Of a DNA stretch of 64,000 bases, positions 1-64,000 are shown one piece after another; within the stretch, counting starts at the first letter, position 1; each line of letters begins with the position of its first letter. Made by a program: the position numbers and the translations under genes. Origin of the DNA: Allobosea sp. (lineage in GTDB: Bacteria > Pseudomonadota > Alphaproteobacteria > Rhizobiales > Beijerinckiaceae); assembly GCF_017308015.1 (NCBI RefSeq), contig NZ_JAFKFW010000019.1, forward strand, positions 38,775 through 102,774, written 5' to 3'. Below the pieces are notes generated by a model, which did not search any database, was not told the DNA's origin, and saw nothing but the letters and a program-made list of their open reading frames with translations.

Positions 1-293
1 GCGATCAAGGCCTCGATAGCCTCGGGCTGGAAGAACGGGTCGCGCCCGGCCGCCCCGGAATATTGAACACTCATCATATCGCCCCAGACGATCGCGTCAT
101 CGGCCAGGACGAGGCCGATGCTCAACGAACGCGAAGGCATCCGGATCGAGGTGAAGCCCGGTGTCAGGACCTGGCCGACATAGCAGGCGCCGTCCTGAAC
201 GGCGCCGGCACGAATAGCGGCCTGGTCGTCGTAGAAGAAGCTGCCATTGCCTCGGGCCAGGATGACATCTTTGATTTTGAATCGGCTCGTCAT
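1..293 (-). CDS. mal: 3-methylaspartate ammonia-lyase, N-terminal 97 residues (runs off left edge)
   Basis: Expected to catalyse reversible deamination of (2S,3S)-3-methylaspartate to mesaconate in the cytoplasm. Reading the minus strand from the ATG at 293 gives an open frame to the window edge. It matches the MAL N-terminal domain of the enolase superfamily as I remember it: a start resembling M-x-I-x-D-V-L, then FFYDDQAAIRAGA, TPGFTSIR and the near-signature VQYSGAAGRDP. The catalytic barrel lies outside the window, so activity cannot be judged. It follows the CitE-like gene by 56 bases on the same strand and is probably co-transcribed with it. Family identification rests on memory of the clostridial enzyme but the run of matches is long. 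No strong ribosome-binding site is visible. Confidence 0.82.
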   Translation of the reverse strand, partial: MTSRFKIKDVILARGNGSFFYDDQAAIRAGAVQDGACYVGQVLTPGFTSIRMPSRSLSIGLVLADDAIVWGDMMSVQYSGAAGRDPFFQPEAIEALI

Positions 294-349
294 AGCGGAT
301 GTCCGTCAGGAAGATCGGGGCGGTCGGTTCTGGGACACGGGATGCATCT

Positions 350-1282
350 TCAGCGTATGCTTCGGTCACCGGGAGCCGGATTCCCGTTGCCGGCCGGGCT
401 CGCCCCGTAGCTGCGGGCCGCCGCCAGTATCTGGCAGGCGCGACGCAGCACCGGCGCATCGATCATTCTTCCATCGAGACCGACCGTGCCGGAACCGGCG
501 CGTTGTGCAGCCTCCGCCGCTTCGACCACCCGCGCAGCCTGCTCGATAAGGGATGACGACGGCGCGAAACCATGATTTGCGATCGCGACCTGCGCGGGAT
601 GGATGCAGAGAGTCCCGCGGAGCCCCGCCTCGCGCGAGCGACGGACGGACGCGCCATAGGCCTCGGTGTCCCTGAACTCGGTAATGGAGCCGAGAAGACC
701 AAGCGGCCAGACATTCTTCAGGGCCGCAGCCAGCACCAGCCGATGCTTGATCGCAACGATCGTCTCGGAATCCGGCTCGCAGAGGAGATCCGCCGCCAGA
801 TCCTCGTCGCCGCAGGCCATGGCGACGACGCGGGGAGATGACGCAATTTCTTCCATCCGCGCAACGCCGCCGGCCGTCTCGATCAGTGGCACGAGCCTGG
901 TGTGCCCCTCGGGCAAACCGAGCCGCGCCTCGGATTCGGCAACGGCCTCGCCGATCAGGGCCAGGTGCTCGGCGCTCGATGCTTTCGCAACCACGAGCGC
1001 GCTGACCTGCGCGGAGACCGACGCTTCGATATCGCGGATGGCCAGCGGCAGCGGCCGGTTGATCCGCACGAGAACGTTTCGACCAGCCGAGCTCAGATCT
1101 GCGACCATGCCCGGAACCTGCGCCCGGGCATCCGCCTTCTGCCCGGGCAGGATCGCGTCTTCCAGGTCGATTATGATGGCATCGGCGTCAGAAATCCTGG
1201 CTTTTGCCACGAAGCGGGCCTTGTTCGCCGGAACGAACAGCAGGGAGCGCCAGAATATGGTATTATGGCACTCTAACGACAT
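350..1282 (-). CDS. CitE/HpcH-family acyl-CoA lyase (citramalyl-CoA or malyl-CoA lyase-like)
   Basis: Family members cleave beta-hydroxyacyl-CoA thioesters such as citryl-, malyl- or citramalyl-CoA in an Mg-dependent aldol reaction. The 310-residue product has the expected order: RSLLFVPANK near the start, DLEDAILP (about residue 40), VRINRPL, LIETAGGVARMEE carrying a conserved Glu, then ACGDEDLAADLL, and near the C-terminus CIHPAQ. Length is normal for a single CitE domain. The ATG at 1282 is chosen because AGAGGA precedes it; an upstream TTG would add 13 residues with no family similarity. Next to a methylaspartate ammonia-lyase, a citramalyl-CoA lyase giving pyruvate and acetyl-CoA is the natural guess, but malyl-CoA or another substrate is possible. 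Confidence 0.85.
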   Translation of the reverse strand: MSLECHNTIFWRSLLFVPANKARFVAKARISDADAIIIDLEDAILPGQKADARAQVPGMVADLSSAGRNVLVRINRPLPLAIRDIEASVSAQVSALVVAKASSAEHLALIGEAVAESEARLGLPEGHTRLVPLIETAGGVARMEEIASSPRVVAMACGDEDLAADLLCEPDSETIVAIKHRLVLAAALKNVWPLGLLGSITEFRDTEAYGASVRRSREAGLRGTLCIHPAQVAIANHGFAPSSSLIEQAARVVEAAEAAQRAGSGTVGLDGRMIDAPVLRRACQILAAARSYGASPAGNGNPAPGDRSIR

Positions 1283-1502
1283 CCAAACATAAATCCTCTC
1301 AAGCTGCCAACAATTGCTCAAATTAATTTAGAATTTTGCTCTAAAATCTGATCTCTCAACAAGTAAACATGGTCATCTTCTGAATAAATACTTTATATCA
1401 TTGATAACAACACTCTGAAGAAAAAGCTGTGCTCCCGCTGCGCGATATCGCTCCACGAATGCTGCACATCGATGGCGAGGCTGTTCGAGCGGCTCATGCG
1501 AC
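1283..1502 (-). promoter_or_regulatory. AT-rich gap with operator-like inverted repeat before the citE-like gene
   Basis: This 220-base gap separates the ThDP enzyme from the CitE gene. By direct count, bases 1321-1380 hold 17 G or C of 60, far below the neighbouring coding DNA. It contains TTTAGA (1327-1332), seven bases, then TCTAAA (1340-1345), an exact inverted repeat of operator type. Inference: an internal promoter with a dimeric-regulator site for the citE-mal pair. No regulator can be assigned; LysR-type or GntR-type proteins are the usual binders of such repeats in catabolic clusters. Confidence 0.45.
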
Positions 1503-3047
1503 TTAGACCATGACTTCGATGAGGAACGGGCCCGAACGGCGCAGACTCGCCTGCAGAAGATCGATCAGCCGCTCCGCTGTCTCGGCGCGCGCGCCTTCGA
1601 CACCCATTCCCCCTGCAAGCTTGACCCAGTCGAGATCCGGGCTGCCGATATCGAGCATCGCGCGCGCCGTCTTGCCGGGATTGAGCGCCCCCACATTGAT
1701 GAGCTCGCCCTCGAGGCTGGCATAGGACCGGTTGGAGAAGATGATTGTCGTGACGTCGAGCGTTTCGCGCGCCTGAGTCCAGAGCGCCTGCAGCGTATAC
1801 ATTCCGCTGCCATCGGCCTGGAGGGAGATGACCTTGCGGCCGGGGCAGGCGATGGCGGCCCCGGTCGCCAGAGGCATGCCGATGCCGATGGAACCGCCAT
1901 TGAGCTGCAACCAATCATGTGGCGGGGCCGAGAAGCTCGCCGGGTAGATCGCACGTCCGCAACTGATGCCCTCGTCAACGACGATCGCGCCTTCCGGAAT
2001 CAGCGCAGCAATGGCCGCGCCAATGCTCTCGACGGTGATCTTCCCGGCAGGCAGCGCGGCGGGAGCTTGCGGCGGCACAAGCGCCGCCCGCCCTGGGGCA
2101 TTCAGTTCGCTAGCGAGACGCGCGAGCGCATCCACACAATCCTCGGCCGGCGAGGCCAGCACGTGGGTTGAGCTGCCGGGAGGAGCGATCAGGCTGGGCA
2201 TTCCCGGATAGGCAAAAAACGCCACGGGCTGCTGAACGCCGACGAGGATGATATGCTTGAACGCACTCAATTCCTGCAGGGCCAGTTGGAGCGGATAGGG
2301 CAACCGCCTGATCGGCGCCCTGCCGGCGCCACGCTCCATGCGCGGATTCGAACTTGGCGCCAGGAGCTTCGCCCCCGTGGCTGCGGCAATGCGGCTTGCG
2401 ACATCGAGCGGAGCGGCGCGCAACGCCCGTCCCCCCAAGAAGATCAGTGTCGGCTCGCCGGATCTCAGGGCTTTCGCTGCGGCGGAGACCGCAGCCGCAT
2501 CGACGATCCCAGCGGGCTTCACTGGACGGGGGGCAGCCACGCCGGTCGCGTCGTTCCAGGCCGTATCGGCCGGCAGGATCAGCGTCGCGACCCCGCCGGG
2601 AGCCGACAGGGCGGCGGCGACAGCATCGGCCCCGTCATCCGCGACGTAGCGTGCATCGGTCGATGTTCTCACCCAGTCGGACATCGGGCGAGCCACCCCT
2701 TCGACGTCCGAGGTGAGCGGCGCATCGTAGCTGCGATGATGAACCGCGTGATCTCCGACAATATTGACCAGAGGCGTCCTGGCTTTTCGGGCATTGTGGA
2801 GGTTGGCCAACGCATTGCCCAGCCCCGGCCCGAGATGCAGCAAGGTCGCTGCAGGCTTGTCGGTCATGCGGCCATAACCGTCGGCGGCACCGGATGCGAC
2901 CCCTTCGAACAGCGTCAACACGCAGCGCATCCCGCCGACGCGATCCAGCGCGGCAACGAAGTGCATCTCCGATGTACCGGGATTGGCGAAACATGTGTCG
3001 ACCCCGCCCTTGACCAGGGTTTGGACCAGACTTTCAGCGCCGTTCAT
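1503..3047 (-). CDS. ThDP-dependent enzyme of the acetolactate synthase / benzoylformate decarboxylase group
   Basis: A 514-residue, three-domain thiamine-diphosphate enzyme. The N-terminal Pyr domain has FANPGTSEMHF and the cofactor-activating Glu48 in LFEGVASGAADGYGRM. A central TH3-like domain follows, and the C-terminal PP domain has ADGSG (about 411) with the metal-ligand Asn near 439 in FSNRSY. Family members decarboxylate or carboligate 2-oxo acids. The sequence is closer to the stand-alone decarboxylase-like COG0028 proteins than to biosynthetic IlvB, and there is no small regulatory subunit nearby. It lies between an M20 deacylase and the CitE/MAL pair, so it probably handles a 2-oxo acid in the same catabolic route. 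The exact substrate is not readable. Start ATG at 3047 lacks a clear Shine-Dalgarno site. Confidence 0.8.
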   Translation of the reverse strand: MNGAESLVQTLVKGGVDTCFANPGTSEMHFVAALDRVGGMRCVLTLFEGVASGAADGYGRMTDKPAATLLHLGPGLGNALANLHNARKARTPLVNIVGDHAVHHRSYDAPLTSDVEGVARPMSDWVRTSTDARYVADDGADAVAAALSAPGGVATLILPADTAWNDATGVAAPRPVKPAGIVDAAAVSAAAKALRSGEPTLIFLGGRALRAAPLDVASRIAAATGAKLLAPSSNPRMERGAGRAPIRRLPYPLQLALQELSAFKHIILVGVQQPVAFFAYPGMPSLIAPPGSSTHVLASPAEDCVDALARLASELNAPGRAALVPPQAPAALPAGKITVESIGAAIAALIPEGAIVVDEGISCGRAIYPASFSAPPHDWLQLNGGSIGIGMPLATGAAIACPGRKVISLQADGSGMYTLQALWTQARETLDVTTIIFSNRSYASLEGELINVGALNPGKTARAMLDIGSPDLDWVKLAGGMGVEGARAETAERLIDLLQASLRRSGPFLIEVMV

Positions 3048-3115
3048 CTTGCGGACCCACGATCAGAAGGAATGCAGCCGGACGCCATCTCCCGAAGGGG
3101 ACAGCGATGCCGTCG

Positions 3116-3148
3116 GCGGGAGGCGGCCAATGCCAAGCTGCCTCCCGC
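3116..3148. other. Hairpin between M20 and ThDP-enzyme genes
   Basis: GCGGGAGGC (3116-3124) and GCCTCCCGC (3140-3148) form a perfect 9-bp stem with a 15-base loop in the 111-base gap. There is no T-run on either side, so it is not a convincing intrinsic terminator. It may tune mRNA stability between the two genes. Confidence 0.35.
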
Positions 3149-3158
3149 GCTCGCCGGC

Positions 3159-4421
3159 CTATTGGTCGGCCGACTGTGTCAGGTAGTCGTAGGAGGACAG
3201 CAGATGAACGCGCAGCACGGCGAGGTACTCCGCTTCCGTCACGTGCTCGTCGGCACGCCCCATGGTGACCGGCGAAGGCCCGTAGAGATAAGCGGGAACA
3301 TTTTCCCAGCGCCAGTAACGGCTGTCCGAACCGCCGAGCGACGACATCGGGATCGGGCGCTTGCCCGTCGCGGCCTCGGCGTTGTCGCGAATGATCGTCA
3401 TCATCAGGCTTTCGGGGTCCGCCAGGCTGCCTGGATAGGAGTGGGTTGCGATCAGCTCCCATTCGGCGTCGTTCTTGGTGCAAACCTCGACGACTTCTTC
3501 ATGCACCTTGTCGAAATCGATGCCGACCGGAATGCGGATATCGATCTCCACCGAGCATTCGTGCGGAATCTGGTTGACCTTCAGCCCGCCCTTCACGACG
3601 CCTGGATTGAACGTCATGCTGCGCACGACGTCGGCGGCGCCCGGGCCCATGCCGGCTTCCAATGTGGCGATCGCCTCAGGGGTCGTCAGCAACCGCGCAA
3701 TGTTCTCCGGCAGCGTCGCCGGACGCATGTGAAGCCGCCGGTCGAGCTCGGAGATGATCGTCGCGATGATCTTGTTGGGATTGCGGGACAGGTGCGGATA
3801 GCCGCCATGGCCCCCCGGCGCCCGAACCGTGATCAGATATCGGCGGGTTCCCTTTTCCATGAAGCGGACATTGTTGAGCCCCGAGGGTTCGCCGTTCAGG
3901 CAGCAATCGCCGAGAACCTCATCCCGCAATGTCTCGAGCAGCCAGCGGGTGCCGAGCGCTCCGCCGGTCTGTTCGTCGGAGACGGCGGTCAGGGTGAGTT
4001 TACCGGGAAGCTTGTCCCTGATGTCGTGCAGCCAGGCGTAGGTGAGGACCGCTGCGGCCGTTCCGGCCTTCATGTCCGCCGCACCCCGGCCGAATATCTT
4101 GCCGTCACGACGATCGCCCGACCAGCCGGTCTCGTCCAAGGGCGGGAAGACATCGATATGACCATTGAGAACGAGATGCTTACCGCTGCGGCCGCCCTCG
4201 AAGGTGCCGACGACATTGGGAAGATGGGGAGCGGCCGCCTCGAAGCGCCAGGGAGCGCCGGCCTTGTCCAGATAAGCACCGATATGGTCGGCCGCCTCGG
4301 TCGTATCCCCCGGCGGGTTGGCGGAACGGGACCGCAGGAAGCCCCGCAGAAAGGCAATGGCTTCTTCGGCGTCGGTCTCGAGACGTTGAACCAGGGCTTC
4401 GCGAACGGGATCGCTCATCAT
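3159..4421 (-). CDS. M20-family ArgE/DapE-like deacylase
   Basis: A 420-residue zinc-dependent amidohydrolase of the ArgE/DapE/ACY1 group, expected to remove an acyl group from an N-acyl amino acid. Visible motifs: NGHIDV (zinc His about 88), GRGAADMKAG (bridging Asp about 117), SDEQTGG (general-base Glu about 150), LNGEPS (ligand Glu about 178), GGHGGYPH in the lid domain and GGSDSRYW near the end. The residue after the general base is Gln where M20 enzymes usually have the second Glu ligand. I am unsure whether this is normal for the subfamily. The start at 4421 has AAAGGA five bases upstream; ORF codons before it show no family similarity. Beside an amino-acid importer it probably releases the imported amino acid. 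Confidence 0.85.
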   Translation of the reverse strand: MMSDPVREALVQRLETDAEEAIAFLRGFLRSRSANPPGDTTEAADHIGAYLDKAGAPWRFEAAAPHLPNVVGTFEGGRSGKHLVLNGHIDVFPPLDETGWSGDRRDGKIFGRGAADMKAGTAAAVLTYAWLHDIRDKLPGKLTLTAVSDEQTGGALGTRWLLETLRDEVLGDCCLNGEPSGLNNVRFMEKGTRRYLITVRAPGGHGGYPHLSRNPNKIIATIISELDRRLHMRPATLPENIARLLTTPEAIATLEAGMGPGAADVVRSMTFNPGVVKGGLKVNQIPHECSVEIDIRIPVGIDFDKVHEEVVEVCTKNDAEWELIATHSYPGSLADPESLMMTIIRDNAEAATGKRPIPMSSLGGSDSRYWRWENVPAYLYGPSPVTMGRADEHVTEAEYLAVLRVHLLSSYDYLTQSADQ

Positions 4422-4877
4422 GTCATTCCTTTTGTCGTGCCGTAAAACGATCTGCGGGGGGCCGTGAATTCGCGTGCTCGCCGCAATCCGGTGATTTTCC
4501 GATATGCCGGGGGTCAGCTTCCGGTCTTCCGGTACGGCCGGGAGGACGCGAAGCTCGCAAGCATCGCTGCGATCCCCGCTTCCCGCGATCCCGTCCGGGA
4601 ACTCCTTCGGCACCCGCTCGTCTCATCGCAGACTGGGCGCTCCCCGGAGCGCCGAGGTCCGCGCCTTCCGCGATACCCAACTCGCCCAAGATCGGCTGGA
4701 TAGGCGGCCTGGAGCCTCCCGGGCAAAGATGGCGCTGTCATCCGCAGGCCGCAGCAGGATGACCAGGTACCGTGAGCATCCGAGATTTGCGTCATATCCA
4801 GAGCGTTCATGATGAGTTTGAGCGGCAACAACCGGGCCTGCGGGTGACGACCGTCATCCGCAGGCCCGTCGAGTCGC
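4422..4877. other. Gap of 456 bases: hairpin after the binding-protein gene, otherwise no recognisable gene
   Basis: Bases 4834-4849 and 4854-4869 form a 16-bp stem with one G-T pair and a 4-base loop, 9 bases after the stop of the binding-protein gene. It probably terminates or stabilises the transporter transcript, though the following T-run is poor. Several short open frames cross 4440-4830, but none shows a family I recognise, a ribosome site or a consistent frame. The stretch is either a leader for the M20 gene or decayed sequence. Confidence 0.4.
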
Positions 4878-5717
4878 TCAGTTCAGCGGCTTGCTGTTGA
4901 CCATGGGCACCGGGATGGCGTTCGCTTCCATCCCCCATTTCGCCAGGATGGCCTTGTATGTGCCGTCCGCCATGATGTCTTTCAGCGCGCCGGCAATGCC
5001 ATCGCGAAGCGCAGCATCCTTCTTGGTAAAGGCCATGCCGAGCAGCGCCTCGGTGAAGGGCTTGCCGATTGCGATGAAGGTGTTCGGTTCGGTCTGGAGC
5101 ATGTAGGGAACCGTCTCGCTTCCCTGCGCCGCAGCATCGATGCGCCCCTGCCGGAGCTGTGTCCTGGCATCAGCCGAGCCTTCGGTGCCGACGATCTTGA
5201 TCGCAGGCTTGCCGGCGGCCTCACAATGGGCCGCGCTCCACTTTGCGATTTCGGCCGGGAAGGTCGTGCGCCGGCTGGACCCCACCGATTTGCCGCAGAG
5301 ATCCGTTTCCGACTTGATCTCGGCTGCGCGATCGGCCCGGGTATAGAACTGTGCGCCCGACGTCAGATAATTCACGAAATCGAGCGTCTCGCGCCGGCTC
5401 GGAAGATCGAACATGCCACTCATGATCATGTCGACACGTCCGGTCGCCAGGGAGTTGAGCTGCTGCTCAAAGCCGATTTCTTCCCATTTGAGCGTCAGAC
5501 CCAGCCTTTTACCGAGCGCCTCTCCGATATCGATATCGATGCCGACGAGCTTACCCGTCTTGGTGTCCTTGAACTCCATCGGCGGATACAACGGCGCATT
5601 GGCGATGGTGATCGTCTTCCGGTCCAGTTGCGGCGCGGAAGCGCTCTGGGCAAATGCCGGCATACTCATCGACGAGAGCAGAACGCAAGCGGCGCCATAG
5701 ACAGCAATTTTCATCAT
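4878..5717 (-). CDS. Amino-acid ABC transporter periplasmic binding protein (SBP_bac_3)
   Basis: A 279-residue solute-binding protein of the polar amino-acid family, exported to the periplasm. A signal peptide is visible (Lys near the start, hydrophobic core, Ala-Phe-Ala-Gln cleavage region about residue 24). The mature part has the family pattern: ITIANAPLYPPMEF, GIDIDIGEALGKRLGL, and GRVDMIMSGMFDLPSRRETLDFVNYL. LCGKSVG and a later Cys could form a disulfide. The ligand cannot be read off, but this family binds amino acids and related zwitterions. It is the first gene after the ATPase (29 bases) and shares its strand; an AGGAGGA site lies just before the ATG. Confidence 0.9.
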   Translation of the reverse strand: MMKIAVYGAACVLLSSMSMPAFAQSASAPQLDRKTITIANAPLYPPMEFKDTKTGKLVGIDIDIGEALGKRLGLTLKWEEIGFEQQLNSLATGRVDMIMSGMFDLPSRRETLDFVNYLTSGAQFYTRADRAAEIKSETDLCGKSVGSSRRTTFPAEIAKWSAAHCEAAGKPAIKIVGTEGSADARTQLRQGRIDAAAQGSETVPYMLQTEPNTFIAIGKPFTEALLGMAFTKKDAALRDGIAGALKDIMADGTYKAILAKWGMEANAIPVPMVNSKPLN

Positions 5718-5746
5718 GTTCCTCCTTGGTGAACTTGTTTTCCAGA

Positions 5747-6529
5747 TCAGGATCTGACCGCGGCGATGAACTCTCTGGTTCTCTGCTGCGCCGGATTTTC
5801 GAGCACCGCGCGCGCATCGCCGATCTCCACGATGCGGCCATGATCCATGAAGGCCACGCGATGGCCGACCTCGCGCGCGAAACCCAACTCATGCGTCACG
5901 ACGATCATGGTCATGCCGCTGGCCGCGAGATCACGAATGACTTTCAGCACGTCTCCCACCAGTTCGGGATCGAGCGCCGAAGTTGGCTCGTCGAACAGGA
6001 TCAGTTGCGGGCGCATCGCCAAAGCACGCGCGATCGCCACGCGCTGCTGCTGGCCGCCCGATAGCTCGGCGGGATAGGCATCCCGCTTTGCAGCCAGGCC
6101 GACGCTGTCCAGCAAGGCGAGAGCGTGCTCGCGGGCGGCCTTGGGATTTTCGTTGAGAACACGGATAGGCCCGACAGCAATATTCTCTGCGGCCGTGAGA
6201 TGCGGGAACAGGTTGAACCTCTGGAAGACCATCGCCGTCTTGCGGCGCTGGCGAGCCAGCTCAGCATCCTGCAGCGGGTAGAGCTTGTCCGCCGACCGGC
6301 GATAACCAATCATCTCCCCGTCGATAAAAATTGCCCCGCCTTCAATGCGCTCGAGCAGATTGATGCAACGCAGCAAGGTGCTCTTGCCCGAACCGGATGG
6401 GCCGATGACACACAGGACTTCGCCGCGTTCGACGGAAAGGCTGACATCCTTCAGAGCCTCGAAATGACCGAAACTCTTTTTGGCGCCGGAGACGACGACG
6501 AGAGGCTCGCCAGTTTTGGAGTGCTTCAT
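5747..6529 (-). CDS. Amino-acid ABC transporter ATP-binding protein (GlnQ/HisP type)
   Basis: A 260-residue ATPase that powers the adjacent importer from the cytoplasmic face. All motifs are intact: Walker A GPSGSGKST (about 43-51), Q-loop FQRFNLFPH, ABC signature LSGGQQQR, Walker B LILFDEPTSALD and switch His in VTHE. The start at 6529 gives the usual N-terminus; the longer frame to 6589 would overlap the permease gene and lacks similarity. It sits 10 bases after the permease stop and 29 before the binding-protein gene, a standard permease-ATPase-SBP operon. Confidence 0.93.
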   Translation of the reverse strand: MKHSKTGEPLVVVSGAKKSFGHFEALKDVSLSVERGEVLCVIGPSGSGKSTLLRCINLLERIEGGAIFIDGEMIGYRRSADKLYPLQDAELARQRRKTAMVFQRFNLFPHLTAAENIAVGPIRVLNENPKAAREHALALLDSVGLAAKRDAYPAELSGGQQQRVAIARALAMRPQLILFDEPTSALDPELVGDVLKVIRDLAASGMTMIVVTHELGFAREVGHRVAFMDHGRIVEIGDARAVLENPAQQRTREFIAAVRS

Positions 6530-6539
6530 GATGCATCCA

Positions 6540-7385
6540 TCACTTCTTATGGTTGATTGGCCGGATGCCACGATCGAAATGGCGCTCAATCCAGATCTGT
6601 ATCAAGCTCAGAATCGTCACGACGATGACGTACCAGATAGCCGATACGATCAGCAGCTCGATTACACGATTATTCGCGTAGTAAACTGTTTGAGCACTAT
6701 AAAGTATCTCGCTGAATTGAATAACGCTAGCCAGGGATGTAAGCTTCACCATCCCGATGAATTCGTTCCCGATTGGAGGAACAATTACACGCATTGCCTG
6801 AGGCATGATGATGTAGCGAAGCATCATCATGCGCGTCATGCCGATCGACTGCGCTGCTTCGTATTGGCCGCGGTCGACAGAAAGCAGGCCTGCCCGAACG
6901 ACCTCAGCCGTGAAGGCACCTTGCTGAATCCCAAGCCCGAGAAGAGCCGCGAGGAACGGCGTCATCACCGAAACGGTCTTGACTGAGAACAGCCCCGGAA
7001 TCCCAAAATTGGGGAATATCAACGCCAGGTTGAACCAGATCAGAAGCTGCAGAAGAGCAGGGACGGCCCGAAAGAACCAGATATAACCGATCGCGACATT
7101 TCTCAGGACGAGATTGTCGGAAAGCCGCATGATGGCGAATATGACGCCGAGAGCGATGCCGACCACCATGGCGAGAATGGCCATGACGACGGTGTTCACC
7201 AACCCGGTCAATATTGCAGGGAATGTCAGAAATTCCGCGACATAGCTCCACTCGATCTGACCGACGGCAAAAGCGTGGGCGATCCCAGCGAGAGCAAGAC
7301 AAATGCAGAGTACAGCAAATATTCTACCGTAGTTCCTCGGCGTTACAATGGTTAAGCCGCTTATGTCGTAGGATGTTTTCTGCAT
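6540..7385 (-). CDS. Amino-acid ABC transporter permease (HisM/GlnP type)
   Basis: A 281-residue inner-membrane permease. The N-terminal segment about 21-41 is followed by the HisM-type core (TVVMAILAMVVGIALGVIFA; IWFFRAVPALLQLLIW; QQGAFTAEVVRAGLLSVDRGQ) and the EAA loop GQYEAAQSIGMTRMMMLRYIIMPQ. Only one permease is present, so the channel is probably a homodimer. A GGGGAGAG site precedes the ATG at 7385. Base composition is strikingly low in GC for this window: bases 6661-6720 contain 21 G or C of 60. That fits recent acquisition. The 145-base gap to the LysR gene probably holds the operon promoter. Confidence 0.9.
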   Translation of the reverse strand: MQKTSYDISGLTIVTPRNYGRIFAVLCICLALAGIAHAFAVGQIEWSYVAEFLTFPAILTGLVNTVVMAILAMVVGIALGVIFAIMRLSDNLVLRNVAIGYIWFFRAVPALLQLLIWFNLALIFPNFGIPGLFSVKTVSVMTPFLAALLGLGIQQGAFTAEVVRAGLLSVDRGQYEAAQSIGMTRMMMLRYIIMPQAMRVIVPPIGNEFIGMVKLTSLASVIQFSEILYSAQTVYYANNRVIELLIVSAIWYVIVVTILSLIQIWIERHFDRGIRPINHKK

Positions 7386-7530
7386 ATCTCTCCCCGGACG
7401 GATCGGCACGAGCCGCCCAAACCAGTTACGGTTGTTCCGTACTTTCAAAAGCCGGCAGGCTCAGTTGGGGAGAGTGTCTCGATTTTTTATCTGTTCGCAA
7501 AATACGGATTCTTACTGGGGGGTATAGGCG

Positions 7531-8493
7531 CTATCTATACCCTGTAACCTCCTCACTCAGACGCCCGAGCCACAGGGAGTTCCGGACAAGTTCGGCGGAA
7601 ACGTCGACAGCCAGCCGTGCCACCTCGGCTGTGGCCCGCGAGCTTGTATGGAGGGGATTGTTGGCGAGGTAGATCGTGCGGCGGAGAGCGGGGTCCTGAA
7701 TGGGAACGAGCATCAGATCTCCGCGTGCGACTTCACGCTGAACGGCTGTCTGCGGAAGGATCGAGAAGCCGGAGCCTCGCAGAACCAGATCCTTGATCGG
7801 GTTCAACGAGTCCATCTCGACAGCGATATTGAACGTCAATTGATGTTCCCGCGCACAGCGGTCGATCAGCGTTCTCAGCCCATGGCTGGGACTCGGCAGG
7901 ATCAACTCGAGATTCTGGCAGTCGCGGAAGGTAATAGGAACCTGGGCGACCCCCCCGGGACCGGCAGGATCCGGCCAGCAATCCGGCGCGGTGACGAGAT
8001 ACAACTCCTCGGTCAGGATCGGCAACGCGTTGAGCCGCGGGTTATGGATATCGTAGAGCATCCCGAGATCGATCGACCCTTCGAGCAGCCAGCGTTCGAT
8101 GTAGCCGCTCATGGCGTCCATTGCGCGAAAGCGGATTTCGGGGAACTCGATCCGGATGGTTTCCGCCAGCGGCACCGAGAGAACCATACTCACGGAACTC
8201 GGCACACCGAAGCGAACCGCTCCCCGAACCGTACGCGCCAGATTGCTCAGGTCGGCGACAAGGGTCTCGGTTGCGGTGACGATCGGCCCGCCGCGCTCAA
8301 CCAGGAACTGACCGGCCTCGGTCAAGGAGACGCCCAAGGGCGACCGATGAAGCAGTTGAATGCCGAGCTCTGCTTCGAGCTTGATGATGTACTGGCTCAG
8401 CGAAGGCTGAGCAATTCCGATCGTTCGCGCGGCCGCGGAAAGGGAACCGGTTTCCGCGATGACCAGGAAGTATCGAAGCTGACGGATGTCCAT
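7531..8493 (-). CDS. LysR-family transcriptional regulator
   Basis: A 320-residue LysR-type regulator. The N-terminal winged HTH (about 1-60) has DIRQLRYFLVIAETGSLSAAA and the recognition region IAQPSLSQYIIKLE, followed by LLHRSPLGVSLTEAG. The remainder is the periplasmic-binding-fold effector domain. The gene lies upstream of the ABC importer on the same strand instead of divergently, separated by 145 bases, so it may be the first gene of the operon or regulate the promoter in the gap. The inducer is probably the imported compound or a breakdown product; this is inference from position. Confidence 0.92.
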   Translation of the reverse strand: MDIRQLRYFLVIAETGSLSAAARTIGIAQPSLSQYIIKLEAELGIQLLHRSPLGVSLTEAGQFLVERGGPIVTATETLVADLSNLARTVRGAVRFGVPSSVSMVLSVPLAETIRIEFPEIRFRAMDAMSGYIERWLLEGSIDLGMLYDIHNPRLNALPILTEELYLVTAPDCWPDPAGPGGVAQVPITFRDCQNLELILPSPSHGLRTLIDRCAREHQLTFNIAVEMDSLNPIKDLVLRGSGFSILPQTAVQREVARGDLMLVPIQDPALRRTIYLANNPLHTSSRATAEVARLAVDVSAELVRNSLWLGRLSEEVTGYR

Positions 8494-8559
8494 GTGATCA
8501 GTCCCCCATGTTTCAACGAGCTTCCGTTCGGCGACCCCGGCCAGCGCGTCCCACCCATG

Positions 8560-9020
8560 TCATGCGCCGTGGTTCCGTCTGCGCCGGCTCGGCAGCGCTG
8601 ACAACCTGCAGCAGCGACGGGGATGCCCATCGCGCACGCAATGCTGGGGCACCGCAGAGCAGATGACGGCGAAAGCCCTGCCGCTGACGCCGTGCACGAT
8701 GACGATCCATTCGCAATCACGGATTTGTCGCGGCGGAGAGCTGGGACCGACATAGGTATCGCCGCGCGCGCCGCCGGGAATCTTTGCGAAGCTTTTCCCA
8801 TCGTGGGAAACGGTGCCGCCACCGTGGCTATAAGCCGGAGCCTGATGGTCGACCATGCAAAGGTCCAGCAACCTGGTGCCGGCAGGAATGCCGCCAACGG
8901 ATACTCGCAAGTTGGTCGGAGAGAATTTTCGCGCTTGCGGAAAGAGTGCGACCCGTCTCGGGAGCAAGCCGAGGAGCGTGCGGGCATCAGTGAATGGCAC
9001 ATCGGCAAGCTGGAAGGCGG
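8560..9020 (-). pseudogene. YbhB/YbcL-type PEBP (Raf-kinase-inhibitor-like) protein remnant
   Basis: An open minus-strand frame (8560-9099) carries a stretch resembling phosphatidylethanolamine-binding-fold proteins: IPAGTRLLDLCMVDHQAP, then SHGGGTVSHDGKS, GDTYVGPSSPP and DCEWIVIVHGVSG. It reads like the central and C-terminal part of a YbcL-like protein. The upstream part (9020-9099) runs antisense through an integrase fragment and has no PEBP similarity. No signal peptide is visible, and the C-terminal tail after GRAF loses similarity. It is most likely a broken gene with a displaced 5' end. The call rests on motif memory and should be searched. Confidence 0.5.
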
Positions 9021-9028
9021 CCGGGGCG

Positions 9029-9193
9029 GTCACCGAGGCCGAGGACGCCAGCGCCGGGCTCGACACGATCCGCGGCTCGATCGGCCATGCCCAGGCCACG
9101 ACGACGGCGCGTTATTCACGCGGCGCCATCGGCAAGAGCCGCAAGGTCGCACAGGCGCGAGTCGCGCTCCGCGGCGAGCAGAACAACCACTGA
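9029..9193 (+). pseudogene. C-terminal remnant of a tyrosine-recombinase integrase
   Basis: The last 54 codons of a plus-strand frame read IRGSIGHAQATTTARYSRG followed by a basic tail. This matches the end of phage-type integrases, where the box-II region GH-x-x-x-x-T-x-x-Y holds the nucleophilic Tyr (here in TARYSR). The Arg and His-x-x-Arg parts of the catalytic set are absent upstream, so only a fragment remains. It stops 65 bases from the 3' end of tRNA-Gly(CCC), the usual place of an integrase gene. It marks an old integration event. Confidence 0.65.
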
Positions 9194-9258
9194 ACAGGGG
9201 TTGGGGAACGCGAATTTAGCGGCAGGCCGCCACAACATGCTGAAGCTTCAAGGGAAAT

Positions 9259-9333
9259 TGGAGCGGGCGATCGGGATCGAACCGACGACATTCAGCTTGG
9301 GAAGCTGACGTTCTACCACTGAACTACGCCCGC
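9259..9333 (-). tRNA. tRNA-Gly (anticodon CCC)
   Basis: The minus strand folds as a full cloverleaf. The acceptor GCGGGCG pairs with CGCCCGC (9263-9269). The D arm is TAGTTCAGTGGTAGA, the anticodon stem TCAGC/GCTGA encloses loop TTCCCAA (anticodon CCC), and the T arm is GGTTCGATCCC. Discriminator T is followed by an encoded CCA (9259-9261). It reads GGG glycine codons. The 3' half is a classic integrase target, and an integrase fragment lies directly beside it. Confidence 0.96.
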
Positions 9334-9448
9334 ATGCCCTCCACGCTGGCGAAGCAGCGCGCGGCAGGCCCGCGTTCATAGCGGGTCCGAAGCCGGGTGT
9401 CATCCGGGAATCGCCAGCAAGCGCGAGAGGACCGAAGCCGGTGTCCGC

Positions 9449-10537
9449 TCACCCCTTGAAGTGCTTGGACAGCTTCAGGGCCTGGCCCTGGTAGTTCGAC
9501 TTGAGATCGGCGCCGTAGAGTGCCTCGGGGCGGGCCGCCATGCTTTCATAGACGAGGCGGCCGACGATCTGGCCGTCCTCGATGATGAAGGGAACGTCGC
9601 GGGAGCGGACCTCGAGCACGGCGCGGGCTCCCTGGCCGCCGGCTGCGCGGTGGCCGAAACCAGGGTCGAAGAAACCGGCATAATGCACGCGGAATTCGCC
9701 GACCAGCGCATCGAAGGGCGTCATTTCGGCGGCATAGTCCGGCGGGACATGCACCGCCTCCTTGGAAGCGAGGATGTAGAACTGGCCGGGATCGAGGATC
9801 ATGCTGCCAGAGCCGTCATCATGGATCGGCTCCCAGAAATCGGCGGCACGATAGGCACCCACACGATCGACATCGATCAGCGCCGTGTGGTGCTTGCCGC
9901 GATAGCCGAGCAGACCGTCGAAACCGGAGAGATCGACGCTGACGGCGACACCACCCTGGAAGGAGGGCTCGGCCGCGCTGACCAGCGTCTCGCGCAGGTG
10001 GATCTCGCCGAGCGCGCGGTCGTCAAGCCGGGTTTCGCCCGCACGAAAGCGGATCTGCGACAGGCGCGAGCCGGAGCGAACCAGCACCGGGAAGGTGCGC
10101 GGCGAAATCTCCATGAAGAGCGGGCCTTCATAGCCGTCCTCGACCAGATCGAATTCGCGGGCACGGTCGGTGATGACGCGGGTGAAGACGTCGAGCCGGC
10201 CGGTCGAGCTCTTCGGGTTGGCGGCGGCGCGCAGGCCCTTGGGCAGGCGCAGGCCTTCCATCAGTTCGGCGATATAGACGCAGTCCGTCTCAAGCACCGC
10301 GCCTCGCGTCAGATCGATCTCGTGCAACGAGAGATCCTCGATCCGGCTGCGCACCGTGCGCCCCGGACCCGGCAGGAACGAGGCGCGGACGCGGTAGGCC
10401 CGCGCACCCAGGCGCAGATCCAGGCTCGCGGGCTGGATCTGCCCCTCGGCCGGCGGCCGGGCGAGCGTGATCGCACCCGCCTCGATGAAGGCACGGATGG
10501 AGCTGTCGGGCTGGATGCCGGGCTTGAAGGTCAGCAT
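9449..10537 (-). CDS. dcd: 2'-deoxycytidine 5'-triphosphate deaminase, double-length form
   Basis: Deaminates dCTP to dUTP in pyrimidine deoxynucleotide synthesis. At 362 residues it is nearly twice the length of the enterobacterial enzyme (about 190). It seems to contain two trimeric-dUTPase folds: the first has IQPASLDLRLG (about 36) and the signature ANPKSSTGRLDVFTRV; the second begins about residue 190 and has ILDPGQFYILASKE and FDPGFGHR. Long Dcd proteins of this type are known in alphaproteobacteria. Upstream (10538-10731) lies a divergent gap shared with apaG. Which half keeps catalysis is not certain from reading. Confidence 0.87.
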   Translation of the reverse strand: MLTFKPGIQPDSSIRAFIEAGAITLARPPAEGQIQPASLDLRLGARAYRVRASFLPGPGRTVRSRIEDLSLHEIDLTRGAVLETDCVYIAELMEGLRLPKGLRAAANPKSSTGRLDVFTRVITDRAREFDLVEDGYEGPLFMEISPRTFPVLVRSGSRLSQIRFRAGETRLDDRALGEIHLRETLVSAAEPSFQGGVAVSVDLSGFDGLLGYRGKHHTALIDVDRVGAYRAADFWEPIHDDGSGSMILDPGQFYILASKEAVHVPPDYAAEMTPFDALVGEFRVHYAGFFDPGFGHRAAGGQGARAVLEVRSRDVPFIIEDGQIVGRLVYESMAARPEALYGADLKSNYQGQALKLSKHFKG

Positions 10538-10731
10538 GCGCGTTCCGCAGGGGATAATCGATCATAGCTAGCGAAGCAGACCCTGAAGGCCAAGCATGGT
10601 GGATGCGAGGCATGCATGGGCCAGCGGGTTGTCCACGCCAGAATCACCGCAGCCCCGCATTGACGCTGGCGCCGGACGGCCGATAACACATCAGAGCGGC
10701 AAGACCGCGACCGGCCAAGGCGGAGCCTTCG

Positions 10732-11124
10732 ATGTACCAGGCCCAGACGCATGGCGTGCGTGTGACCGCGGCGCCGCGTTTCATGGATGCGGAATCCTCG
10801 CACGCGCAGGGCCGCTATTTCTGGGCCTACGCGATCGAGATCGTGAACCTCTCGACACAGACCGTGCAGTTGATGACCCGGCACTGGTTCATCACCGACG
10901 GACGCGGCGAGGTCCATGAGGTGCGCGGCGAGGGCGTGGTCGGCAAGCAGCCTGTGCTGCGACCTGGCGAGAGCTTCCACTACACCTCGGGCTGCCCGCT
11001 GACGACGCCTGACGGCTCGATGCACGGTTTCTACGCCATGCAGGACGAGAGCGGCACGATCTTCGATGTCGAGGTACCGCTCTTCCCGCTCGATTCCCCC
11101 TATGTGAAGAAGGTTCTGCATTGA
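10732..11124 (+). CDS. apaG: ApaG family protein
   Basis: A 130-residue ApaG/DUF525 protein, a fibronectin-III-like beta-sandwich of incompletely understood function, once linked to Co/Mg resistance in enterics. The family core is plain: RYFWAYAIEIVN, TRHWFITDGRGEVHEVRGEGVVGKQP, LRPGESFHYTSGCPL and GSMHGFY. The length is typical. Its stop overlaps the TTG start of argE by four bases (11121-11124), so the two are translationally coupled. Confidence 0.95.
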   Translation: MYQAQTHGVRVTAAPRFMDAESSHAQGRYFWAYAIEIVNLSTQTVQLMTRHWFITDGRGEVHEVRGEGVVGKQPVLRPGESFHYTSGCPLTTPDGSMHGFYAMQDESGTIFDVEVPLFPLDSPYVKKVLH

Positions 11125-12299
11125 CCGCCTCCGCTCCTGCCGGGCAGCGCCATACGCCGCTCGAGATGCTCGCCCGCCTCGTCGCCTTCGACACCGTAAG
11201 CGACAAGTCCAACCTGGCCCTTCTCGATTTCGTCGAGCACTACCTCGCCGGCTGGGGCGTATCCTCCGTGCGCTTCCCGAACGAAACCGGCGACAAGGCC
11301 GCCCTGTTCGCGACCGTCGGCCCGCAGGATCGCGGCGGCATCGTTCTCTCCGGCCATACCGATGTCGTCCCGGTGGCCGGCCAGGCCTGGAGCCGCGACC
11401 CGTTCACGCTGCATGTCGAGGATGGCAAGGCCTATGGCCGCGGCGCCGTCGACATGAAGGCCTTCCTGGCGCTCGGGCTCGCGCTGGTGCCGGATTTCCT
11501 GGCGGCGAACCTGAAGACGCCGATCCACCTCTTCCTGTCCTATGACGAGGAGGTGACCTGCCTCGGCGTGGTCGACGGCATCAATGCCATGGGCAAGACC
11601 CTGCCGCGACCGCGCGCCGTCATCGTCGGCGAGCCGACCATGCTCGACATCTGCGACGCGCATAAGGGCGTGCGGACCTTCCAGACCGTGGTAAAGGGCT
11701 TTGCAGCGCATTCCTCCAAGCCGCAACTCGGCGCCAGCGCCGTCCATGCCGGCGCGCTGCTCGCGGCCGAACTCGACCAGATGGCGGAGGACGCCAAGCA
11801 GCGGCCGGACACGAGCGGCCGCTTCGACCCGCCCTATGACACCATCCATATCGGCACGTTCCATGGCGGCATCGCCCGCAACATCCTGGCCGATCGCAGC
11901 GAGATCCTCTGGGAGATCCGGACGGTGCCGAGCTCCGACCCCGAGGCCGGCCCGGCCCGCTTCGCCAAGGTGGCCGACAAGGTGCTGGCGCGGATGCGTT
12001 CGACCGCGCCGAGTGCCGCGATCGAGACGCAGATGACCTCGGACGTGCCGGGACTGGCGCCCGATCCCGGCTCGGAGGCCGAGCGGCTCGCGATGCGGCT
12101 CTCCGGCCGCAACCACACAATCGCCGTCGCCTATGCCACCGAGGCCGGCCATTTCCAGCATGCGGGGCTGCCCACCGTGGTCTGCGGCCCCGGTTCGATC
12201 GACCAGGCGCATCAGCCGGACGAGTACATCACGCTGGAGCAACTGGCCGCCGGCGAGACCTTCATGCGCAAGCTGATGGCGGAGTGCCAGGCGGGGTAG
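11121..12299 (+). CDS. argE: Acetylornithine deacetylase
   Basis: A 392-residue M20 zinc enzyme that hydrolyses N-acetylornithine to ornithine in arginine synthesis. Motifs: LSGHTDVVP (zinc His), GRGAVDMKAF (bridging Asp), SYDEEVTCLG (general base and second ligand both Glu), VGEPT and TEAGHFQHAG. The first codon is TTG inside the overlap with apaG, and no better internal start precedes the conserved LARLVAFDTVS. It lies about 1.2 kb from argF and argD on the opposite strand. The related M20 protein at 3159-4421 is a distinct subfamily. Confidence 0.92.
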   Translation: MTASAPAGQRHTPLEMLARLVAFDTVSDKSNLALLDFVEHYLAGWGVSSVRFPNETGDKAALFATVGPQDRGGIVLSGHTDVVPVAGQAWSRDPFTLHVEDGKAYGRGAVDMKAFLALGLALVPDFLAANLKTPIHLFLSYDEEVTCLGVVDGINAMGKTLPRPRAVIVGEPTMLDICDAHKGVRTFQTVVKGFAAHSSKPQLGASAVHAGALLAAELDQMAEDAKQRPDTSGRFDPPYDTIHIGTFHGGIARNILADRSEILWEIRTVPSSDPEAGPARFAKVADKVLARMRSTAPSAAIETQMTSDVPGLAPDPGSEAERLAMRLSGRNHTIAVAYATEAGHFQHAGLPTVVCGPGSIDQAHQPDEYITLEQLAAGETFMRKLMAECQAG

Positions 12300-12521
12300 A
12301 GCGCGTCATGCTCGGGCCGGTTCTCCAGCGATCGGCCTGCACAGAACGTGGCATTGAAGCGCCGGAAACCCACTGCCCTAGGGTGAGGGGTCGGCCGCTC
12401 ACCGTGCTTGCCGTGAGGTGGTCGCTGCGCAGCGGTGAGACAGAGTTTCGCTGGTCCAGGGGACTACACCTCACCCCTGCTCCTCTCCCTACGGGAGAGG
12501 AGTCGCGTCGCGGTTCGAGTA
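12300..12521. terminator. Convergent intergenic region with perfect hairpin (stem 12480-12502)
   Basis: CTCCTCTCCC (12480-12489), loop TAC, GGGAGAGGAG (12493-12502): a perfect 10-bp stem between the converging argE and hslO genes. The surrounding sequence holds GGTGAGGGGT and CCTCACCCCT-like pieces typical of dispersed repeats in rhizobial genomes. Terminator function is likely from position, but no long T-run follows. Confidence 0.5.
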
Positions 12522-13529
12522 TTATTCCGAACCCGCCGCCTGCCCCTCCTCAACCTCGGCCGGGTCGAAGGAATAGCGCCGCGAGCAGAATTCGCAGGTG
12601 ACGCCGAGCTTGCCGTCATCGGCGATCATCGCCTTGCGATCTTCCGGCGCGAAGCCGCGCAGCATCGACAGAACGCGCTCGCGCGAACAGCGGCAGGCCT
12701 CGTGCACGACGACCGGCTCGAAGACGCGGGCACCGCGCTCGTGGAACAGGCGATAGAGCAGGCGTTCGCTCTCCAGCGTCGGGTCGAGCAGTTCGTGATC
12801 CTCGACCGTCTCGACCAGCGAGCGGGCCTCCGCCCAGGCATCGTCGGCGATGCCGTCAGGATCGGTGCCGCCCAGGATCTGATGGCCCTCGGGCGCGTCG
12901 CCCGGATGCATGTCGGCCGCGCGCAGGCGGTCCGGCGAATGCGGCATGAACTGCACGAGGATGCCGCCGGCCCGCCATTGCGGGCGCCCGCCCGTCGTGA
13001 CGGTGCCGACGCCGAGCCGAACCCGCGTCGGAATCTGCTCGGACTGGCGGAAATACTGATGCGCGGCCTCTTCGAGACTCTGGCCCTTCAGCGCGACGAT
13101 GCCCTGATAGCGCGTCGTGGCCGAGCCCTGGTCGACGGTCATGGCGAGATGGCCCTCGCCGAGCAGCTCGCCGGTCGAGACCTTGTCGAGCGCGATCGCC
13201 TCGACGAGCCTGGCCTCGTCGATCTGGGCGACGGCGCGGAAATTGTCGGGCGCGTTGAAATCGACCACCATCATGGAAATGGCGCCGTCGCTCTTGGTCT
13301 GGAGCTGGAAGCGGCCCTCGAATTTCAGTGCCGTTCCGAGCAGGACGGTGAGTGCAGCCGCCTCACCGAGCGCGCGCGAGACGGGCTCGGGATAGGCGTG
13401 GCGTTCGAGAATCGTGTCGATCGAAGCGCCCAGCCGCACGACGCGGCCGCGCACGTCGAGATCGGGCACGGCGAAGGGAATGACCCGATCGTCGAGCCCG
13501 GCGGTGCTCATGGTGTCGTCCACGGCCAT
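12522..13529 (-). CDS. hslO: Redox-activated chaperone Hsp33
   Basis: A 335-residue cytoplasmic holdase switched on by oxidation. The C-terminal zinc site is complete: CRC (in EACRCSRERV) and CEFC about 30 residues later. The N-terminal core is recognisable from SRALGEAAALTVLLGTALKFEGRFQLQTKSDG-like sequence onward (read in parts). The ATG at 13529 overlaps the argF stop (TGATG), so translation is coupled to argF. The upstream extension to 13553 lies inside argF. The argF-hslO neighbourhood recurs in Hyphomicrobiales. Confidence 0.93.
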   Translation of the reverse strand: MAVDDTMSTAGLDDRVIPFAVPDLDVRGRVVRLGASIDTILERHAYPEPVSRALGEAAALTVLLGTALKFEGRFQLQTKSDGAISMMVVDFNAPDNFRAVAQIDEARLVEAIALDKVSTGELLGEGHLAMTVDQGSATTRYQGIVALKGQSLEEAAHQYFRQSEQIPTRVRLGVGTVTTGGRPQWRAGGILVQFMPHSPDRLRAADMHPGDAPEGHQILGGTDPDGIADDAWAEARSLVETVEDHELLDPTLESERLLYRLFHERGARVFEPVVVHEACRCSRERVLSMLRGFAPEDRKAMIADDGKLGVTCEFCSRRYSFDPAEVEEGQAAGSE

Positions 13530-14449
13530 CAGGCCGCCACTCCGCCGAAGCACCAGGCGAGAATGCCCTTCTGCGCATGCAGGCGGTTCTCGGCCTCGTC
13601 GAAGACGGCCGATTGCGGGCCGTCCATGATCGCGTCCGTGACCTCCTCGCCGCGCGAGGCCGGCAGGCAGTGCATGAAGATCGCGTCCTTCTCGGCGCGC
13701 TGCATCAGCCTCTCATCGACCTGATAGGGCCGCAGCAGGTTGTGGCGGGTGCCTTCCTCGTCGCCCATCGAGACCCAGCAATCGGTGATGACGCAGTCGG
13801 CGCCCTCGACCGCTTCCTCGGGCCGGTTCGTCAACTTGATCTTCGCGCCCTGCTTTCTGGCCCAGGCGATCAGGGCCGGAGGTGGCGCCAGTTCCTCCGG
13901 CGTCGCGACGGCCAACTCGAAATCGAGCCGGCCGGCGGCATGAACCCAGGAGGTCAGCACGTTGTTGGTATCGCCGGTCCAGGCGATGCGCTTGCCCTCG
14001 ATCGCTCCCTTGCGCTGCTCGAAGGTCATGACGTCGGCCATCACCTGGCAAGGATGCTGGCGCTTGGTCAGGCCGTTGATCACCGGGACGGTCGCGTATT
14101 TCGCCATCTCGACCAGCGAGTCGTGATCCAGGATGCGGATCATGATCGCGTCGACATAGCGCGACAGCACGCGCGCAGTGTCCGCGATGGTCTCGCGCTC
14201 GCCGAGTTCGATCTCGTGGCCTGCGACCATCATCGGCGATCCCCCGAGTTCACGGATGCCGACATCGAAGGAGACGCGCGTGCGCAGGCTAGGCTGCTCG
14301 AAGATGGTCGCGACGACCTTGCCCTCGAGCAGGCGATCTCCGGCGGCGGCGGGGGTACGGCGTCGCGCCTTGATCTCCTCGCCCGTGCGCAGGATCGCGC
14401 GCAGCTCGCTGCCGGAGAAATCGGAGAGATCGAGGAAATGGCGCGTCAC
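13529..14449 (-). CDS. argF: Ornithine carbamoyltransferase
   Basis: A 306-residue enzyme joining ornithine and carbamoyl phosphate to citrulline. Carbamoyl-phosphate site SLRTR (54-58), HPCQVMAD, ornithine-site region WVSMGDEE and [11 protein letters not shown] are all present. It follows argD by 42 bases and overlaps hslO at its stop. The set argD-argF here with argE nearby supplies the second half of arginine synthesis. Confidence 0.96.
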
Positions 14450-14491
14450 GGGCGCTTCCTTCGCTTCGCTGGTGTGGGGGCTGGGGTGAGC

Positions 14492-15712
14492 TTATTCGGC
14501 GGCCGGGCGCTTCAGCGCGGCCTCGACGGCGGATGCCGCCTTGTCGAGACGCGACACGGCCTCCGCGATATCAGCTTCGGTGATGATCAGCGGCGGCAGC
14601 AGGCGCACGACATTATCGCCGGCTCCGACGACGAGCAGGCCCTGGGCACGCGCCTCGTTGACGAAATCGGTGTTCGGCGTGTGGAGCTTGAGGCCGAGCA
14701 TCAGGCCCTCGCCGCGGATCTCGGCGATGACACCAGGATGCTTGTCCTTGAGCTCGGCCAGCGACTGCTTGAGCCGGAGCGCAATCTGACCGACGCGCTC
14801 GATGAAGCCGGGCGCCAGCACCACGTCGAGCACGGCATTGCCGACCGCCATGGCGAGCGGATTGCCGCCGAACGTGGTGCCGTGCGTGCCGAGCGTCATG
14901 CCCGAGGCCGCCTCCTCCGTCGCGAGGCAGGCGCCCATCGGGAAGCCGCCGCCGATGCCCTTGGCGATCGACATGATGTCGGGCGCGACGCCATACATCT
15001 CATGAGCGAAGAACTTGCCGGTGCGGCCGACGCCGGTCTGGATCTCGTCGAAGATCAGCATCAGGCCCTGCTCGTCGCAGAGATCGCGCAGGAGCTTCAG
15101 GAAGCGGGCCGGCACGGAGCGCAGACCGCCCTCGCCCTGGATCGGCTCGATCATCAACGCGGCCGTCTCCGGCGTGATCGCGGCACGCAGCGCCTTCTCG
15201 TCATCGAAGGGCACCTGATCGAAGCCGTCGACCTTGGGGCCGAAGCCGTCGATGTACTTCTGTTGACCACCGGCGGCGATTGTCGCCAGCGTGCGGCCGT
15301 GGAAAGCACCCTCGAAGGTGATGATGCGGTAGCGTTCGGGATGGCCCTTCGCGGCATGGTATTTCCGCGCCATCTTGATGGCGCACTCGTTCGCCTCGGC
15401 ACCCGAGTTGGTGAAGAAGACACGCTCGGCGAACGTCGCCTCGCAGAGTCGCCGCGCCAGCCGCTCGCCATCCGGCGCGCCATAGAGATTCGAGGTGTGC
15501 CAGATCTTGCCTGCCTGCTCGGTCAGCGTCTTGACGAGATGCGGATGGGCGTGGCCGAGCGCGTTGACCGCGATGCCGGCGCCGAAATCGAGATAGCGGG
15601 TGCCATCGGCCGTAATCGCCCAGGGGCCCTCACCGCGCTCGAAAGCGACGGGGGCACGGGCATAGGTCGGGACGAGTACGGACTGGCTGGCGGAAACTGG
15701 GGCGGGAGCCAT
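14492..15712 (-). CDS. argD: Acetylornithine aminotransferase
   Basis: A 406-residue class-III PLP aminotransferase for N-acetylglutamate semialdehyde, possibly also succinyl-DAP. Motifs: [32 protein letters not shown] (PLP Asp) and [15 protein letters not shown] with the Schiff-base Lys. The ATG at 15712 gives the usual N-terminus; the frame is open further upstream to 15796 but that part is proline/serine rich and unlike the family. First gene of the argD-argF-hslO unit; its promoter must lie in the long gap shared with gcrA. Confidence 0.94.
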
Positions 15713-15932
15713 GAGACGAAGATCCTCGCGAAGGGGACGGGGTGAGATCGGATTGGCGCTGGACGGTGAACGACGATCCGGGGATGGACGCTGCATGATG
15801 CAGCCATGATGCGACCCGGCGGCGACGTTATCGTCGCACCCAGCTCCGGACCTCTCGTCGCGCCGTCATCCGCATCGTCGGAACCTTGATCCGCCAAACA
15901 TAAGCGCCGCCCGATCGAGGGCGGCGTCACCT

Positions 15933-15941
15933 TGTGGATAA
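15933..15941 (-). promoter_or_regulatory. Perfect DnaA box upstream of gcrA
   Basis: The plus strand reads TGTGGATAA, whose complement is the consensus TTATCCACA. It lies about 315 bases before gcrA. In Caulobacter, DnaA is known to promote gcrA transcription, so the site is in a meaningful place. Whether it is bound here is inference. Confidence 0.6.
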
Positions 15942-16000
15942 ATATGCTTAAGGCGGCCGCGACTGTCAATTGAATGCCGCTGGGACAGTGTTGCCGAAAG

Positions 16001-16192
16001 GATTCGCTTGACCTTGCAATCGCGAATCGTCTGGGGAAAAGCCCAATTCGGATTCGCCGACTCTTGTTCGCGAGTCACCGCAGCTTGTATGGTCGTCTTC
16101 GTCAGATACGACATTTCGTGCGGCGCCTCCTGTACCGTCTGTTGCGGCAGCAACGGCTTTGTCCCTGCGACGGAGCCGCCGGTCCCGGATTC
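16001..16192. promoter_or_regulatory. Cluster of six GANTC (CcrM) sites upstream of gcrA
   Basis: Sites are GATTC 16001-16005, GAATC 16024-16028, GATTC 16051-16055, GACTC 16059-16063, GAGTC 16072-16076 and GATTC 16188-16192. Four bases are specified, so under one site is expected in this length. GANTC is methylated by CcrM in alphaproteobacteria, and GcrA acts with methylated sites. Autoregulation is an inference. Confidence 0.65.
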
Positions 16193-16256
16193 CGTCACGA
16201 AGCGCCCTTAAAGGCAGGCTCCGCGAGGGGCCGGCCGGACAAGACAGGTGATGCGG

Positions 16257-16805
16257 ATGAACGAAGCCGGAGCATGGACGGAAGAGCGCGTCGAGCAGCT
16301 CAAGAAGCTCTGGAGCGACGGGCTGAGCGCCAGCCAGATCGCCGCCGAGCTGGGCAGTGTCACGCGCAACGCGGTGATCGGCAAGGTCCACCGCCTCGGC
16401 CTCTCGGGCCGGGCCAAGAGCGCGGCGCAGCCCGCCGCGCCACGCAACAGCGCCCCGCGCAAGGCACCCGCCCGCTCGCCGAGCCATCCGATGGCCGGCG
16501 CAGCCTCCGCCCCGACGCGCGGCGCCCATGCGCTTGCGCCGGAATTCGCCCCCGAGGCGGAGATCGAGGTCGAAGCTGCACCGCTGCCGTCCGAGGACGT
16601 TGTGATTCCGTTCTCGGAGCGGGTCACCATCATGGACCTGCGCGAATATATGTGCCGCTGGCCGATGGGCGATCCGACGACTCCGGAATTCCGGTTCTGC
16701 GGTGCACGTTCGCAGACCGGCCTGCCCTATTGCAGCCACCATGCCCGCATCGCCTATCAGCCCGCGGCCGACCGGCGGCGGGACCGGAGCAGGGTCCGGG
16801 CCTGA
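16257..16805 (+). CDS. gcrA: GcrA cell-cycle regulator
   Basis: A 182-residue global cell-cycle factor that binds sigma70 RNA polymerase and methylated GANTC DNA. The N-terminal helix-turn-helix begins WTEERVEQLKKLW, then GLSASQIAAELG and TRNAVIGKVHRLGLSGR. A basic, Ala/Pro-rich linker follows, and the C-terminal sigma-binding part has MCRWPMGDP, FRFCG and YCSHHARIAYQP with the conserved Cys/His residues. ATG at 16257 is preferred (AGG nine bases upstream); ATG 16251 and GTG 16248 are alternatives. A terminator follows. Confidence 0.94.
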   Translation: MNEAGAWTEERVEQLKKLWSDGLSASQIAAELGSVTRNAVIGKVHRLGLSGRAKSAAQPAAPRNSAPRKAPARSPSHPMAGAASAPTRGAHALAPEFAPEAEIEVEAAPLPSEDVVIPFSERVTIMDLREYMCRWPMGDPTTPEFRFCGARSQTGLPYCSHHARIAYQPAADRRRDRSRVRA

Positions 16806-16830
16806 ACGGCTTCGGAGCATCGAGTAGGGA

Positions 16831-16858
16831 AAACCGGCCTCGAAGGCCGGTTTTTTAT
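16831..16858. terminator. Intrinsic terminator after gcrA (probably bidirectional)
   Basis: AAACCGGCC (16831-16839), loop TCGAA, GGCCGGTTT (16845-16853) followed by TTTATT. On the opposite strand the stem is followed by TTTTCCC, so it may also serve the converging aapM gene. Confidence 0.85.
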
Positions 16859-16887
16859 TGCCTGAGATCGAAGGGGGCCGCGCCGCC

Positions 16888-17931
16888 TCACAACCTCCGC
16901 TTCTTCTCCAGCGAGCGGCTCCAGCGCGAGAGAGCGAAGCAGATCAGCCAATAGATCGCGCCTGAGAAGGCATAAGCTTCCATGTTCATGCCGACCCAGT
17001 TGGGGTCGGCGAGCGACGCCTGAGCGACGCCGAGCAGATCGAGGATCGAGACAACCAGCACCAGCGTCGTGTTCTTGATCAGAGCGATGAATTCGTTGGT
17101 CATCGCAGGCAACGAGATGCGTAGCGCCTGCGGCAGCACGATCAGACCCGTCGCCTTCCAGTAGTTGAGGCCGAGAGCGGTCGCCGCCTCGCGCTGGCCC
17201 TTGGGCAGGGCCTGCAGGCCGCCGCGCACAGCTTCCGCCATGTAGGCGGCGATGACGAAGCCGAGACCGATGACGGCGCGCGCCAAGCGGTCTATGCCGA
17301 TGCCCCCCGGCAGGATCAAGGGCAGCAGCAGCGAAGCCAGGAAGATCACAGCGATGATCGGCACGCCACGCCAGAACTCGATGAAGATGACACTGATCAG
17401 CCGGATGATCCTGAGTTCCGATTGCCGGCCGAGCGCGAAGATAATGCCGAGCGGGATCGCGATCAGGCTCGAATAGATCGAGATGAACAGGGTGAGCATC
17501 AGCCCGCCCCATTCGCGCGTCTCGATGTAGCGCAGGCCGAAACCGCCCGAGAGCAGCCAGATGCCGAGCGGCGGCAGGGCGACCAGCATGGCGAGGCCGA
17601 GCTTCAGCCTGAGACGCTGCGGCGCCAGGACAATCGATGCGATCCCCAGCACGAAGGCGATGCCGGCAATGTCGACGCGCCAGCGCTGGTCGACCGGGTA
17701 GAGCCCGTACATGAACTGGCCGAAGCGGGCGCGGATGAAGACCCAGCAAGCGCCGCCGGGCGCGCAATCGGCGCGCGTCGAGCCGGCCCAGGTCGCATCG
17801 ATCACCGCCCAGCGGATCAGCGGAATGCCGACCCAGGCGATCAGGACGACCAGCACCATCGAGACGAAACCCGTGAAGGGCGTGGCGAAGAGGCGTTCGC
17901 GCCAGATCGAGAGGGAGGATGCGCGGGTCAT
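16888..17931 (-). CDS. aapM: General L-amino-acid ABC transporter permease AapM
   Basis: A 347-residue inner-membrane permease pairing with AapQ. AapM features: a Cys-containing periplasmic segment after TM1 (WAGSTRADCAPGGACW), several extra N-terminal TMs, then the HisM core with EFWRGVPIIAVIFLAS, YMAEAVRGGLQALPKGQ and the EAA loop GQREAATALGLNYWKATGLIVLPQ. It overlaps aapQ by four bases (ATGA at 17928-17931). The ATPase gene aapP, normally next, is missing: gcrA follows on the other strand. The permease would need an ATPase encoded elsewhere. Confidence 0.92.
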   Translation of the reverse strand: MTRASSLSIWRERLFATPFTGFVSMVLVVLIAWVGIPLIRWAVIDATWAGSTRADCAPGGACWVFIRARFGQFMYGLYPVDQRWRVDIAGIAFVLGIASIVLAPQRLRLKLGLAMLVALPPLGIWLLSGGFGLRYIETREWGGLMLTLFISIYSSLIAIPLGIIFALGRQSELRIIRLISVIFIEFWRGVPIIAVIFLASLLLPLILPGGIGIDRLARAVIGLGFVIAAYMAEAVRGGLQALPKGQREAATALGLNYWKATGLIVLPQALRISLPAMTNEFIALIKNTTLVLVVSILDLLGVAQASLADPNWVGMNMEAYAFSGAIYWLICFALSRWSRSLEKKRRL

Positions 17932-19097
17932 CGCGTCACCAGGGCGATGCGGGCGTTGTACCAGTTCATCAGCGCGGAGACGACGAGGCCGATGACCAGA
18001 TAGACGGCCAGCGTCATGGCGATGATCTCGATCGCCTGGCCGGTATTGTTGAGCGCCGAGCCCATGAACAGGCTGACCACGTCGGGGTAGGCGATCGCGG
18101 CGCCGAAGGACGAGTTCTTGAGCACGTTGAGATACTGGTTGGTCAAGGGCGGGGTCATCACCCTCAACGCCTGCGGAATCACGACGAGGCTGAGGATACG
18201 GCCGGGCCGCAGGCCCAGCGCCGAGGCGGCCTCGGTCTGCCCCTTCGCCACCGATTCGATGCCGCCGCGCACGATCTCGGCGATGAAGCCGGCGGTATAG
18301 GTGACCAGCGCCGCGAGCAGCGCCACGAATTCAGGGATGACGACGAAGCCGCCGCGATAGTTGAAGCCGCGCAGCACGGGGATGTCCCAGCGCGTGGCAA
18401 GACTGGCCCAGACGATGGCGAGCGCCGGGACGACCACGATCAGGCCGATGCCGATCGCGAGCAGCGGTGCGTCCTGCCCGGTGCGGTCCTTGCGCCTGTG
18501 CGCCCAGGCGCTGGCCAGCCAGTAGCCGAGCCATGACAGCAGGATCGCCAGCGCCGCCCAGCGGAAATTGCCGGGCGCATCCGGCAGCGGAATGGTGAGG
18601 CCGCGATTGTTGAGGAAGGCGACGCCAAACAGGCCGATGCTCTGGCGCGGTTGCGGCAGGGCGGCGATGACGCCGAAATACCAGAACAGCACGAAGAACA
18701 GGAGCGGGATGTTGCGGACGAACTCGATATAGGCGCCCGCGATGGTCGAGAGCAGCCAGTGCGAGGACAGGCGCGCGATGCCCAGCGCGAAGCCGAGCAG
18801 CGTCGCCAGCACGATCGCGATCACCGTCACCAGCATGGTGTTGGCGACACCGACCCAGAACAGGGCGAAGATGTCGTCTGACTGGGTATAACCGGTGAGG
18901 ACGAAGGGCACCTCGATGCCCGATGTCCGCCAGAGGAAATCGAAGCCCGAGGCGATGCCGGCCTTGACCATGTTCTCCGAGGCGTTGCGCACGAAGAACC
19001 CGGTCAGACCGACGAGCAGCACGATCACGGCGATCTGGTAGAACCAGTCCCGGACGCGCTTGTCGTTGACGAGGGAGAGAAAGCTGCTCACGGCCAC
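17928..19097 (-). CDS. aapQ: General L-amino-acid ABC transporter permease AapQ
   Basis: A 389-residue permease. It has TM1 (IAVIVLLVGLTGFFV), a long periplasmic loop, EFVRNIPLLFFVLFWYFG, an inserted region about residues 150-240 typical of AapQ, and the EAA loop GQTEAASALGLRPGRILSLVVIPQ. The start at 19097 is GTG; GTG at 19091 is also possible. It is separated from aapJ by 114 bases holding two perfect hairpins, which could lower expression of the permeases relative to the binding protein. Confidence 0.92.
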   Translation of the reverse strand: MAVSSFLSLVNDKRVRDWFYQIAVIVLLVGLTGFFVRNASENMVKAGIASGFDFLWRTSGIEVPFVLTGYTQSDDIFALFWVGVANTMLVTVIAIVLATLLGFALGIARLSSHWLLSTIAGAYIEFVRNIPLLFFVLFWYFGVIAALPQPRQSIGLFGVAFLNNRGLTIPLPDAPGNFRWAALAILLSWLGYWLASAWAHRRKDRTGQDAPLLAIGIGLIVVVPALAIVWASLATRWDIPVLRGFNYRGGFVVIPEFVALLAALVTYTAGFIAEIVRGGIESVAKGQTEAASALGLRPGRILSLVVIPQALRVMTPPLTNQYLNVLKNSSFGAAIAYPDVVSLFMGSALNNTGQAIEIIAMTLAVYLVIGLVVSALMNWYNARIALVTR

Positions 19098-19120
19098 CTC
19101 GATCGAGGTTCGCGGACGTC

Positions 19121-19194
19121 ATTCCCGGGCGTGGCCCGGGAATCTCGTGACGCTTGGGCTGGATTCCGGGATCGCCGGGTCAAGCCCGGCGATC
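19121..19194. repeat. Two REP-like perfect hairpins between aapJ and aapQ
   Basis: Hairpin 1: ATTCCCGGGC (19121-19130), loop GTG, GCCCGGGAAT (19134-19143). Hairpin 2: GATCGCCGGG (19170-19179), loop TCAAG, CCCGGCGATC (19185-19194). Both stems are 10 bp and perfect. They resemble the CCGGGAATGACG-type extragenic palindromes common in rhizobial chromosomes. In this position they may protect the upstream aapJ message or attenuate read-through. Confidence 0.7.
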
Positions 19195-19211
19195 AGGAGC
19201 CTTGGCTGCTC

Positions 19212-20243
19212 TCACTGGAAGGGCGGGGTGAAGAGCAGACCGCCCTTGGTCCAGAGCTGATTCTGGCCGCGCTCGAGCTTCAGCGGAGAGCCCATGCCGA
19301 CGGTGCGCTCATAGCTCTCGCCGTAATTCCCGACCTGCTTGATGGCATTGTACATCCAGTCGTTCGAGAGCCCCATCATCGCACCGAAGCCACCCTCGGC
19401 GCCGAGCAGGCGGCGGACTTCCGAATTCTTGGAATTCGCCTTCATCTCGTCGACATTCTTGGAGGTGACGCCGAGCGCTTCCGCCGCGATCGTGCCGTTC
19501 AGCACCCAGCGCACGATGAGCTGCCAGCGCTCGTCACCCCAGCGCGTCACCGGTCCTTGCGGATCGTTCGAGATCGGCTGGGTCAGGATGACGTGCTCTT
19601 CCGGGTTCTTCAGCTTGGCACGCTGGCCGGCGAGCGCGCCGACGCCGGCGGTGTAGGCGTCGCAGCGGCCCGCATCATAGGCGGCGATGGCGTCGTCGTT
19701 CTTCTGGAAATTGGTGATGGTGGTCTTGAGATTGCGCTCGCGGAACCAGTCGGCGGCGTTCTTCTCCTCGGTGGAACCGGCGGCGACGCAGACCGAGGCG
19801 CCGTCGAGATCGGCCGCCGTCTTGGCATTGGCCGACTTGCGGACGATGAAGGTCTGGCCCTCGTAGAAGTTGATGCCCTGGAAGTTGAGGCCGAGCGTCG
19901 CGTTGCGCGAGAAGGTGATGGTCGAGTTGCGCGAGAGCACGTCGACCTGGCCCGATTGCAGGATCGGCCAGCGCTGCTGCACCGAGGTCGGCGTGTATTT
20001 CACCTTGCTGGCGTCGCCGAGCACCGCGGCGGCCAGTGCCTTGCAATAATCGACGTCGAGCCCGCTCCACTCGCCCTTGTCGTTGGCGAAGGAGAAGCCG
20101 GGCAGGCCGAGATGCACGCCGCATTCGAGATTGCCCCGCGCCTTGATGGCGTCCAGCGTCGGGCTCGGCGCCAGTTGCTGCGCCTGCGCCATCGAAATTC
20201 CCGCGGTCAGCAGAACCGCTGCTCCCAAGATCCTGAAGGTCAT
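19212..20243 (-). CDS. aapJ: General L-amino-acid ABC transporter binding protein AapJ
   Basis: A 343-residue periplasmic protein delivering a broad range of L-amino acids to AapQM. The signal peptide is clear, with cleavage about AQA-QQL (residue 21-22). The mature protein has LDAIKARGNLECGVHLGLPGFS, WSGLDVDYCKALAAAV, VDVLSRNSTITFSRN and YDAGRCDAYTAG. The C-terminal part has GSPLKLERGQNQLW, characteristic of AapJ/BztA. It is transcribed first in the aapJQM unit and about 100 bases after guaC. Confidence 0.94.
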   Translation of the reverse strand: MTFRILGAAVLLTAGISMAQAQQLAPSPTLDAIKARGNLECGVHLGLPGFSFANDKGEWSGLDVDYCKALAAAVLGDASKVKYTPTSVQQRWPILQSGQVDVLSRNSTITFSRNATLGLNFQGINFYEGQTFIVRKSANAKTAADLDGASVCVAAGSTEEKNAADWFRERNLKTTITNFQKNDDAIAAYDAGRCDAYTAGVGALAGQRAKLKNPEEHVILTQPISNDPQGPVTRWGDERWQLIVRWVLNGTIAAEALGVTSKNVDEMKANSKNSEVRRLLGAEGGFGAMMGLSNDWMYNAIKQVGNYGESYERTVGMGSPLKLERGQNQLWTKGGLLFTPPFQ

Positions 20244-20340
20244 GTCCGTCTCCCCGAAGCCGTCGGCGGCTTTCTGTGTTTGGAGAGCAACTATGCAACA
20301 GGCGCCGGCAAAGCGGTAGCGGCGGAAATGCCAATCCGCG

Positions 20341-21384
20341 TCAGTTGCCGAAGATGGTGTTGAGCTGGCTGCCGACCATGACGAAGGTGGTACGCTTCGA
20401 CATCTCCTTCAGGCGGACGGCGCCGATATAGGTCATGGCCGAGCGCACCCCGCCCATCAATTCCTGCATCGTGCCTTCGACCGGGCCGCGATAGGGCACC
20501 TCGACGGTCTTGCCCTCGGAGGCGCGATATCTCGCGACGCCGCCGGAATACTTGTTCATCGCCGTGTCGGAGGACATGCCGTAGAAGGTCATCGCGACCG
20601 GCACCTGCTCGCCATCGCGCTCCTCGTAGCGGATATCACCCTCACATTCGTCATGGCCGGCGAGCATGCCGCCCATCATCACGAAATCGGCGCCGCCACC
20701 ATAGGCCTTGGCGACATCGCCGGGCACGGTGAGCCCGCCATCGCCGCAGACGAAGCCCTTCAGGCCATGAGCGGCATCGGCGCATTCGATGATGGCGGAG
20801 AGCTGCGGATAGCCGACGCCGGTTATCTTGCGCGTGGTGCAGACCGAGCCCGGTCCGATGCCGACCTTGACGATGTCGGCGCCGGCCAGGATCAGTGCCT
20901 CCGTCATGTCGCCGGTCACGACATTGCCGGCCATGATCGCCGCGTCCGGAAAGGCGGCGCGCGTCGCCTTGACCGTGTCGACGAATTTCTCGGTATAGCC
21001 GTTGGCGACATCGAGGCAGATCTTGGCGATCGGCGACCGGGCGTGGACGGCCTTCAGCTTGTCATGATCGGAATCCGTGGTGCCCAGCGAATAGAAGGCG
21101 TTGACCGAGCCCGGTTCGCGGAAGAAGGCGATCAGCTCCTCGGCGCTGTAATGCTTGTGCAGGGCGACCATGGCTCCGTGCGTCAGCAGCGCGCGCGCCA
21201 TCGCCATGGTGCCGACGACGTCCATGTTGGCGGCGATCAGCGGAAAACCCTTCCACTCCTTGCCGGTGTGGGTGAAGCGGAACGAGCGCTCGACATCGAC
21301 CTCGGCGCGGCTGCCCAGCGTCGAGCGCTTCGGGCGGATCAGAACGTCGCGGAAATCGAGCTTCGGGTCGTTTTCGATGCGCAT
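20341..21384 (-). CDS. guaC: GMP reductase
   Basis: A 347-residue TIM-barrel enzyme that reduces GMP to IMP with NADPH, linking guanine salvage to adenine nucleotides. The catalytic loop [11 protein letters not shown] carries the nucleophilic Cys. Further motifs are [40 protein letters not shown] and [10 protein letters not shown]. No CBS domains are present, which separates it from IMP dehydrogenase. The ATG at 21384 starts [16 protein letters not shown], the usual N-terminus; the longer open frame is not supported. Confidence 0.93.
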
Positions 21385-21494
21385 GATCGGGCCTCTGGCT
21401 GTCGCTGCCGCGCGAACAAGCGGGGCGGCACGCACGCGGGAGAGGCGTGCGCCGATTCATAGCGTCCGGGACGCGAGCCGCGCAATCCCGCCTG

Positions 21495-22577
21495 TCAGGC
21501 CGCAGCGGGCGGCGGGCTCGTCCGGGCGTTCTTGCGGATCGTGTAGAGCGTCGCGCCGATGACGACGGCCGCGCCGAGCCAGGTGGTGAGCTCGGGAATC
21601 TCGGCGAAGAAGACGAAGCCGGTGAAGCTCGCCAGCAGCAGGCGGCTGAAATCGAGCGGTGCGAGCGCTGCCGCCTCGCCGACCTGATAGGCACGGGTTA
21701 TCAGCCATTGTCCGGCCGTACCGAACAGGCTGAGCGTGATCAGCCAGAACCATTGATCGGACGTCGGCGGCTGCCACCAGGCCCAGGCGGGCACTGCCAG
21801 GAGAATGATCAGAACGAGACCCTGATACAGCAGGATCGTATCGGTACGCTCGCTCGCGGCGAGCTTGCGGACGCTGACCGTAATGGCGGCGCCACAGATC
21901 GCGCCGGCAACCGCGAGCAGGGCATAGATATCCAGCCCCTCCGAGCTCGGCCGCAGCATGATCAGCACGCCGGCGAAACCGATCACCGTCGCCGTCCAGC
22001 GCCTGACATCGACGACTTCCTTGAGGAAGAGCACCGCCGCTATGGTGACGAAGAGCACCTGGCTGAACCCGATCGCCGTCGCCTGGGCCAGCGGGATCTT
22101 GATCACCGCCGTAAAGCCGCAGAGCATCGAGAGCAGCGTGACCACGCTGCGGAATATCTGCAGACCGAGCCGGTCGGTATGCAGGGCGCGGCGCAGACTG
22201 CCGGCGGCGAAGAGCAGCAGGATCGCGGTCATGATCACCTGCCGGATCAACAGGATCTGTACGAGCGGGATCCCTTGTCCGACATGCTTGATGCCGGCGA
22301 CCATCACGGCATAGACGAGCAGCGCGGCGAACATGAAAACCGAGCCGCGCAGATTCGGGCTGGCACCACGCCACCAAGAGCGCAGATGCTGCCCGCGGCT
22401 TTCGAACCAGCCGGGCGGGGCCGTCCTGGCGCCGGCAGGCGGCTCGCACTCGACGATTTGGGCGGGATGGGGCGAATCCGGCTCGGAAGGCGAGGCAACG
22501 GCCTGTTCGTGCCATGCCGGGACATCGCCTTCGAACCCCGGCCGCCCGTGCCGGCGGGACTGCCGCTCGTCGTTCAT
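21495..22577 (-). CDS. EamA-family (DMT superfamily) transporter
   Basis: A 360-residue inner-membrane protein with about ten TM segments in two EamA repeats (first repeat about residues 80-210, second about 220-350). TM examples are VFMFAALLVYAVMVAGI and GLVLIILLAVPAWAWW. The N-terminal about 70 residues are hydrophilic and not family-like. The start is therefore uncertain: ATG 22577 (MNDERQ) is used, but a later start is possible. The family exports metabolites or amino acids; the substrate is unknown. It lies 110 bases upstream of guaC without a clear functional link. Confidence 0.83.
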   Translation of the reverse strand: MNDERQSRRHGRPGFEGDVPAWHEQAVASPSEPDSPHPAQIVECEPPAGARTAPPGWFESRGQHLRSWWRGASPNLRGSVFMFAALLVYAVMVAGIKHVGQGIPLVQILLIRQVIMTAILLLFAAGSLRRALHTDRLGLQIFRSVVTLLSMLCGFTAVIKIPLAQATAIGFSQVLFVTIAAVLFLKEVVDVRRWTATVIGFAGVLIMLRPSSEGLDIYALLAVAGAICGAAITVSVRKLAASERTDTILLYQGLVLIILLAVPAWAWWQPPTSDQWFWLITLSLFGTAGQWLITRAYQVGEAAALAPLDFSRLLLASFTGFVFFAEIPELTTWLGAAVVIGATLYTIRKNARTSPPPAAA

Positions 22578-22752
22578 CACCCTCAACCAATGGTCGGCGG
22601 CCGATGAACGGCCCGGCATTTCATCCCTGCCGCAAATCATTGAGGAAACGCTGCAATTCGGCCAATGACAATGCGGCATGGCCGCGTTGTCCCGGCCGCG
22701 CGACGCGCAGGGGCGACATACCCCGGGCGGGCTGTGCAACGATGAGAGCAGC

Positions 22753-22858
22753 CTCTAGAGCAGTTCCGCGATTCCCTGAATCGCGGAACTGCCTCGAGTT
22801 TTCATTTCATCGCATTTTCTTACCGCGAACCAGCATCCGCCTCGCTCGAAAATGCTCC
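22753..22858. repeat. Rhizobial-type intergenic palindromic repeat, with gap 22578-22957
   Basis: GCAGTTCCGCGATTC (22760-22774), loop CCT, GAATCGCGGAACTGC (22778-22792): a perfect 15-bp stem, flanked by TCTAGA on one side. About 60 bases on is CTCGAAAATGCTC, the complement of GAGCATTTTCGAG. This combination matches a dispersed element I recall from many Hyphomicrobiales genomes. The rest of the 380-base gap between the divergent EamA and AbrB genes shows nothing else recognisable. Confidence 0.7.
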
Positions 22859-22957
22859 AGGACGAACCCGAAAGGGATCCCGCCGATTGACGCTTCCAGC
22901 CCGCCTCTCTTCCCGCCTCCAGACCATCGCAACAGGCCGGCGCGGCGGAACGCGGCG

Positions 22958-24064
22958 ATGAAGGTCCTGCTCGACGATTTCCTGGGCGGGCTCAAGGCGC
23001 TTGCTCCCCGCCGCTTCCCCTATCGGCGCTTCGCCCTGGCGCTGGCGCTCGGCGGGCTCGGCGGCTGGCTCTTCGTGCAGGCCCGTTTGCCGCTGCCCTG
23101 GATGCTCGGTTCGATGGTGTTCTGCACCTTTGCCGCCCTGGTCCGCATGCCCGTGGCGGCGCCGGCGGTGATCCGCCCCCCGATGACAGCGGTGATCGGC
23201 GTGATGCTCGGCGCCTCGTTCAGGCCGGAGGTGGTTTCGCAACTGCCGAACTGGCTGCCGACGCTCGCCGGGCTCGTGCTGTTCATGGTCGCCTGCGGGC
23301 TGTGTTGCGTCACCTATTTCCGTCGTGTCGCCGGGTTCGATCCGGTCACTGCCTTTTTCTCGGGCATGCCGGGCGGTCTGATCGAGATGGTCACGGTCGG
23401 CGAGGAGAAGGGCGGCGACGCCCGCATCATCGCGCTCATCCACTCGGCCCGCATCCTGCTCGTCGTGATGACCCTGCCCTTCATCGTGCAGTGGATCGGA
23501 GGCGTTACGCTGGGCGGCGGGCGCGTCGCCGGCCCTTCGCTGTCGCAGACGCCGCTCGGTTCCGAACTCTGGCTGATCGGCTGCGGCATCGCCGGCGTGA
23601 TCATCGGGCACTGGCTGCGGATGCCCGCGAAGTATCTGCTCGGCCCGATGCTCGCCAGCGCAGTCGTGCATATCACGGGGCTCAGCGCCGCAATGCCGCC
23701 CTCGGAAATCGTCAACGCGGCGCAACTCGTGCTGGGTGTGACGATCGGCTGCCGATTCATCGGGACTGCACCGCGCATCATCCTGCGCGTGCTGGTGCTC
23801 TCTGTAGGCTCGACCGCGATCCTGCTGGCCTTGACGCTGGGCTTCGCCTGGCTCGTCGCGCTGGTCTCCGTGCACGGCCATGTCCCGCTGATCCTCGCCT
23901 ATTCGCCCGGCGGCCTCGCCGAGATGAGCCTGATCGCGCTGGCGCTCCATACCGAAGTCGCCTTCGTGGCGGCCCACCACATCATCCGCGTCTTCCTGGT
24001 GATGGTCTCTGCCGGGCCGATCTTCGGCCTGATCGGCCGCCGAAACCGGGTCGCGGCGGAATAG
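22958..24064 (+). CDS. AbrB-family membrane protein (ammonia-monooxygenase-like transporter)
   Basis: A 368-residue integral membrane protein with two homologous AbrB-duplication halves, about ten TM segments. Typical pieces: LPLPWMLGSMVFC, IGVMLGASFRPEV, FFSGMPGGLIEMVTVGEE in half one; PAKYLLGPMLASAVVH, LVLGVTIGCRF and YSPGGLAEMSLIALAL in half two. The repeated PGGL-E-M motif marks the duplication. Despite the database name it is not a regulator of the Bacillus AbrB type. Function is unknown, perhaps transport. It converges on the glycosyltransferase gene with a 6-base gap. Confidence 0.87.
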   Translation: MKVLLDDFLGGLKALAPRRFPYRRFALALALGGLGGWLFVQARLPLPWMLGSMVFCTFAALVRMPVAAPAVIRPPMTAVIGVMLGASFRPEVVSQLPNWLPTLAGLVLFMVACGLCCVTYFRRVAGFDPVTAFFSGMPGGLIEMVTVGEEKGGDARIIALIHSARILLVVMTLPFIVQWIGGVTLGGGRVAGPSLSQTPLGSELWLIGCGIAGVIIGHWLRMPAKYLLGPMLASAVVHITGLSAAMPPSEIVNAAQLVLGVTIGCRFIGTAPRIILRVLVLSVGSTAILLALTLGFAWLVALVSVHGHVPLILAYSPGGLAEMSLIALALHTEVAFVAAHHIIRVFLVMVSAGPIFGLIGRRNRVAAE

Positions 24065-24070
24065 ACGCTC

Positions 24071-25282
24071 TCAACCCAGAGCTGCGGCGAGGCCTTGCGC
24101 GAGACCGTTCGCGAGCGCCGCGCGCTGGCCCTTCATGAAGGCCGCGCCGTCGACGCGCTGACGATCTCCCGTGCGGATCGCCGCGACGCGCTCCATCAGG
24201 GCCCGGGCAAAATCTCCGGCCGTATCGGCAAGCGTGAAATTGGCGGGCAGCTCCGTGAAACCGCGGCAGGACAGGGTCGTGGCGACTGCCGGAAGGCCGA
24301 GCTGCATCGCCTCGATCGTCTTGAGCTGCACGCCTGTTCCGGCCCGGCTCGACAACGCGACGAGCCGACAGGAGCGTAGAAAGCCTTCGGCCGAGGGCAC
24401 GCGCCCGACCAGCCTCACATTGGGCGACGCCTGCAGCTCAGGCGGCATGCGGCCGGCAACGGCGATCCGGATATCCGCGGGGAGAAGCGGGCCGATCTCG
24501 CGCAGGAACCACTCGAGGCCGATGAGGTTGGGGCCCCAGGTCCAGGTGCCGATCAAGCCGATGTCGAAGATCGGGGGCTCGCAGCGATCGTCGGACTGCG
24601 TCCCGACGGGGTCGCTGGAGACCAGCGGCAGGACACAGGATTTTTCCCGATAGGCGAGGCCAAGCGCCTGCCGGTCCTCCTCAGCCAGCGTCCAGATGAA
24701 ACGCGCTTCGCCCCAGAGCCGTCGCTCCAGCCGTTCCAGCAGCCGCGCCTCGCGGCCGTAGAGCCGGCGCAGCAGCGGGTTTCCGGCATGCCCCGCATTC
24801 TGGCGGGCCGAGACATGCTCGATATTGTGCTCGACGAGAATACAGGGCGCGATCCCAAGCAACTCGGGAAAAGCACCGGGCAGCATCACCGAATTCAGGA
24901 CCAGCGCATCGAAAGGCCCGTGCGCCCGGATAGCCTCGACGAAGCGCCCGGCTCCGGCGAGCCTGAGTTTCGCGCTGGCCACCGGCAACCCGAACCGGAC
25001 GGCGGCGGACAGCCAGCGCAGCTTCCGAGCGGTCGGCGCCACCGCGTTCTCGATATCGGTCTCTGCGACCACGATCGCCTGCGCCGGGTCGGCCGGGATC
25101 TCGCCGGGGCGGAGGAAACCGATCGCGACGACATCGTGACCCGCCTCGCGCAGCGCCGAAAGGATCGCCGCATTGGCGATCTCGAAGCCGGTATCCGGCC
25201 GGGCGACGGGGATGAGCGAGGTCAGGAAAGCAAGGCGCAAGGAGAGTGCTCGTCGGCAGGTTGGTAACTCCACTCCTCTCAT
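24071..25282 (-). CDS. Glycosyltransferase, GT4-like (GT-B fold)
   Basis: A 403-residue putative retaining glycosyltransferase. The N-terminal Rossmann part starts LRLAFLTSLIPVARPDTGFEIANAAI, with VEHNIEHVSARQNAG in the middle. The C-terminal half has DIGLIGTWTWGPNLIGLEWFL, VRLVGRVPSAEGFLRSCRLVALSSRAGTG (in parts) and VQLKTIEAMQLGLPAVATTLSCRG, the usual donor-binding E-x7-E-like region. It probably adds a sugar to the lipid-linked EPS unit on the cytoplasmic side. The start is uncertain: ATG 25282 precedes a TTG that would also suit. It begins the polysaccharide locus. Confidence 0.82.
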   Translation of the reverse strand: MRGVELPTCRRALSLRLAFLTSLIPVARPDTGFEIANAAILSALREAGHDVVAIGFLRPGEIPADPAQAIVVAETDIENAVAPTARKLRWLSAAVRFGLPVASAKLRLAGAGRFVEAIRAHGPFDALVLNSVMLPGAFPELLGIAPCILVEHNIEHVSARQNAGHAGNPLLRRLYGREARLLERLERRLWGEARFIWTLAEEDRQALGLAYREKSCVLPLVSSDPVGTQSDDRCEPPIFDIGLIGTWTWGPNLIGLEWFLREIGPLLPADIRIAVAGRMPPELQASPNVRLVGRVPSAEGFLRSCRLVALSSRAGTGVQLKTIEAMQLGLPAVATTLSCRGFTELPANFTLADTAGDFARALMERVAAIRTGDRQRVDGAAFMKGQRAALANGLAQGLAAALG

Positions 25283-25401
25283 TGGCCGGGCAGGTCAAGC
25301 CGTGGCGGCGGCTATGATCAACGGGAGCCGCCGGGAGTGGTCACCCTTTCGACGAAGACGAACACCGAACCTTAAGCTGCCATGACCTAGCCTGCGGCAC
25401 G

Positions 25402-26457
25402 ATGACCATGGCCAGCCAGACGAACGAAAGCACGACCAGAGGCGAGCGAGCCCGCTCTGCCGCACCGGCTTTCGACACGCCCGAAAGTTTCGAGATAGCG
25501 GCGCGTTCGGCGCCGGACGAGCTCTCCCACGTCACCAGCGTCGTCTGTATCCCGACCTTCCGACGCCCGGACATGCTGGAGGCCACGTTGCGTTCGCTCG
25601 CCGGCCAGAAGGGCGGGCACGACTTCGCCGTTATCGTCGTCGAGAACGAGGGCATCGAGCGAGCCGGCGCCGCGCGCGCCAGCGCCCTGCTCGCTGACGG
25701 GCTGTTCAAGGGCCTGGTCATCGTCGAACCACGCCAGGGCAACTGCAAGGCCTACAACGCCGCCTGGCGCTGCGCATTGACGCGCTTCCCGGCGCTGGAA
25801 CAGATTCTCGGAATCGACGACGACGAAGAGGCAGATCCCGGCTGGCTCGACGCCTTGATCACCGCAGCCCGCACAGCGCCCGCCGACCTGTTCGGCGGCT
25901 CGGTCACGCCCGTCTTCGCCGATGACTCGCGCGCCTGGCTCTCGGCACATCCGGTGTTCCGCTCGCATTATGGCACGAGCGGCCCGGTGCCCATGCTGTA
26001 TTCGAGCGCAAACTACCTGATCCGACGCGATGTGCTCGACAAGCTGGGCTTCCCCTTCCTCGATGAAAGCTTCGACTTCACCGGCGGGGGCGACACCGAT
26101 TTCTTCACCCGCGCCAAAGCTGCCGGCTTCCGCTTCTGGTGGGTTCAGGAGGCCGCGCAACGCGAGACCATGCCGAAGAGGCGCAGCGAATTCGACTGGA
26201 TCCATGCCCGCGGCCTGCGCAACGGCGCGATCTCCGCGGCGATCGAACGGCGGCAGAATCCGGGGCCGGGCGGGAGGTTACGCGTGCTGGCGAAATCGCT
26301 CGTGCTGCTTGCCGCGTCAGTTCCGCGCGGTCTCGCCTTGGGCACCCGCACCCGCTCCGCCCTGATCGGACTCTACCATGCCCAGGTCGCGCTCGGCCGG
26401 CTGATGTCTGAATTCGGCGTCACCAACGAGCAGTATCGCAAGCCTGAGAAGAACTGA
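25402..26457 (+). CDS. Glycosyltransferase family 2
   Basis: A 351-residue GT-A fold transferase. The N-terminal 45 residues are variable, then VTSVVCIPTFRRPDMLEATLRSL, VIVVENEG and the acidic metal/nucleotide site LGIDDDEEADPGWL. Later come GGSVTPVF, NYLIRRDVLDKLG and FDFTGGGDTDFFTRAKAAG. The C-terminal stretch (about 290-320) is hydrophobic and may anchor to the membrane. It is divergent from the GT4 gene (119-base gap) and converges with the wzc-like gene. It probably assembles the EPS repeat unit; sugars cannot be read. Confidence 0.87.
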   Translation: MTMASQTNESTTRGERARSAAPAFDTPESFEIAARSAPDELSHVTSVVCIPTFRRPDMLEATLRSLAGQKGGHDFAVIVVENEGIERAGAARASALLADGLFKGLVIVEPRQGNCKAYNAAWRCALTRFPALEQILGIDDDEEADPGWLDALITAARTAPADLFGGSVTPVFADDSRAWLSAHPVFRSHYGTSGPVPMLYSSANYLIRRDVLDKLGFPFLDESFDFTGGGDTDFFTRAKAAGFRFWWVQEAAQRETMPKRRSEFDWIHARGLRNGAISAAIERRQNPGPGGRLRVLAKSLVLLAASVPRGLALGTRTRSALIGLYHAQVALGRLMSEFGVTNEQYRKPEKN

Positions 26458-26482
26458 CTGGAATCGCGCCGGGCCGCTCGTC

Positions 26483-28927
26483 TCAAGCCGCGTTGACCAC
26501 GAGACCGCGAAGCTTGCCCGCATGCACTCCGAGCCATTCCTTCAGGCGCTCGGCCTCGGCCTGAACGGATTTGCCCTCGCGCCCGACCAGCACGATATCG
26601 TCAACGATCTCGGCGAAGCGTCCGATCAGGCCATCAGCCGCGGGATGGCCGCCATCCACGATCACGGGCCCGAAGCGATGCGTCGCCGCGAAGGCCCCCG
26701 TCCGTAACGGGCCCACCCCGGCCGGCGGGATTCCCCCTGCATAGGGCATGAAGGTCAGGCCAGTGCCCTCGTCCTTCATGATCGCACGGCCCAGCGCGGC
26801 CCGGCCGGACATGACATCGCCGAGCCCGATCACGGCATCCGCCGCAAAGACCTTTGTCAGACCATGGGCGCCACCGCCGGCATCGACCAGCAGCGCGGGC
26901 AGACCGGATCGAGCCGCATCGAGCGCCAGGTTGAGGGCCAGCGTGGTCGCCCCCGCACGTGGCTCCAGGCCGACGACCAGGATACGGCGACGCTGCTCGC
27001 CGCCTGCGGCCCCGGCCAGCTCGTGCCGGGTCGCAGCGATGGCGGCGGCGAAACCGGATTGCGGCTTGTCGATGACATCGACGAGATGGGTCTGACCCTG
27101 GAAGACCGAGCGCGCCTCGGCCACGTCGCGGCGCCAACGACGGTTGCGCACCTGCGGGACGGTGCCAAGCATCGGCAGCGCAGCGGGACCGGAAGCGATT
27201 TCCGGAGCAGCTTGAGCGACAGGCACGGCTTGCGGCGGATTTGCAGCGCGCTTCGCGGCGCCGCCCGGGATCGCCATGAGGCGCCGCCAGTTCACTGGCG
27301 CAGCACCTGTCCGAGAGGGCTGCTGCTGCGGTGGCGGCTCGGATGGCGCAGCCGGCCTGGGCGGAGGCGGCGTAATCACGGCAGCCGGCGCGGGCGCCGG
27401 CGCCGGTGCCGGTCGCTCGGTCTCGACGGGTTCGGTAGCGACCGGACGCTGCGCGCGGCGCCAGAACGGCGCGCGCTTCGAAGGCTGCGGCGGCTGACGC
27501 GGCACGGCGAAAACGGCGAGACCCAGCGCCAGCAGGACGCCCGCCCCGCCCCCGCCGAAAGCGCCGAGCAGCGCCAGCGTCCGACGGCTCATGCCGCTCT
27601 TCTCCAGCGGCGGCATGGCCGGGCTGATGATGCGGGCATTGGTCGTGTCGATGCCGCCGAGCTCGCCCGTCTCACGGGCGCGCTTCAGGAAAGCGTCATA
27701 GATAGCCCGGGAAGATTCGACCTCGCGCTCGAGCTCGCGCAATTGCACCGACGCTCGACCGGCCGCGTATTGCCCGGCCGTGAGCTGATCGACCCGACGT
27801 GCGAGCTGGCGCTCGGCCTCGACCGCGCGGTCATACTCGACCTTGGCTGCGCGCCCGATGCGGGCGAGTTCCTCACTGATCTGGCGCCTGGCGTCGCGCA
27901 CCTGCGACTGCGCCGAGGCGAGCGCCGGATGCCGCACGCCGAGCGAGGAGACGAGATCGGCCTCGCGCGCCAGCGCGGCGCCGAGCTGGGCGCGCAGGGC
28001 AGTCATGGTATTGGAGGCGACCGCTTCCGGAATGGCCCCGGCCTCGATGCTGGACGCACGGGTGCTCGCTATCTGGTCGTATTTCGCCTTCGCCTCGGTC
28101 GCACGGGTCCGGGCCGCGACGAGCTGCGTGCTGTTGAGCGAAAGCTGCTGCTCGCCGAGCGAGCGATCGCCTACGCCGACGATGTTGTTGGCTTCCTTGT
28201 ATTTCTCCGCCTTTTCCTCGGCGATGCGCAGTCGGTTGCGCAACTCCTCGAGACGGCTGGTCAGCGCGGCCGTCGCTTTCTGCGCGGCTTCGGCGCGCAC
28301 CGCGGCCTGATCCTCCAGATAGGCCTCGGCCAGTGCATTCGCGATCTTCGCGGCCTTGTCCGGATCCTGAGCCGTCGCGGAGATGTCGATCACGAATGTG
28401 CGCTCGCCACGGCGCACCGCGACCGTGCGGTCGAGGGCCGCCAGTGCATAGAGCGTCGCTTTGGGCGAAGGACCGGTATCAGCCCCCAGCATGCGGGCGA
28501 GGAAACCAGCCGCCCCCCCGCCGAAATCGGAGTCGCGGTCGAGGTTTAGCCGTTCGACGACGCGCGACTTGATGCTGTCGGAGGCGATGATCCGTGCCTG
28601 GCTTTCGAGATAGCCCGTGATCGAGGTCGGGTCGCTGCCGACCGTGTTCGGCGAGACGTCGTTCTGGAGCACGCGCAGGTCGCGCGGATCGATGAAGAGC
28701 TGCGCGGTCGAGACATATTTCGGCGTCATCAGCAATCCTGCGAGGATCGCGAGCGCCAGGCCCAGCGCAGCCATCAGCAGGATCAGCCCGCGCCGCGCCC
28801 AGAGCGTCCCGACGATCCAGACGGGATCAGCGAGACGGGCGAGCTGGGCAGGCATGTCTGAGGCCGGCCGCTCGCGGCGGTCCGGTCTCTCCTGTGCTTC
28901 GCTCGCAGCCGGCTCGGTCGTGAACAT
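26483..28927 (-). CDS. Wzc/GumC-like polysaccharide co-polymerase with degenerate tyrosine-kinase domain
   Basis: An 814-residue chain-length/export protein. Order: Wzz domain with TM1 (RGLILLMAALGLALAILAG, about 50), long periplasmic coiled coil (about 200-420), the PxxP-region TM2 (about 445-470, LALLGAFGGGGAGVLLALG), a Pro/Ala-rich linker (about 480-600) and a C-terminal CpsD-like P-loop domain (about 640-800). The Walker A is EPRAGATTLAL, with Ala (codon at 26948-26950) where Lys is required. Walker A' is LLVDAGGGAHG, Walker B is VIVDGGHP, and no Tyr cluster ends the protein. It is probably a pseudokinase. The ATG at 28927 is chosen over a GTG at 28942. Confidence 0.88.
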   Translation of the reverse strand: MFTTEPAASEAQERPDRRERPASDMPAQLARLADPVWIVGTLWARRGLILLMAALGLALAILAGLLMTPKYVSTAQLFIDPRDLRVLQNDVSPNTVGSDPTSITGYLESQARIIASDSIKSRVVERLNLDRDSDFGGGAAGFLARMLGADTGPSPKATLYALAALDRTVAVRRGERTFVIDISATAQDPDKAAKIANALAEAYLEDQAAVRAEAAQKATAALTSRLEELRNRLRIAEEKAEKYKEANNIVGVGDRSLGEQQLSLNSTQLVAARTRATEAKAKYDQIASTRASSIEAGAIPEAVASNTMTALRAQLGAALAREADLVSSLGVRHPALASAQSQVRDARRQISEELARIGRAAKVEYDRAVEAERQLARRVDQLTAGQYAAGRASVQLRELEREVESSRAIYDAFLKRARETGELGGIDTTNARIISPAMPPLEKSGMSRRTLALLGAFGGGGAGVLLALGLAVFAVPRQPPQPSKRAPFWRRAQRPVATEPVETERPAPAPAPAPAAVITPPPPRPAAPSEPPPQQQPSRTGAAPVNWRRLMAIPGGAAKRAANPPQAVPVAQAAPEIASGPAALPMLGTVPQVRNRRWRRDVAEARSVFQGQTHLVDVIDKPQSGFAAAIAATRHELAGAAGGEQRRRILVVGLEPRAGATTLALNLALDAARSGLPALLVDAGGGAHGLTKVFAADAVIGLGDVMSGRAALGRAIMKDEGTGLTFMPYAGGIPPAGVGPLRTGAFAATHRFGPVIVDGGHPAADGLIGRFAEIVDDIVLVGREGKSVQAEAERLKEWLGVHAGKLRGLVVNAA

Positions 28928-28951
28928 GACGCTACGCTTCACTGTCCCGCA

Positions 28952-30046
28952 TCATGCTAGCCCGCGCCTGTAGCGCTCGAGCACTGCCATCATCGGCTTG
29001 GGCCGGTAATCGGCATCAAGCGGCAATGGCCGGGCTCGGGCGCTGTCCTTGCGCGGGAAGGTTTCGTGAACCCAAGAATAGCGATCGGTCAGCCCCCAGG
29101 CGACGATCGCCTTCGGGCGCTTGGCCGAGACGACCGCTTCGAGGAAGGTCGAGACCAGAGCCGCCGCGATCCTGTCGCGTTGCGCCGCGGGGGCCGGCAG
29201 CTTCCAGTCGATCACGTCGAGCTCGGTGATCTCGACATCGAGGCCGAGCTCATCGAGATCGCGCATGAAGCGCTGCACGCCGTCGACATCGATGCCCTTG
29301 TCGGCATAGAGATGCGCCTGCATGCCGACGCCATGCACCGGGATGCCCTTGTCCTTCAGGCGCCGGCAGATATCGAGCGCGACCTTGCGGCGCGCGGCGG
29401 CGCCGGGGATCGGCTCCTCGAAATGGAAATCGTTGAGCACGAGCCGAGCCTTGGGATCGACCCGCGCCGCGGTGCGGAAGGCGATATCGACATGCTCCGG
29501 CCCGAGCAGGCGCTGCCAGATCGTGTCGCGCCAGGGCCCGCCATCCGTGGGATCGTACTTGATGACCTCGTTGACCACGTCCCAGGTCGCGATCTTGCCC
29601 TTGTAGCGGTCGACGACGATCTCGATGTGGTTGACGAGCTCGCGCTCGGCCTCGGCCCGTGTCGTCATCTCCCTGGCCCAGTTGGGCAATGCCTCGCCCC
29701 AGAGCAGGGTATGCCCGCGCAGCGCCTTCCTGTTCGCCTGGGCGAAGGCCACGAGCTCGTCGGCGCCGGAGAAATCGAAGCGCGGCTGGTCGTGCCGCAA
29801 CGCCTCCCATTTCAGGTCGTTCATCGGCACGACGACATCGCAATAGCGCTTCAGCGCGTCGCGGTAGCGCGCATCGTCACGGAAGGCGCCGATCTCCGCT
29901 GCAGAGCCGAACGGGATCGGCCGCACGGCTGCAGCGCCGCTCCCGGACATGGCGCCGGCCATCAGGCAGGCGGAGGCCCCGCGCAGCACGCCGCGGCGCG
30001 TCGGCACCGCTTCATTCCAGTCCATGTCGGGCTTCTGCTCGGTCAA
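28952..30046 (-). CDS. GH10-family glycoside hydrolase with Tat signal (endo-xylanase-like)
   Basis: A 364-residue (beta/alpha)8 glycosidase. The N-terminus has a twin-arginine signal (TRRGVLRGASACLMAGAMSG), so it is exported folded. Both catalytic Glu residues are present: acid/base in WDVVNEVIKYD and nucleophile in VEITELDVIDW. GMQAHLY and WGLTDRYSW are also normal. Two positions differ from classical xylanases as I recall them: PMNDLKW in place of PENEMKW, and GHTLLWGEALP in place of GHTLVWHSQLP, losing a -2-site Glu and a His. It lies 24 bases upstream of wzc on the same strand, so it may trim the exopolysaccharide instead of degrading plant xylan. Confidence 0.9.
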   Translation of the reverse strand: MTEQKPDMDWNEAVPTRRGVLRGASACLMAGAMSGSGAAAVRPIPFGSAAEIGAFRDDARYRDALKRYCDVVVPMNDLKWEALRHDQPRFDFSGADELVAFAQANRKALRGHTLLWGEALPNWAREMTTRAEAERELVNHIEIVVDRYKGKIATWDVVNEVIKYDPTDGGPWRDTIWQRLLGPEHVDIAFRTAARVDPKARLVLNDFHFEEPIPGAAARRKVALDICRRLKDKGIPVHGVGMQAHLYADKGIDVDGVQRFMRDLDELGLDVEITELDVIDWKLPAPAAQRDRIAAALVSTFLEAVVSAKRPKAIVAWGLTDRYSWVHETFPRKDSARARPLPLDADYRPKPMMAVLERYRRGLA

Positions 30047-30157
30047 TCGGGACGCTTCCGTGTCGTTTAGGGTCGCTCAACGCCTCTGGGCTAAGAGGGT
30101 TTCTTCACGCTGGAACGCTTAAGGCACGCGCCGGGCCAGCCGCCGCGGAAACGGGTC

Positions 30158-31396
30158 ATGCTGCCGGATCGCACCACCATCTTCGCCTACCTCACCATCC
30201 TGAGCGGCTCCGCCGGCCGGCTCGTGATCTCCCTTGTCTACTTCCTCATCGTTGCGAATACGTTGACCCTTGGCGAATTCGGTCTGTTCGCGACCGCGTC
30301 CTCGACCGGGCTCATCCTGTCGCGCCTGCTGGCCTTCGGCTTCATCTCGCCGCTCTACCGCGTCGCCACCGTCAAGCCGCGCCTGCTCGGCGCCTATCTC
30401 TCCGGCTTCGCCGGCCTCTCCGCCCTGTCGCTGCCCCTGATCGTCGCAGTCGCCGGAGCCGCTTATCTTCTGCTCTTCGCGGAGCGGCTCGCGCTCCTGC
30501 CCTTCGCCGTGATCATCGCCGCGGAGGTGCTGGGCTGGCGGCTCGTCGAGGTCGTCGCCATCGTCAATAACGGCTTGAGGCGCTTCCGGCAGGCAGCCGT
30601 CCTCGTCATCATCGGCTCGGGCTTGCGGACAATCGCCGCGCTGCTCTTCGCCGCCTTCGGTCAGGCCAGTCTCGAGATCTGGGCCTTCGCCTATTGCGGA
30701 GCGACGATGGCGAGCGCCCTGATCGCGCTCATCGCGTTCCTGCCGAGGGCGCGCTGGCGCCTCGTGCGCAGCCTCTATCCGCGCCGCATGGCGGATGCCG
30801 TCTTCGCCGGCGCCGCCGATATCGTGTTCTACGTCCAGTCCGAGCTCGACAAGCTCCTGGTGCTGGGCCTCGCCGGTGAGCGCACCGCCGGTCTCTACGC
30901 GATCGCGCTCCGGGTGATCGACCTCACCGCCATGCCGGTGCGGAGCTTCAACCAGATGCTGGTACAGAAGATCATGCAGGATCGCGGCATCGGCGGCTTC
31001 AAACGGCTCGCGGCTTACGAGGCCGGCATCGCGCTGGTCTCGATCGCCGGGCTCGTCGCCGTGATCATCGCGCTCAAGCCCTTCCCGCATCTGCTCGGGC
31101 GCAATGTCTCGGAAGCCGCCTATCTGTTCGTGCCGATGCTGCTGGTCCCGGCCTTCCGCAATCTCGTCGAGTACCATGCGGAGCTGCTCTATGCCCGCGA
31201 ACGCACCGGTTCGCGCATCGCGCTCCTGTGCCTGCTGACCGCCATCAAGGCCGGGCTGATCTCGCTGGTGATGACACGCTTCCCGGCGGCCGGAAGCTGG
31301 GCTGCCGGGATGAATGTCGTCTTCGGCGTGGTCTATCTCGCCTCGGCCGGCTTCACCTACACGCTGCTGGCGCAGGGACGCAGGCTTTCACGCTGA
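30158..31396 (+). CDS. Wzx-like polysaccharide flippase (MOP superfamily)
   Basis: A 412-residue polytopic protein with about 12 TM helices, typical length for Wzx/RfbX flippases that move undecaprenyl-linked repeat units to the periplasmic face. N-terminal TM region LTILSGSAGRLVISLVYFLIVANTL and the family-like segment FYVQSELDKLLVLGLAGERTAGLYAIALR are the best evidence. It is divergent from the GH10 gene (111-base gap) and ends by overlapping the DUF6492 gene tail-to-tail by nine bases (31388-31396). The repeat-unit sugars are unknown. Confidence 0.82.
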   Translation: MLPDRTTIFAYLTILSGSAGRLVISLVYFLIVANTLTLGEFGLFATASSTGLILSRLLAFGFISPLYRVATVKPRLLGAYLSGFAGLSALSLPLIVAVAGAAYLLLFAERLALLPFAVIIAAEVLGWRLVEVVAIVNNGLRRFRQAAVLVIIGSGLRTIAALLFAAFGQASLEIWAFAYCGATMASALIALIAFLPRARWRLVRSLYPRRMADAVFAGAADIVFYVQSELDKLLVLGLAGERTAGLYAIALRVIDLTAMPVRSFNQMLVQKIMQDRGIGGFKRLAAYEAGIALVSIAGLVAVIIALKPFPHLLGRNVSEAAYLFVPMLLVPAFRNLVEYHAELLYARERTGSRIALLCLLTAIKAGLISLVMTRFPAAGSWAAGMNVVFGVVYLASAGFTYTLLAQGRRLSR

Positions 31397-32329
31397 GGCT
31401 TGTTGCTCAAACAGGGCGCGAATGCGGTCGAGCGGCTGGCCGATGAAAGACTGGATGCCGACGGCGACCTGCCAGGGCTCCAGCACCTCCTCGAAGGAGG
31501 CGAGCCGATCCATCCCGGCTACGTCCTCGCTGAACCAGTAGACCTTGCAGAGCTCGCGGGCGTCCGGCCAGTGGCCGGCGGCCTCGAGTCCAAGCACGCG
31601 CTCGACGAAATAGCCGTAGATCATGTATTCCGAGAACTGCCGCTCGCGGGCGATCGCGGAGATCCAGTCGCGCCCGCTGACGCTCTCGACATGGTCGAGC
31701 AGGGCCAGCACATGGTCGCGGCGCCAACTCACCATGTTGTTGATGTAATCGGGGCTCGGAAACGAGGGCGGATCGATGCCGAGCAGGGCGCAGGCATGCG
31801 TGCACCAGGGAATATGGCGCGCCATGTCGGCGGTGATCGCATCGGGCTTGCGGTAAAGCCGGATCGCGCCATCGTCCGACAAACTGGTCAGGTCGAAAGG
31901 CCGCACGAACAGCATGTCGGAATCGGCGAAGAGGATGACGTCCTCGGTGCCGGCCTGGGCCACCGCGAATTTCCGGAGCTGCTGGGCATGCCAGCCGCGC
32001 AAGGGCGGGACGCCGCGCGCAAGGGCTTGCGCGCCGGTCCAGAGGCGGCGCTTGCCGAAGCTGAGGGGATCGGGCCGCGATCGCAGCCAGCCCGGCAGCA
32101 ATTGCGATTCCGGCAGGATGCGGCGACGCGGTCCTTCGAGATCGCGAAAGAGCGGGACGTCACGATCCTCGACCAGGAGATAATGGACCGCATGACCGGT
32201 GACGAAACGGTCGATGCTGGCGCAAAGCAGCCGGCAGCGTTCGATATCGCCCCTGTAGCTCGGGGTCGCCAGGGCAAAGGTTTCGCTCAATGTGCCGGAC
32301 TCACCCGCTCCGTCGGCCGCCGACAGCAT
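31388..32329 (-). CDS. DUF6492 family protein (putative glycosyltransferase-like)
   Basis: A 313-residue protein. I recognise the DUF6492 pattern: FALATPSYRGDIERCRLLCASID, the acidic DSDMLFVRPFD (DxD-like), PDYINNMVSWRRDHV and FSEYMIYGYFVERVLG. The GT-A-like DxD and the setting suggest sugar transfer, but activity is not established. The start is unclear: ATG 32329 overlaps the wecG-like gene by 29 bases, whereas TTG 32290 would avoid this. Both genes are on minus and co-transcribed. Confidence 0.75.
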   Translation of the reverse strand: MLSAADGAGESGTLSETFALATPSYRGDIERCRLLCASIDRFVTGHAVHYLLVEDRDVPLFRDLEGPRRRILPESQLLPGWLRSRPDPLSFGKRRLWTGAQALARGVPPLRGWHAQQLRKFAVAQAGTEDVILFADSDMLFVRPFDLTSLSDDGAIRLYRKPDAITADMARHIPWCTHACALLGIDPPSFPSPDYINNMVSWRRDHVLALLDHVESVSGRDWISAIARERQFSEYMIYGYFVERVLGLEAAGHWPDARELCKVYWFSEDVAGMDRLASFEEVLEPWQVAVGIQSFIGQPLDRIRALFEQQASA

Positions 32330-33179
32330 ATTGCCGGGCCATGCGCAGGAGGAAAGCGGGATTTCCGAGGACGTAGCGGCGCCAGAGCCGGCGCGGCTCA
32401 AGCCAGAGCCGATACATCCATTCGAGCCTGATCTGGCGCACCAGCTCGGGCGCGCGCGGCACCTCGTCGGCGAAGAAGTCGAACAGCGCGCCGACACCGG
32501 CCGCGACCGAACAATGCTGCGGCCCCAGCTTGTCGGCGATGAAGCGCTCCTGCAGCGGGTTGCCCATCGCCACCAGCAGCAGGTCCGGGCGCTGGATCTT
32601 CAGCTTGCCGAGGAGGACGGTTTCTTCGTCGGCGGTGAAATAGCCGTGCGAGACGACGCTGAACCGATGCGCCGGATAGCGTTGCGCCAGGTTCGCGACG
32701 GCGCGATCCGCAACGCCCGGCCGGCCGCCGAGCAGAGCGACCTGTATCGGCCGCCCGGCACGAGCGAAGAGCGTGGGGAAGAAATCCGTCCCGTTGAGGT
32801 TCGCCGGGAAGGCCTTGCCGTAGAGCATCCAGCTGCCGAGATCGACGCCGATGCCATCTGCCAGCACGAGGAAGGTCGAGAGGCTGCGCTGCAGGGCGGT
32901 GTTGTCGGCCGCCACGTTCACCAGATTGGCATTGCAGAAGGCGAGCTTCATATGACCGCCGGTCAGCACCGCGTCAGTGACCTCGGCGATCGCCGTCTCG
33001 CGCTCCATCACGGCGATTCCTATGCCGCCGATGTCGCGCTTGGCATAGCCCGGCCGCTTGCGGCTCCTGGCTTCACTGGCGAGCGTGATGGCGGTTGCGG
33101 GCACGGTGTCCTCGGCTCGGGGCGTGGCAGCCCGGTGCGAATGACATGATTGTCTTTGCCGTTTCAGGGCCCGGGTCAA
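32301..33179 (-). CDS. WecG/TagA/CpsF-family glycosyltransferase (GT26)
   Basis: A 292-residue transferase of the family that adds ManNAc-type or related sugars to polyprenyl-linked acceptors. Motifs: NLVNVAADN, ADGIGVDLGSWMLYG, NLNGTDFFPTL, ALLGGRPGVADRAVANL, VAMGNPLQERFI and GVGALFDFFADEVPRAP. The first about 45 residues are not family-like, so the true start may be an internal GTG near 33105. It is probably a committed early or mid step in EPS repeat-unit synthesis, followed by the DUF6492 gene. Confidence 0.87.
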   Translation of the reverse strand: MTRALKRQRQSCHSHRAATPRAEDTVPATAITLASEARSRKRPGYAKRDIGGIGIAVMERETAIAEVTDAVLTGGHMKLAFCNANLVNVAADNTALQRSLSTFLVLADGIGVDLGSWMLYGKAFPANLNGTDFFPTLFARAGRPIQVALLGGRPGVADRAVANLAQRYPAHRFSVVSHGYFTADEETVLLGKLKIQRPDLLLVAMGNPLQERFIADKLGPQHCSVAAGVGALFDFFADEVPRAPELVRQIRLEWMYRLWLEPRRLWRRYVLGNPAFLLRMARQYAVGGRRSG

Positions 33180-33516
33180 GGCGAAGCCGGCTGAAAGGTG
33201 AACGGCTTATTCCCGCGATCCGCGAAGCCGCGTTAATGGCAATCCTCTTGCAGCAACAAGGCCTTGTACCGAACCGGAACGAAAGCCGCCTTCGGCTCGC
33301 CGCCCCCTTCCGGGCACCGTCCCATGTCGGAACAGGCGCCCCAGAAACCGCTCCGATCCGACACGCGGGAGCAGCCTCACCTCGCCGGGCTTTCTGGCAT
33401 CGTCCTTAACGGGCTGCATGGCAGCTCTGCACATTTCACCGAAACGGCCATGCCCTCTTGGCCGGCGCCGATCCGCCCGGCTAGGGTGACCCGTACAAAA
33501 GCCGGGAGGGCTGGGC
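33180..33516. other. Gap of 337 bases between wecG-like gene and SDR gene
   Basis: A divergent gap. Short open frames on both strands match no family I know. It should hold promoters for the EPS minus-strand pair and for the SDR gene. I see no hairpin, repeat or RNA gene in it. The SDR start is preceded by GGGAGGGCTGGGC. Confidence 0.5.
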
Positions 33517-34263
33517 ATGAACCAAATCGATTTAAAGAGGCGCGTCGCCATCGTGACAGGCGGGGCGCAGGGCATTGGCCGTGCCGTCGCCGAACGCTTT
33601 GCCAAGAGCGGTGCGAGCGTCGCGATCTGGGATGTCGACGCGGCACTCGCCAGCAAGGCGGCGGTCGAGATCGGCCACGGCACGATCGGCGTCGGCGTCG
33701 ACGTGACCGATGCCGAAGCCGTGCAGAAGGCGAGCGACGCGCTGGAAGCCCAGCATGGCAGCATCGATATCCTCGTCACCAGCGCTGGCATCGCCGGCCC
33801 CAATCACAAGACCTGGGAATACCCGCTGGAGGACTGGGCCCGCGTCATGAAGCTCAATGTCGACGGCACGCTGCATTGCTGCCGCTCGGTGATCCCCGGC
33901 ATGGTCAGGCGCAACTACGGCCGCATCGTCCTGGTGGCCTCGATCGCGGGCAAGGAGGGTAATCCCAACGCCTCCGCCTATTCGGCCTCGAAGGCGGCGG
34001 TGATCGCGCTGACGAAATCCCTCGGCAAGGAGCTCGCCGACAAGGACATCGCCGTGAACTGCATCACGCCGGCCGCCGCGCGCACCCGCATCTTCGACCA
34101 GATGAGCGAGGAGCATATCGGCTACATGCTGGCGAAGATCCCTCGCGGGCGCTTCCTGCTGCCGGACGAGGTCGCCTCGATGGTGGCCTTCCTCGCCTCG
34201 GCCGAGAACAGCTTCACCACAGCCGGTGTATTCGACCTCTCCGGCGGCCGCGCCACCTACTGA
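33517..34263 (+). CDS. Short-chain dehydrogenase/reductase
   Basis: A 248-residue classical SDR. Cofactor loop TGGAQGIG (about 15-22), Asp at the end of beta-2 (AIWDVDA) suggesting NAD(H) over NADP(H), active-site Ser in VASIAGKEG and YSASK (Tyr-x-x-x-Lys). NAG is replaced by SAG (VTSAGIAG), a tolerated change. Best guess is oxidation of a sugar acid or hydroxy acid. The next gene (allantoate-amidohydrolase-like) starts about 97 bases on, same strand, perhaps one unit. No pathway can be named. Confidence 0.88.
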   Translation: MNQIDLKRRVAIVTGGAQGIGRAVAERFAKSGASVAIWDVDAALASKAAVEIGHGTIGVGVDVTDAEAVQKASDALEAQHGSIDILVTSAGIAGPNHKTWEYPLEDWARVMKLNVDGTLHCCRSVIPGMVRRNYGRIVLVASIAGKEGNPNASAYSASKAAVIALTKSLGKELADKDIAVNCITPAAARTRIFDQMSEEHIGYMLAKIPRGRFLLPDEVASMVAFLASAENSFTTAGVFDLSGGRATY

Positions 34264-34360
34264 GGCAAGCGTCAGCGAAGACGGATCATGCCGCCGGAGA
34301 GAAGCTGCCGGGCGAAATTGACGGTCGCCGTTTCAAGAGCCCTGTTCTAGCTTGACAGGC

Positions 34361-35620
34361 ATGACGCAGACGCTTCCCTCCGCCGCCGTCCTCGGTGCCC
34401 GTGCCTTCGCCGCCCTTGCCGGCCTCAATCGCTTCAGCGACGAGCCCGGCAAGCTGACGCGGCTCTATCTTTCGCCCGCACACAGGCAGGCGGCGGAATG
34501 GGTCAAGGGCGCAATGGAAGTCGCGGGTCTCACCGCCTTCATCGATGCCGCCGGCTCGGTGCAGGGAAGGCGGGAAGGCACGGTGCCGGGCGCAGCGGCC
34601 GTGCTGATCGGCTCGCATATCGACACGGTCAAGGATGGCGGGCGCTTCGACGGCAATCTCGGCGTCGTCGCCGGCATCCTCGCGGCGCAGGCGCTGCGCG
34701 ATGCCGGGATCAACCTGCCCTTCCCGCTGGAGGTGGTCGGCTTCGGCGACGAGGAGAATGTCCGCTTTCCCACCCATCTCTCGACTTCGGAAGCGCTGGC
34801 CGGCGCCTATGATCCCGCCTGGCTCGAGGCACGCGACAGCGACGGCGTCAAACTCGGCGAGGCTCTCGTCACCTTTGGCGGCAATCCGGCGGGAATTCCG
34901 GCGCTCGCCCGCAAGCCTGGCTCGATCCGGGCCTATCTCGAGGTCCATATCGAGCAGGGGCCGGTACTGGAGGCGGAGAGCGAGCCGGTCGGCATCGTCA
35001 CCGCCATCAACGCGCAAAGCCGGGCGCAGGTGCGCGTCAGCGGCGAGGCGGGCCATGCCGGAACCGTGCCGATGACCCTGCGCAAGGACGCATTGACCGC
35101 CGCCGCCGAGATGGCGCTGGCGCTGGAACAGATCGCGAGCGCACATGAGCTTGCCGTCGGAACGGTCGGCGTGCTTCGGCCCGAGCCCGGTGCGACCAAT
35201 GTCGTCCCCGGGGCGGCCGAATTCACCATCGACTACCGCGCGCCGAGGAACGAGACGCTCGCCTCGATGGAGGCGCAGATCAAGAGCCGCTTCGGCGAGA
35301 TCGCAGAGCGTCGCGGCGTCAGGCTGGAGATCATCCCTTATGCCAGGGCCGCGGCCGTGCCGATGGAGCCGACCCTGCAGAATGCGCTGGCTGCCGCCAT
35401 CGCGCGGACCGGCAGCAACCTCGCCGGCCGGCGCCTCCCCTCCGGCGCCGGGCACGACGCCATGGCAATCGCCGCGGTCGCGCCCGTCGCCATGCTCTTC
35501 GTGCGCAACGAGAAGGGCATCAGCCACTCGCCGCTGGAGAACATGACCGAGGCGGATGCAGGCATCGCCATCCGCGTCCTCATCGAAACGATTCTGGAAC
35601 TGGCCGGTCACTCGAAGTAG
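34361..35620 (+). CDS. Allantoate amidohydrolase / N-carbamoyl-amino-acid hydrolase-like M20 enzyme
   Basis: A 419-residue binuclear-metal hydrolase of the M20C group (AllC, HyuC, ureidoglycolate amidohydrolase). Motifs in order: IGSHIDTVKDGGRFDGNLG (His and bridging Asp), FGDEENVRF, HIEQGPVLE, GEAGHAGTVPM, RLPSGAGHDAM and GISHSPLE, all typical. The start ATG 34361 is chosen; TTG 34352 extends it by three codons. Substrate could be allantoate or an N-carbamoyl amino acid, but no other purine-degradation gene is in the window. The hemA gene follows after 80 bases with its own strong ribosome site. Confidence 0.87.
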   Translation: MTQTLPSAAVLGARAFAALAGLNRFSDEPGKLTRLYLSPAHRQAAEWVKGAMEVAGLTAFIDAAGSVQGRREGTVPGAAAVLIGSHIDTVKDGGRFDGNLGVVAGILAAQALRDAGINLPFPLEVVGFGDEENVRFPTHLSTSEALAGAYDPAWLEARDSDGVKLGEALVTFGGNPAGIPALARKPGSIRAYLEVHIEQGPVLEAESEPVGIVTAINAQSRAQVRVSGEAGHAGTVPMTLRKDALTAAAEMALALEQIASAHELAVGTVGVLRPEPGATNVVPGAAEFTIDYRAPRNETLASMEAQIKSRFGEIAERRGVRLEIIPYARAAAVPMEPTLQNALAAAIARTGSNLAGRRLPSGAGHDAMAIAAVAPVAMLFVRNEKGISHSPLENMTEADAGIAIRVLIETILELAGHSK

Positions 35621-35700
35621 AACGATTCCAGCCGCGACACCGCGCACCATTCCGCTAAAGGCCCGAAAGGCCTAGGAGAGGCGCGCCGCAGGAGGCTGGA

Positions 35701-36912
35701 ATGGATTTCGAGAGTTTCTTCCGCGAAGAGCTGGACGGATTGCGCAGCGAGGGTCGCTATCGCGTCTTCGCCGATCTGGAGCGCCAGGCCGGCCGCTTTC
35801 CGACCGCGACCTATCATGGCGAGAGCGGCCCGCGCGACGTCACCGTCTGGTGCTCGAACGACTATCTCGGCATGGGCCAGCATCCGAAGGTACTCGCCGC
35901 GATGCATGAGGCGCTCGACGGCAGCGGCGCCGGCGCCGGCGGCACCCGCAATATCGGCGGAACCAACCATTACCACGTGCTGCTGGAACGCGAGCTCGCG
36001 GACCTGCACGGCAAGGAAGCCGCGCTGATCTTCAATTCCGGCTATGTCTCGAACTGGGCCTCGCTCTCCACGCTGGCATCGCGCATTCCCGGCTGCATCG
36101 TGCTGACGGACGGGCTGAACCATGCCTCGATGATCGAGGGCATCCGGCATTCAAGGGCCGAGAAGCATATCTTTGCCCATAACGACCCAGCAGACCTGCG
36201 CCGCAAGCTTGCGGCGCTCGATCCGGCCCGGCCGAAGCTCATCGCCTTCGAGTCAGTCTATTCGATGGATGGCGACATCGCTCCCATCGCCGCATTCTGC
36301 GACATCGCCGAGGAATTCGGCGCAATGACCTATATCGATGAGGTCCATGCCGTCGGCCTGTATGGCGCATGCGGCGGTGGCATCTCGGAGCGCGAGGGGC
36401 TGACCGACCGGCTCACCCTGATCCAGGGCACGCTGGCGAAATCCTATGGCGTCATCGGCGGCTACATCACCGGCTCGGCTGCGCTCTGCGACTTCATCCG
36501 CAGCTTCGCCTCCGGCTTCATCTTCTCCAGCTCGCTGCCGCCGGCCGTGGCCGCAGGCGCCATCGCCGCGATCCGGCATCTCAAGGAAAGCTCGGTCGAG
36601 CGCGAACGGCAGCAGGACCGCGTCGCGGCTTTGCGGGGCAAGCTCGACGCCGCTGGCATCCCGCATCTCGCCAATCCCAGCCATATCGTGCCGGTCATGG
36701 TCGGCGAGGCGAAGGCCTGCAAGGCGATCAGCGACGAATTGCTCGCGCGCTTCGACATCTATGTCCAGCCGATCAACTACCCCACCGTGCCGCGCGGCAC
36801 GGAGCGGCTGCGGATCACGCCCTCGCCCTTCCATTCCGACGCCGATATCGACCGGCTGGTGGCCGCGCTCGGCGCGATCTGGGCACGGGATGGGCTGAAG
36901 CGGGCGGCCTGA
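35701..36912 (+). CDS. hemA: 5-aminolevulinate synthase
   Basis: A 403-residue PLP enzyme condensing glycine and succinyl-CoA to 5-aminolevulinate, first step of haem synthesis by the C4 (Shemin) route used in alphaproteobacteria. Motifs: [59 protein letters not shown] and [14 protein letters not shown] with the PLP Lys (about 247). AGGAGG stands six bases before the ATG. It ends six bases from the convergent DUF3592 gene. Confidence 0.96.
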
Positions 36913-36918
36913 AGCCGG

Positions 36919-37380
36919 TCAGCCCCGCTTCGCCACGATCATCAGGATCGCCGAGAGCAGCCCGAAGACCGTGGTCAGGCCGGCAAGGATCAGGGTTCCC
37001 AGCCATTGGGACAGGAAACCCTCGATCTCGGCCTTTTCCGGCGTCGCAGCGTCGTAGAGCACGGTCACCTGATCGCCTCTGCGATAGGCCGGCGGGCTCG
37101 TGCCCCATGAGGTCATGAAGGTGACGGCCTGCCCCTGCGCCGTCTGAAAGCTCACGACCGGCCGATAGGTCGAATCCCCGCCGCCATGCCGCATCTCGAC
37201 CACGGTCCCTGCCGCGCGATCGGCGCGCGCCAGGAGCTTCCGGTTGTGGCTGTAGGTGAAATAGCAGGCCGTCGCGAGGATGACGGCGGCGATCCCGAAA
37301 ACGCAGCCGATGCGCCAGAACTGGAGCCTGCCATCCTGGGCCAGGCTCCCGAACTGCTGCTTCCTGCGGCTTTCGCCCAT
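36919..37380 (-). CDS. DUF3592 domain membrane protein
   Basis: A 153-residue protein with two TM helices (about 22-44 and 126-149) around a soluble domain with GTVVEMRHGGGDSTYRPVVSFQTAQG-type beta strands (read in parts) and RRGDQVTVLYD. This is the DUF3592 pattern; no function is known. It starts six bases after the truB stop on the same strand, so it is probably the last gene of the rimP-truB operon. In many relatives rpsO occupies the place after truB; it is absent here. Confidence 0.8.
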   Translation of the reverse strand: MGESRRKQQFGSLAQDGRLQFWRIGCVFGIAAVILATACYFTYSHNRKLLARADRAAGTVVEMRHGGGDSTYRPVVSFQTAQGQAVTFMTSWGTSPPAYRRGDQVTVLYDAATPEKAEIEGFLSQWLGTLILAGLTTVFGLLSAILMIVAKRG

Positions 37381-37386
37381 CCGCTC

Positions 37387-38334
37387 TCAGAGATTGAAGA
37401 CGCGGTGGGGGACGAACTCGCCGTTCTGGACCGAACCCGTCGAGACCAGCGTGCCCGCGCAGGTGGCGTAGGCAGCCTCCAGCTCGATCGGGGCGCCGGC
37501 GCCGCGCAGCAGCGCGCTCTGGCCGCGCTTGAGACGGGCTGCGGCGTCACGGTGGAGCACGATCTCCGGGATCAGCGTCAGTGCCGCCTTGACCGGCTGG
37601 AGCGCCGCCAACGCGCTTTCCGGGCTCTCACGCAGGTTCTCGACGCTCGCAGCCTCGGCGACGGAGAACGGTCCGACGCGGGTGCGGCGCAGATGCGCGA
37701 CATGACCAAGGCAGCCGAGCGCAAGGCCAAGGTCCCGGGCGATGGCGCGGACATAAGTGCCCTTGCCGCATTCGGCCTCGAAGGTCGTGGTGGCGCCGTC
37801 ATGGCTGACGATGGCGAGGGCGTCGATCTCGACCGGCCGCGCGTCCAGCTCGACCTCCTCGCCGTCGCGGGCGAGGTCATAGGCGCGCTCCCCGGCGATC
37901 TTGATCGCCGAGAATTTTGGCGGCGTCTGCAGGATCGTGCCGGTGAAGCGCGGCAGCAGGGCGGCGATCGCCGCCTCGTCCGGGCGCTTGTCCGAGGTCG
38001 CGATGACGCTACCCTCGGTATCGTCGGTATTGGTCTGCGTGCCCCAGGCGACGGTGAACTGATAGGCCTTGCGGCCATCCATCACGAAGGGAACGGTCTT
38101 GGTGGCCTCGCCCAGCGCGATCGGCAGCAGGCCCGACGCCAGCGGGTCGAGCGTGCCGGCATGGCCGGCCTTCTTGGCCCCGAACGCACGCTTCACGACG
38201 CTGACAGCATGGGTCGAGGTCATGCCGATCGGCTTGTCGAGAATGACCCAGCCATGGATATCGCGCTTTTTCGGGCGCGGTGCCGGCGCGGTATCCTGAT
38301 TCCGGGCGGACTCGGATGGGGTCTCAGCAGTCAT
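37387..38334 (-). CDS. truB: tRNA pseudouridine(55) synthase
   Basis: A 315-residue enzyme making pseudouridine 55 in the T loop of tRNA. The catalytic Asp is in [16 protein letters not shown]. Also [13 protein letters not shown] near residue 30, [17 protein letters not shown] and [13 protein letters not shown] short charged N-terminal extension precedes the core. The ATG at 38334 lies inside the end of rbfA (11-base overlap), pointing to coupled translation; the longer frame is only the shadow of rbfA. Confidence 0.95.
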
Positions 38335-38782
38335 CGTTGCGACGGTCTTCTTCGGGAATCTGGTCTTCGTGGTCCTGGTCGATCTTGAGGCGCTGGACCT
38401 GCGTGTCGCGACGCACCGCCTCGGTGTCGAGCAGCGCGTCGATGCGCTCGGCCTCGGCGAAGCTCTCGTCGGCGCGGAAGCGCAGATCCGGCGCATATTT
38501 CAGGTTCACGCGATGGGCGATCTCGCCGCGCAGATAGCGCTTGTTGGCGTCGAGCGCCTTGAGCACCGCCGCGATGTCCTGCCCGCCGAGCGGCATGATG
38601 TAACAAGTCGCGAGCTTGAGGTCCGGGGAAAGCCGTACCTCCGGCACCGTCACGACATGACGGGCCAGCACGTCGTCATGAATATCGCCACGCGCCAGCA
38701 TCTCGGCGAGCGCATGGCGGATCAGTTCGCCGACGCGCAACTGCCGCTGGGACGGGCCTGAGGGTTTTGCAGGTTTAGCCAT
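38324..38782 (-). CDS. rbfA: Ribosome-binding factor A
   Basis: A 152-residue KH-like factor that helps 30S subunit maturation (16S rRNA 5' end). Family pieces: [18 protein letters not shown] near the start, [19 protein letters not shown] and [29 protein letters not shown] (in parts). Acidic/polar tail after residue 125. ATG 38782 is chosen; the open frame upstream to 39028 is unrelated. It lies 155 bases after infB. Confidence 0.94.
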
Positions 38783-38884
38783 GGTTCTCGTTTCTCCGGG
38801 ATCGGACCGGATCAAACGTCCCGGCGAGCCCAAGCCCGCCGTCTCAGGATGATAAGGCGCTGGACGCGCTCTTCTCGTCACGAG

Positions 38885-38910
38885 ATGGCCGGACCTCAAG
38901 GCCCGGCCAT
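38885..38910. other. Hairpin in the infB-rbfA gap
   Basis: ATGGCCGG (38885-38892), ten-base loop, CCGGCCAT (38903-38910), just after the infB stop (38938). There is no T-run downstream on the minus strand. It may be an mRNA processing or stability element inside the operon and not a full terminator. Confidence 0.4.
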
Positions 38911-38937
38911 GACGCGCTGTTTCAGGAAGCGCGGCCG

Positions 38938-41760
38938 TTAAAGGCTGCGCTTGATCTCCTCGACGCGATAGCACTCGATCACGTCGCCGACGCGCATGTC
39001 CTGATAGCTCTCGAAGGACATGCCGCATTCCTGGCCTGCCACGACTTCCTTGGCGTCGTCCTTGAAGCGCTTGAGCTGGCCGAGCTTGCCCTCGTGAACC
39101 ACGACGTTGTCGCGGATCAGACGGACATTGGCACCGCGCTCGATCGTGCCGTCGGTGACGCGGCAGCCGGCGATCTTGCCGACCTTCGAGACGTTGAAGA
39201 TCTCGAGGATCGTCGCGTTGCCGAGCATGGTCTCGCGCAGCGTCGGCGCCAGCAGGCCCGACATCGCATCCTTCACGTCATCCATGAGGTTATAGATGAT
39301 GTTGTAGTAGCGGATCTCGACGCCGGCCCGCTCAGCCGCCTCGCGCGCTTCCTTGTGCGCCCGGACGTTGAAACCGACCACGACCGCGCCCGAAGCCTGG
39401 GCGAGCGTAACGTCCGACTCGGTGATCGCGCCGACGCCCGAGGACAGGACGCGAGCCCGCACCTCGTCGTTGCCGACCTTCTCGAGCATGCCGACGATAG
39501 CTTCCACGGAGCCCTGCACGTCGCCCTTGACGACAAGCGGAAACTCCTTGCGGCCAGCGCCTTCCTTCAGCTCGCGCATCATCTCGGCGAGCGAGCGGCC
39601 GGCGCCGGAAGCCGCGCCGCGCGCAGCGAGGCGGTCGCGACGCTGACGCTCGCGGTAGTCGGTGATCTCGCGGGCGCGGGCCTCGGACTCGACCACTGCG
39701 ACGCGGTCGCCAGCCTCGGGCGTGCCGTTGAAGCCGAGAACCTCGACCGGCATGGAGGGCGGGGCCTCCTTCACCTGCGCACCGGTATCGGCAATGAGCG
39801 CGCGGACGCGGCCCCACTCGGCACCCGCCACGACGATGTCGCCGGTACGCAGCGTGCCGCGCTGGACGAGCACGGTCGCGACCGGGCCGCGGCCACGGTC
39901 GAGCTTCGCCTCGATGACCGTGCCCTCGGCCGCACGATCGGGGTTGGCCTTGAGGTCGAGCAGCTCGGCCTGGAGCGAGATGGCTTCGAGCAGCTTGTCG
40001 AGATTGTGCCCGGTCTTGGCGGAAACCTCGACCTCGAGCGTCTCGCCGCCCAGCGTCTCGACCTGGATCTCGTACTGAAGCAGTTCGGCGCGAACGCGAT
40101 CGGGATTGGCGTCGGGCTTGTCGACCTTGTTGATCGCAACGATCAACGGAACGCCGGCCGCCTTGGCGTGATTGATGGCCTCGGCCGTCTGCGGCATGAC
40201 GCCGTCATCGGCCGCGACGACCAGCACGACGATGTCCGTCACCTTGGCGCCGCGGGCGCGCATCGCCGTGAACGCGGCGTGGCCGGGGGTATCGATGAAG
40301 GTCACCTTCGAGCCCAGCGGAGTCGTCACCTGATAGGCGCCGATATGCTGGGTGATGCCGCCGGCCTCGCCCGCGACGACCTTGGTCTTGCGGAGCGCAT
40401 CGAGCAGCGAGGTCTTGCCGTGGTCGACATGGCCCATGATGGTCACGACCGACGGCCGCGACTCCAGGGTCTCATCCGTGTCCGGCGTGTCGAACAGACC
40501 TTCCTCGACGTCGGATTCGGCCACGCGCTTGACGGTGTGGCCCATTTCCTCGGCGATGAGCTGGGCGGTGTCGGCATCGATCACATCGGTGATCTTGTGC
40601 ATCGCGCCCTGCTTCATCAGCAAGCGGATGACATCGACACCGCGCTCCGTCATGCGGTTCGCGAGTTCCTGGATGGTGATCGTCTCAGGGATGATCACCT
40701 CGCGCATCACGCGCTCTTTCTGCGCATCCGAAGCCCGATGGCCCGTCATGCGCTGCACGCGCCGGCGGAACGAGGCGACAGAGCGTGTCCGCTCGTCGTC
40801 GCCGCCGGTGGCGGTGGCGAGCGTCAGGCGGCCGCGCGGCTTGTCGTTCGTGGTCTTCGGCGTCTTGGGCGCGGCGGGAGCCGGGCCGCGGCCGGCACCG
40901 GCGCTCAGGCCGGGACGGCGGAAGGCGGCCTTGACGTCGACATCATCCGAGCGGTTGCGCGTCGTGTTGGCCGAAGGCGCCTGACGCGCCGGACGGGCGA
41001 TCGCAGGCTCGGCCGGGGCCGAGGTATCGAGCCGCGGCGGACGCGGCGCATCGGAGCGCGGCGGGCGGCTGTCGAGCCGCGGCGGGCGGGCTCCGGTATC
41101 GCGCATCGGCGGACGCGGGGCGAATTCCCGCGGGCCGGACGGAGCCGGGCGGCCATAATACTGGGTGGGCTGCGGCGCGGAGGCCTGCGGCGCTGGTGCC
41201 GACTCGCGGGCCTGCGGCGGCGGAGCGACCGGGCGGCCCGGCTGCTCGTCGCGCTGGCGCGCGGCCATCTCGACCCGGCGCTTCTGATCGTCTTCCTGAC
41301 GACGGCGCTCTTCCTCCTGCCGCTGACGCGCCGCGGCAGCTTCGCGCTCCTGACGCTCGCGCTCGACGGCGGCGGCACGCTGGCGCGCCTCGTCCTCGGC
41401 GATACGGCGGGCCTCGGCCTCGCTGCTGCGAGCTTCCGAAAGCGCGCGCTGGCGAGCGTCCTTCTCCTCGTCGGAGAGGGTGCGCAGCAGCATGCTGCCG
41501 GCGGGACGCTGCGGCGGCTGCGGAGCAGCAGGACGCGACGGCGTCGCCTGCGGCGCCGGGGCCTGCGGCGCACGCGGCGCGACGGGCTCCTTGACCTCAT
41601 GCCCGGCGGCGCGGCGTTTCACCTCGACGACGACCTGCTTCGTGCGCCCATGCGAGAAGCTCTGGCGAACAGTGCTCTGCTCGACAGGCCGCTTCAGCGA
41701 CAGGGTCTTGGGCGGGTTGACGGTCAATGTCTTGTCGCCCGGGGTCTTGGTATCGGTCAT
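38938..41760 (-). CDS. infB: Translation initiation factor IF-2
   Basis: A 940-residue GTPase placing initiator tRNA on the 30S subunit. The first about 340 residues form the alphaproteobacterial low-complexity region (Arg/Ala/Pro/Gln/Glu rich; a charged [17 protein letters not shown] stretch about 130-160). The conserved IF2_N piece starts about 355. G domain: G1 [14 protein letters not shown]3 DTPGHAAF, G4 [12 protein letters not shown]. Domains II, III and the fMet-tRNA-binding C-domain complete it. The ATG overlaps the ylxR stop by four bases. Confidence 0.97.
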
Positions 41761-42449
41761 TCCGCGTTCGGTCCTGCCGGTTCGGTCGTGTCTTCGGTAT
41801 CGTTCTGGTCGGATGCGGCGATATCGTCCGTCCGGTACCGGACGAGCCGACGCCAGCGGGAGAGAACACCCTCGGCCGCCGGACCCGGAGCAAGCGCGGC
41901 ATGTATCACATGTGCCCGCCCCAACGCCAATTCCAAATCCGCCGCCGCGAAAATAGCGACGACGGGTAGTTCACGGGCCTTGAGCCCTTCGGTCTCCCGC
42001 GCCGCCGCGGCCCGCCTGATGGCCTGGCCGATCTTGCGCTTGCCATCCTCGGCGCCGTCGCTGGCGGCGATGACGCCAACGCAGCGACCTGAGCCGATCA
42101 GGGCTTCTACCTTGGCAAAGCCCGCGATCACGAGCCCCGCCTTGTTGGCCATCGCCAGTGCCTGGACCGCATCACGCAGCATCAGCGCGTCGATCATCTC
42201 AGGAAGGTCGGCGGGAACCGCGACCTTCGCCTTGAGCGAACGCTCGAAGGCCTTGCGCCTGACCGCTTCCGCCACGGCCTTGCGGCTGAGGCTCGCCCAG
42301 ACACCCCGTCCGGGCAGCTTGCGCCTGAGATCCGGGACAAGCGTGCCGTCCGGCCCCGCGACAAAGCGGATCAGATCGTCAGGCACCTTCACGGCCCGCG
42401 TCACGACGCAGCTCCGCTCCGGTCCATCCTTCCGTGTCGCCGCCTTCAC
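41757..42449 (-). CDS. ylxR: YlxR-family RNA-binding protein with L7Ae-like C-terminal domain
   Basis: A 230-residue two-domain protein between nusA and infB. The YlxR/DUF448 part (about 1-80) has [10 protein letters not shown] and [24 protein letters not shown]. The second part (about 90-200) looks like an L7Ae/YlxQ-type fold, as usual in alphaproteobacteria. The Bacillus YlxR has been linked to RNase P. The start is GTG at 42449 with AGGA eight bases upstream; no in-frame ATG exists nearby. The C-terminal tail is acidic. Confidence 0.9.
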
Positions 42450-42463
42450 CGCGACAATCCTGC

Positions 42464-44056
42464 TCAGGCTTCGGCCGCCTCGCCGGCTTCCGCCTCGGGC
42501 TCATCGGCCGCCGCCTCGACCCAGCCTGCCTGAATGCGAGCGGCCATGATGATCGCTTCCGCATCCTGACGCGACAGGTCGAACCCGTCGAGATAACCGG
42601 AGTGACGGGTGGTCTCGCCGTCCTTGCGCTCGGTCCAGCCGACGAGATCATCCGTGGCGCAGCCCGCGAGATCCTCGACGGTCTTCACCTCGTTCTCGCC
42701 GAGGGCAACCATCATCGATGTAGTGACGCCCTCGACCTCGCGCAAGGCGTCCTCGACGCCGAGCGCGCGGCGCTTCTCGTCCAGCTCCGCCTCGACGGCG
42801 GCGAGATGCTCCTGGGCGCGGCTCTGAATCTCGCCGGCCGTATCCTCGTCGAAGCCCTCGATCGAGGCGAGCTCGGAGAGATCGACATAGGCGAGCTCCT
42901 CGACATTGCGGAAGCCTTCCGAGGCCAGGAGCTGGCCGACCGTCTCGTCGACGTTCAGCGCGTTCATGAACAGGTCAGTGCGCTGCACGAATTCCTTCTG
43001 GCGGCGCTCCGATTCCTCCTGCTCGGTGAGGATGTCGATATCCCAGCCGGTGAGCTGCGAGGCGAGGCGCACGTTCTGGCCGCGGCGGCCGATCGCGAGC
43101 GAGAGCTGCTCGTCGGGAACCACGACCTCGATCTTGTCGGCTTCCTCGTCGAGCACGACCTTGGCGACTTCCGCCGGCTGCAGGGCGTTGACGACGAAGG
43201 TCGCGACGTCCGGCGACCACGGGATGATGTCGATCTTTTCTCCCTGGAGCTCGCCGACGACGGCCTGGACGCGCGAGCCGCGCATACCGACGCAGGCGCC
43301 GACCGGGTCGATCGAGGAATCGCGCGAGATCACGGCGATCTTGGCGCGCGAGCCGGGGTCGCGGGCGACAGCTTTGACTTCAACAATCCCGTCGTAGATC
43401 TCGGGCACCTCCTGGCCGAAGAGCTTGGCCATGAACTGCGGATGGGTGCGCGACAGGAAGATCTGCGGGCCACGCGGCTCGCGGCGCACGTCGTAGACAT
43501 AGGCGCGGGCGCGGTCGCCGACCTTGAAGGTCTCGCGCGGAATCATCTCGTCGCGGCGGATGATGGCCTCGCCACGGCCGAGATCGACGAAGACGTTGCC
43601 GTATTCGACGCGCTTGACCGCGCCGTTGACGATTTCGCCGATGCGATCCTTGTACTCGTCATACTGGCGGTCGCGCTCGGCTTCGCGGACCTTCTGGACG
43701 ATGACCTGCTTGGCCGACTGCGCGGCAATGCGGCCGAAATCGAAAGGCGGCAGCGGGTCGGCGATGACGTCGCCGGCCTGGGCGGCCGGATTATGACGCT
43801 TCGCCTCGTCGACCGTGATCTCGATCGCGGGGTTCTCGACGGTGTCGACAACCTGGAGATGGCGGGCGAGGCGCAGTTCGCCGGTCTTGGTGTTGATCTC
43901 GGCATGGACGTCCGTCTCGGCGCCGTAGCGCGAGCGAGCCGCCTTGGCGATGGCGTCCTGCATGGCATCGACGACGATCTGGCGGTCGATCGACTTCTCG
44001 CGCGCGACCGCATCGGCGATCTGCAGCAATTCGAGCCGGTTGGCGCTGACGACCAT
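42464..44056 (-). CDS. nusA: Transcription termination/antitermination factor NusA
   Basis: A 530-residue RNA-polymerase-binding factor controlling pausing, termination and antitermination. N-terminal domain (1-125) starting with SANRLELLQIADAVAREK, S1 domain (about 135-200; EIVNGAVKRVEYGNVFVDLG), KH domains (about 225-345; GACVGMRGSRVQAVV, AIGRRGQNVRLASQLTGWDIDI), then acidic C-terminal helix-hairpin repeats. ATG 44056 has GAGGAG eight bases upstream and is preferred to the GTG at 44065, which overlaps the rimP stop. NusA could feed back on the leader terminator of its own operon. Confidence 0.96.
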   Translation of the reverse strand: MVVSANRLELLQIADAVAREKSIDRQIVVDAMQDAIAKAARSRYGAETDVHAEINTKTGELRLARHLQVVDTVENPAIEITVDEAKRHNPAAQAGDVIADPLPPFDFGRIAAQSAKQVIVQKVREAERDRQYDEYKDRIGEIVNGAVKRVEYGNVFVDLGRGEAIIRRDEMIPRETFKVGDRARAYVYDVRREPRGPQIFLSRTHPQFMAKLFGQEVPEIYDGIVEVKAVARDPGSRAKIAVISRDSSIDPVGACVGMRGSRVQAVVGELQGEKIDIIPWSPDVATFVVNALQPAEVAKVVLDEEADKIEVVVPDEQLSLAIGRRGQNVRLASQLTGWDIDILTEQEESERRQKEFVQRTDLFMNALNVDETVGQLLASEGFRNVEELAYVDLSELASIEGFDEDTAGEIQSRAQEHLAAVEAELDEKRRALGVEDALREVEGVTTSMMVALGENEVKTVEDLAGCATDDLVGWTERKDGETTRHSGYLDGFDLSRQDAEAIIMAARIQAGWVEAAADEPEAEAGEAAEA

Positions 44057-44061
44057 GACGC

Positions 44062-44757
44062 TCACTCCTCTTCGTTATTGTCTTGCGGGTCCGCCTTGCC
44101 GGCCTTCTTCGGCCGCGGTCCCAGCGATTTCCCTCGGCCCTTCTTCGGGCTGGCGATATCTTCGGCAGCCGGCATTTCCGGCGGCAGGCCGGACTTGCCG
44201 CGGCGCAGCGCTTCGGTGACGAGCGCGTCGGTCAGAACGAGCCGCGCCTCGGCAATCGCCCGCATCGGAATGGCGACCTCGCGCTCTTCCTCGCTCTTGG
44301 CGTCGTCACGCGTCAGAAGTGCGTCCTGCCCGGCCGTGCCGCGCAGGATACCACGAAAACGCTTGCGGCCGGCGACGGGCTCGCTGGTGTCAATCCTGGT
44401 GAGGTGGCCGGCCCAGCGTTCGAAATCGCTGGCGCGCACGAGCGGCCGGTCGATTCCCGGCGACGATACCTCGAGGTGATAGGCCGTCTGGACGGGGTCG
44501 TCGACGTCGAGCGCCGGCGAGACCGCCTGGCTGATCTCCTCGCAACCCTCGACATTCATCGTGCCATCCGGCCGTTCGGCCATGATCTGCACGGTGCAGC
44601 CGTTCTGGCCGGTGATGCGCACACGCACCAGCCGGTAGCCGAGATCGACAATCGCCGGCTCGATGATCGCGGCGACGCGCGCGGCCACGCCGCTTTCGAC
44701 GACGAGGCGTGGTTCCTGATCGGGTGCCGCTATCGGCTCGTGGGTGGGTTCACTCAT
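44062..44757 (-). CDS. rimP: Ribosome maturation factor RimP
   Basis: A 231-residue 30S-assembly factor. Family pattern: [39 protein letters not shown] and [23 protein letters not shown]-like sequence (read in parts). A Lys/Arg-rich then acidic tail (after about 185) is an alphaproteobacterial addition. ATG 44757 gives the standard N-terminus; upstream codons would run through the leader hairpin. First gene of rimP-nusA-ylxR-infB-rbfA-truB. Confidence 0.95.
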
Positions 44758-44796
44758 GGCCCGGACCGTTCCGTCTGCCTCCGGCGGGTCGCGGCC

Positions 44797-44829
44797 AATA
44801 AAAAAGAGCGGGCCGGTGGGCCCGCTCTT
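44797..44829 (-). terminator. Intrinsic-terminator hairpin in the rimP-nusA leader (possible attenuator)
   Basis: On minus: an 11-bp perfect stem (44829-44819 pairing with 44814-44804), a 4-base loop, then TTTTT-ATT. It lies 40 bases before the rimP ATG, and no minus-strand gene lies immediately upstream, so it terminates only the operon's own leader. A GCTCT at 44857-44853 could pair with AGAGC at the base of the stem (44829-44825 region), with ATCGG/CCGAT paired inside, giving a competing antiterminator. The structure is seen; the switch is inference. Confidence 0.7.
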
Positions 44830-44867
44830 GATCATCGGCGTTAACCGATACCAGAGCTGTTGCCCGC

Positions 44868-44896
44868 TATTTAGTCCGCATCGCCCCGATATGCAA
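44868..44896 (-). promoter_or_regulatory. Candidate sigma70 promoter for the rimP-nusA operon
   Basis: On minus: TTGCAT (44896-44891), 17-base spacer, TAAATA (44873-44868). Spacing is ideal and both boxes are near consensus. Transcription would begin about 44861, placing the terminator hairpin about 30 bases into the leader. Confidence 0.5.
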
Positions 44897-44976
44897 GCTC
44901 GGTTGCGGCGGCGCTAACCCGATGGTCATCCTTTGCGTGACAGATTAAGCAACAGGATACCGGTTGAGGACTTGGT

Positions 44977-46065
44977 ATGAGTGCGGTCGGCTCGCTCCTG
45001 CGAGATCTCGAATCCACGATGCTGCGCGGCTCGAGCGACGAGCGCGCCGACATCCTCTCGCGGCTGACGGACCTGTTCCTGGCGACAGCCATTCACATGG
45101 ACGAGGAGCAGATCGGGGTTTTCGACGTGGTGATCGGGAGGCTCTCGCGCGCCATCGAGCTGCGCGCCCGGGTCGAGCTTTCCGAACGGATCGCACCGGT
45201 TCCGAACGCGCCCAGCGGCGTCGTCCGTCAGCTCGCGCTCGACGAGATCGCCGTGGCACGCGCCGTGCTGGTGCAATCGCCGCGGCTGAACGACCAGGAT
45301 CTGGTCGCGGTCTCCGCCGCCAAGGGACGCGACCATATGCTCGCCATCACCGAGCGGCCCGAGCTCGGCGAACCCGTCACCGATTTCCTGATCCTGCGCG
45401 GCGGGCGCGTCGTGACCCATGCGGTCGCCGCGAACCAGACCGCACGCTTCTCGCGCCACGGCATGGGCGTGCTGGTGATGCGAGCGGCGCAGGACGATGC
45501 ACTGCAGGCCACGCTGGGCTTAAGGCGCGATATTCCGGCCGAACTCGTCGCCCAGCTCATGACCGCGGCCAAGAATTCGGCCCGACGCCGGCTGAGTGAA
45601 AACCTCGAACCGACGCTTGCCGGCGATGTCGACAGCGCGGTCGAGCGCGGGGCGGACGCCATCGCCGCCAGCGGCCAGATGCCGGGCGAGCTTGGCGCGA
45701 TCAGCGCCGCGCTGGTCGAAATCCGCGAGCTCAACGAAGCCGGCCTGCTCGACGAGGCCAAGGTTCGTACTTATGCTCGCGACGGCGCGACCGAGCATGC
45801 GATCTGCGGCGTCGCGGTGCTGGCGCAGCTCGGCCTGCCGGCGAGCGAGCAGATCATCCTCGGCAGCGACCGCGAGGCTGTGCTGCTGGTAGCACGTGCG
45901 CTCGGCTGGTCGTGGGAGACCACGGCGGCGCTGATCTCGCTGCGCAAGGATTTCGGCAAGTCGCAGGCCGCTGTCGACCGCGCCCGCGAAAGCTTCCGCA
46001 ACCTCGCGCAGGGCACCGCCCAGCGCGTGCTCGGCTTCCTCAGGATGCGCGACGCAAAGCCGTAA
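44977..46065 (+). CDS. DUF2336 domain-containing protein
   Basis: A 362-residue, mostly helical, soluble protein. The DUF2336 pattern, restricted to alphaproteobacteria as far as I know, is seen across the first two thirds: RADILSRLTDLFLATA, VFDVVIGRLSRAIE, VVRQLALDEIAVARAVL and QSPRLNDQDLVAVSA. Function is unknown; it resembles armadillo/HEAT-like helical repeats. It is divergent from rimP and overlaps the convergent trmB by 26 bases at its 3' end (46040-46065). GAGGA precedes the start. Confidence 0.85.
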   Translation: MSAVGSLLRDLESTMLRGSSDERADILSRLTDLFLATAIHMDEEQIGVFDVVIGRLSRAIELRARVELSERIAPVPNAPSGVVRQLALDEIAVARAVLVQSPRLNDQDLVAVSAAKGRDHMLAITERPELGEPVTDFLILRGGRVVTHAVAANQTARFSRHGMGVLVMRAAQDDALQATLGLRRDIPAELVAQLMTAAKNSARRRLSENLEPTLAGDVDSAVERGADAIAASGQMPGELGAISAALVEIRELNEAGLLDEAKVRTYARDGATEHAICGVAVLAQLGLPASEQIILGSDREAVLLVARALGWSWETTAALISLRKDFGKSQAAVDRARESFRNLAQGTAQRVLGFLRMRDAKP

Positions 46066-46729
46066 GGTAGCTGGAGATGCGGCCCTCGCGGACCGCCTTC
46101 GCCTCGTAGCGGGTGCGTATCCAGCCGGGATAGGGCGTGCGCCAGTCGCCCGGCCGTTCGTCGGTCCAGTCGAAATCGGGCGAGGCCATCAGACGCGACA
46201 GCGTCCAGCCGATATAATCGTCGATGTCGCTGGCGAAGCGGAAACGGCCGCCCGGCCTCAGCGCGCGGGCGAACAGGCCAAGCGTATGCTCCGAGACGAA
46301 GCGGCGCTTGCGCTGGCGGCGCTTCGGCCAGGGATCCGGATAGAGCAGGTCGATCGCGTCGAGGCTGCCTGCGGGCAAGCGCGGCAGCAGGAGCGCGGCA
46401 TCGTCGTCCCAAACCCGGATATTGGTCAGCCCCTCGCGCTCGGCGACCGCCAGGAACTTGGCCATGCCGTTGATGAAGGGCTCGACGCCGATGAAGCCGA
46501 TCTGCGGACTCTCGCGCATCCGCATCAGCAGATGTTCGCCGCCGCCGAAGCCGATCTCCAGCCGGACCGCCTCGACCGGCTGCGGGAATAGCGCCCTGAG
46601 ATCGGCGATCTCGCCTTCCGGCAGGCGCAGACGCGGCAACGTGTGTTCCATGAGGTGGCTCTGGCCGTCGCGCAGGGCCTTGCCCTTGCGGCGGCCGTAG
46701 AAGGCGCGGTCGTTGTCGTGCTCGGTCAT
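46040..46729 (-). CDS. trmB: tRNA (guanine-N7-)-methyltransferase
   Basis: A 229-residue SAM-dependent enzyme forming m7G46 in tRNA. Motifs: LEIGFGGGEHLL (SAM site), FIGVEPFINGMAKFL, DDAALLLPRLPAGSLDAIDLLYPDPWPKRRQRKRR (in parts; the PDPW-K-K/R-H-like signature is clear) and a C-terminal TRYEAKA. The ATG at 46729 is typical; upstream codons are not conserved. It lies 109 bases after metK with a terminator in between, so it may also have its own promoter. Confidence 0.95.
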   Translation of the reverse strand: MTEHDNDRAFYGRRKGKALRDGQSHLMEHTLPRLRLPEGEIADLRALFPQPVEAVRLEIGFGGGEHLLMRMRESPQIGFIGVEPFINGMAKFLAVAEREGLTNIRVWDDDAALLLPRLPAGSLDAIDLLYPDPWPKRRQRKRRFVSEHTLGLFARALRPGGRFRFASDIDDYIGWTLSRLMASPDFDWTDERPGDWRTPYPGWIRTRYEAKAVREGRISSYLTALRRAS

Positions 46730-46785
46730 GGCCCCGCCTTGGCTGCTCGACACGCGGACATCAAGTCCTCCGGTGCCACAGCTCA

Positions 46786-46813
46786 AACAAAAACCGGGGC
46801 TCGCGCCCCGGTT
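46786..46813 (-). terminator. Intrinsic terminator after metK
   Basis: On minus: AACCGGGGC (46813-46805), loop GCGA, GCCCCGGTT (46800-46792) followed by TTTGTTTG. A strong hairpin with a U-rich tail, 25 bases after the metK stop. Confidence 0.85.
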
Positions 46814-46838
46814 CGATGGTTCAGCTATACGTGAAGGA

Positions 46839-48044
46839 TCAGGCGACGGCCTTTTTCAGCGCGTCGACGAGATCGGTCTTCTCCCAGGAGAAGGAGCCGT
46901 CGCGGCCCGCCTTGCGGCCGAAATGGCCATAAGCCGAGGTCTTGGCATAGATCGGCTTGTTGAGGCCGAGATGGGTACGGATGCCGTTCGGCGAAAGATC
47001 GACCAGCTTGCCGAGAACGTCCTCGAGCTTGGCCTCGTCGACCTTGCCGGTGCCGTGCAGATCGACATAGATCGACAGCGGCTTGGCGACGCCGATAGCG
47101 TAGGAAAGCTGGATCGTGGCGCGGTCGGCGAGCTTGGCCGCGACGACGTTCTTGGCGAGATAGCGCGCCGCATAGGCTGCGGAACGGTCGACCTTGGTCG
47201 GGTCCTTGCCCGAGAAGGCGCCGCCGCCATGCGGAGCCGCGCCACCATAGGTGTCGACGATGATCTTGCGGCCGGTGAGGCCGGCGTCACCGTCCGGGCC
47301 GCCGATCACGAACTTGCCGGTCGGGTTGATGTGCCAGACCGTGTCCTTCGAAATCCAGCCATCCGGCAGCGCCTGACGGATATAGGGCTCGACGATCTTG
47401 CGGACGTCGGCCGAGGACAGGCTCTCGTCGAGATGCTGGGTCGAGAGCACGATCTGGGTCACGCCGACCGGCTTGCCGTTCTCGTATTTGATCGTGACCT
47501 GGCTCTTGGCGTCGGGGCCGAGCTTGGCGGCGTCGCCCTCGCCCTTCTTGCGGGCGAGCGTCAGATTTTCGAGGATCTTGTGGGCGTAATAGATCGGGGC
47601 GGGCAGCAGCTCGGGCGTCTCGCGGCTGGCATAGCCGAACATGATGCCCTGGTCGCCGGCACCCACGTCCTTGTTGCCGGACTCGTCCACGCCCTGCGCG
47701 ATGTCGGCCGACTGCGGATGCAGCAGCACGTCGATCTTGCACTTCTTCCAGTGGAAGCCGTCCTGCTCGTAGCCGATATTGCGGATCGCCTTGCGGGCCG
47801 CCGACTTCACCTTCGACTTGATCTGCTTCTCGTCGAGATGGGTGCGGACCTCGCCGGCGATGACGACGCGGTTGGTGGTCGCCAGCGTTTCGGCGGCGAC
47901 CCGAACCTTGGCGGGTTCATAGCCGGCCTTGACCGCTTCCTTAAAGAACAGATCGACGATCTCGTCGGAGATGCGGTCGCAGACCTTGTCGGGATGCCCC
48001 TCCGAGACGGACTCGCTGGTGAATAGGTAATTCTGGCGTGACAC
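46839..48044 (-). CDS. metK: S-adenosylmethionine synthetase
   Basis: A 401-residue enzyme making SAM from methionine and ATP. Signatures: [31 protein letters not shown] and [19 protein letters not shown] (each exact to the family). GTG at 48044 gives the standard [11 protein letters not shown]-terminus; an ATG at 48071 would add nine unlike residues. It follows the XRE gene by 152 bases, with a hairpin between. No SAM-riboswitch fold was evident. Confidence 0.96.
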
Positions 48045-48076
48045 GGTCGGGGATTCCCTGAATCGGCACATGGAAA

Positions 48077-48097
48077 GGCCGGCGCGGAACGCCGGCC
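48077..48097 (-). other. Hairpin between XRE gene and metK
   Basis: GGCCGGCG (48077-48084), loop CGGAA, CGCCGGCC (48090-48097): a perfect 8-bp stem followed on minus by only TTT. It is a weak terminator or leader structure before metK. Confidence 0.45.
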
Positions 48098-48196
48098 AAT
48101 GGACACATGGTCATTGCAGCGGACGCGTTCGCCGTCAAGCGGAATATCCGCTCATCGGGAAGATCGTTCGTCACACCGAACGAAATGAGCGCGATA

Positions 48197-48610
48197 TCAC
48201 GCCGTTCCGGCGTCTTCCTCCGCCAGGGCCTCGACGAGATCGATGATCCGCCGGCGCACCCGGCCGCTCTTGATCCGCGTGAAGGCCTTTGTGAGCTGCA
48301 CGCCTTCGCTGGTCGTGAGGAACTCGGAAATATACGTCGTCGCCGCGGAATCGGCGAAGCCGGGCTCCGGCATGTCGCCGGTCGGGGCACCATCGAAGAA
48401 GAAGGCCACCGGCACATCCAGCATCTTGGCGATCTGCTGCAGGCGGCTCGCGCTGATGCGGTTGGAGCCCTTCTCGTATTTCTGCACCTGCTGGAAGGTC
48501 AGCCCAAGGGCTTCGCCCAGCTTTTCCTGGCTGACGCCCGCCAGCATCCGACGCATGCGGACGCGGCTGCCGACATGCTTGTCGATCGGATTGGGGACCT
48601 TCTTGATCAT
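48197..48610 (-). CDS. XRE-family transcriptional regulator
   Basis: A 137-residue DNA-binding protein. The N-terminal HTH_3 domain (about 12-68) reads VGSRVRMRRMLAGVSQEKLGEALGLTFQQVQKYEKG in sequence blocks, followed by RISASRLQQIAKMLDVPVAFFFDG. The C-terminal half (about 75-137) is a short helical tail typical of the alphaproteobacterial group found between lnt and metK. The conserved place suggests control of metK or its own operon, but the target is not shown. AGGGTG precedes the ATG. Confidence 0.88.
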   Translation of the reverse strand: MIKKVPNPIDKHVGSRVRMRRMLAGVSQEKLGEALGLTFQQVQKYEKGSNRISASRLQQIAKMLDVPVAFFFDGAPTGDMPEPGFADSAATTYISEFLTTSEGVQLTKAFTRIKSGRVRRRIIDLVEALAEEDAGTA

Positions 48611-48736
48611 GATTCACCCTGCTCAGGCATCAGTGTCATGACCAGGAGCCGCCATCCTGGTCGGCGCGGTAACCGTCCCTTTATTATAGGCTTCACGGCT
48701 AATCCACCCTCTGCCGCGAAAAAGTTCCAATCGGGA

Positions 48737-50332
48737 TCATTCCCGTGCGCGGAAGCGGGAGAACCCGAGGAAAAGCAGCAGAAGCCCGGCGAAGACGAAG
48801 TCTCCCGCCCTTCCATAGAGCGTGATGGGGCCAGGGCGCGGCAAGCCCGAGTCCAGCACGCCCTCGACGCCGAGAGGCAGGCTCGCCACCGTCCGGCCGT
48901 AAGCATCGACCACTGCCGAAATCCCGGTATTGGCGACGCGTACCAGCGGCAGGCCTTCCTCGATGCTGCGCAGGCGCGCCTGCGCGAAATGCTGGTAGGG
49001 GCCGCTGGTCTGGCCGAACCAGCCGTCATTGGTCAGATTCAGGAAATAGCCGGCGCGGGGACCGCGCGCAGCGACCTCGCCGGGAAACACCGCCTCGTAG
49101 CAGATCAAGGGTGCCGCAGCGGGCAGGCCCTTGATCGCGAGCGGCGTCCGGGCGCTTCCGGCCGCGAAGCCGCCGGGAATCGAGACGAACTGGGACAGAC
49201 CGACGCCCCGGATCAGGGTATCGAGGAACGGCGGCAGGTATTCGCCGAAGGGGACGAGATGGACCTTGTCGTAGCTGGCGAGGACGACACCCTCATCATT
49301 GACCACCTGGATGGCATTGTAGATCGGCGGTCGGCTTTCGCCGGGCAACGTTTCGCCTGCACGTGCCGCGCCCGTGATCAGAGTCACGTCGGGCGGCAGC
49401 ACAGCAGCGATGCGGGACAAGGCACCGGGCGTGCGGCCCAGCAGGAAGGGGAAGGCCGATTCCGGCCAGATGAGATGCGTGACGTTCTGGAGGCCGGGTG
49501 TGGTCGGGCTGGTCGCCCGGTCGCTCAAGGCCAGGTAATTGTTGAGGATGGCCTCACCGTTGCGCCCGTTGAACTTGGCATCCTGCGGTAGATTGGGCTG
49601 CATCAGCCGGAGCTTCACCCCGGCCACGAGCGGGGAAGGATTCGCCGGCAGGCGCCAGAATCCGAAGGCGAGGAGGCCGGCCAGCGCGGCGAGAGCCAGG
49701 AGTGGCGGCACATTACGCCCGGATGGTGTCCGCGCCGTCCCGAGCACAGCCGGAGCCGCGCCGATCGCTACCGCGAACAGGGTCAGGCCATAGAGCCCAA
49801 CGAGCGAGGCAGCCTGGGCGAGGTGAATCTCGCCCGCCAGCATCATGCCGTAGAGGTTCCAGGGAAAGCCGGTCAGGACATGGCCGCGCAGCCACTCGCT
49901 GAGCGCCAGCATCGCGGCGAGCATGAGGATGCGCCCGGCTCCCTCGGGCCACGCCAGACGCGCCAGACCGAAAGCGCAGGCCGGGAAGACCGCGAGGAAG
50001 GCCGGCAAGGCGACGACGCCGAGCGGCATCGCCCAGGCAAATTTGTCGGCCTCGACGAGAAAGGCGGCGCCGAGCCACCACAAGCCGGCGAGGAAGAAAC
50101 CGAAACCCCACCACCAGCCGACGGCGAAGGCGGCCCTGAAGCGGCGCCAGGCAGTGATGCCCACGGCGCCGTCGATCAGCCAAACGGCGACGGTCATCGG
50201 CACGACGATAACAGGCCAGAGATCGAGCGGCGGCAAGGCAAGCGCGCCGCTTGCGCCGGCAGCGAGCGCAATCAGGCGCTTCCGCCAGCCCCAGCCCAGA
50301 ATGACGGCCTCGGCTGCCCCCGCCAGCCCCAT
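48737..50332 (-). CDS. lnt: Apolipoprotein N-acyltransferase
   Basis: A 531-residue inner-membrane enzyme adding the third acyl chain to lipoproteins. About seven N-terminal TM helices (1-210), then the nitrilase domain (about 240-500) with the triad: Glu in WPESAFPF, Lys in YDKVHLVPFGEYLP and Cys in LICYEAVFP. A last TM lies at the C-terminus. The ATG at 50332 shares its A with the corC stop (TGATG), so translation is coupled; the open frame to 50380 is only the overlap. Confidence 0.94.
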   Translation of the reverse strand: MGLAGAAEAVILGWGWRKRLIALAAGASGALALPPLDLWPVIVVPMTVAVWLIDGAVGITAWRRFRAAFAVGWWWGFGFFLAGLWWLGAAFLVEADKFAWAMPLGVVALPAFLAVFPACAFGLARLAWPEGAGRILMLAAMLALSEWLRGHVLTGFPWNLYGMMLAGEIHLAQAASLVGLYGLTLFAVAIGAAPAVLGTARTPSGRNVPPLLALAALAGLLAFGFWRLPANPSPLVAGVKLRLMQPNLPQDAKFNGRNGEAILNNYLALSDRATSPTTPGLQNVTHLIWPESAFPFLLGRTPGALSRIAAVLPPDVTLITGAARAGETLPGESRPPIYNAIQVVNDEGVVLASYDKVHLVPFGEYLPPFLDTLIRGVGLSQFVSIPGGFAAGSARTPLAIKGLPAAAPLICYEAVFPGEVAARGPRAGYFLNLTNDGWFGQTSGPYQHFAQARLRSIEEGLPLVRVANTGISAVVDAYGRTVASLPLGVEGVLDSGLPRPGPITLYGRAGDFVFAGLLLLFLGFSRFRARE

Positions 50333-51321
50333 CAGCCCGGTTCCATCGCCGCTTCTTCGGCCGCGGGTTCGCCGCGGCAATGGATGGTCAGGCGCTTCAC
50401 GCGCCGCTGATCGGAATCAAGTATCTCGAAGCTGAGCCCATCCGGGCCCTTCACCGTCTCTCCCAGAGCCGGGACGCGCCCGGCGAGCGTGACGATCAGC
50501 CCACCCAGCGTATCGATGTCGTCGGCGACCTCGTTGCCGGAGAGATCGACTCCGGTCGCGTCCTTGAGTTCGGCCAGCGTCGCGCGTGCATCCGCGGTGA
50601 AGCGGTTCTCGCCGGCCGGAACGATCGGCGTCTCCTCGAGATCATGCTCGTCCTCGATATCGCCGACGACGATCTCGATCAGATCCTCGATCGAGACGAG
50701 GCCATCGGTCCCGCCATACTCGTCGATGACGAGCGCGATATGGGTGCGGGTCGACTGCATGCGCACGAGCAGGTCGACCGCCGGCATCGAGGGTGGAACA
50801 TAGAGGACGGGACGCAACAGCTTCGTCTCGGTGAGCGGCGTCGAGAGGTCCACGGACGAGAGCGTATGCGGGATGGCGAGCTTGCCGTTCTCTTCCGGCG
50901 GCTGGTTCTCCCCCGGCCGGGCCTTCTCGGCAATGTATTCGAGGAAGTCGCGGATATGGACCATGCCGCGGGGGTCATCGAGCGTGTCGTCGAAAACCGG
51001 CAGGCGCGAATGGCCGGCCGTTCGGAAATGCGCGAGCAATTCATCCAGCGTCGCCTCGGCCGGGACAGCGACGATATCGGCGCGCGGGATCATCACGTCG
51101 CCGACGCGGCGCTCGCGCAAGCTCAGCACATTGCTGAGCATCGCGCGCTCCTGGGTGGAGAGATCGGCGAGCTCGCCATTCTCCTCGGCCAGGGCCTCGA
51201 CGATCTCCTCGCGGGCGGTGCCGCCGGCACGCAGACCGAGGCGTTCGAGGAATTGGCCGAGCCAATGGCCGAGGCCACGGCCGGCGGTTTCGTTCTGGGA
51301 TTGTCGACTGTCGTCGCTCAT
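50332..51321 (-). CDS. corC: CBS-domain protein, CorC/HlyC family
   Basis: A 329-residue cytoplasmic protein. An N-terminal part with ERAMLSNVLSLRERRVGDVMIPRADIVAVP opens the first CBS domain (about 70-135). The second CBS (about 160-225) contains HIALVIDEYGGTDGLVSIEDLIEIVVGDIEDE. The C-terminal transporter-associated CorC_HlyC domain has LGGLIVTLAGRVPALGE. No TM domain is present, as usual for the ybeX type. The family is linked to Mg/Co efflux and, with ybeY, to ribosome upkeep. It lies 12 bases after ybeY. Confidence 0.92.
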   Translation of the reverse strand: MSDDSRQSQNETAGRGLGHWLGQFLERLGLRAGGTAREEIVEALAEENGELADLSTQERAMLSNVLSLRERRVGDVMIPRADIVAVPAEATLDELLAHFRTAGHSRLPVFDDTLDDPRGMVHIRDFLEYIAEKARPGENQPPEENGKLAIPHTLSSVDLSTPLTETKLLRPVLYVPPSMPAVDLLVRMQSTRTHIALVIDEYGGTDGLVSIEDLIEIVVGDIEDEHDLEETPIVPAGENRFTADARATLAELKDATGVDLSGNEVADDIDTLGGLIVTLAGRVPALGETVKGPDGLSFEILDSDQRRVKRLTIHCRGEPAAEEAAMEPG

Positions 51322-51333
51322 GATCGCGGGGAC

Positions 51334-51906
51334 TTATACGGAAGAGGGGCTGGGCGCCGTGACAAGCTCGGCACCGGCATAGGGGTCGGCCACGCCGAGA
51401 CGAGCGAGGGCTGCGACTTCGAGCGCTTCCATGCGGCGCGCTTCGGCCTCGGTCTCGTGATCCTCACCGAGGAGATGGAGCAGGCCGTGGATGGCGAGAT
51501 GGCGCAGATGGTCCGCCACGCTTTTGGATTCGGCTTCCGCCTCGCGCAGCACCGTCTCATAGGCGATGACGATGTCGCCGAGCAGCGGGCTTTGGGTGAT
51601 GCGCTCCGCCGGCGCGGCCGGAAAGGAGAGCACGTTCGTCGCCTTGTCGAAGCCGCGCCAGTCGCGGTTGACGATGCGGATGCGCCTATCGTCGGTCAGC
51701 AGCAGGCTGAGCTCGGCCCCGGGCATGGGCTTGCGCGGGGATACCGCGATTCCGGCCTCCAGCGCCTCGTTCAGCAGCGCACGCAGGCCCGGCAGCTTGC
51801 CGAACTCGTGCCAGCGACGCGACTGCGCCCTGACGTCGAGATGGATCTCAGGAGACGTCTTCTCGGGTGGCGGCGCCGAGCGCCGCCCGCGAGGTCGATC
51901 GTTCAT
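51334..51906 (-). CDS. ybeY: rRNA maturation endoribonuclease YbeY
   Basis: A 190-residue zinc-dependent RNase in 16S rRNA processing and ribosome quality control. The metal motif is complete: HLAIHGLLHLLGEDHE (HGxxHxxGxDH). Also NRDWRGFDKATNVLSFP. The start overlaps the phoH stop by four bases (51903-51906). The order phoH-ybeY-corC-lnt is strongly conserved in proteobacteria. Confidence 0.95.
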   Translation of the reverse strand: MNDRPRGRRSAPPPEKTSPEIHLDVRAQSRRWHEFGKLPGLRALLNEALEAGIAVSPRKPMPGAELSLLLTDDRRIRIVNRDWRGFDKATNVLSFPAAPAERITQSPLLGDIVIAYETVLREAEAESKSVADHLRHLAIHGLLHLLGEDHETEAEARRMEALEVAALARLGVADPYAGAELVTAPSPSSV

Positions 51907-53183
51907 CGCGGCCGCTCCCGCGCCAACATCCGCTTCAGCCCTTCGCTGTCGCCTTCCCGGTGGAGATCCGGGGGCGTTTCGGGATTGCGCAAGCGCTCCT
52001 CCCGTTCCGCGCGCTCATGACGCGCCGCGCTCTCATAGGCCATGACGATGCGTCGCACCAGTTCATGCCTGACGACGTCTCCTTCCTCGAAGCGGGCATA
52101 GCCGACACCCTCGACATCCTTGAGGAGCTTCACCGCCTCGACCAGGCCGGAACGCTGGCCCGGAGGCAGGTCGATCTGCGAGGGATCGCCGGTGATGATC
52201 ATGCGCGAGCCTTCACCCAGGCGGGTCAGGAACATCTTCATCTGCATGGAGGTGGCGTTCTGGGCCTCGTCGAGGAGCACCACGGCATTGGTCAGGGTGC
52301 GGCCGCGCATGAAAGCGAGCGGCGCAATCTCGATCATGCCGGTCTGCAGGCCGCGCTCGACATGGCGCGCCTCCATGAAATCGTTCAACGCGTCGTAGAT
52401 CGGGCGCAGATAGGGATCGACCTTCTCGCGCATGTCGCCCGGCAGGAAGCCGAGCCGCTCGCCGGCTTCCACCGCCGGGCGCGACAGGATCATGCGCTCG
52501 ACCACACCCTGCTCGATCAGCGACACCGCATGGCCGACCGCGAGCCAGGTCTTGCCGGTGCCGGCCGGGCCCTCGGCGAGAACGAGCTCGTGACGCTTGA
52601 GCTGGCGCAGATAGGCGTCCTGCGCGGCGTTGCGTGCGCGGACCGGCCCACGCTTGCGCGTCACGACCGCATCGAACGAAGCCTTGGCGGCATCCGCCGT
52701 CGGAAACAGCGAGCGCTGGACGTTGCTTTCCTCGATCGCGCCGTCGACCTCGCCGAGCGTGACCGGCGCGCCGGCCTTGGCCCGGGCATAGAGCGTCTTC
52801 AGCACACGCCCGGCCTGCTCGGCCGTCTCACGAGCGCCCTTCACGGTGACGTGATTGCCGTTGGGGCTGACCACGACGCCGAGCCGGCGCTCGAGATGGG
52901 CGAGATTCTGATCGTACTGGCCGAAGACGAGGTTTGCGAGGCGGTTGTCGTCGAAGGAGAGCACGACCTCGGTCGCCGCAAGCCCCTCACGGCCCGCGCT
53001 TTCGCGCACGCCGCCCTCGGGGCGGGTGGGCGCGAGATCGCGCCGCGGGTTCCGGTCGGGTCTTTGCGTCGAATCAGCTTGTGCCAAATGCGTCGCCTCG
53101 CTTCGGGCCGGAGTGGCGGATGGCCTGTCGCCGGCACCTGTTCCAGACGGGCAGGAGTGCCCGGCCGGGTCGTCTCGCAGCAT
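51903..53183 (-). CDS. phoH: PhoH-like ATPase (YbeZ)
   Basis: A 426-residue ATPase. Walker A GPAGTGKTWLAVG (about 235), SRPAVEAGERLGFLPGD, Walker B VVLLDEAQNAT and ITGDPSQIDLP are exact. The N-terminal KH-like region has LERRLGVVVSPNGNHVTVKG. Function is probably RNA-related with YbeY. The true start is unclear: the first about 60 residues after the ATG at 53183 are disordered and unlike the family. A start nearer 53090 is possible. It follows miaB by 75 bases. Confidence 0.93.
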   Translation of the reverse strand: MLRDDPAGHSCPSGTGAGDRPSATPARSEATHLAQADSTQRPDRNPRRDLAPTRPEGGVRESAGREGLAATEVVLSFDDNRLANLVFGQYDQNLAHLERRLGVVVSPNGNHVTVKGARETAEQAGRVLKTLYARAKAGAPVTLGEVDGAIEESNVQRSLFPTADAAKASFDAVVTRKRGPVRARNAAQDAYLRQLKRHELVLAEGPAGTGKTWLAVGHAVSLIEQGVVERMILSRPAVEAGERLGFLPGDMREKVDPYLRPIYDALNDFMEARHVERGLQTGMIEIAPLAFMRGRTLTNAVVLLDEAQNATSMQMKMFLTRLGEGSRMIITGDPSQIDLPPGQRSGLVEAVKLLKDVEGVGYARFEEGDVVRHELVRRIVMAYESAARHERAEREERLRNPETPPDLHREGDSEGLKRMLARERPR

Positions 53184-53258
53184 AACCGGACGCAACGATT
53201 TCAGCCTGATGACAGGCCACCACCCGTCCCTCGCAAGCGGCAATGTGACCGGGCGCGT

Positions 53259-54629
53259 TCAAGCGGCCAGGCCCTTTCCGTCGCTATCCCCGGCTTCCGT
53301 CAGCCGGCCGAAAAGCGAATTCGTGCTCGTCTTCTCGATCACCACCCGCACGATATCGCCGATTTGATTCGCGTCGCTCTCGATCTGCACAGCCTGCAGA
53401 TAGGGTGACTTGCCCGCAAGCTGTCCCGGATAGCGTCCCACCCTTTCCAAGAGGACATCCACCGTGCGCCCGATCATGGCGCGGTTGAAGGCCTGCCGGT
53501 GATGCTCGATGCGCTCCTGCAAACGGTAGAGCCGCTCGTTCATCAGCTCGCGTGGAATCTGCGCGTCGAGATCGGCCGCCGGAGTGCCGGGGCGCGGCGA
53601 ATAGTTGAAGGAATAGCTGGAAGCGAAGCCGATCTCGTCGACGAGGCGGATCGTGTCCTCGAAATCGGCGTCAGTCTCGCCCGGGAAGCCGACGATGAAA
53701 TCCGAGGAGAGCGCGATATCGGGCCTTGCCTCGCGGATGCGTTCGATCAGGCGGCGGTACTCGTCGCCGGTATGCTTCCGGTTCATCGCGGCGAGGATGC
53801 GGTCCGAACCCGCCTGCACCGGCAGATGCAGGAAGGGCATGACCTGCGGCAGGTCGCGATGGGCCGCGATGAGATCGTCGCCCATGTCGCGTGGGTGGCT
53901 GGTGGTATAGCGGATGCGGGCGATGCCCGGCACCTCCGCGACGCGGTGCATCAGGCGCGCCAGGCTCCAGACGGCACCGTCCGGGCCCTCGCCATGATAG
54001 GCGTTGACGTTCTGGCCGATCAGGGTGACGTCGCGCACGCCGGCGTCGGCGAGGCGCTCGACCTCGGCCATGATCTGCGCGACCGGCCGGGAGAACTCGG
54101 CGCCGCGCGTATAGGGCACGACGCAGAAGGCGCAGAACTTGTCGCAACCTTCCTGAACCGTGACGAAGGCCGAGACGCCGCGCGCCAGAATAGCCTGCCG
54201 CTTCGGCGCCGGAAGGAAGCCGAACTTGTCCTCGACCGGCAGGTCGGTATCGACGACGCGGCGCTTGTGGGCCTCGGCCAGAAGCTCGGGCAGGCGATGA
54301 TAGGCCTGCGGACCGACCACGAGATCGACGGCGGGCTGACGTCGCTGGATCTCGCTGCCCTCGGCCTGCGCGACGCAGCCGGCAACGACGATCCTCGTCT
54401 CCTGGCCTTGCGCGCCCTGGGCGTTCTTGAGGTCACGGAGCTTGCCGAGCTCGGTATAGACCTTCTGCACCGCCCGGTCGCGGATATGGCAGGTATTGAG
54501 CAGAATCAGGTCCGCGCCATCGGGCGTCGCCGCTTCCTCATAGCCCTGATGGCTCAGGATGTCGGCCATGCGCTGCCCGTCATAGACGTTCATCTGGCAG
54601 CCGAAGGACTTGATATGGACTTTCTTCAT
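53259..54629 (-). CDS. miaB: tRNA-2-methylthio-N6-dimethylallyladenosine synthase
   Basis: A 456-residue radical-SAM methylthiotransferase acting on A37 of tRNA. N-terminal UPF0004 domain with [20 protein letters not shown] and [10 protein letters not shown] (three auxiliary-cluster Cys). The radical-SAM motif is [15 protein letters not shown] (CxxxCxxC). The TRAM domain is at the end. The ATG at 54629 gives the canonical [11 protein letters not shown] start; upstream codons run into the plsC gap. Confidence 0.96.
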
Positions 54630-54735
54630 CGCGGCAGATCGGGTCTCCAAAACGCATCCTTTACTGCGGATCGGGCGCCTTGGAAACGGCTGCGGGATGC
54701 AAAGCGAGCGACGGCTGGCCGCGGAGCAGCCGGCG

Positions 54736-55536
54736 TCATTCCTCGGGGCGGCCGGTGACGGCCTGCCGCCGGGCCTTGCGGACCGACGCCTCCGCCAGCC
54801 GCGTCGCCTGCTTGCGCGAAGTCGCCCGGCCCATGACGATCGGCTCGCCCCAGACCAGTTCGACATCGACGGTGCCGCGTTCCAGCACATGCTTCAGGTG
54901 AGGCCAGAGTTCGGTATCGCCATACCAGGCGAGCCCGGCCCGCCCGTCGCGCCCGCCCGGCAAGCCCTGCGAGCCGGTATAGGTGATGGTCAGCGGGTAG
55001 ACCGTTACGTCCGCCGCGGCATCGCCCATGGCCTGATGCGCCGCGCCGAGCAACGAGGAGCGGAAGGGCAGGATGCGCGTTCCGTCGCCGGTGGTCCCCT
55101 CGGCGAAAAGCACGACCTCCTCGCCATTGGCGATGCGCGCGCCCATGGTTGCCGCGACGCCTGCCGTCGCGCTGCGGCGCTGCCGGTCGATGTAGAGCGT
55201 GCGCTGGAGATTGGCGAGGAAACCGACCACCGGCCATTCGCCGACCTCGCTCTTGGCGACGAAGGCGAGCTCACGCTCGGCACCGATGACGCCGATATCC
55301 AGCCAGGAGACATGATTGGCGACGATCAGCGCCCCGGTTCCGGCCGGCGGCGGATTGCCCCGCACCCGCGTGCGCACGCCAAGGCAACGGCATGTCAGGC
55401 GATGGAAACGCAACGGCAAGGCCCCGCGCCGCGACGGCATGACCCGCATGAAAACGAGCTGGGCAAGGACGAGCCCGAGCGTGCCCGTGCACAGCATCGC
55501 CAGGCGTGCGAGCGCACCGAAGCGCAGGCCGTTCAT
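54736..55536 (-). CDS. plsC: 1-acyl-sn-glycerol-3-phosphate acyltransferase
   Basis: A 266-residue membrane-bound acyltransferase making phosphatidic acid from lysophosphatidate. Catalytic NHVSWLD (HxxxxD, about 77-82), the GxVFI-like block [23 protein letters not shown] and [10 protein letters not shown] hydrophobic N-terminal segment (about 7-30) anchors it. It could alternatively act in ornithine-lipid synthesis (OlsA-like). It lies between rimI and miaB; the fur-type gene often found here in relatives is absent. Confidence 0.88.
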
Positions 55537-55618
55537 GCTGAGGCGGGTCCGGTCATCGGCGCAAGGGCGGTCTCATCGGAGGTCGGAGTGCCGTCAATGG
55601 CGCGATTGCATCGGCTTG

Positions 55619-56173
55619 TCACGCAAGATCGAGCCGCATCGCGATCGCGGTGGCACGGGTGCCGTCCGGCTTCGGGTAATAGCCCTTGCGCCGGCCAACC
55701 TCGCGGAAGCCGAAATGACGATAGAGCCGCTCCGCCGGTAGATTGCCTTCTTCGACCTCGAGGAAGACCTGGGTAGTGCCTTCCTCGGCCAGCCGGGCGA
55801 GATGCGCCGCCAGCAACGCGCGGCCGAAACCGTCGCGCCGGCGCACCGGCGCGACCACGATGCTCAGGATCTCCGCTTCGTCGGCAGCCTTCCGGGAGAT
55901 GACAAAACCCTCGGGACGATGACCGCCGCCGCTGAAGACGCCATCCGCCGCCACCGCCGAATCGGCGATCAGTGCCGCGCATTCGGCCGGCTCCCAACCG
56001 CGGGCGAAACCACCGTGATGATGCAGGGTCGCGACATCAAGGGCATGCCCGGCATCGAGCCGCCTCGTCCGCAGCGGGACCGAATCAGGGTGAAGCAGTC
56101 TGCGAAGCCAAGCCATACCGCCTGTTCGCACAGGCTGACCCAGGGGCAACCACCATTTGGGGGATGGGCTCAC
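55619..56173 (-). CDS. rimI: GNAT N-acetyltransferase, RimI type
   Basis: A 184-residue protein; RimI acetylates the N-terminus of ribosomal protein S18 in enterics. GNAT signature: ILSIVVAPVRRRDGFGRALLAAHL (acetyl-CoA loop R-x-x-G-x-G/A in RRRDGFGRAL), VFLEVEEGNLPAERLYRHFGF and GRRKGYY. The first about 35 residues are extra. It overlaps tsaB by four bases, the common tsaB-rimI pairing. Confidence 0.87.
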   Translation of the reverse strand: MSPSPKWWLPLGQPVRTGGMAWLRRLLHPDSVPLRTRRLDAGHALDVATLHHHGGFARGWEPAECAALIADSAVAADGVFSGGGHRPEGFVISRKAADEAEILSIVVAPVRRRDGFGRALLAAHLARLAEEGTTQVFLEVEEGNLPAERLYRHFGFREVGRRKGYYPKPDGTRATAIAMRLDLA

Positions 56174-56856
56174 CGGCGCGGCAGGCGGGCTTTGTCCTGC
56201 GGCGTCGTTTCGGGCGCCTTCAGGTAGAGCGGCCGAGGGGGCGCTGTTTCCGGATCGGCGATGAAACCGAGCCGGGCGACCCAGGCGATATCCGGCGCCT
56301 TGGCATCGTCGATCACCAGCGCATCGAGGCCGATCGCCCAGGCTTCGTTGGCGACGGCCAGAGCCGAAGAGCCGACGAGGCTGACGGGACCCGCGCCGAT
56401 GGCGCGGGCCGCGTCGCGATAGCTGACCTGCCGGAGCGAGACCAGCGGCTTGCCTTCGGCGGTGAGGGCCTGGAACCAGACCTGGCCATGCCTGGCATCG
56501 AGCGCGGCGGCGATCACCCGGCCCGATTCACGCCCGATCAAGGGCGCGGCACAGGCTGCGACCGTGGTTACGCCGACCGCCGGGATGCCCGTGGCGAAGG
56601 CGATGGCGCGGGCCGCGCTGACGCCGACGCGAAGACCCGTATAGCTGCCGGGACCGACCGTCACTGCGACGCGCGAAAGCGAGCCGAAGCCACCCTCGAC
56701 ATTCTTCATGACGCGCTCGACGAGCGGCATCAATGCCTCGGCATGGCCGCGGTCCATCGCGATCTGCTCGATCGCGATGGGCTTCGCCATATCGGCCGTA
56801 TCCAGCACGCAGGCCGAGCAGGCGCCGAGCGCGGTATCGATCGCGAGAATGCGCAT
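56170..56856 (-). CDS. tsaB: tRNA threonylcarbamoyladenosine biosynthesis protein TsaB
   Basis: A 228-residue partner of TsaD in forming t6A37 of tRNA. ASKHA-fold features: MRILAIDTALGACS at the start, RGHAEALMPLVERVM and VAVTVGPGSYTGLRVGVSAARAIAFATG (in parts). The ATG at 56856 gives the typical N-terminus; the frame upstream overlaps the NifU-like gene and is not conserved. Confidence 0.93.
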   Translation of the reverse strand: MRILAIDTALGACSACVLDTADMAKPIAIEQIAMDRGHAEALMPLVERVMKNVEGGFGSLSRVAVTVGPGSYTGLRVGVSAARAIAFATGIPAVGVTTVAACAAPLIGRESGRVIAAALDARHGQVWFQALTAEGKPLVSLRQVSYRDAARAIGAGPVSLVGSSALAVANEAWAIGLDALVIDDAKAPDIAWVARLGFIADPETAPPRPLYLKAPETTPQDKARLPRR

Positions 56857-56911
56857 CAGGATGTCATTCCGCGAAAGGCCCGGCTCATCGTCACCAACAA
56901 TTCCGTTCCGC

Positions 56912-57472
56912 TCAGATGGCTTCGACTTCCCGCACATCCGGCAGGAAGTGGCGCAGCAGATTCTGGATGCCGTGCTTCAGCGTCGCGGTCGAGGAGGGGC
57001 AGCCCGAACAGGAGCCCTTCATCGCCAGATAGACCGTGCCGTCGCGATAGCCGCGGAAGGTGATGTCGCCGCCATCGCCGGCAACAGCCGGACGGATACG
57101 GGTTTCGAGCAGGTCCTTGATCGTCTCGACGGTCTGCGCATCAGCGGGATCGAAGAACTCGCCCTCTTCGATCACATCGGCGGCCGAGCCGGCTGCCAGG
57201 ACCGGAGCGCCCGACATGAAATGCTCCATGATGGCGCCGAGGATCGCGGGCTTCAGATGCGGCCATTCGCTGTCCGACTTGGTGACGGTGATGAAATCGG
57301 AGCCGAGAAAGACGCCGGAAACGCCGGAAACGCCGAACAGGCGCTGCGCCAGCGGCGAGCGCTCGGCGTCCGTGACGTCGCGCAGGTCGAGCGTACCGTC
57401 GGGCATGACGGCGCGGCCGGGAAGAAACTTCAGGGTCGCCGGATTCGGCGTGGCTTCGGTCTGGATGAACAT
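56912..57472 (-). CDS. NifU-like Fe-S scaffold/carrier (Nfu family, with Nfu_N domain)
   Basis: A 186-residue protein. The Nfu_N domain (1-88) has MFIQTEATPNPATLKFLPG and GVSGVFLGSDFITVTK. The NifU C-terminal domain (about 110-180) has RPAVAGDGGDITFRGY and the cluster-binding CSGCPSS (CxxC). It likely carries 4Fe-4S clusters to target enzymes, such as the nearby radical-SAM MiaB. The ATG at 57472 is the standard start. Confidence 0.93.
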   Translation of the reverse strand: MFIQTEATPNPATLKFLPGRAVMPDGTLDLRDVTDAERSPLAQRLFGVSGVSGVFLGSDFITVTKSDSEWPHLKPAILGAIMEHFMSGAPVLAAGSAADVIEEGEFFDPADAQTVETIKDLLETRIRPAVAGDGGDITFRGYRDGTVYLAMKGSCSGCPSSTATLKHGIQNLLRHFLPDVREVEAI

Positions 57473-57574
57473 GGACTTGCCTCCGGTACAGGCGATTCAA
57501 GGTCGCCGTTCCTGGCTCCGATATAGGCCGCCGGCTGGAATCATTCCAGCGGCATGGAATCGCAGGCGACATCC

Positions 57575-58069
57575 TCAGGCGAGGGCGTCGATCTCCTCGT
57601 CCTCCAGATGGCCGGGCACGATGGCGACGGGAATCGGGAAGCTCGCCGATGACTTGCCGGCCAGCGCCGAGACCAGAGGGCCCGGTCCCTCGCGGCTGGT
57701 GCCCGCCGCCAGGACGAGCAGCGAGATATCCTCGTCCTCCTCGATCAGCCTGACGAGCTCATCGGCCTTGTTGCCGACGCGCACGACCTTTTCGGGCTCG
57801 AGGCCGGCCAGCGCACGCACAGCCGCAGCCGCACCTTCGAGACGCTTCTCGGCCTCTGCCTCGGCTTCGGCCTGCATGACTTCGCCGACGCCGAGCCAGG
57901 TCTCGTGCTCGGGCGGGGTCGCGACGCCGAGCAGGACGATCGCCGCGCCGACGCGCGCGCAGCGGCGCGCTGCAAAGCGAATCGCCTTGGAGCACTCCTC
58001 GCTGCCATCGACCACGGCGAGGAATTTCGGGCGATGGCCCGTCTCGTAGGACCGCCGTCTCTTGACCAT
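57575..58069 (-). CDS. Universal stress protein family protein
   Basis: A 164-residue UspA-fold protein: KFLAVVDGSEECSKAIRFAARRCARVGA near the start, LLVLAAGTSREGPGPLVSALAGKS and IPVAIVPG at the end. The ATP-binding pattern G-2x-G-9x-G(S/T) is only loosely kept. ATG 58069 is used; ATG 58102 is possible. Role in stress is family knowledge only. It sits 73 bases after trpS in the housekeeping run. Confidence 0.85.
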   Translation of the reverse strand: MVKRRRSYETGHRPKFLAVVDGSEECSKAIRFAARRCARVGAAIVLLGVATPPEHETWLGVGEVMQAEAEAEAEKRLEGAAAAVRALAGLEPEKVVRVGNKADELVRLIEEDEDISLLVLAAGTSREGPGPLVSALAGKSSASFPIPVAIVPGHLEDEEIDALA

Positions 58070-58142
58070 GAACTGTCCTGCCGCCGCTTCAGGGAAGGGC
58101 ATGGTGGCCTGCGCCGGCACCCCGGCGCAAGTGCACCCTGCG

Positions 58143-59192
58143 TCACCGGCTCCGGACGAAGCCGACGATGTCCTTGACCTCGCGCATGATCGGCGCCGCG
58201 ATCGCATCGGCCCGGTCCGCGCCTGCGCCGAGGATGTCGTCGATGTGCCTGGGCTCGGCCAGCAGACGGCGCATCTCGCCGGCGATGGGCGCGAGCTTCT
58301 CGACCGCGAGATCGACCAGCGCCGCCTTGAAGCCGGAGAACTGACCGCCGCCGAACTGCTTGAGCACCGCATCCTTCGACGAAGCCGACAGGCCCGCATA
58401 GATGCCGACGAGATTTTCGGCCTCCGGTCGGCCCTCCAGGCCCTTCTCCTCGGAGGGCAGCGGCTCGGGATCGGTCTTGGCCTTGCGGATCTTCTGGGCG
58501 ATCGCCTCGGCATCGTCGGTCAGGTTGATGCGCGAATAGTCGGAGGCGTCCGATTTCGACATCTTCTTGGTACCGTCGCGCAGGCTCATCACGCGCTGGG
58601 CCGGCCCCATGATCATCGGCTCGGGCTGCGGAAAGAAGCCCAGTTCGCCCGTGCCGAGGCCAAGTTCGGCGATCTGCGGACCGAAGTCGTTGTTGAACTT
58701 CTGCGCGATGTCGCGGGTCAGTTCCAGATGCTGCTTCTGATCCTCGCCGACCGGGACATGCGTCGCCTTGTAGAGCAGGATGTCTGCCGCCATCAGGCTC
58801 GGATAGGCATAGAGGCCGAGCGAGGCGTTCTCGCGGTCCTTGCCGGCCTTTTCCTTGAACTGGGTCATCCGGTTCATCCAGCCCAGCCGCGCGATGCAGT
58901 TGCAGATCCAGGCGAGCTCGGCATGGCCCGAAACCTGGCTCTGGTTGAAGATGATGCTCTTCTGCGGATCGATGCCGGCCGCGATATAGGCGGCGGTAAC
59001 CTCGCGGATAGCGCGTTTCAGATCGGCCGGATCCTGCCACATCGTGATCGCATGCATGTCGACGACGCAGAACACGCAATCATGCGTCCTCTGCATCGCC
59101 ACCCAATTGGTCAGCGCGCCGAGATAATTGCCGAGATGCAGCGTCGAGGTCGGCTGCATGCCTGAGAATACGCGCTGATGAAAACCCGACAT
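58143..59192 (-). CDS. trpS: Tryptophanyl-tRNA synthetase
   Basis: A 349-residue class-I synthetase. [19 protein letters not shown] holds the HIGH-like motif (HLGN), and KKMSKSD is the KMSKS loop. Also [14 protein letters not shown] and [21 protein letters not shown] 59192 ([11 protein letters not shown]) is the family start. Length is normal. It lies 46 bases after murJ. Confidence 0.96.
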
Positions 59193-59238
59193 GGGGTGCT
59201 CCGTCGTCACGATGGAGAAGGGAAGCGGCGCTTCTGGC

Positions 59239-60810
59239 TCAACCCCGCCGCTTGCGCAAGGGGAGAGCGCCGAAGGCCCCGAACACCCAGCCCGCTGCGC
59301 CATAGCTCGCGAGCCCCGCGAGGCAGAGCAGACCAAGCGCCCCGATCCGATGCAGAGCCGGCTGATCGAAGGCCAACGGCCCGTTCAGCAGCCCGAGCAG
59401 CAGCGCCAGCACGGCGAGCATGATCGCGCTGGCTGCGAGACTGGCGGCGATCGGCCGCAAGCTGCTGACGCTGGGGCGCCAGATGCCATCGCGCAGGAGC
59501 ATCCCGCCGAGCAGGCAGGCCTGCGCCACGAAAGCAAAGGTCGCAGCCAACGCCGCCATCCCGGCCGCGTTGCCTTCATCCGCCAGACAGAAGCCGATAA
59601 AGGCAGCAACCAGCACCGCGAGGCCGCCCGAGACAAGCGGCAGGCGCGGCGCCCGGCGGGCGAAATAAACCTGGCCGAAGACCTTGGCGGCGATGGCGAA
59701 GGGCAGGCCGTAGCCGAAGGCGGCGAGCGCCGTGGCCGTCCGAGCGCGATCGGCGGCATCGAAGCGGCCATATTCGAAGAGCGCCGAGACAATCGGCTCG
59801 GCGAGCGCAACGAGCGCGGTCGCCGCCGGCAAGGCGAGCGCAAGACCCAGCGCCAGCGCCTGACCGAGCATGGCGTCGGGGCCCTCACGGTTCGCCGCCA
59901 GCGCCATGTCGGAGAGCACGACGGTGCCCATCGCGACACCGACGAAGCCGAGTGGGAGCTGGAAGACGCGGTCGGCATAATAGAGCGCCGCGACCGCTCC
60001 CGGGCCGGTCGAGGCGATCTGCGTCGCGACCAGCAGGACAAGCTGGGCGGCGGAAGCGGCGAGCAGGGTCGCTCCACCCGTGCGGACAAGCCGGGTCAGG
60101 TCCGGCGACCAGCGCAGGCTCGGGCGCGGCAGGCCGGGACCGCGCAGGGCCAAAAGGATCATCACGAGATGGGCGAGGCCGGTCAGGCTCGTACAGAGCG
60201 CGAGCCAGCGCGCACCGGTCTGGGGCTGTACGCCCTTTGCGTGCAACAGCAGGAGCACGACGAGCAGCATCGCATTCATCAACGCCGGGGCCAGCGCGGC
60301 GACCGTGAAGCGCTTCTCGGCATTGAGCAACGCCGCCAGCATGGCTGCGAGCGTCGTCAGAAACAGGAAAGGCAGCATCAATCGCGTGTAGGACGCCGCC
60401 ATCGCCAGGGTTTCGGGTGAATCGGCGAAGCCGCCGGCAAGGCCGAGCACGAGCCAGGGGGCCAGAAGCTCGCCCAGGCCGACCAGCACCAGCAGCAGCA
60501 GGCCGATCTGCCCGGCCGCCTCTCCGGCAAAGCCGCGCGCCGCGGCCTCACCGCGCTCGCCCTTGACGGCGAGATAGAGCGGCACGAAGGGGGCATTGAG
60601 CCCGCCCTCGCCGAGCACGCGCCGCACGAGATTGGGCAGGCGCAAGGCCGCCAGGAAAGCATCCGCCACCGGGCCACCGCCGAGCAACCGCGCGATCAGC
60701 ACGTCGCGAGCGAAGCCGAGCAGGCGCGAGGCGATCGTGGCCGCGCCGACGATGGCCGAATCGCGTGCGAGACGGGAGGAATCCGGGGCCGATGCCGCCG
60801 GTTTCTCCAT
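59239..60810 (-). CDS. murJ: Lipid II flippase MurJ
   Basis: A 523-residue MOP-superfamily protein with about 14 TM helices, moving lipid II across the inner membrane for peptidoglycan synthesis. Family pieces: [29 protein letters not shown] and [22 protein letters not shown] (in parts). The ATG at 60810 shares its A with the hslU stop (TGATG), so translation is coupled to hslU, an unusual but seemingly stable link. Confidence 0.94.
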
Positions 60811-62120
60811 CAGAGGATGAACCGGCTCAGGTCGGCGTTCCTGGCGAGGTCGCCGATGCGCGCTTCGACATAGGGAGCGTCGATCGTCACGGCCTCGCCC
60901 GAGCGGTCCGGCGCCGTGAACGAAATCTCGTCCAGAATGCGCTCGATCACTGTCTGGAGCCGGCGGGCGCCGATATTCTCGACCGTCGAATTCACCTCGA
61001 CGGCGATGCGGGCGATGGCGTCGATCGCGTCCGGCGTGAAGGTCACCGCGACCTCCTCGGTCGCCATCAGGGCCACCGACTGCTTGATCAGGCTCGCTTC
61101 GGTCTCGGTCAGGATGCGCTTGAAATCCTCGATATCGAGCGGGTTGAGCTCGACGCGGATCGGCAGGCGGCCCTGCAGTTCCGGCAGCAGGTCGGAGGGG
61201 CGCGAGACGTGGAAGGCTCCCGACGCGATGAAGAGGATGTGGTCGCTCTTCACCGCACCATGCTTGGTCGCGACGGTCGTGCCCTCGATCAGCGGCAGCA
61301 GGTCGCGCTGCACGCCTTCGCGCGAGACATCGGCGCCGCCCTTGCCCTCGCGGGCACAGATCTTGTCGATCTCATCGAGGAAGACGATGCCGTTCTCCTC
61401 GACCTCGCGGATCGCGGCCTGGATGATCGCATCCTGGTCGATCAGCTTGTCGCTCTCCTCGGCCAGCAACGGCTGGTAGGCATCCTTGACCAGGACGCGC
61501 CTGGGCTTGCCCTTCTGGCCGAAGGCCTTGCCGAGCATGTCGGAGAGGTTGATCGCGCCGATCGAGGCGCCGGGCATGCCGGGAACCTCGAACATCGGCG
61601 CGGATGCGCCCGCACCGGCAGCGACCTCGACCTCGATCTCCTTGTCGTCGAGCTCGTTGTTGCGCAGCTTGCGGCGAAAGGAATCGCGCGTCGCCTGGCT
61701 GGAATTCGCGCCGACGAGCGCGTCGAGCACGCGCTCCTCGGCCGCGACATGGGCCTTGGCCTGGACATCCTTGCGCCGGCTCTCGCGCACCAGCGCGATG
61801 GCGACTTCGAGGAGGTCGCGCACGATCGATTCGACATCGCGGCCGACATAGCCGACCTCGGTGAACTTGGTCGCCTCGACCTTGAGGAAGGGCGCATTCG
61901 CCAGCTTGGCGAGGCGACGGGCGATCTCGGTCTTGCCGCAGCCGGTCGGCCCGATCATCAGGATGTTCTTCGGCGAAACCTCCTCGCGCAGCGGCCCTTC
62001 GAGCTGCTGGCGACGCCAGCGGTTGCGCAGCGCGATGGCGACGGCGCGCTTGGCGTCCTTCTGGCCGACGATGAAGCGGTCGAGCTCCGAGACGATCTCG
62101 CGGGGGGAAAAGCTGGTCAT
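60810..62120 (-). CDS. hslU: ATP-dependent protease ATPase subunit HslU
   Basis: A 436-residue AAA+ unfoldase feeding HslV. Walker [18 protein letters not shown] (about 57-64), pore loop in [13 protein letters not shown] (GYVG), Walker [10 protein letters not shown] and the sensor/C-terminal domain ending DLSRFIL, whose tail activates HslV. The inserted I-domain is about 110-240. It begins 41 bases after hslV. Confidence 0.97.
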
Positions 62121-62161
62121 GGTCGTGCTGTATCCGGGTGAAATGGTGCGAGCCGCGAATC

Positions 62162-62731
62162 TCAGGCCGCTTCGAGCGTCTCGATGACGAGCGAATGATT
62201 GGTGTAGACGCAGATATCGCCGGCGATCTTCATCGCCTTGCGCACGATCGCCTCGGCGTCGGGCTCGACATCGATCAGCGCGCGCGCCGCCGAGAGCGCG
62301 TAATTGCCGCCGGAGCCGATCGCCATCACCGCACCGTGCTCGCTCGCCTCCGGTTCCAGCACGTCGCCGGTCCCCGAAATCAGGAGCGAAACCTCCTTGT
62401 CGGCGACGAGCAGCATCGCCTCCAGCCGGCGCAGATAGCGATCGGTTCGCCAGTCCTTGGCCAGCTCGACGCAGGCGCGCAGCAACTGGGTCGGATATTG
62501 CTCGAGCTTCTTCTCGAGTCGCTCGAACAGCGTGAAGGCATCCGCGGTGGCGCCGGCGAAGCCCGCGATCACGTCGCCCTTGGCGAGGCGGCGCACCTTG
62601 CGGGCATTGCCCTTCATGATGGTCTGGCCCAGCGAGACCTGACCGTCTCCGCCGATAACGACGCGCCCACCCTTGCGCACCATCAGGATGGTGGTGGCGT
62701 GCATGACGGGAGCATTGCTGTTTTCGGACAT
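62162..62731 (-). CDS. hslV: ATP-dependent protease peptidase subunit HslV
   Basis: A 189-residue proteasome-like peptidase. The catalytic Thr is in [13 protein letters not shown]; the propeptide (about 12 residues from ATG 62731) is removed. Further motifs: [26 protein letters not shown] (in parts), [16 protein letters not shown] and [14 protein letters not shown]. With HslU it degrades misfolded and regulatory proteins. First gene of the long minus-strand run. Confidence 0.97.
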
Positions 62732-62775
62732 GAGATAGCTAACCGGAGATCGGGACGGGGCAGCGGATGATGCCA

Positions 62776-62807
62776 AACATGTTCAGGCGAGGACGCTCTA
62801 TCAAGGG
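62776..62807 (-). promoter_or_regulatory. Candidate heat-shock (sigma32-like) promoter for hslVU
   Basis: On minus: CCCTTGATA (62807-62799) resembles the sigma32 -35 element; about 17 bases further GAACATGT contains the CATnT core of the -10 element. Position 45-75 bases before the hslV ATG and the heat-shock nature of hslVU support it. The -10 box is weak. Confidence 0.4.
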
Positions 62808-63091
62808 GCAGGCCATCATGCCATTCGCCCGGCGAGCTGGCAGAAGCCCTTCCTCCCTCGTATCAAACCGCCCTCTCGAAGACGAATGGCAGCATTCGTC
62901 ATAGCCCGGAAGCCCCGCCAAGGATCAGTTCAGTCGCGTCGCGGGAGAGTCTTTTGCCTGCCTTGAAGCCTTGGCAGCAGAGCTGAATGGCTTCGCCGCC
63001 TAAGCTTTTAAGCAGTTTTTTATCATTAATCCCCAAAGGTCGGCGTCTGTAACGGTTTCCATTGGGGGGAAGCCGCCTCGGGGCGACATTC
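62808..63091. other. Remainder of the 360-base hslV / chemoreceptor divergent gap
   Basis: No gene recognised. The stretch 63000-63040 is AT-rich (TTTTAAGCAGTTTTTTATCATTAAT) in a GC-rich setting and probably holds the chemoreceptor promoter. No terminator-like stem or RNA gene is apparent. Confidence 0.45.
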
Positions 63092-64000
63092 ATGAAATCA
63101 ATCCGCCTGAAAATTCTCGCCATGCTGGCTATCGTGGCCGGCGGAGCGATCCTGTCCGCAATCATCAGCCTGTACGGTCTGCACAAGGCCGACGATCTGA
63201 ACACGCGCTCCGAGATCCAGGCCGATGTCGCGCTGCTGACCCAGCGCATCAACGGCGTGGTCACAGCCGTGGTGATGGATTCTCGCGGCATCTACATGGC
63301 GAAGACCAGCAAGGAAGCCGAGCCCTTCGTCAAAGGTGTCGAGGACCGCTTCCCGACCCTGCGTAAGTTCAGCGCCGCTCTGCAGAGGATCGCACCCGCC
63401 GAAGAGCGCAATACTGCCGAGCAGATTGCCCGGGCAGTCGAGGAATTCATCACGTTCCGGACCGAAACCGCTCGGCTTGGCCGCGAGGTATCGCCCGCAG
63501 CGGCGAACGAGCAGGGCAACAACGAGGCCAACCGCGCCAATCGCAAGGCCCTGAACGACCTGCTCATCAATTACAGCCAACGTGTCGAGAAGGCCGGCAA
63601 CGCGATCAGCGACGAGGCGACCGCCTTCACCCGGCAGGTCCAGTGGCTGCTGCCGATCGTCCTGCTGACGACGCTCCTGGTTTCGGTCGGCGTTGCGCTC
63701 GTTTTCGCGCAGCGCTCGATCACCCGCCCGATCCTCGATCTCAGCCGGGTCATGGAAAAGCTGACCGCCGGCGACACCAGCGTCGAGGTCCCTCACTCCA
63801 CTCGTCCGGACGAGATCGGCGCCATGGCGCGTGCGGTCTCCGTGCTGCGCCAGAGCACCGAGCAGGTCACCCTGCTGCAGGAACAGGAGCGGGCTGCGGC
63901 ATCTGCGCGGCTCGCCCGGGCGCAGTCGATGGAAGCGGTTGTGTCGGATGTCGGGGAGGTCGTCGCGGCGGCCGCAGCCGGCGATTTCTCGGCCCGGCTC
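63092..64000 (+). CDS. Methyl-accepting chemotaxis protein, N-terminal 303 residues (runs off right edge)
   Basis: The frame is open from ATG 63092 to the window end. Features: TM1 (about 7-29, ILAMLAIVAGGAILSAIISLYGL), a periplasmic four-helix-bundle-like sensing region (about 30-182) with no Cache motif, TM2 (about 183-206, LLPIVLLTTLLVSVGVALVF), a HAMP domain (about 207-262; SITRPILDLSRVMEKLTAG and DEIGAMARAVSVLR), then AAAAAGDFSARL, the start of a second HAMP-like repeat seen in many alphaproteobacterial receptors. The signalling hairpin lies outside the window, so the MCP assignment is inferred from architecture; a HAMP-containing kinase or cyclase is less likely. Confidence 0.8.
   Translation, partial: MKSIRLKILAMLAIVAGGAILSAIISLYGLHKADDLNTRSEIQADVALLTQRINGVVTAVVMDSRGIYMAKTSKEAEPFVKGVEDRFPTLRKFSAALQRIAPAEERNTAEQIARAVEEFITFRTETARLGREVSPAAANEQGNNEANRANRKALNDLLINYSQRVEKAGNAISDEATAFTRQVQWLLPIVLLTTLLVSVGVALVFAQRSITRPILDLSRVMEKLTAGDTSVEVPHSTRPDEIGAMARAVSVLRQSTEQVTLLQEQERAAASARLARAQSMEAVVSDVGEVVAAAAAGDFSARL

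Follow-up and report, generated by a model that had tools for sequence, protein, structure and literature searches.

3-Methylaspartate is familiar chiefly as an intermediate that a B12 enzyme makes from glutamate. An operon that uses it but carries no glutamate mutase gene therefore implies that another compound supplies it. At one end of a 64,000-nucleotide stretch of an Allobosea sp. contig, referred to here as the window, a gene for methylaspartate ammonia-lyase (MAL) lies in one row with genes for an importer, a deacylase and a ThDP enzyme. Which compound might this operon serve to degrade?

Gene content and organisation of the operon

Eight collinear minus-strand genes are present in the window, each with a clear family match; even the weakest of the best E-values per gene (2e-19, permease) is far beyond chance, and the strongest (ThDP enzyme) lies below 1e-200. 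The families that the original prediction assigned to all eight genes agree with these profile matches. Gene starts were chosen among the candidate starts listed, and several open reading frames (ORFs) extend further 5'.

7531..8493, minus strand: LysR-type regulator, first of the collinear set (PF03466 8.7e-34, PF00126 2.2e-21)
6540..7385 (ORF to 7448), minus strand: ABC permease, polar-amino-acid type (PF00528 2.1e-19)
5747..6529 (ORF to 6589), minus strand: ABC ATPase, polar-amino-acid type (PF00005 1.2e-34)
4878..5717, minus strand: solute-binding protein (SBP), family 3 (PF00497 4.5e-31)
3159..4421 (ORF to 4613), minus strand: M20 (ArgE/DapE-like) metallo-deacylase (PF01546 1.6e-24, PF07687 2.3e-17)
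1503..3047, minus strand: ThDP enzyme, PRK07586 family, benzoylformate-decarboxylase-like (NF005760, 766 bits, cut-off 363)
350..1282 (ORF to 1321), minus strand: CitE/HpcH-type CoA-ester lyase, proposed (S)-citramalyl-CoA lyase (PF03328 8.1e-32)
1..293, minus strand: MAL, N-terminal 97 codons (TIGR01502, 598 bits, cut-off 286)
L002:17785-19068 (own-genome locus L002): MAL whole, 427 aa, the rest of which lies left of the window
L002:16625-17788: class III CoA-transferase, 387 aa, after MAL with a 4-nt overlap (PF02515 1.1e-103)

The MAL gene is cut by the window edge and is whole in the same genome. It is directly followed by a gene for a class III CoA-transferase, an enzyme that had been expected left of the window; the glutamate mutase or hydratase expected there as well does not follow MAL. 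Past the CoA-transferase lies a convergent flavoprotein gene, and the operon is therefore counted as nine genes, with the CoA-transferase last. The LysR protein is 31% identical to the LysR adjoining MAL in locus L005.

The G+C content is uneven, at about 0.53-0.62 in the importer genes and about 0.61-0.69 in the enzyme genes, except for one 500-base bin (0.53) spanning the gap between the ThDP and CitE genes; in the 4-kb bins of the window from 8001 on it is 0.66-0.69. With the chosen starts, the intergenic gaps measure about 456 nt between the SBP and M20 genes and about 220 nt between the ThDP and CitE genes. The operon looks like a mosaic, its importer, ThDP enzyme and MAL having kin in different contexts.

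A tRNA-Gly(ccc) gene is located at 9259-9333. A genomic island with its att site at this tRNA was considered and rejected, the tRNA end having no second copy (at most 3 mismatches) in L002 or L004; a repeat search for island ends gave nothing convincing. A recombinase tail in the plus-strand ORFs around 8623-9308 found no support in Pfam or PHROGs (frames 8623-9219 and 8855-9193 scanned).

From 3-methylaspartate to central metabolites

MAL passes the curated equivalog model TIGR01502. In an alignment to 1kko and 1kcz, judged by eye, it keeps 12 of 13 positions of 1kko (Q73, F170, Q172, H194, D238, E273, D307, Q329, K331, Y356, C361 and L384), which we take to be catalytic or pocket residues in both choice and role; the sole change is T360, which is Ser. 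The protein is predicted to be a methylaspartate ammonia-lyase (EC 4.3.1.2) that deaminates 3-methylaspartate.

The CoA-transferase belongs to the class III family and stays below the curated NF041294 equivalog for succinyl-CoA:mesaconate CoA-transferase (207 bits, cut-off 700). The CitE-type lyase, a member of the HpcH/HpaI family with 63% identity to a CitE on a plasmid of Mesorhizobium AR07, matches the RipC_Ccl model (147 bits, cut-off 375) and the CitE model, both below cut-off. Since neither protein reaches the cut-off of any named enzyme model listed, their substrates are putative. With MAL they would form a conventional back end, leading from 3-methylaspartate via mesaconate and citramalyl-CoA to pyruvate and acetyl-CoA. 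The mesaconate/citramalyl-CoA branch of the original prediction gains support from these three genes and from their recurrence as a cassette at other loci.

The profile of the glutamate mutase epsilon subunit (PF06368), which was searched for rather than GlmS on its own, has no match at E 0.001 anywhere in this genome, which is scored 100% complete, and the mutase that had been predicted is missing by this measure; the back end would thus be fed by something other than glutamate. Ordinary glutamate catabolism via glutamate mutase and methylaspartate, to which the same back end belongs behind the mutase in Ensifer, R. sullae and Gemmobacter, is contradicted by this result and by the separate importer and deacylase of the operon, and we regard it as highly improbable. 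One class I fumarase (PF05681 8.2e-79), a possible mesaconase, is encoded on another contig (C18), unlinked to the operon. Two proteins of the mesaconyl-CoA hydratase family exceed the Pfam cut-off on other contigs, so hydration and CoA transfer may occur in either order.

Importer and deacylase

The ABC permease is 60-75% identical to permeases of operons that hold ArgH-like, MmgE/PrpD or polysaccharide-deacetylase genes, and the ATPase is 63-72% identical to ATPases of the operons holding these relatives of the permease. An iminodisuccinate cluster, suggested by the ArgH-like and MmgE/PrpD genes, is not supported; a single MmgE/PrpD protein, from A. salinitolerans, was compared and proved only distantly akin to IDS-epimerase (108 bits), no nearer to it than to cis-aconitate decarboxylase (110 bits), and the single ArgH examined passes the usual ArgH model. 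Ectoine was rejected as the substrate of the operon because the proteins miss the Ehu equivalogs, the ATPase that of the ectoine importer EhuA (296 vs 345 bits) and the permease those of EhuD (123 vs 205) and EhuC (123 vs 197).

In the alignment the SBP keeps the conserved Arg and has Gly where AncCDT-1, AncQR and 6svf have Asp; in one of the two 6h30 domains the Asp stands one column off. Retention of Arg with Gly replacing the Asp of amino-acid binders fits a ligand lacking a free alpha-amino group, a one-residue argument from alignment. The M20 protein reaches the cut-off of none of the 25 NCBIfam models listed. An M20 gene is paired with an ABC importer of this type on a Bosea plasmid also, and less similar M20-type hydrolases stand directly before MAL in L041/L141 (31%, annotated in two pieces) and L055-L058. 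Import of an N-acylated or modified acidic amino acid, as originally proposed, is a fair reading of the importer, the M20 enzyme and the Gly-for-Asp change in the SBP.

The ThDP enzyme

The ThDP enzyme passes PRK07586 (NF005760), a model named acetolactate synthase, and misses both the acetolactate synthase large-subunit model TIGR00118 (106 vs 538 bits) and the curated PRK07092 equivalog for benzoylformate decarboxylase (200 vs 493 bits). Its best PDB match by phmmer is benzoylformate decarboxylase, at only 131 bits, and it keeps the His of the LHSAAG stretch of that enzyme (as LHLGPG). The genome encodes three ThDP copies, all near amide hydrolases, namely, the M20 enzyme, an amidohydrolase-like protein (below its cut-off) and an HDAC-type deacylase. 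One paralogue (70% identity) sits with ADI-family, carbamoylase, GabT, GabD and ALDH genes. That the enzyme lies outside the known methylaspartate pathway, as had been noted, is borne out.

The ThDP gene adjoins the CitE gene, and one scheme was found in which the ThDP step would directly follow the lyase. MAL would act on a 3-substituted aspartate larger than 3-methylaspartate, and the CitE-type enzyme would release, besides acetyl-CoA, a 2-oxo acid of larger size that a relative of benzoylformate decarboxylase could decarboxylate. However, the MAL positions, including L384 and with the exception of T360, match those of 3-methylaspartate enzymes, and none of the 80 nearest MALs has a linked ThDP gene of this kind, which makes a larger substrate improbable.

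Comparison with other MAL loci

The survey comprised 102 other MAL loci (a redundant set), and in the 80 nearest the neighbours within 9 kb were counted. MAL and the CoA-transferase are adjacent in 72 of these 80, and the cassette recurs with a CoA-transferase in 73, CitE in 55 and a class I fumarase in 46. Neither a ThDP enzyme (at least 40% identity) nor an M20 protein (at least 38%) occurs within 9 kb of MAL at any of the 102 loci; the full gene set was found at none of them, a result that counts against a single pathway and that the original prediction had named as a ground for refuting it.

The lack of a second genome with the set among these loci, the different contexts of the relatives of its parts, the uneven G+C and the two wide gaps would all suit a fortuitous collection of horizontally acquired pieces, in which the importer with M20, the ThDP enzyme, and CitE-MAL-CoA-transferase each serve a different compound. 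Such an origin appears unlikely given that the frames are all open and collinear, that the MAL and CoA-transferase genes overlap by 4 nt and that the order is chemically sensible.

Within 9 kb, glutamate mutase is found in none of the 80 nearest loci and an SSADH-like semialdehyde dehydrogenase in 61. The MAL of the window falls in a clade with 14 other rows (support 100/97), nine of which are from dehydrogenase-bearing loci. These figures favour a route like that of the rhizobial relatives, in which the ThDP enzyme decarboxylates a 2-oxo acid to 3-methylaspartate 4-semialdehyde and an aldehyde dehydrogenase from outside the operon converts this to 3-methylaspartate, the entry to the back end; decarboxylation to an aldehyde would also be sensible for the 70% paralogue among the GabT, GabD and ALDH genes. 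Against this, the operon has no dehydrogenase or aminotransferase, and the best match in the genome to the rhizobial dehydrogenase is only 36% identical. To our knowledge the 2-oxo acid, 4-amino-3-methyl-2-oxoglutarate, is no known metabolite, and we hold the semialdehyde route to be rather unlikely.

Amidase genes occur near MAL in L072, L075 and L080, and some also have oligopeptide permease and aminopeptidase genes. Ectoine-type genes lie within 9 kb of MAL in a minority of the 80 loci (DoeB-like 15, DoeA-like 3, EhuA 2), which suggests a C-methylated ectoine-like source in rhizobia. The DoeA-like and DoeB-like proteins tested from rhizobial MAL loci fall below the curated cut-offs. Several results speak against the ectoine reading: the loci with such genes are few; 15 of 24 MAL genomes searched encode a DoeA over the cut-off elsewhere in the genome, a DoeA-like gene belonging to the MAL locus only at L007, L010, L011 and L083; and two of the next plasmid relatives of the dehydrogenase (H94 and H95) lie outside ectoine clusters.

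Proposed pathway and wider meaning

We propose, with a probability of about 0.45, that the nine genes form a mosaic operon for the uptake and complete breakdown of an N-acylated or otherwise N-substituted 3-methylaspartate compound. Gene content, families and order, the missing mutase match and the presence of a fumarase are directly established; from these we infer every reaction, the substrate and the role of the ThDP enzyme. The ABC importer would take up the compound and the M20 enzyme would hydrolyse its amide to give free 3-methylaspartate, which MAL would convert to mesaconate and ammonia. Mesaconate could be hydrated to (S)-citramalate by the class I fumarase encoded elsewhere. The class III CoA-transferase would then form citramalyl-CoA from citramalate and succinyl-CoA, and its cleavage by the CitE-type enzyme would yield acetyl-CoA and pyruvate. 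The likeliest role of the ThDP enzyme would be to decarboxylate a 2-oxo acid that derives from the remaining half of the substrate.

More tentatively, and with some doubt, 3-methylaspartate may be the hub of several undescribed glutamate-mutase-free routes in Alphaproteobacteria, which would share a portable set of back-end genes (MAL, class III CoA-transferase, CitE and often mesaconase) and differ in their exchangeable front ends: ectoine-type in nodule bacteria; amidase, peptide-permease or M20; and importer-deacylase-decarboxylase in this window. If so, the front end of the nodule bacteria would point to a C-methylated ectoine or 3-methyl-2,4-diaminobutyrate as a product of nodules or their surroundings, and in rhizobia the accompanying genes, some of which resemble ectoine catabolism plus one extra methyl, would reveal a metabolite of nodules or soil that is new. 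A possible lead is rhizolotine, a tetrahydropyrimidine found in Lotus nodules.

Relation to known systems

Itaconate degradation proceeds by Ict-Ich-Ccl/RipC; the CitE-type lyase of the operon matches RipC_Ccl below cut-off, whereas the entry would be MAL, not itaconyl-CoA. Among solved structures benzoylformate decarboxylase comes nearest to the ThDP enzyme, but it is distant by its bit score. Relatives of the genes named for ectoine uptake and degradation (EhuABCD, DoeA/EutD, DoeB/EutE, Ssd, Atf and AsnC; PMC5924519) are present in some rhizobial MAL loci, while the window operon has none.

Among the literature matches listed, none describes a rhizobial MAL operon that lacks glutamate mutase; in a table of Neorhizobium galegae genes, a fumarate hydratase gene stands two genes away from one for a putative 3-methylaspartate ammonia-lyase/glutamate mutase (PMC4417242). 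With the haloarchaeal methylaspartate cycle (PMC5592240), the operon shares MAL and a related class III CoA-transferase, but no glutamate mutase was found here and the operon has no mesaconyl-CoA hydratase.

Another close parallel is the methylaspartate pathway of glutamate breakdown, for which mesaconase, succinyl-CoA:citramalate CoA-transferase and citramalyl-CoA lyase are a published route (Kronen and Berg 2015, PMC4682846). The two have MAL in common, and probably also the steps of the CoA-transferase and CitE, and a class I fumarase is available; the operon differs in having importer, M20 and ThDP genes where the mutase would be expected, and in its unlinked fumarase. The back end would thus be known chemistry, and the front end of the window operon appears to be new.

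Operon organisation

The eight collinear minus-strand genes predicted at positions 1-8493 of the window (genome coordinates C27:38775-102774) are present, and matches to family models place them in the families originally named. The gene for methylaspartate ammonia-lyase (MAL) continues to the left of the window, where the expected CoA-transferase directly follows it; the glutamate mutase also expected there was not recovered, and a search of the whole genome for its epsilon subunit gave no match. The genes in the DNA left of the window (L002) are:

L002:17785-19068, complete MAL, 427 aa
L002:16625-17788, class III CoA-transferase, 387 aa, with a four-base overlap with the MAL stop

Because the next gene beyond the CoA-transferase encodes a convergent flavoprotein (TIGR00275), we count nine genes in the operon, encoding a LysR regulator, the permease, ATPase and solute-binding protein (SBP) of an ABC importer, an M20 deacylase, a thiamine diphosphate (ThDP) enzyme, a CitE-type lyase, MAL and the CoA-transferase. 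The intergenic distances, which depend on starts picked among several candidates, are 145 nt (LysR-permease), 10 (permease-ATPase), 29 (ATPase-SBP), 456 (SBP-M20), 111 (M20-ThDP), 220 (ThDP-CitE) and 56 (CitE-MAL). G+C content varies along the operon. A tRNA-Gly(ccc) gene lies near the LysR end (9259-9333, minus strand); no repeat matching its end was found in a search to the left.

Proposed conversion of 3-methylaspartate

The last three enzymes are predicted to form an ordinary methylaspartate/citramalyl-CoA module. MAL scores 598 bits against a TIGR01502 cut-off of 286, and inspection of its alignment with 1kko by eye found 12 of 13 positions kept, which we take to be pocket and catalytic residues. 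The CoA-transferase and CitE are clear members of PF02515 and PF03328, respectively, and fall under the cut-off of every named enzyme model among those listed. MAL and a class III CoA-transferase are also part of the haloarchaeal methylaspartate cycle (PMC5592240). The genome encodes one class I fumarase (C18:105976-106806) and two proteins of the mesaconyl-CoA hydratase family, which exceed the Pfam cut-off with 71 and 54 bits, so that hydration and CoA transfer may occur in either order.

Importer and M20 deacylase

The nearest relatives of the importer (permease 60-75%, ATPase 61-72%, SBP 41-64% identity) are found in operons of rhizobia and related bacteria that also encode an ArgH-like lyase, MmgE/PrpD and/or a polysaccharide-deacetylase-type hydrolase; contig C15 of the same genome carries a further importer copy with the latter hydrolase. 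A plasmid of Bosea vestrisii has an M20 gene (46% identity) immediately before permease, ATPase and SBP genes (67, 66 and 53%), which are followed by LysR and MmgE/PrpD. The SBP conserves the Arg of the SRRETLDF stretch and has Gly in place of the Asp of AncCDT-1, AncQR and 6svf, which contacts the alpha-amino group in amino-acid binders; one 6h30 domain has Asp one column off. We infer that the ligand would be an acidic amino acid with an acyl group or another substituent on its nitrogen. M20 relatives at E 1e-90 occur in 18 of 397 genomes, this one included, and several of the ten such regions read contain peptide-type ABC genes or additional hydrolases of amides.

Among the relatives of the importer one operon recurs (L192:2753-11300; also L190, L191, L193, L194, L200 and L202), comprising LysR, a second ArgH, the ABC importer, MmgE/PrpD and/or the polysaccharide-deacetylase-type hydrolase, with an agmatinase gene in some copies. 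Its substrate is perhaps an N-substituted aspartate.

The ThDP enzyme

The ThDP enzyme belongs to PRK07586 (766 bits), which bears the database name acetolactate synthase, and fails models of such enzymes, e.g. TIGR00118. Among solved structures its best relatives are benzoylformate decarboxylases, whose LHSAAG stretch reads LHLGPG here with the His conserved. With members in 91 of 397 genomes at E 1e-80, this one included, the family is so common that its presence alone tells little.

Three copies are encoded in the genome. The 70% identical copy lies in a cluster on contig C54 (L118, C54:163000-182900) with a polyamine-type ABC importer; it is preceded by an amidohydrolase-like protein (TIGR01891, under cut-off) and an ADI/DDAH-family protein, and followed by carbamoylase, GabT, GabD, second carbamoylase and aldehyde dehydrogenase genes. 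The importer, amidohydrolase-like, ADI-like (by eye), ThDP and GabT-like aminotransferase genes are common to this cluster, L120 and L121. The cluster looks like a route from a guanidino- or ureido-acid to GABA, in which the ThDP enzyme would suitably form an aldehyde by decarboxylating a ureido- or guanidino-2-oxo acid. The 54% copy adjoins an HDAC-type deacylase, as in two Azospirillum plasmids. Relatives on Sagittula and Paracoccus plasmids lie within an FGGY-kinase cluster, and the neighbourhoods read on Roseomonas, Pseudochrobactrum and Caballeronia plasmids revealed no evident partner.

Distribution and neighbours of MAL

MAL was found in 3 of 150 related genomes, 4 of 385 in the class sample and 6 of 398 in the phylum sample, each count including this genome; the other two of the 150 are 37-38% identical and lack CoA-transferase and CitE neighbours. 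One scan of genome contigs gave 114 relatives, the best 80 of which, chosen by likeness to the MAL of the window, are redundant, mostly Mesorhizobium with several near-identical strains, and in part truncated by contig ends. Neighbours within 9 kb, counted by identity and length thresholds, are as follows.

Neighbours of MAL in the loci of the best 80 of 114 relatives
CoA-transferase, 73
SSADH-like aldehyde dehydrogenase, 61
CitE, 55
LysR, 53
class I fumarase, 46
class III aminotransferase, 25
DoeB-like deacylase, 15
DoeA-like hydrolase, 3
EhuA, 2
glutamate mutase, 0
ThDP enzyme, 0
M20 at at least 38%, 0

In partly overlapping sets of 10 plasmid loci and 12 loci of other genome samples, glutamate mutase lies near MAL in three and one, respectively, and the ThDP enzyme and M20 at threshold are absent from both. 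A weaker M20-type hydrolase (31%) immediately precedes MAL in L041, and its annotation in L141 is split into two M20 pieces preceded by an M24 piece; a hippurate-hydrolase-like one precedes MAL in L055-L058, and one of 28% occurs in L053.

More distant MALs were also observed. Two on a Rhizobium sp. 007 plasmid (L146) lie near octopine/nopaline-dehydrogenase-family, methyltransferase, PhnF-annotated regulator and ABC genes. Genome G538 has four (38-40%; L177-L180), two with one in-frame stop, with no CoA-transferase or CitE at thresholds nearby.

Alternative front ends and proposed origin of the operon

Genes that could supply the substrate differ among loci. In Ensifer adhaerens, Rhizobium sullae and Gemmobacter (type A), glutamate mutase genes precede MAL-CoA-transferase-CitE, and a class I fumarase-type gene is also present. 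The rhizobial type B set is MAL-CoA-transferase-CitE-LysR-dehydrogenase-fumarase-Lrp-aminotransferase, with LysR on the opposite side in one locus. EhuBCDA lies immediately upstream of it in Mesorhizobium 131-2-5. Of the 80 loci, 13 have DoeB-like genes immediately before MAL, and five of these 13 are near-identical. Mutase-free rhizobial MAL operons (L142:5417-18963; L007, L012, L017, L060, L141 and L143) contain genes typical of ectoine catabolism in differing combinations of Ehu, DoeA-like, DoeB-like, Lrp, SSADH-like and aminotransferase. The tested EhuC, EhuD and EhuA exceed their cut-offs and EhuB is slightly under (188 versus 191 bits); the DoeA-like (423 versus 613) and DoeB-like (213 versus 403) proteins are below.

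Passages of PMC5924519 describe DoeA, DoeB, Atf and Ssd as converting ectoine to aspartate, with an AsnC/Lrp regulator. By analogy, we infer for type B loci that such a route with one extra methyl group would yield 3-methylaspartate; these operons may break down a C-methylated ectoine. The dehydrogenase has matches in 142 plasmid records, and the six at 70% or more are exactly the six with MAL at 60% or more; against this reading, two of the next relatives of the dehydrogenase, on inspection, lie in other clusters.

Further loci (type D) have amidase genes near MAL-CoA-transferase. In L075 the amidase is accompanied by branched-chain-type ABC genes, read by eye; in L080 and L072 it occurs with an oligopeptide permease, to which L072 adds an M17 aminopeptidase. 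Family scans underlie the assignment of the L075 amidase and of the L072 permease and aminopeptidase. These genes may serve to free 3-methylaspartate bound in peptides or amides.

A MAL tree of 88 rows groups the sequence from the window with rows of Bradyrhizobium, Microvirga, Shinella and, in part, Mesorhizobium, in a clade of 15 rows with support 100/97. The dehydrogenase is in the locus for 9 of the 14 other rows, and two more (plasmids of Mesorhizobium AR07 and 131-3-5) have CitE-type, dehydrogenase and fumarase genes in a block that lies some 47-54 kb away from MAL. The CitE of the window is nearest to those of Shinella L026 (62%, quick tree) and the AR07 block (63%). Given the MAL clade, the CitE kinship and the varying G+C, the operon seems composite, with a MAL cassette from rhizobia joined to parts of different descent that stand where the type B front end would be.

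The material searched offers no precedent for this back end being combined with an importer, M20 deacylase and ThDP enzyme akin to decarboxylases in a genome where glutamate mutase was not detected. The wider point is that 3-methylaspartate would be fed into the pathway from sources besides glutamate, a view for which gene content lends support from more loci than the operon of the window alone.
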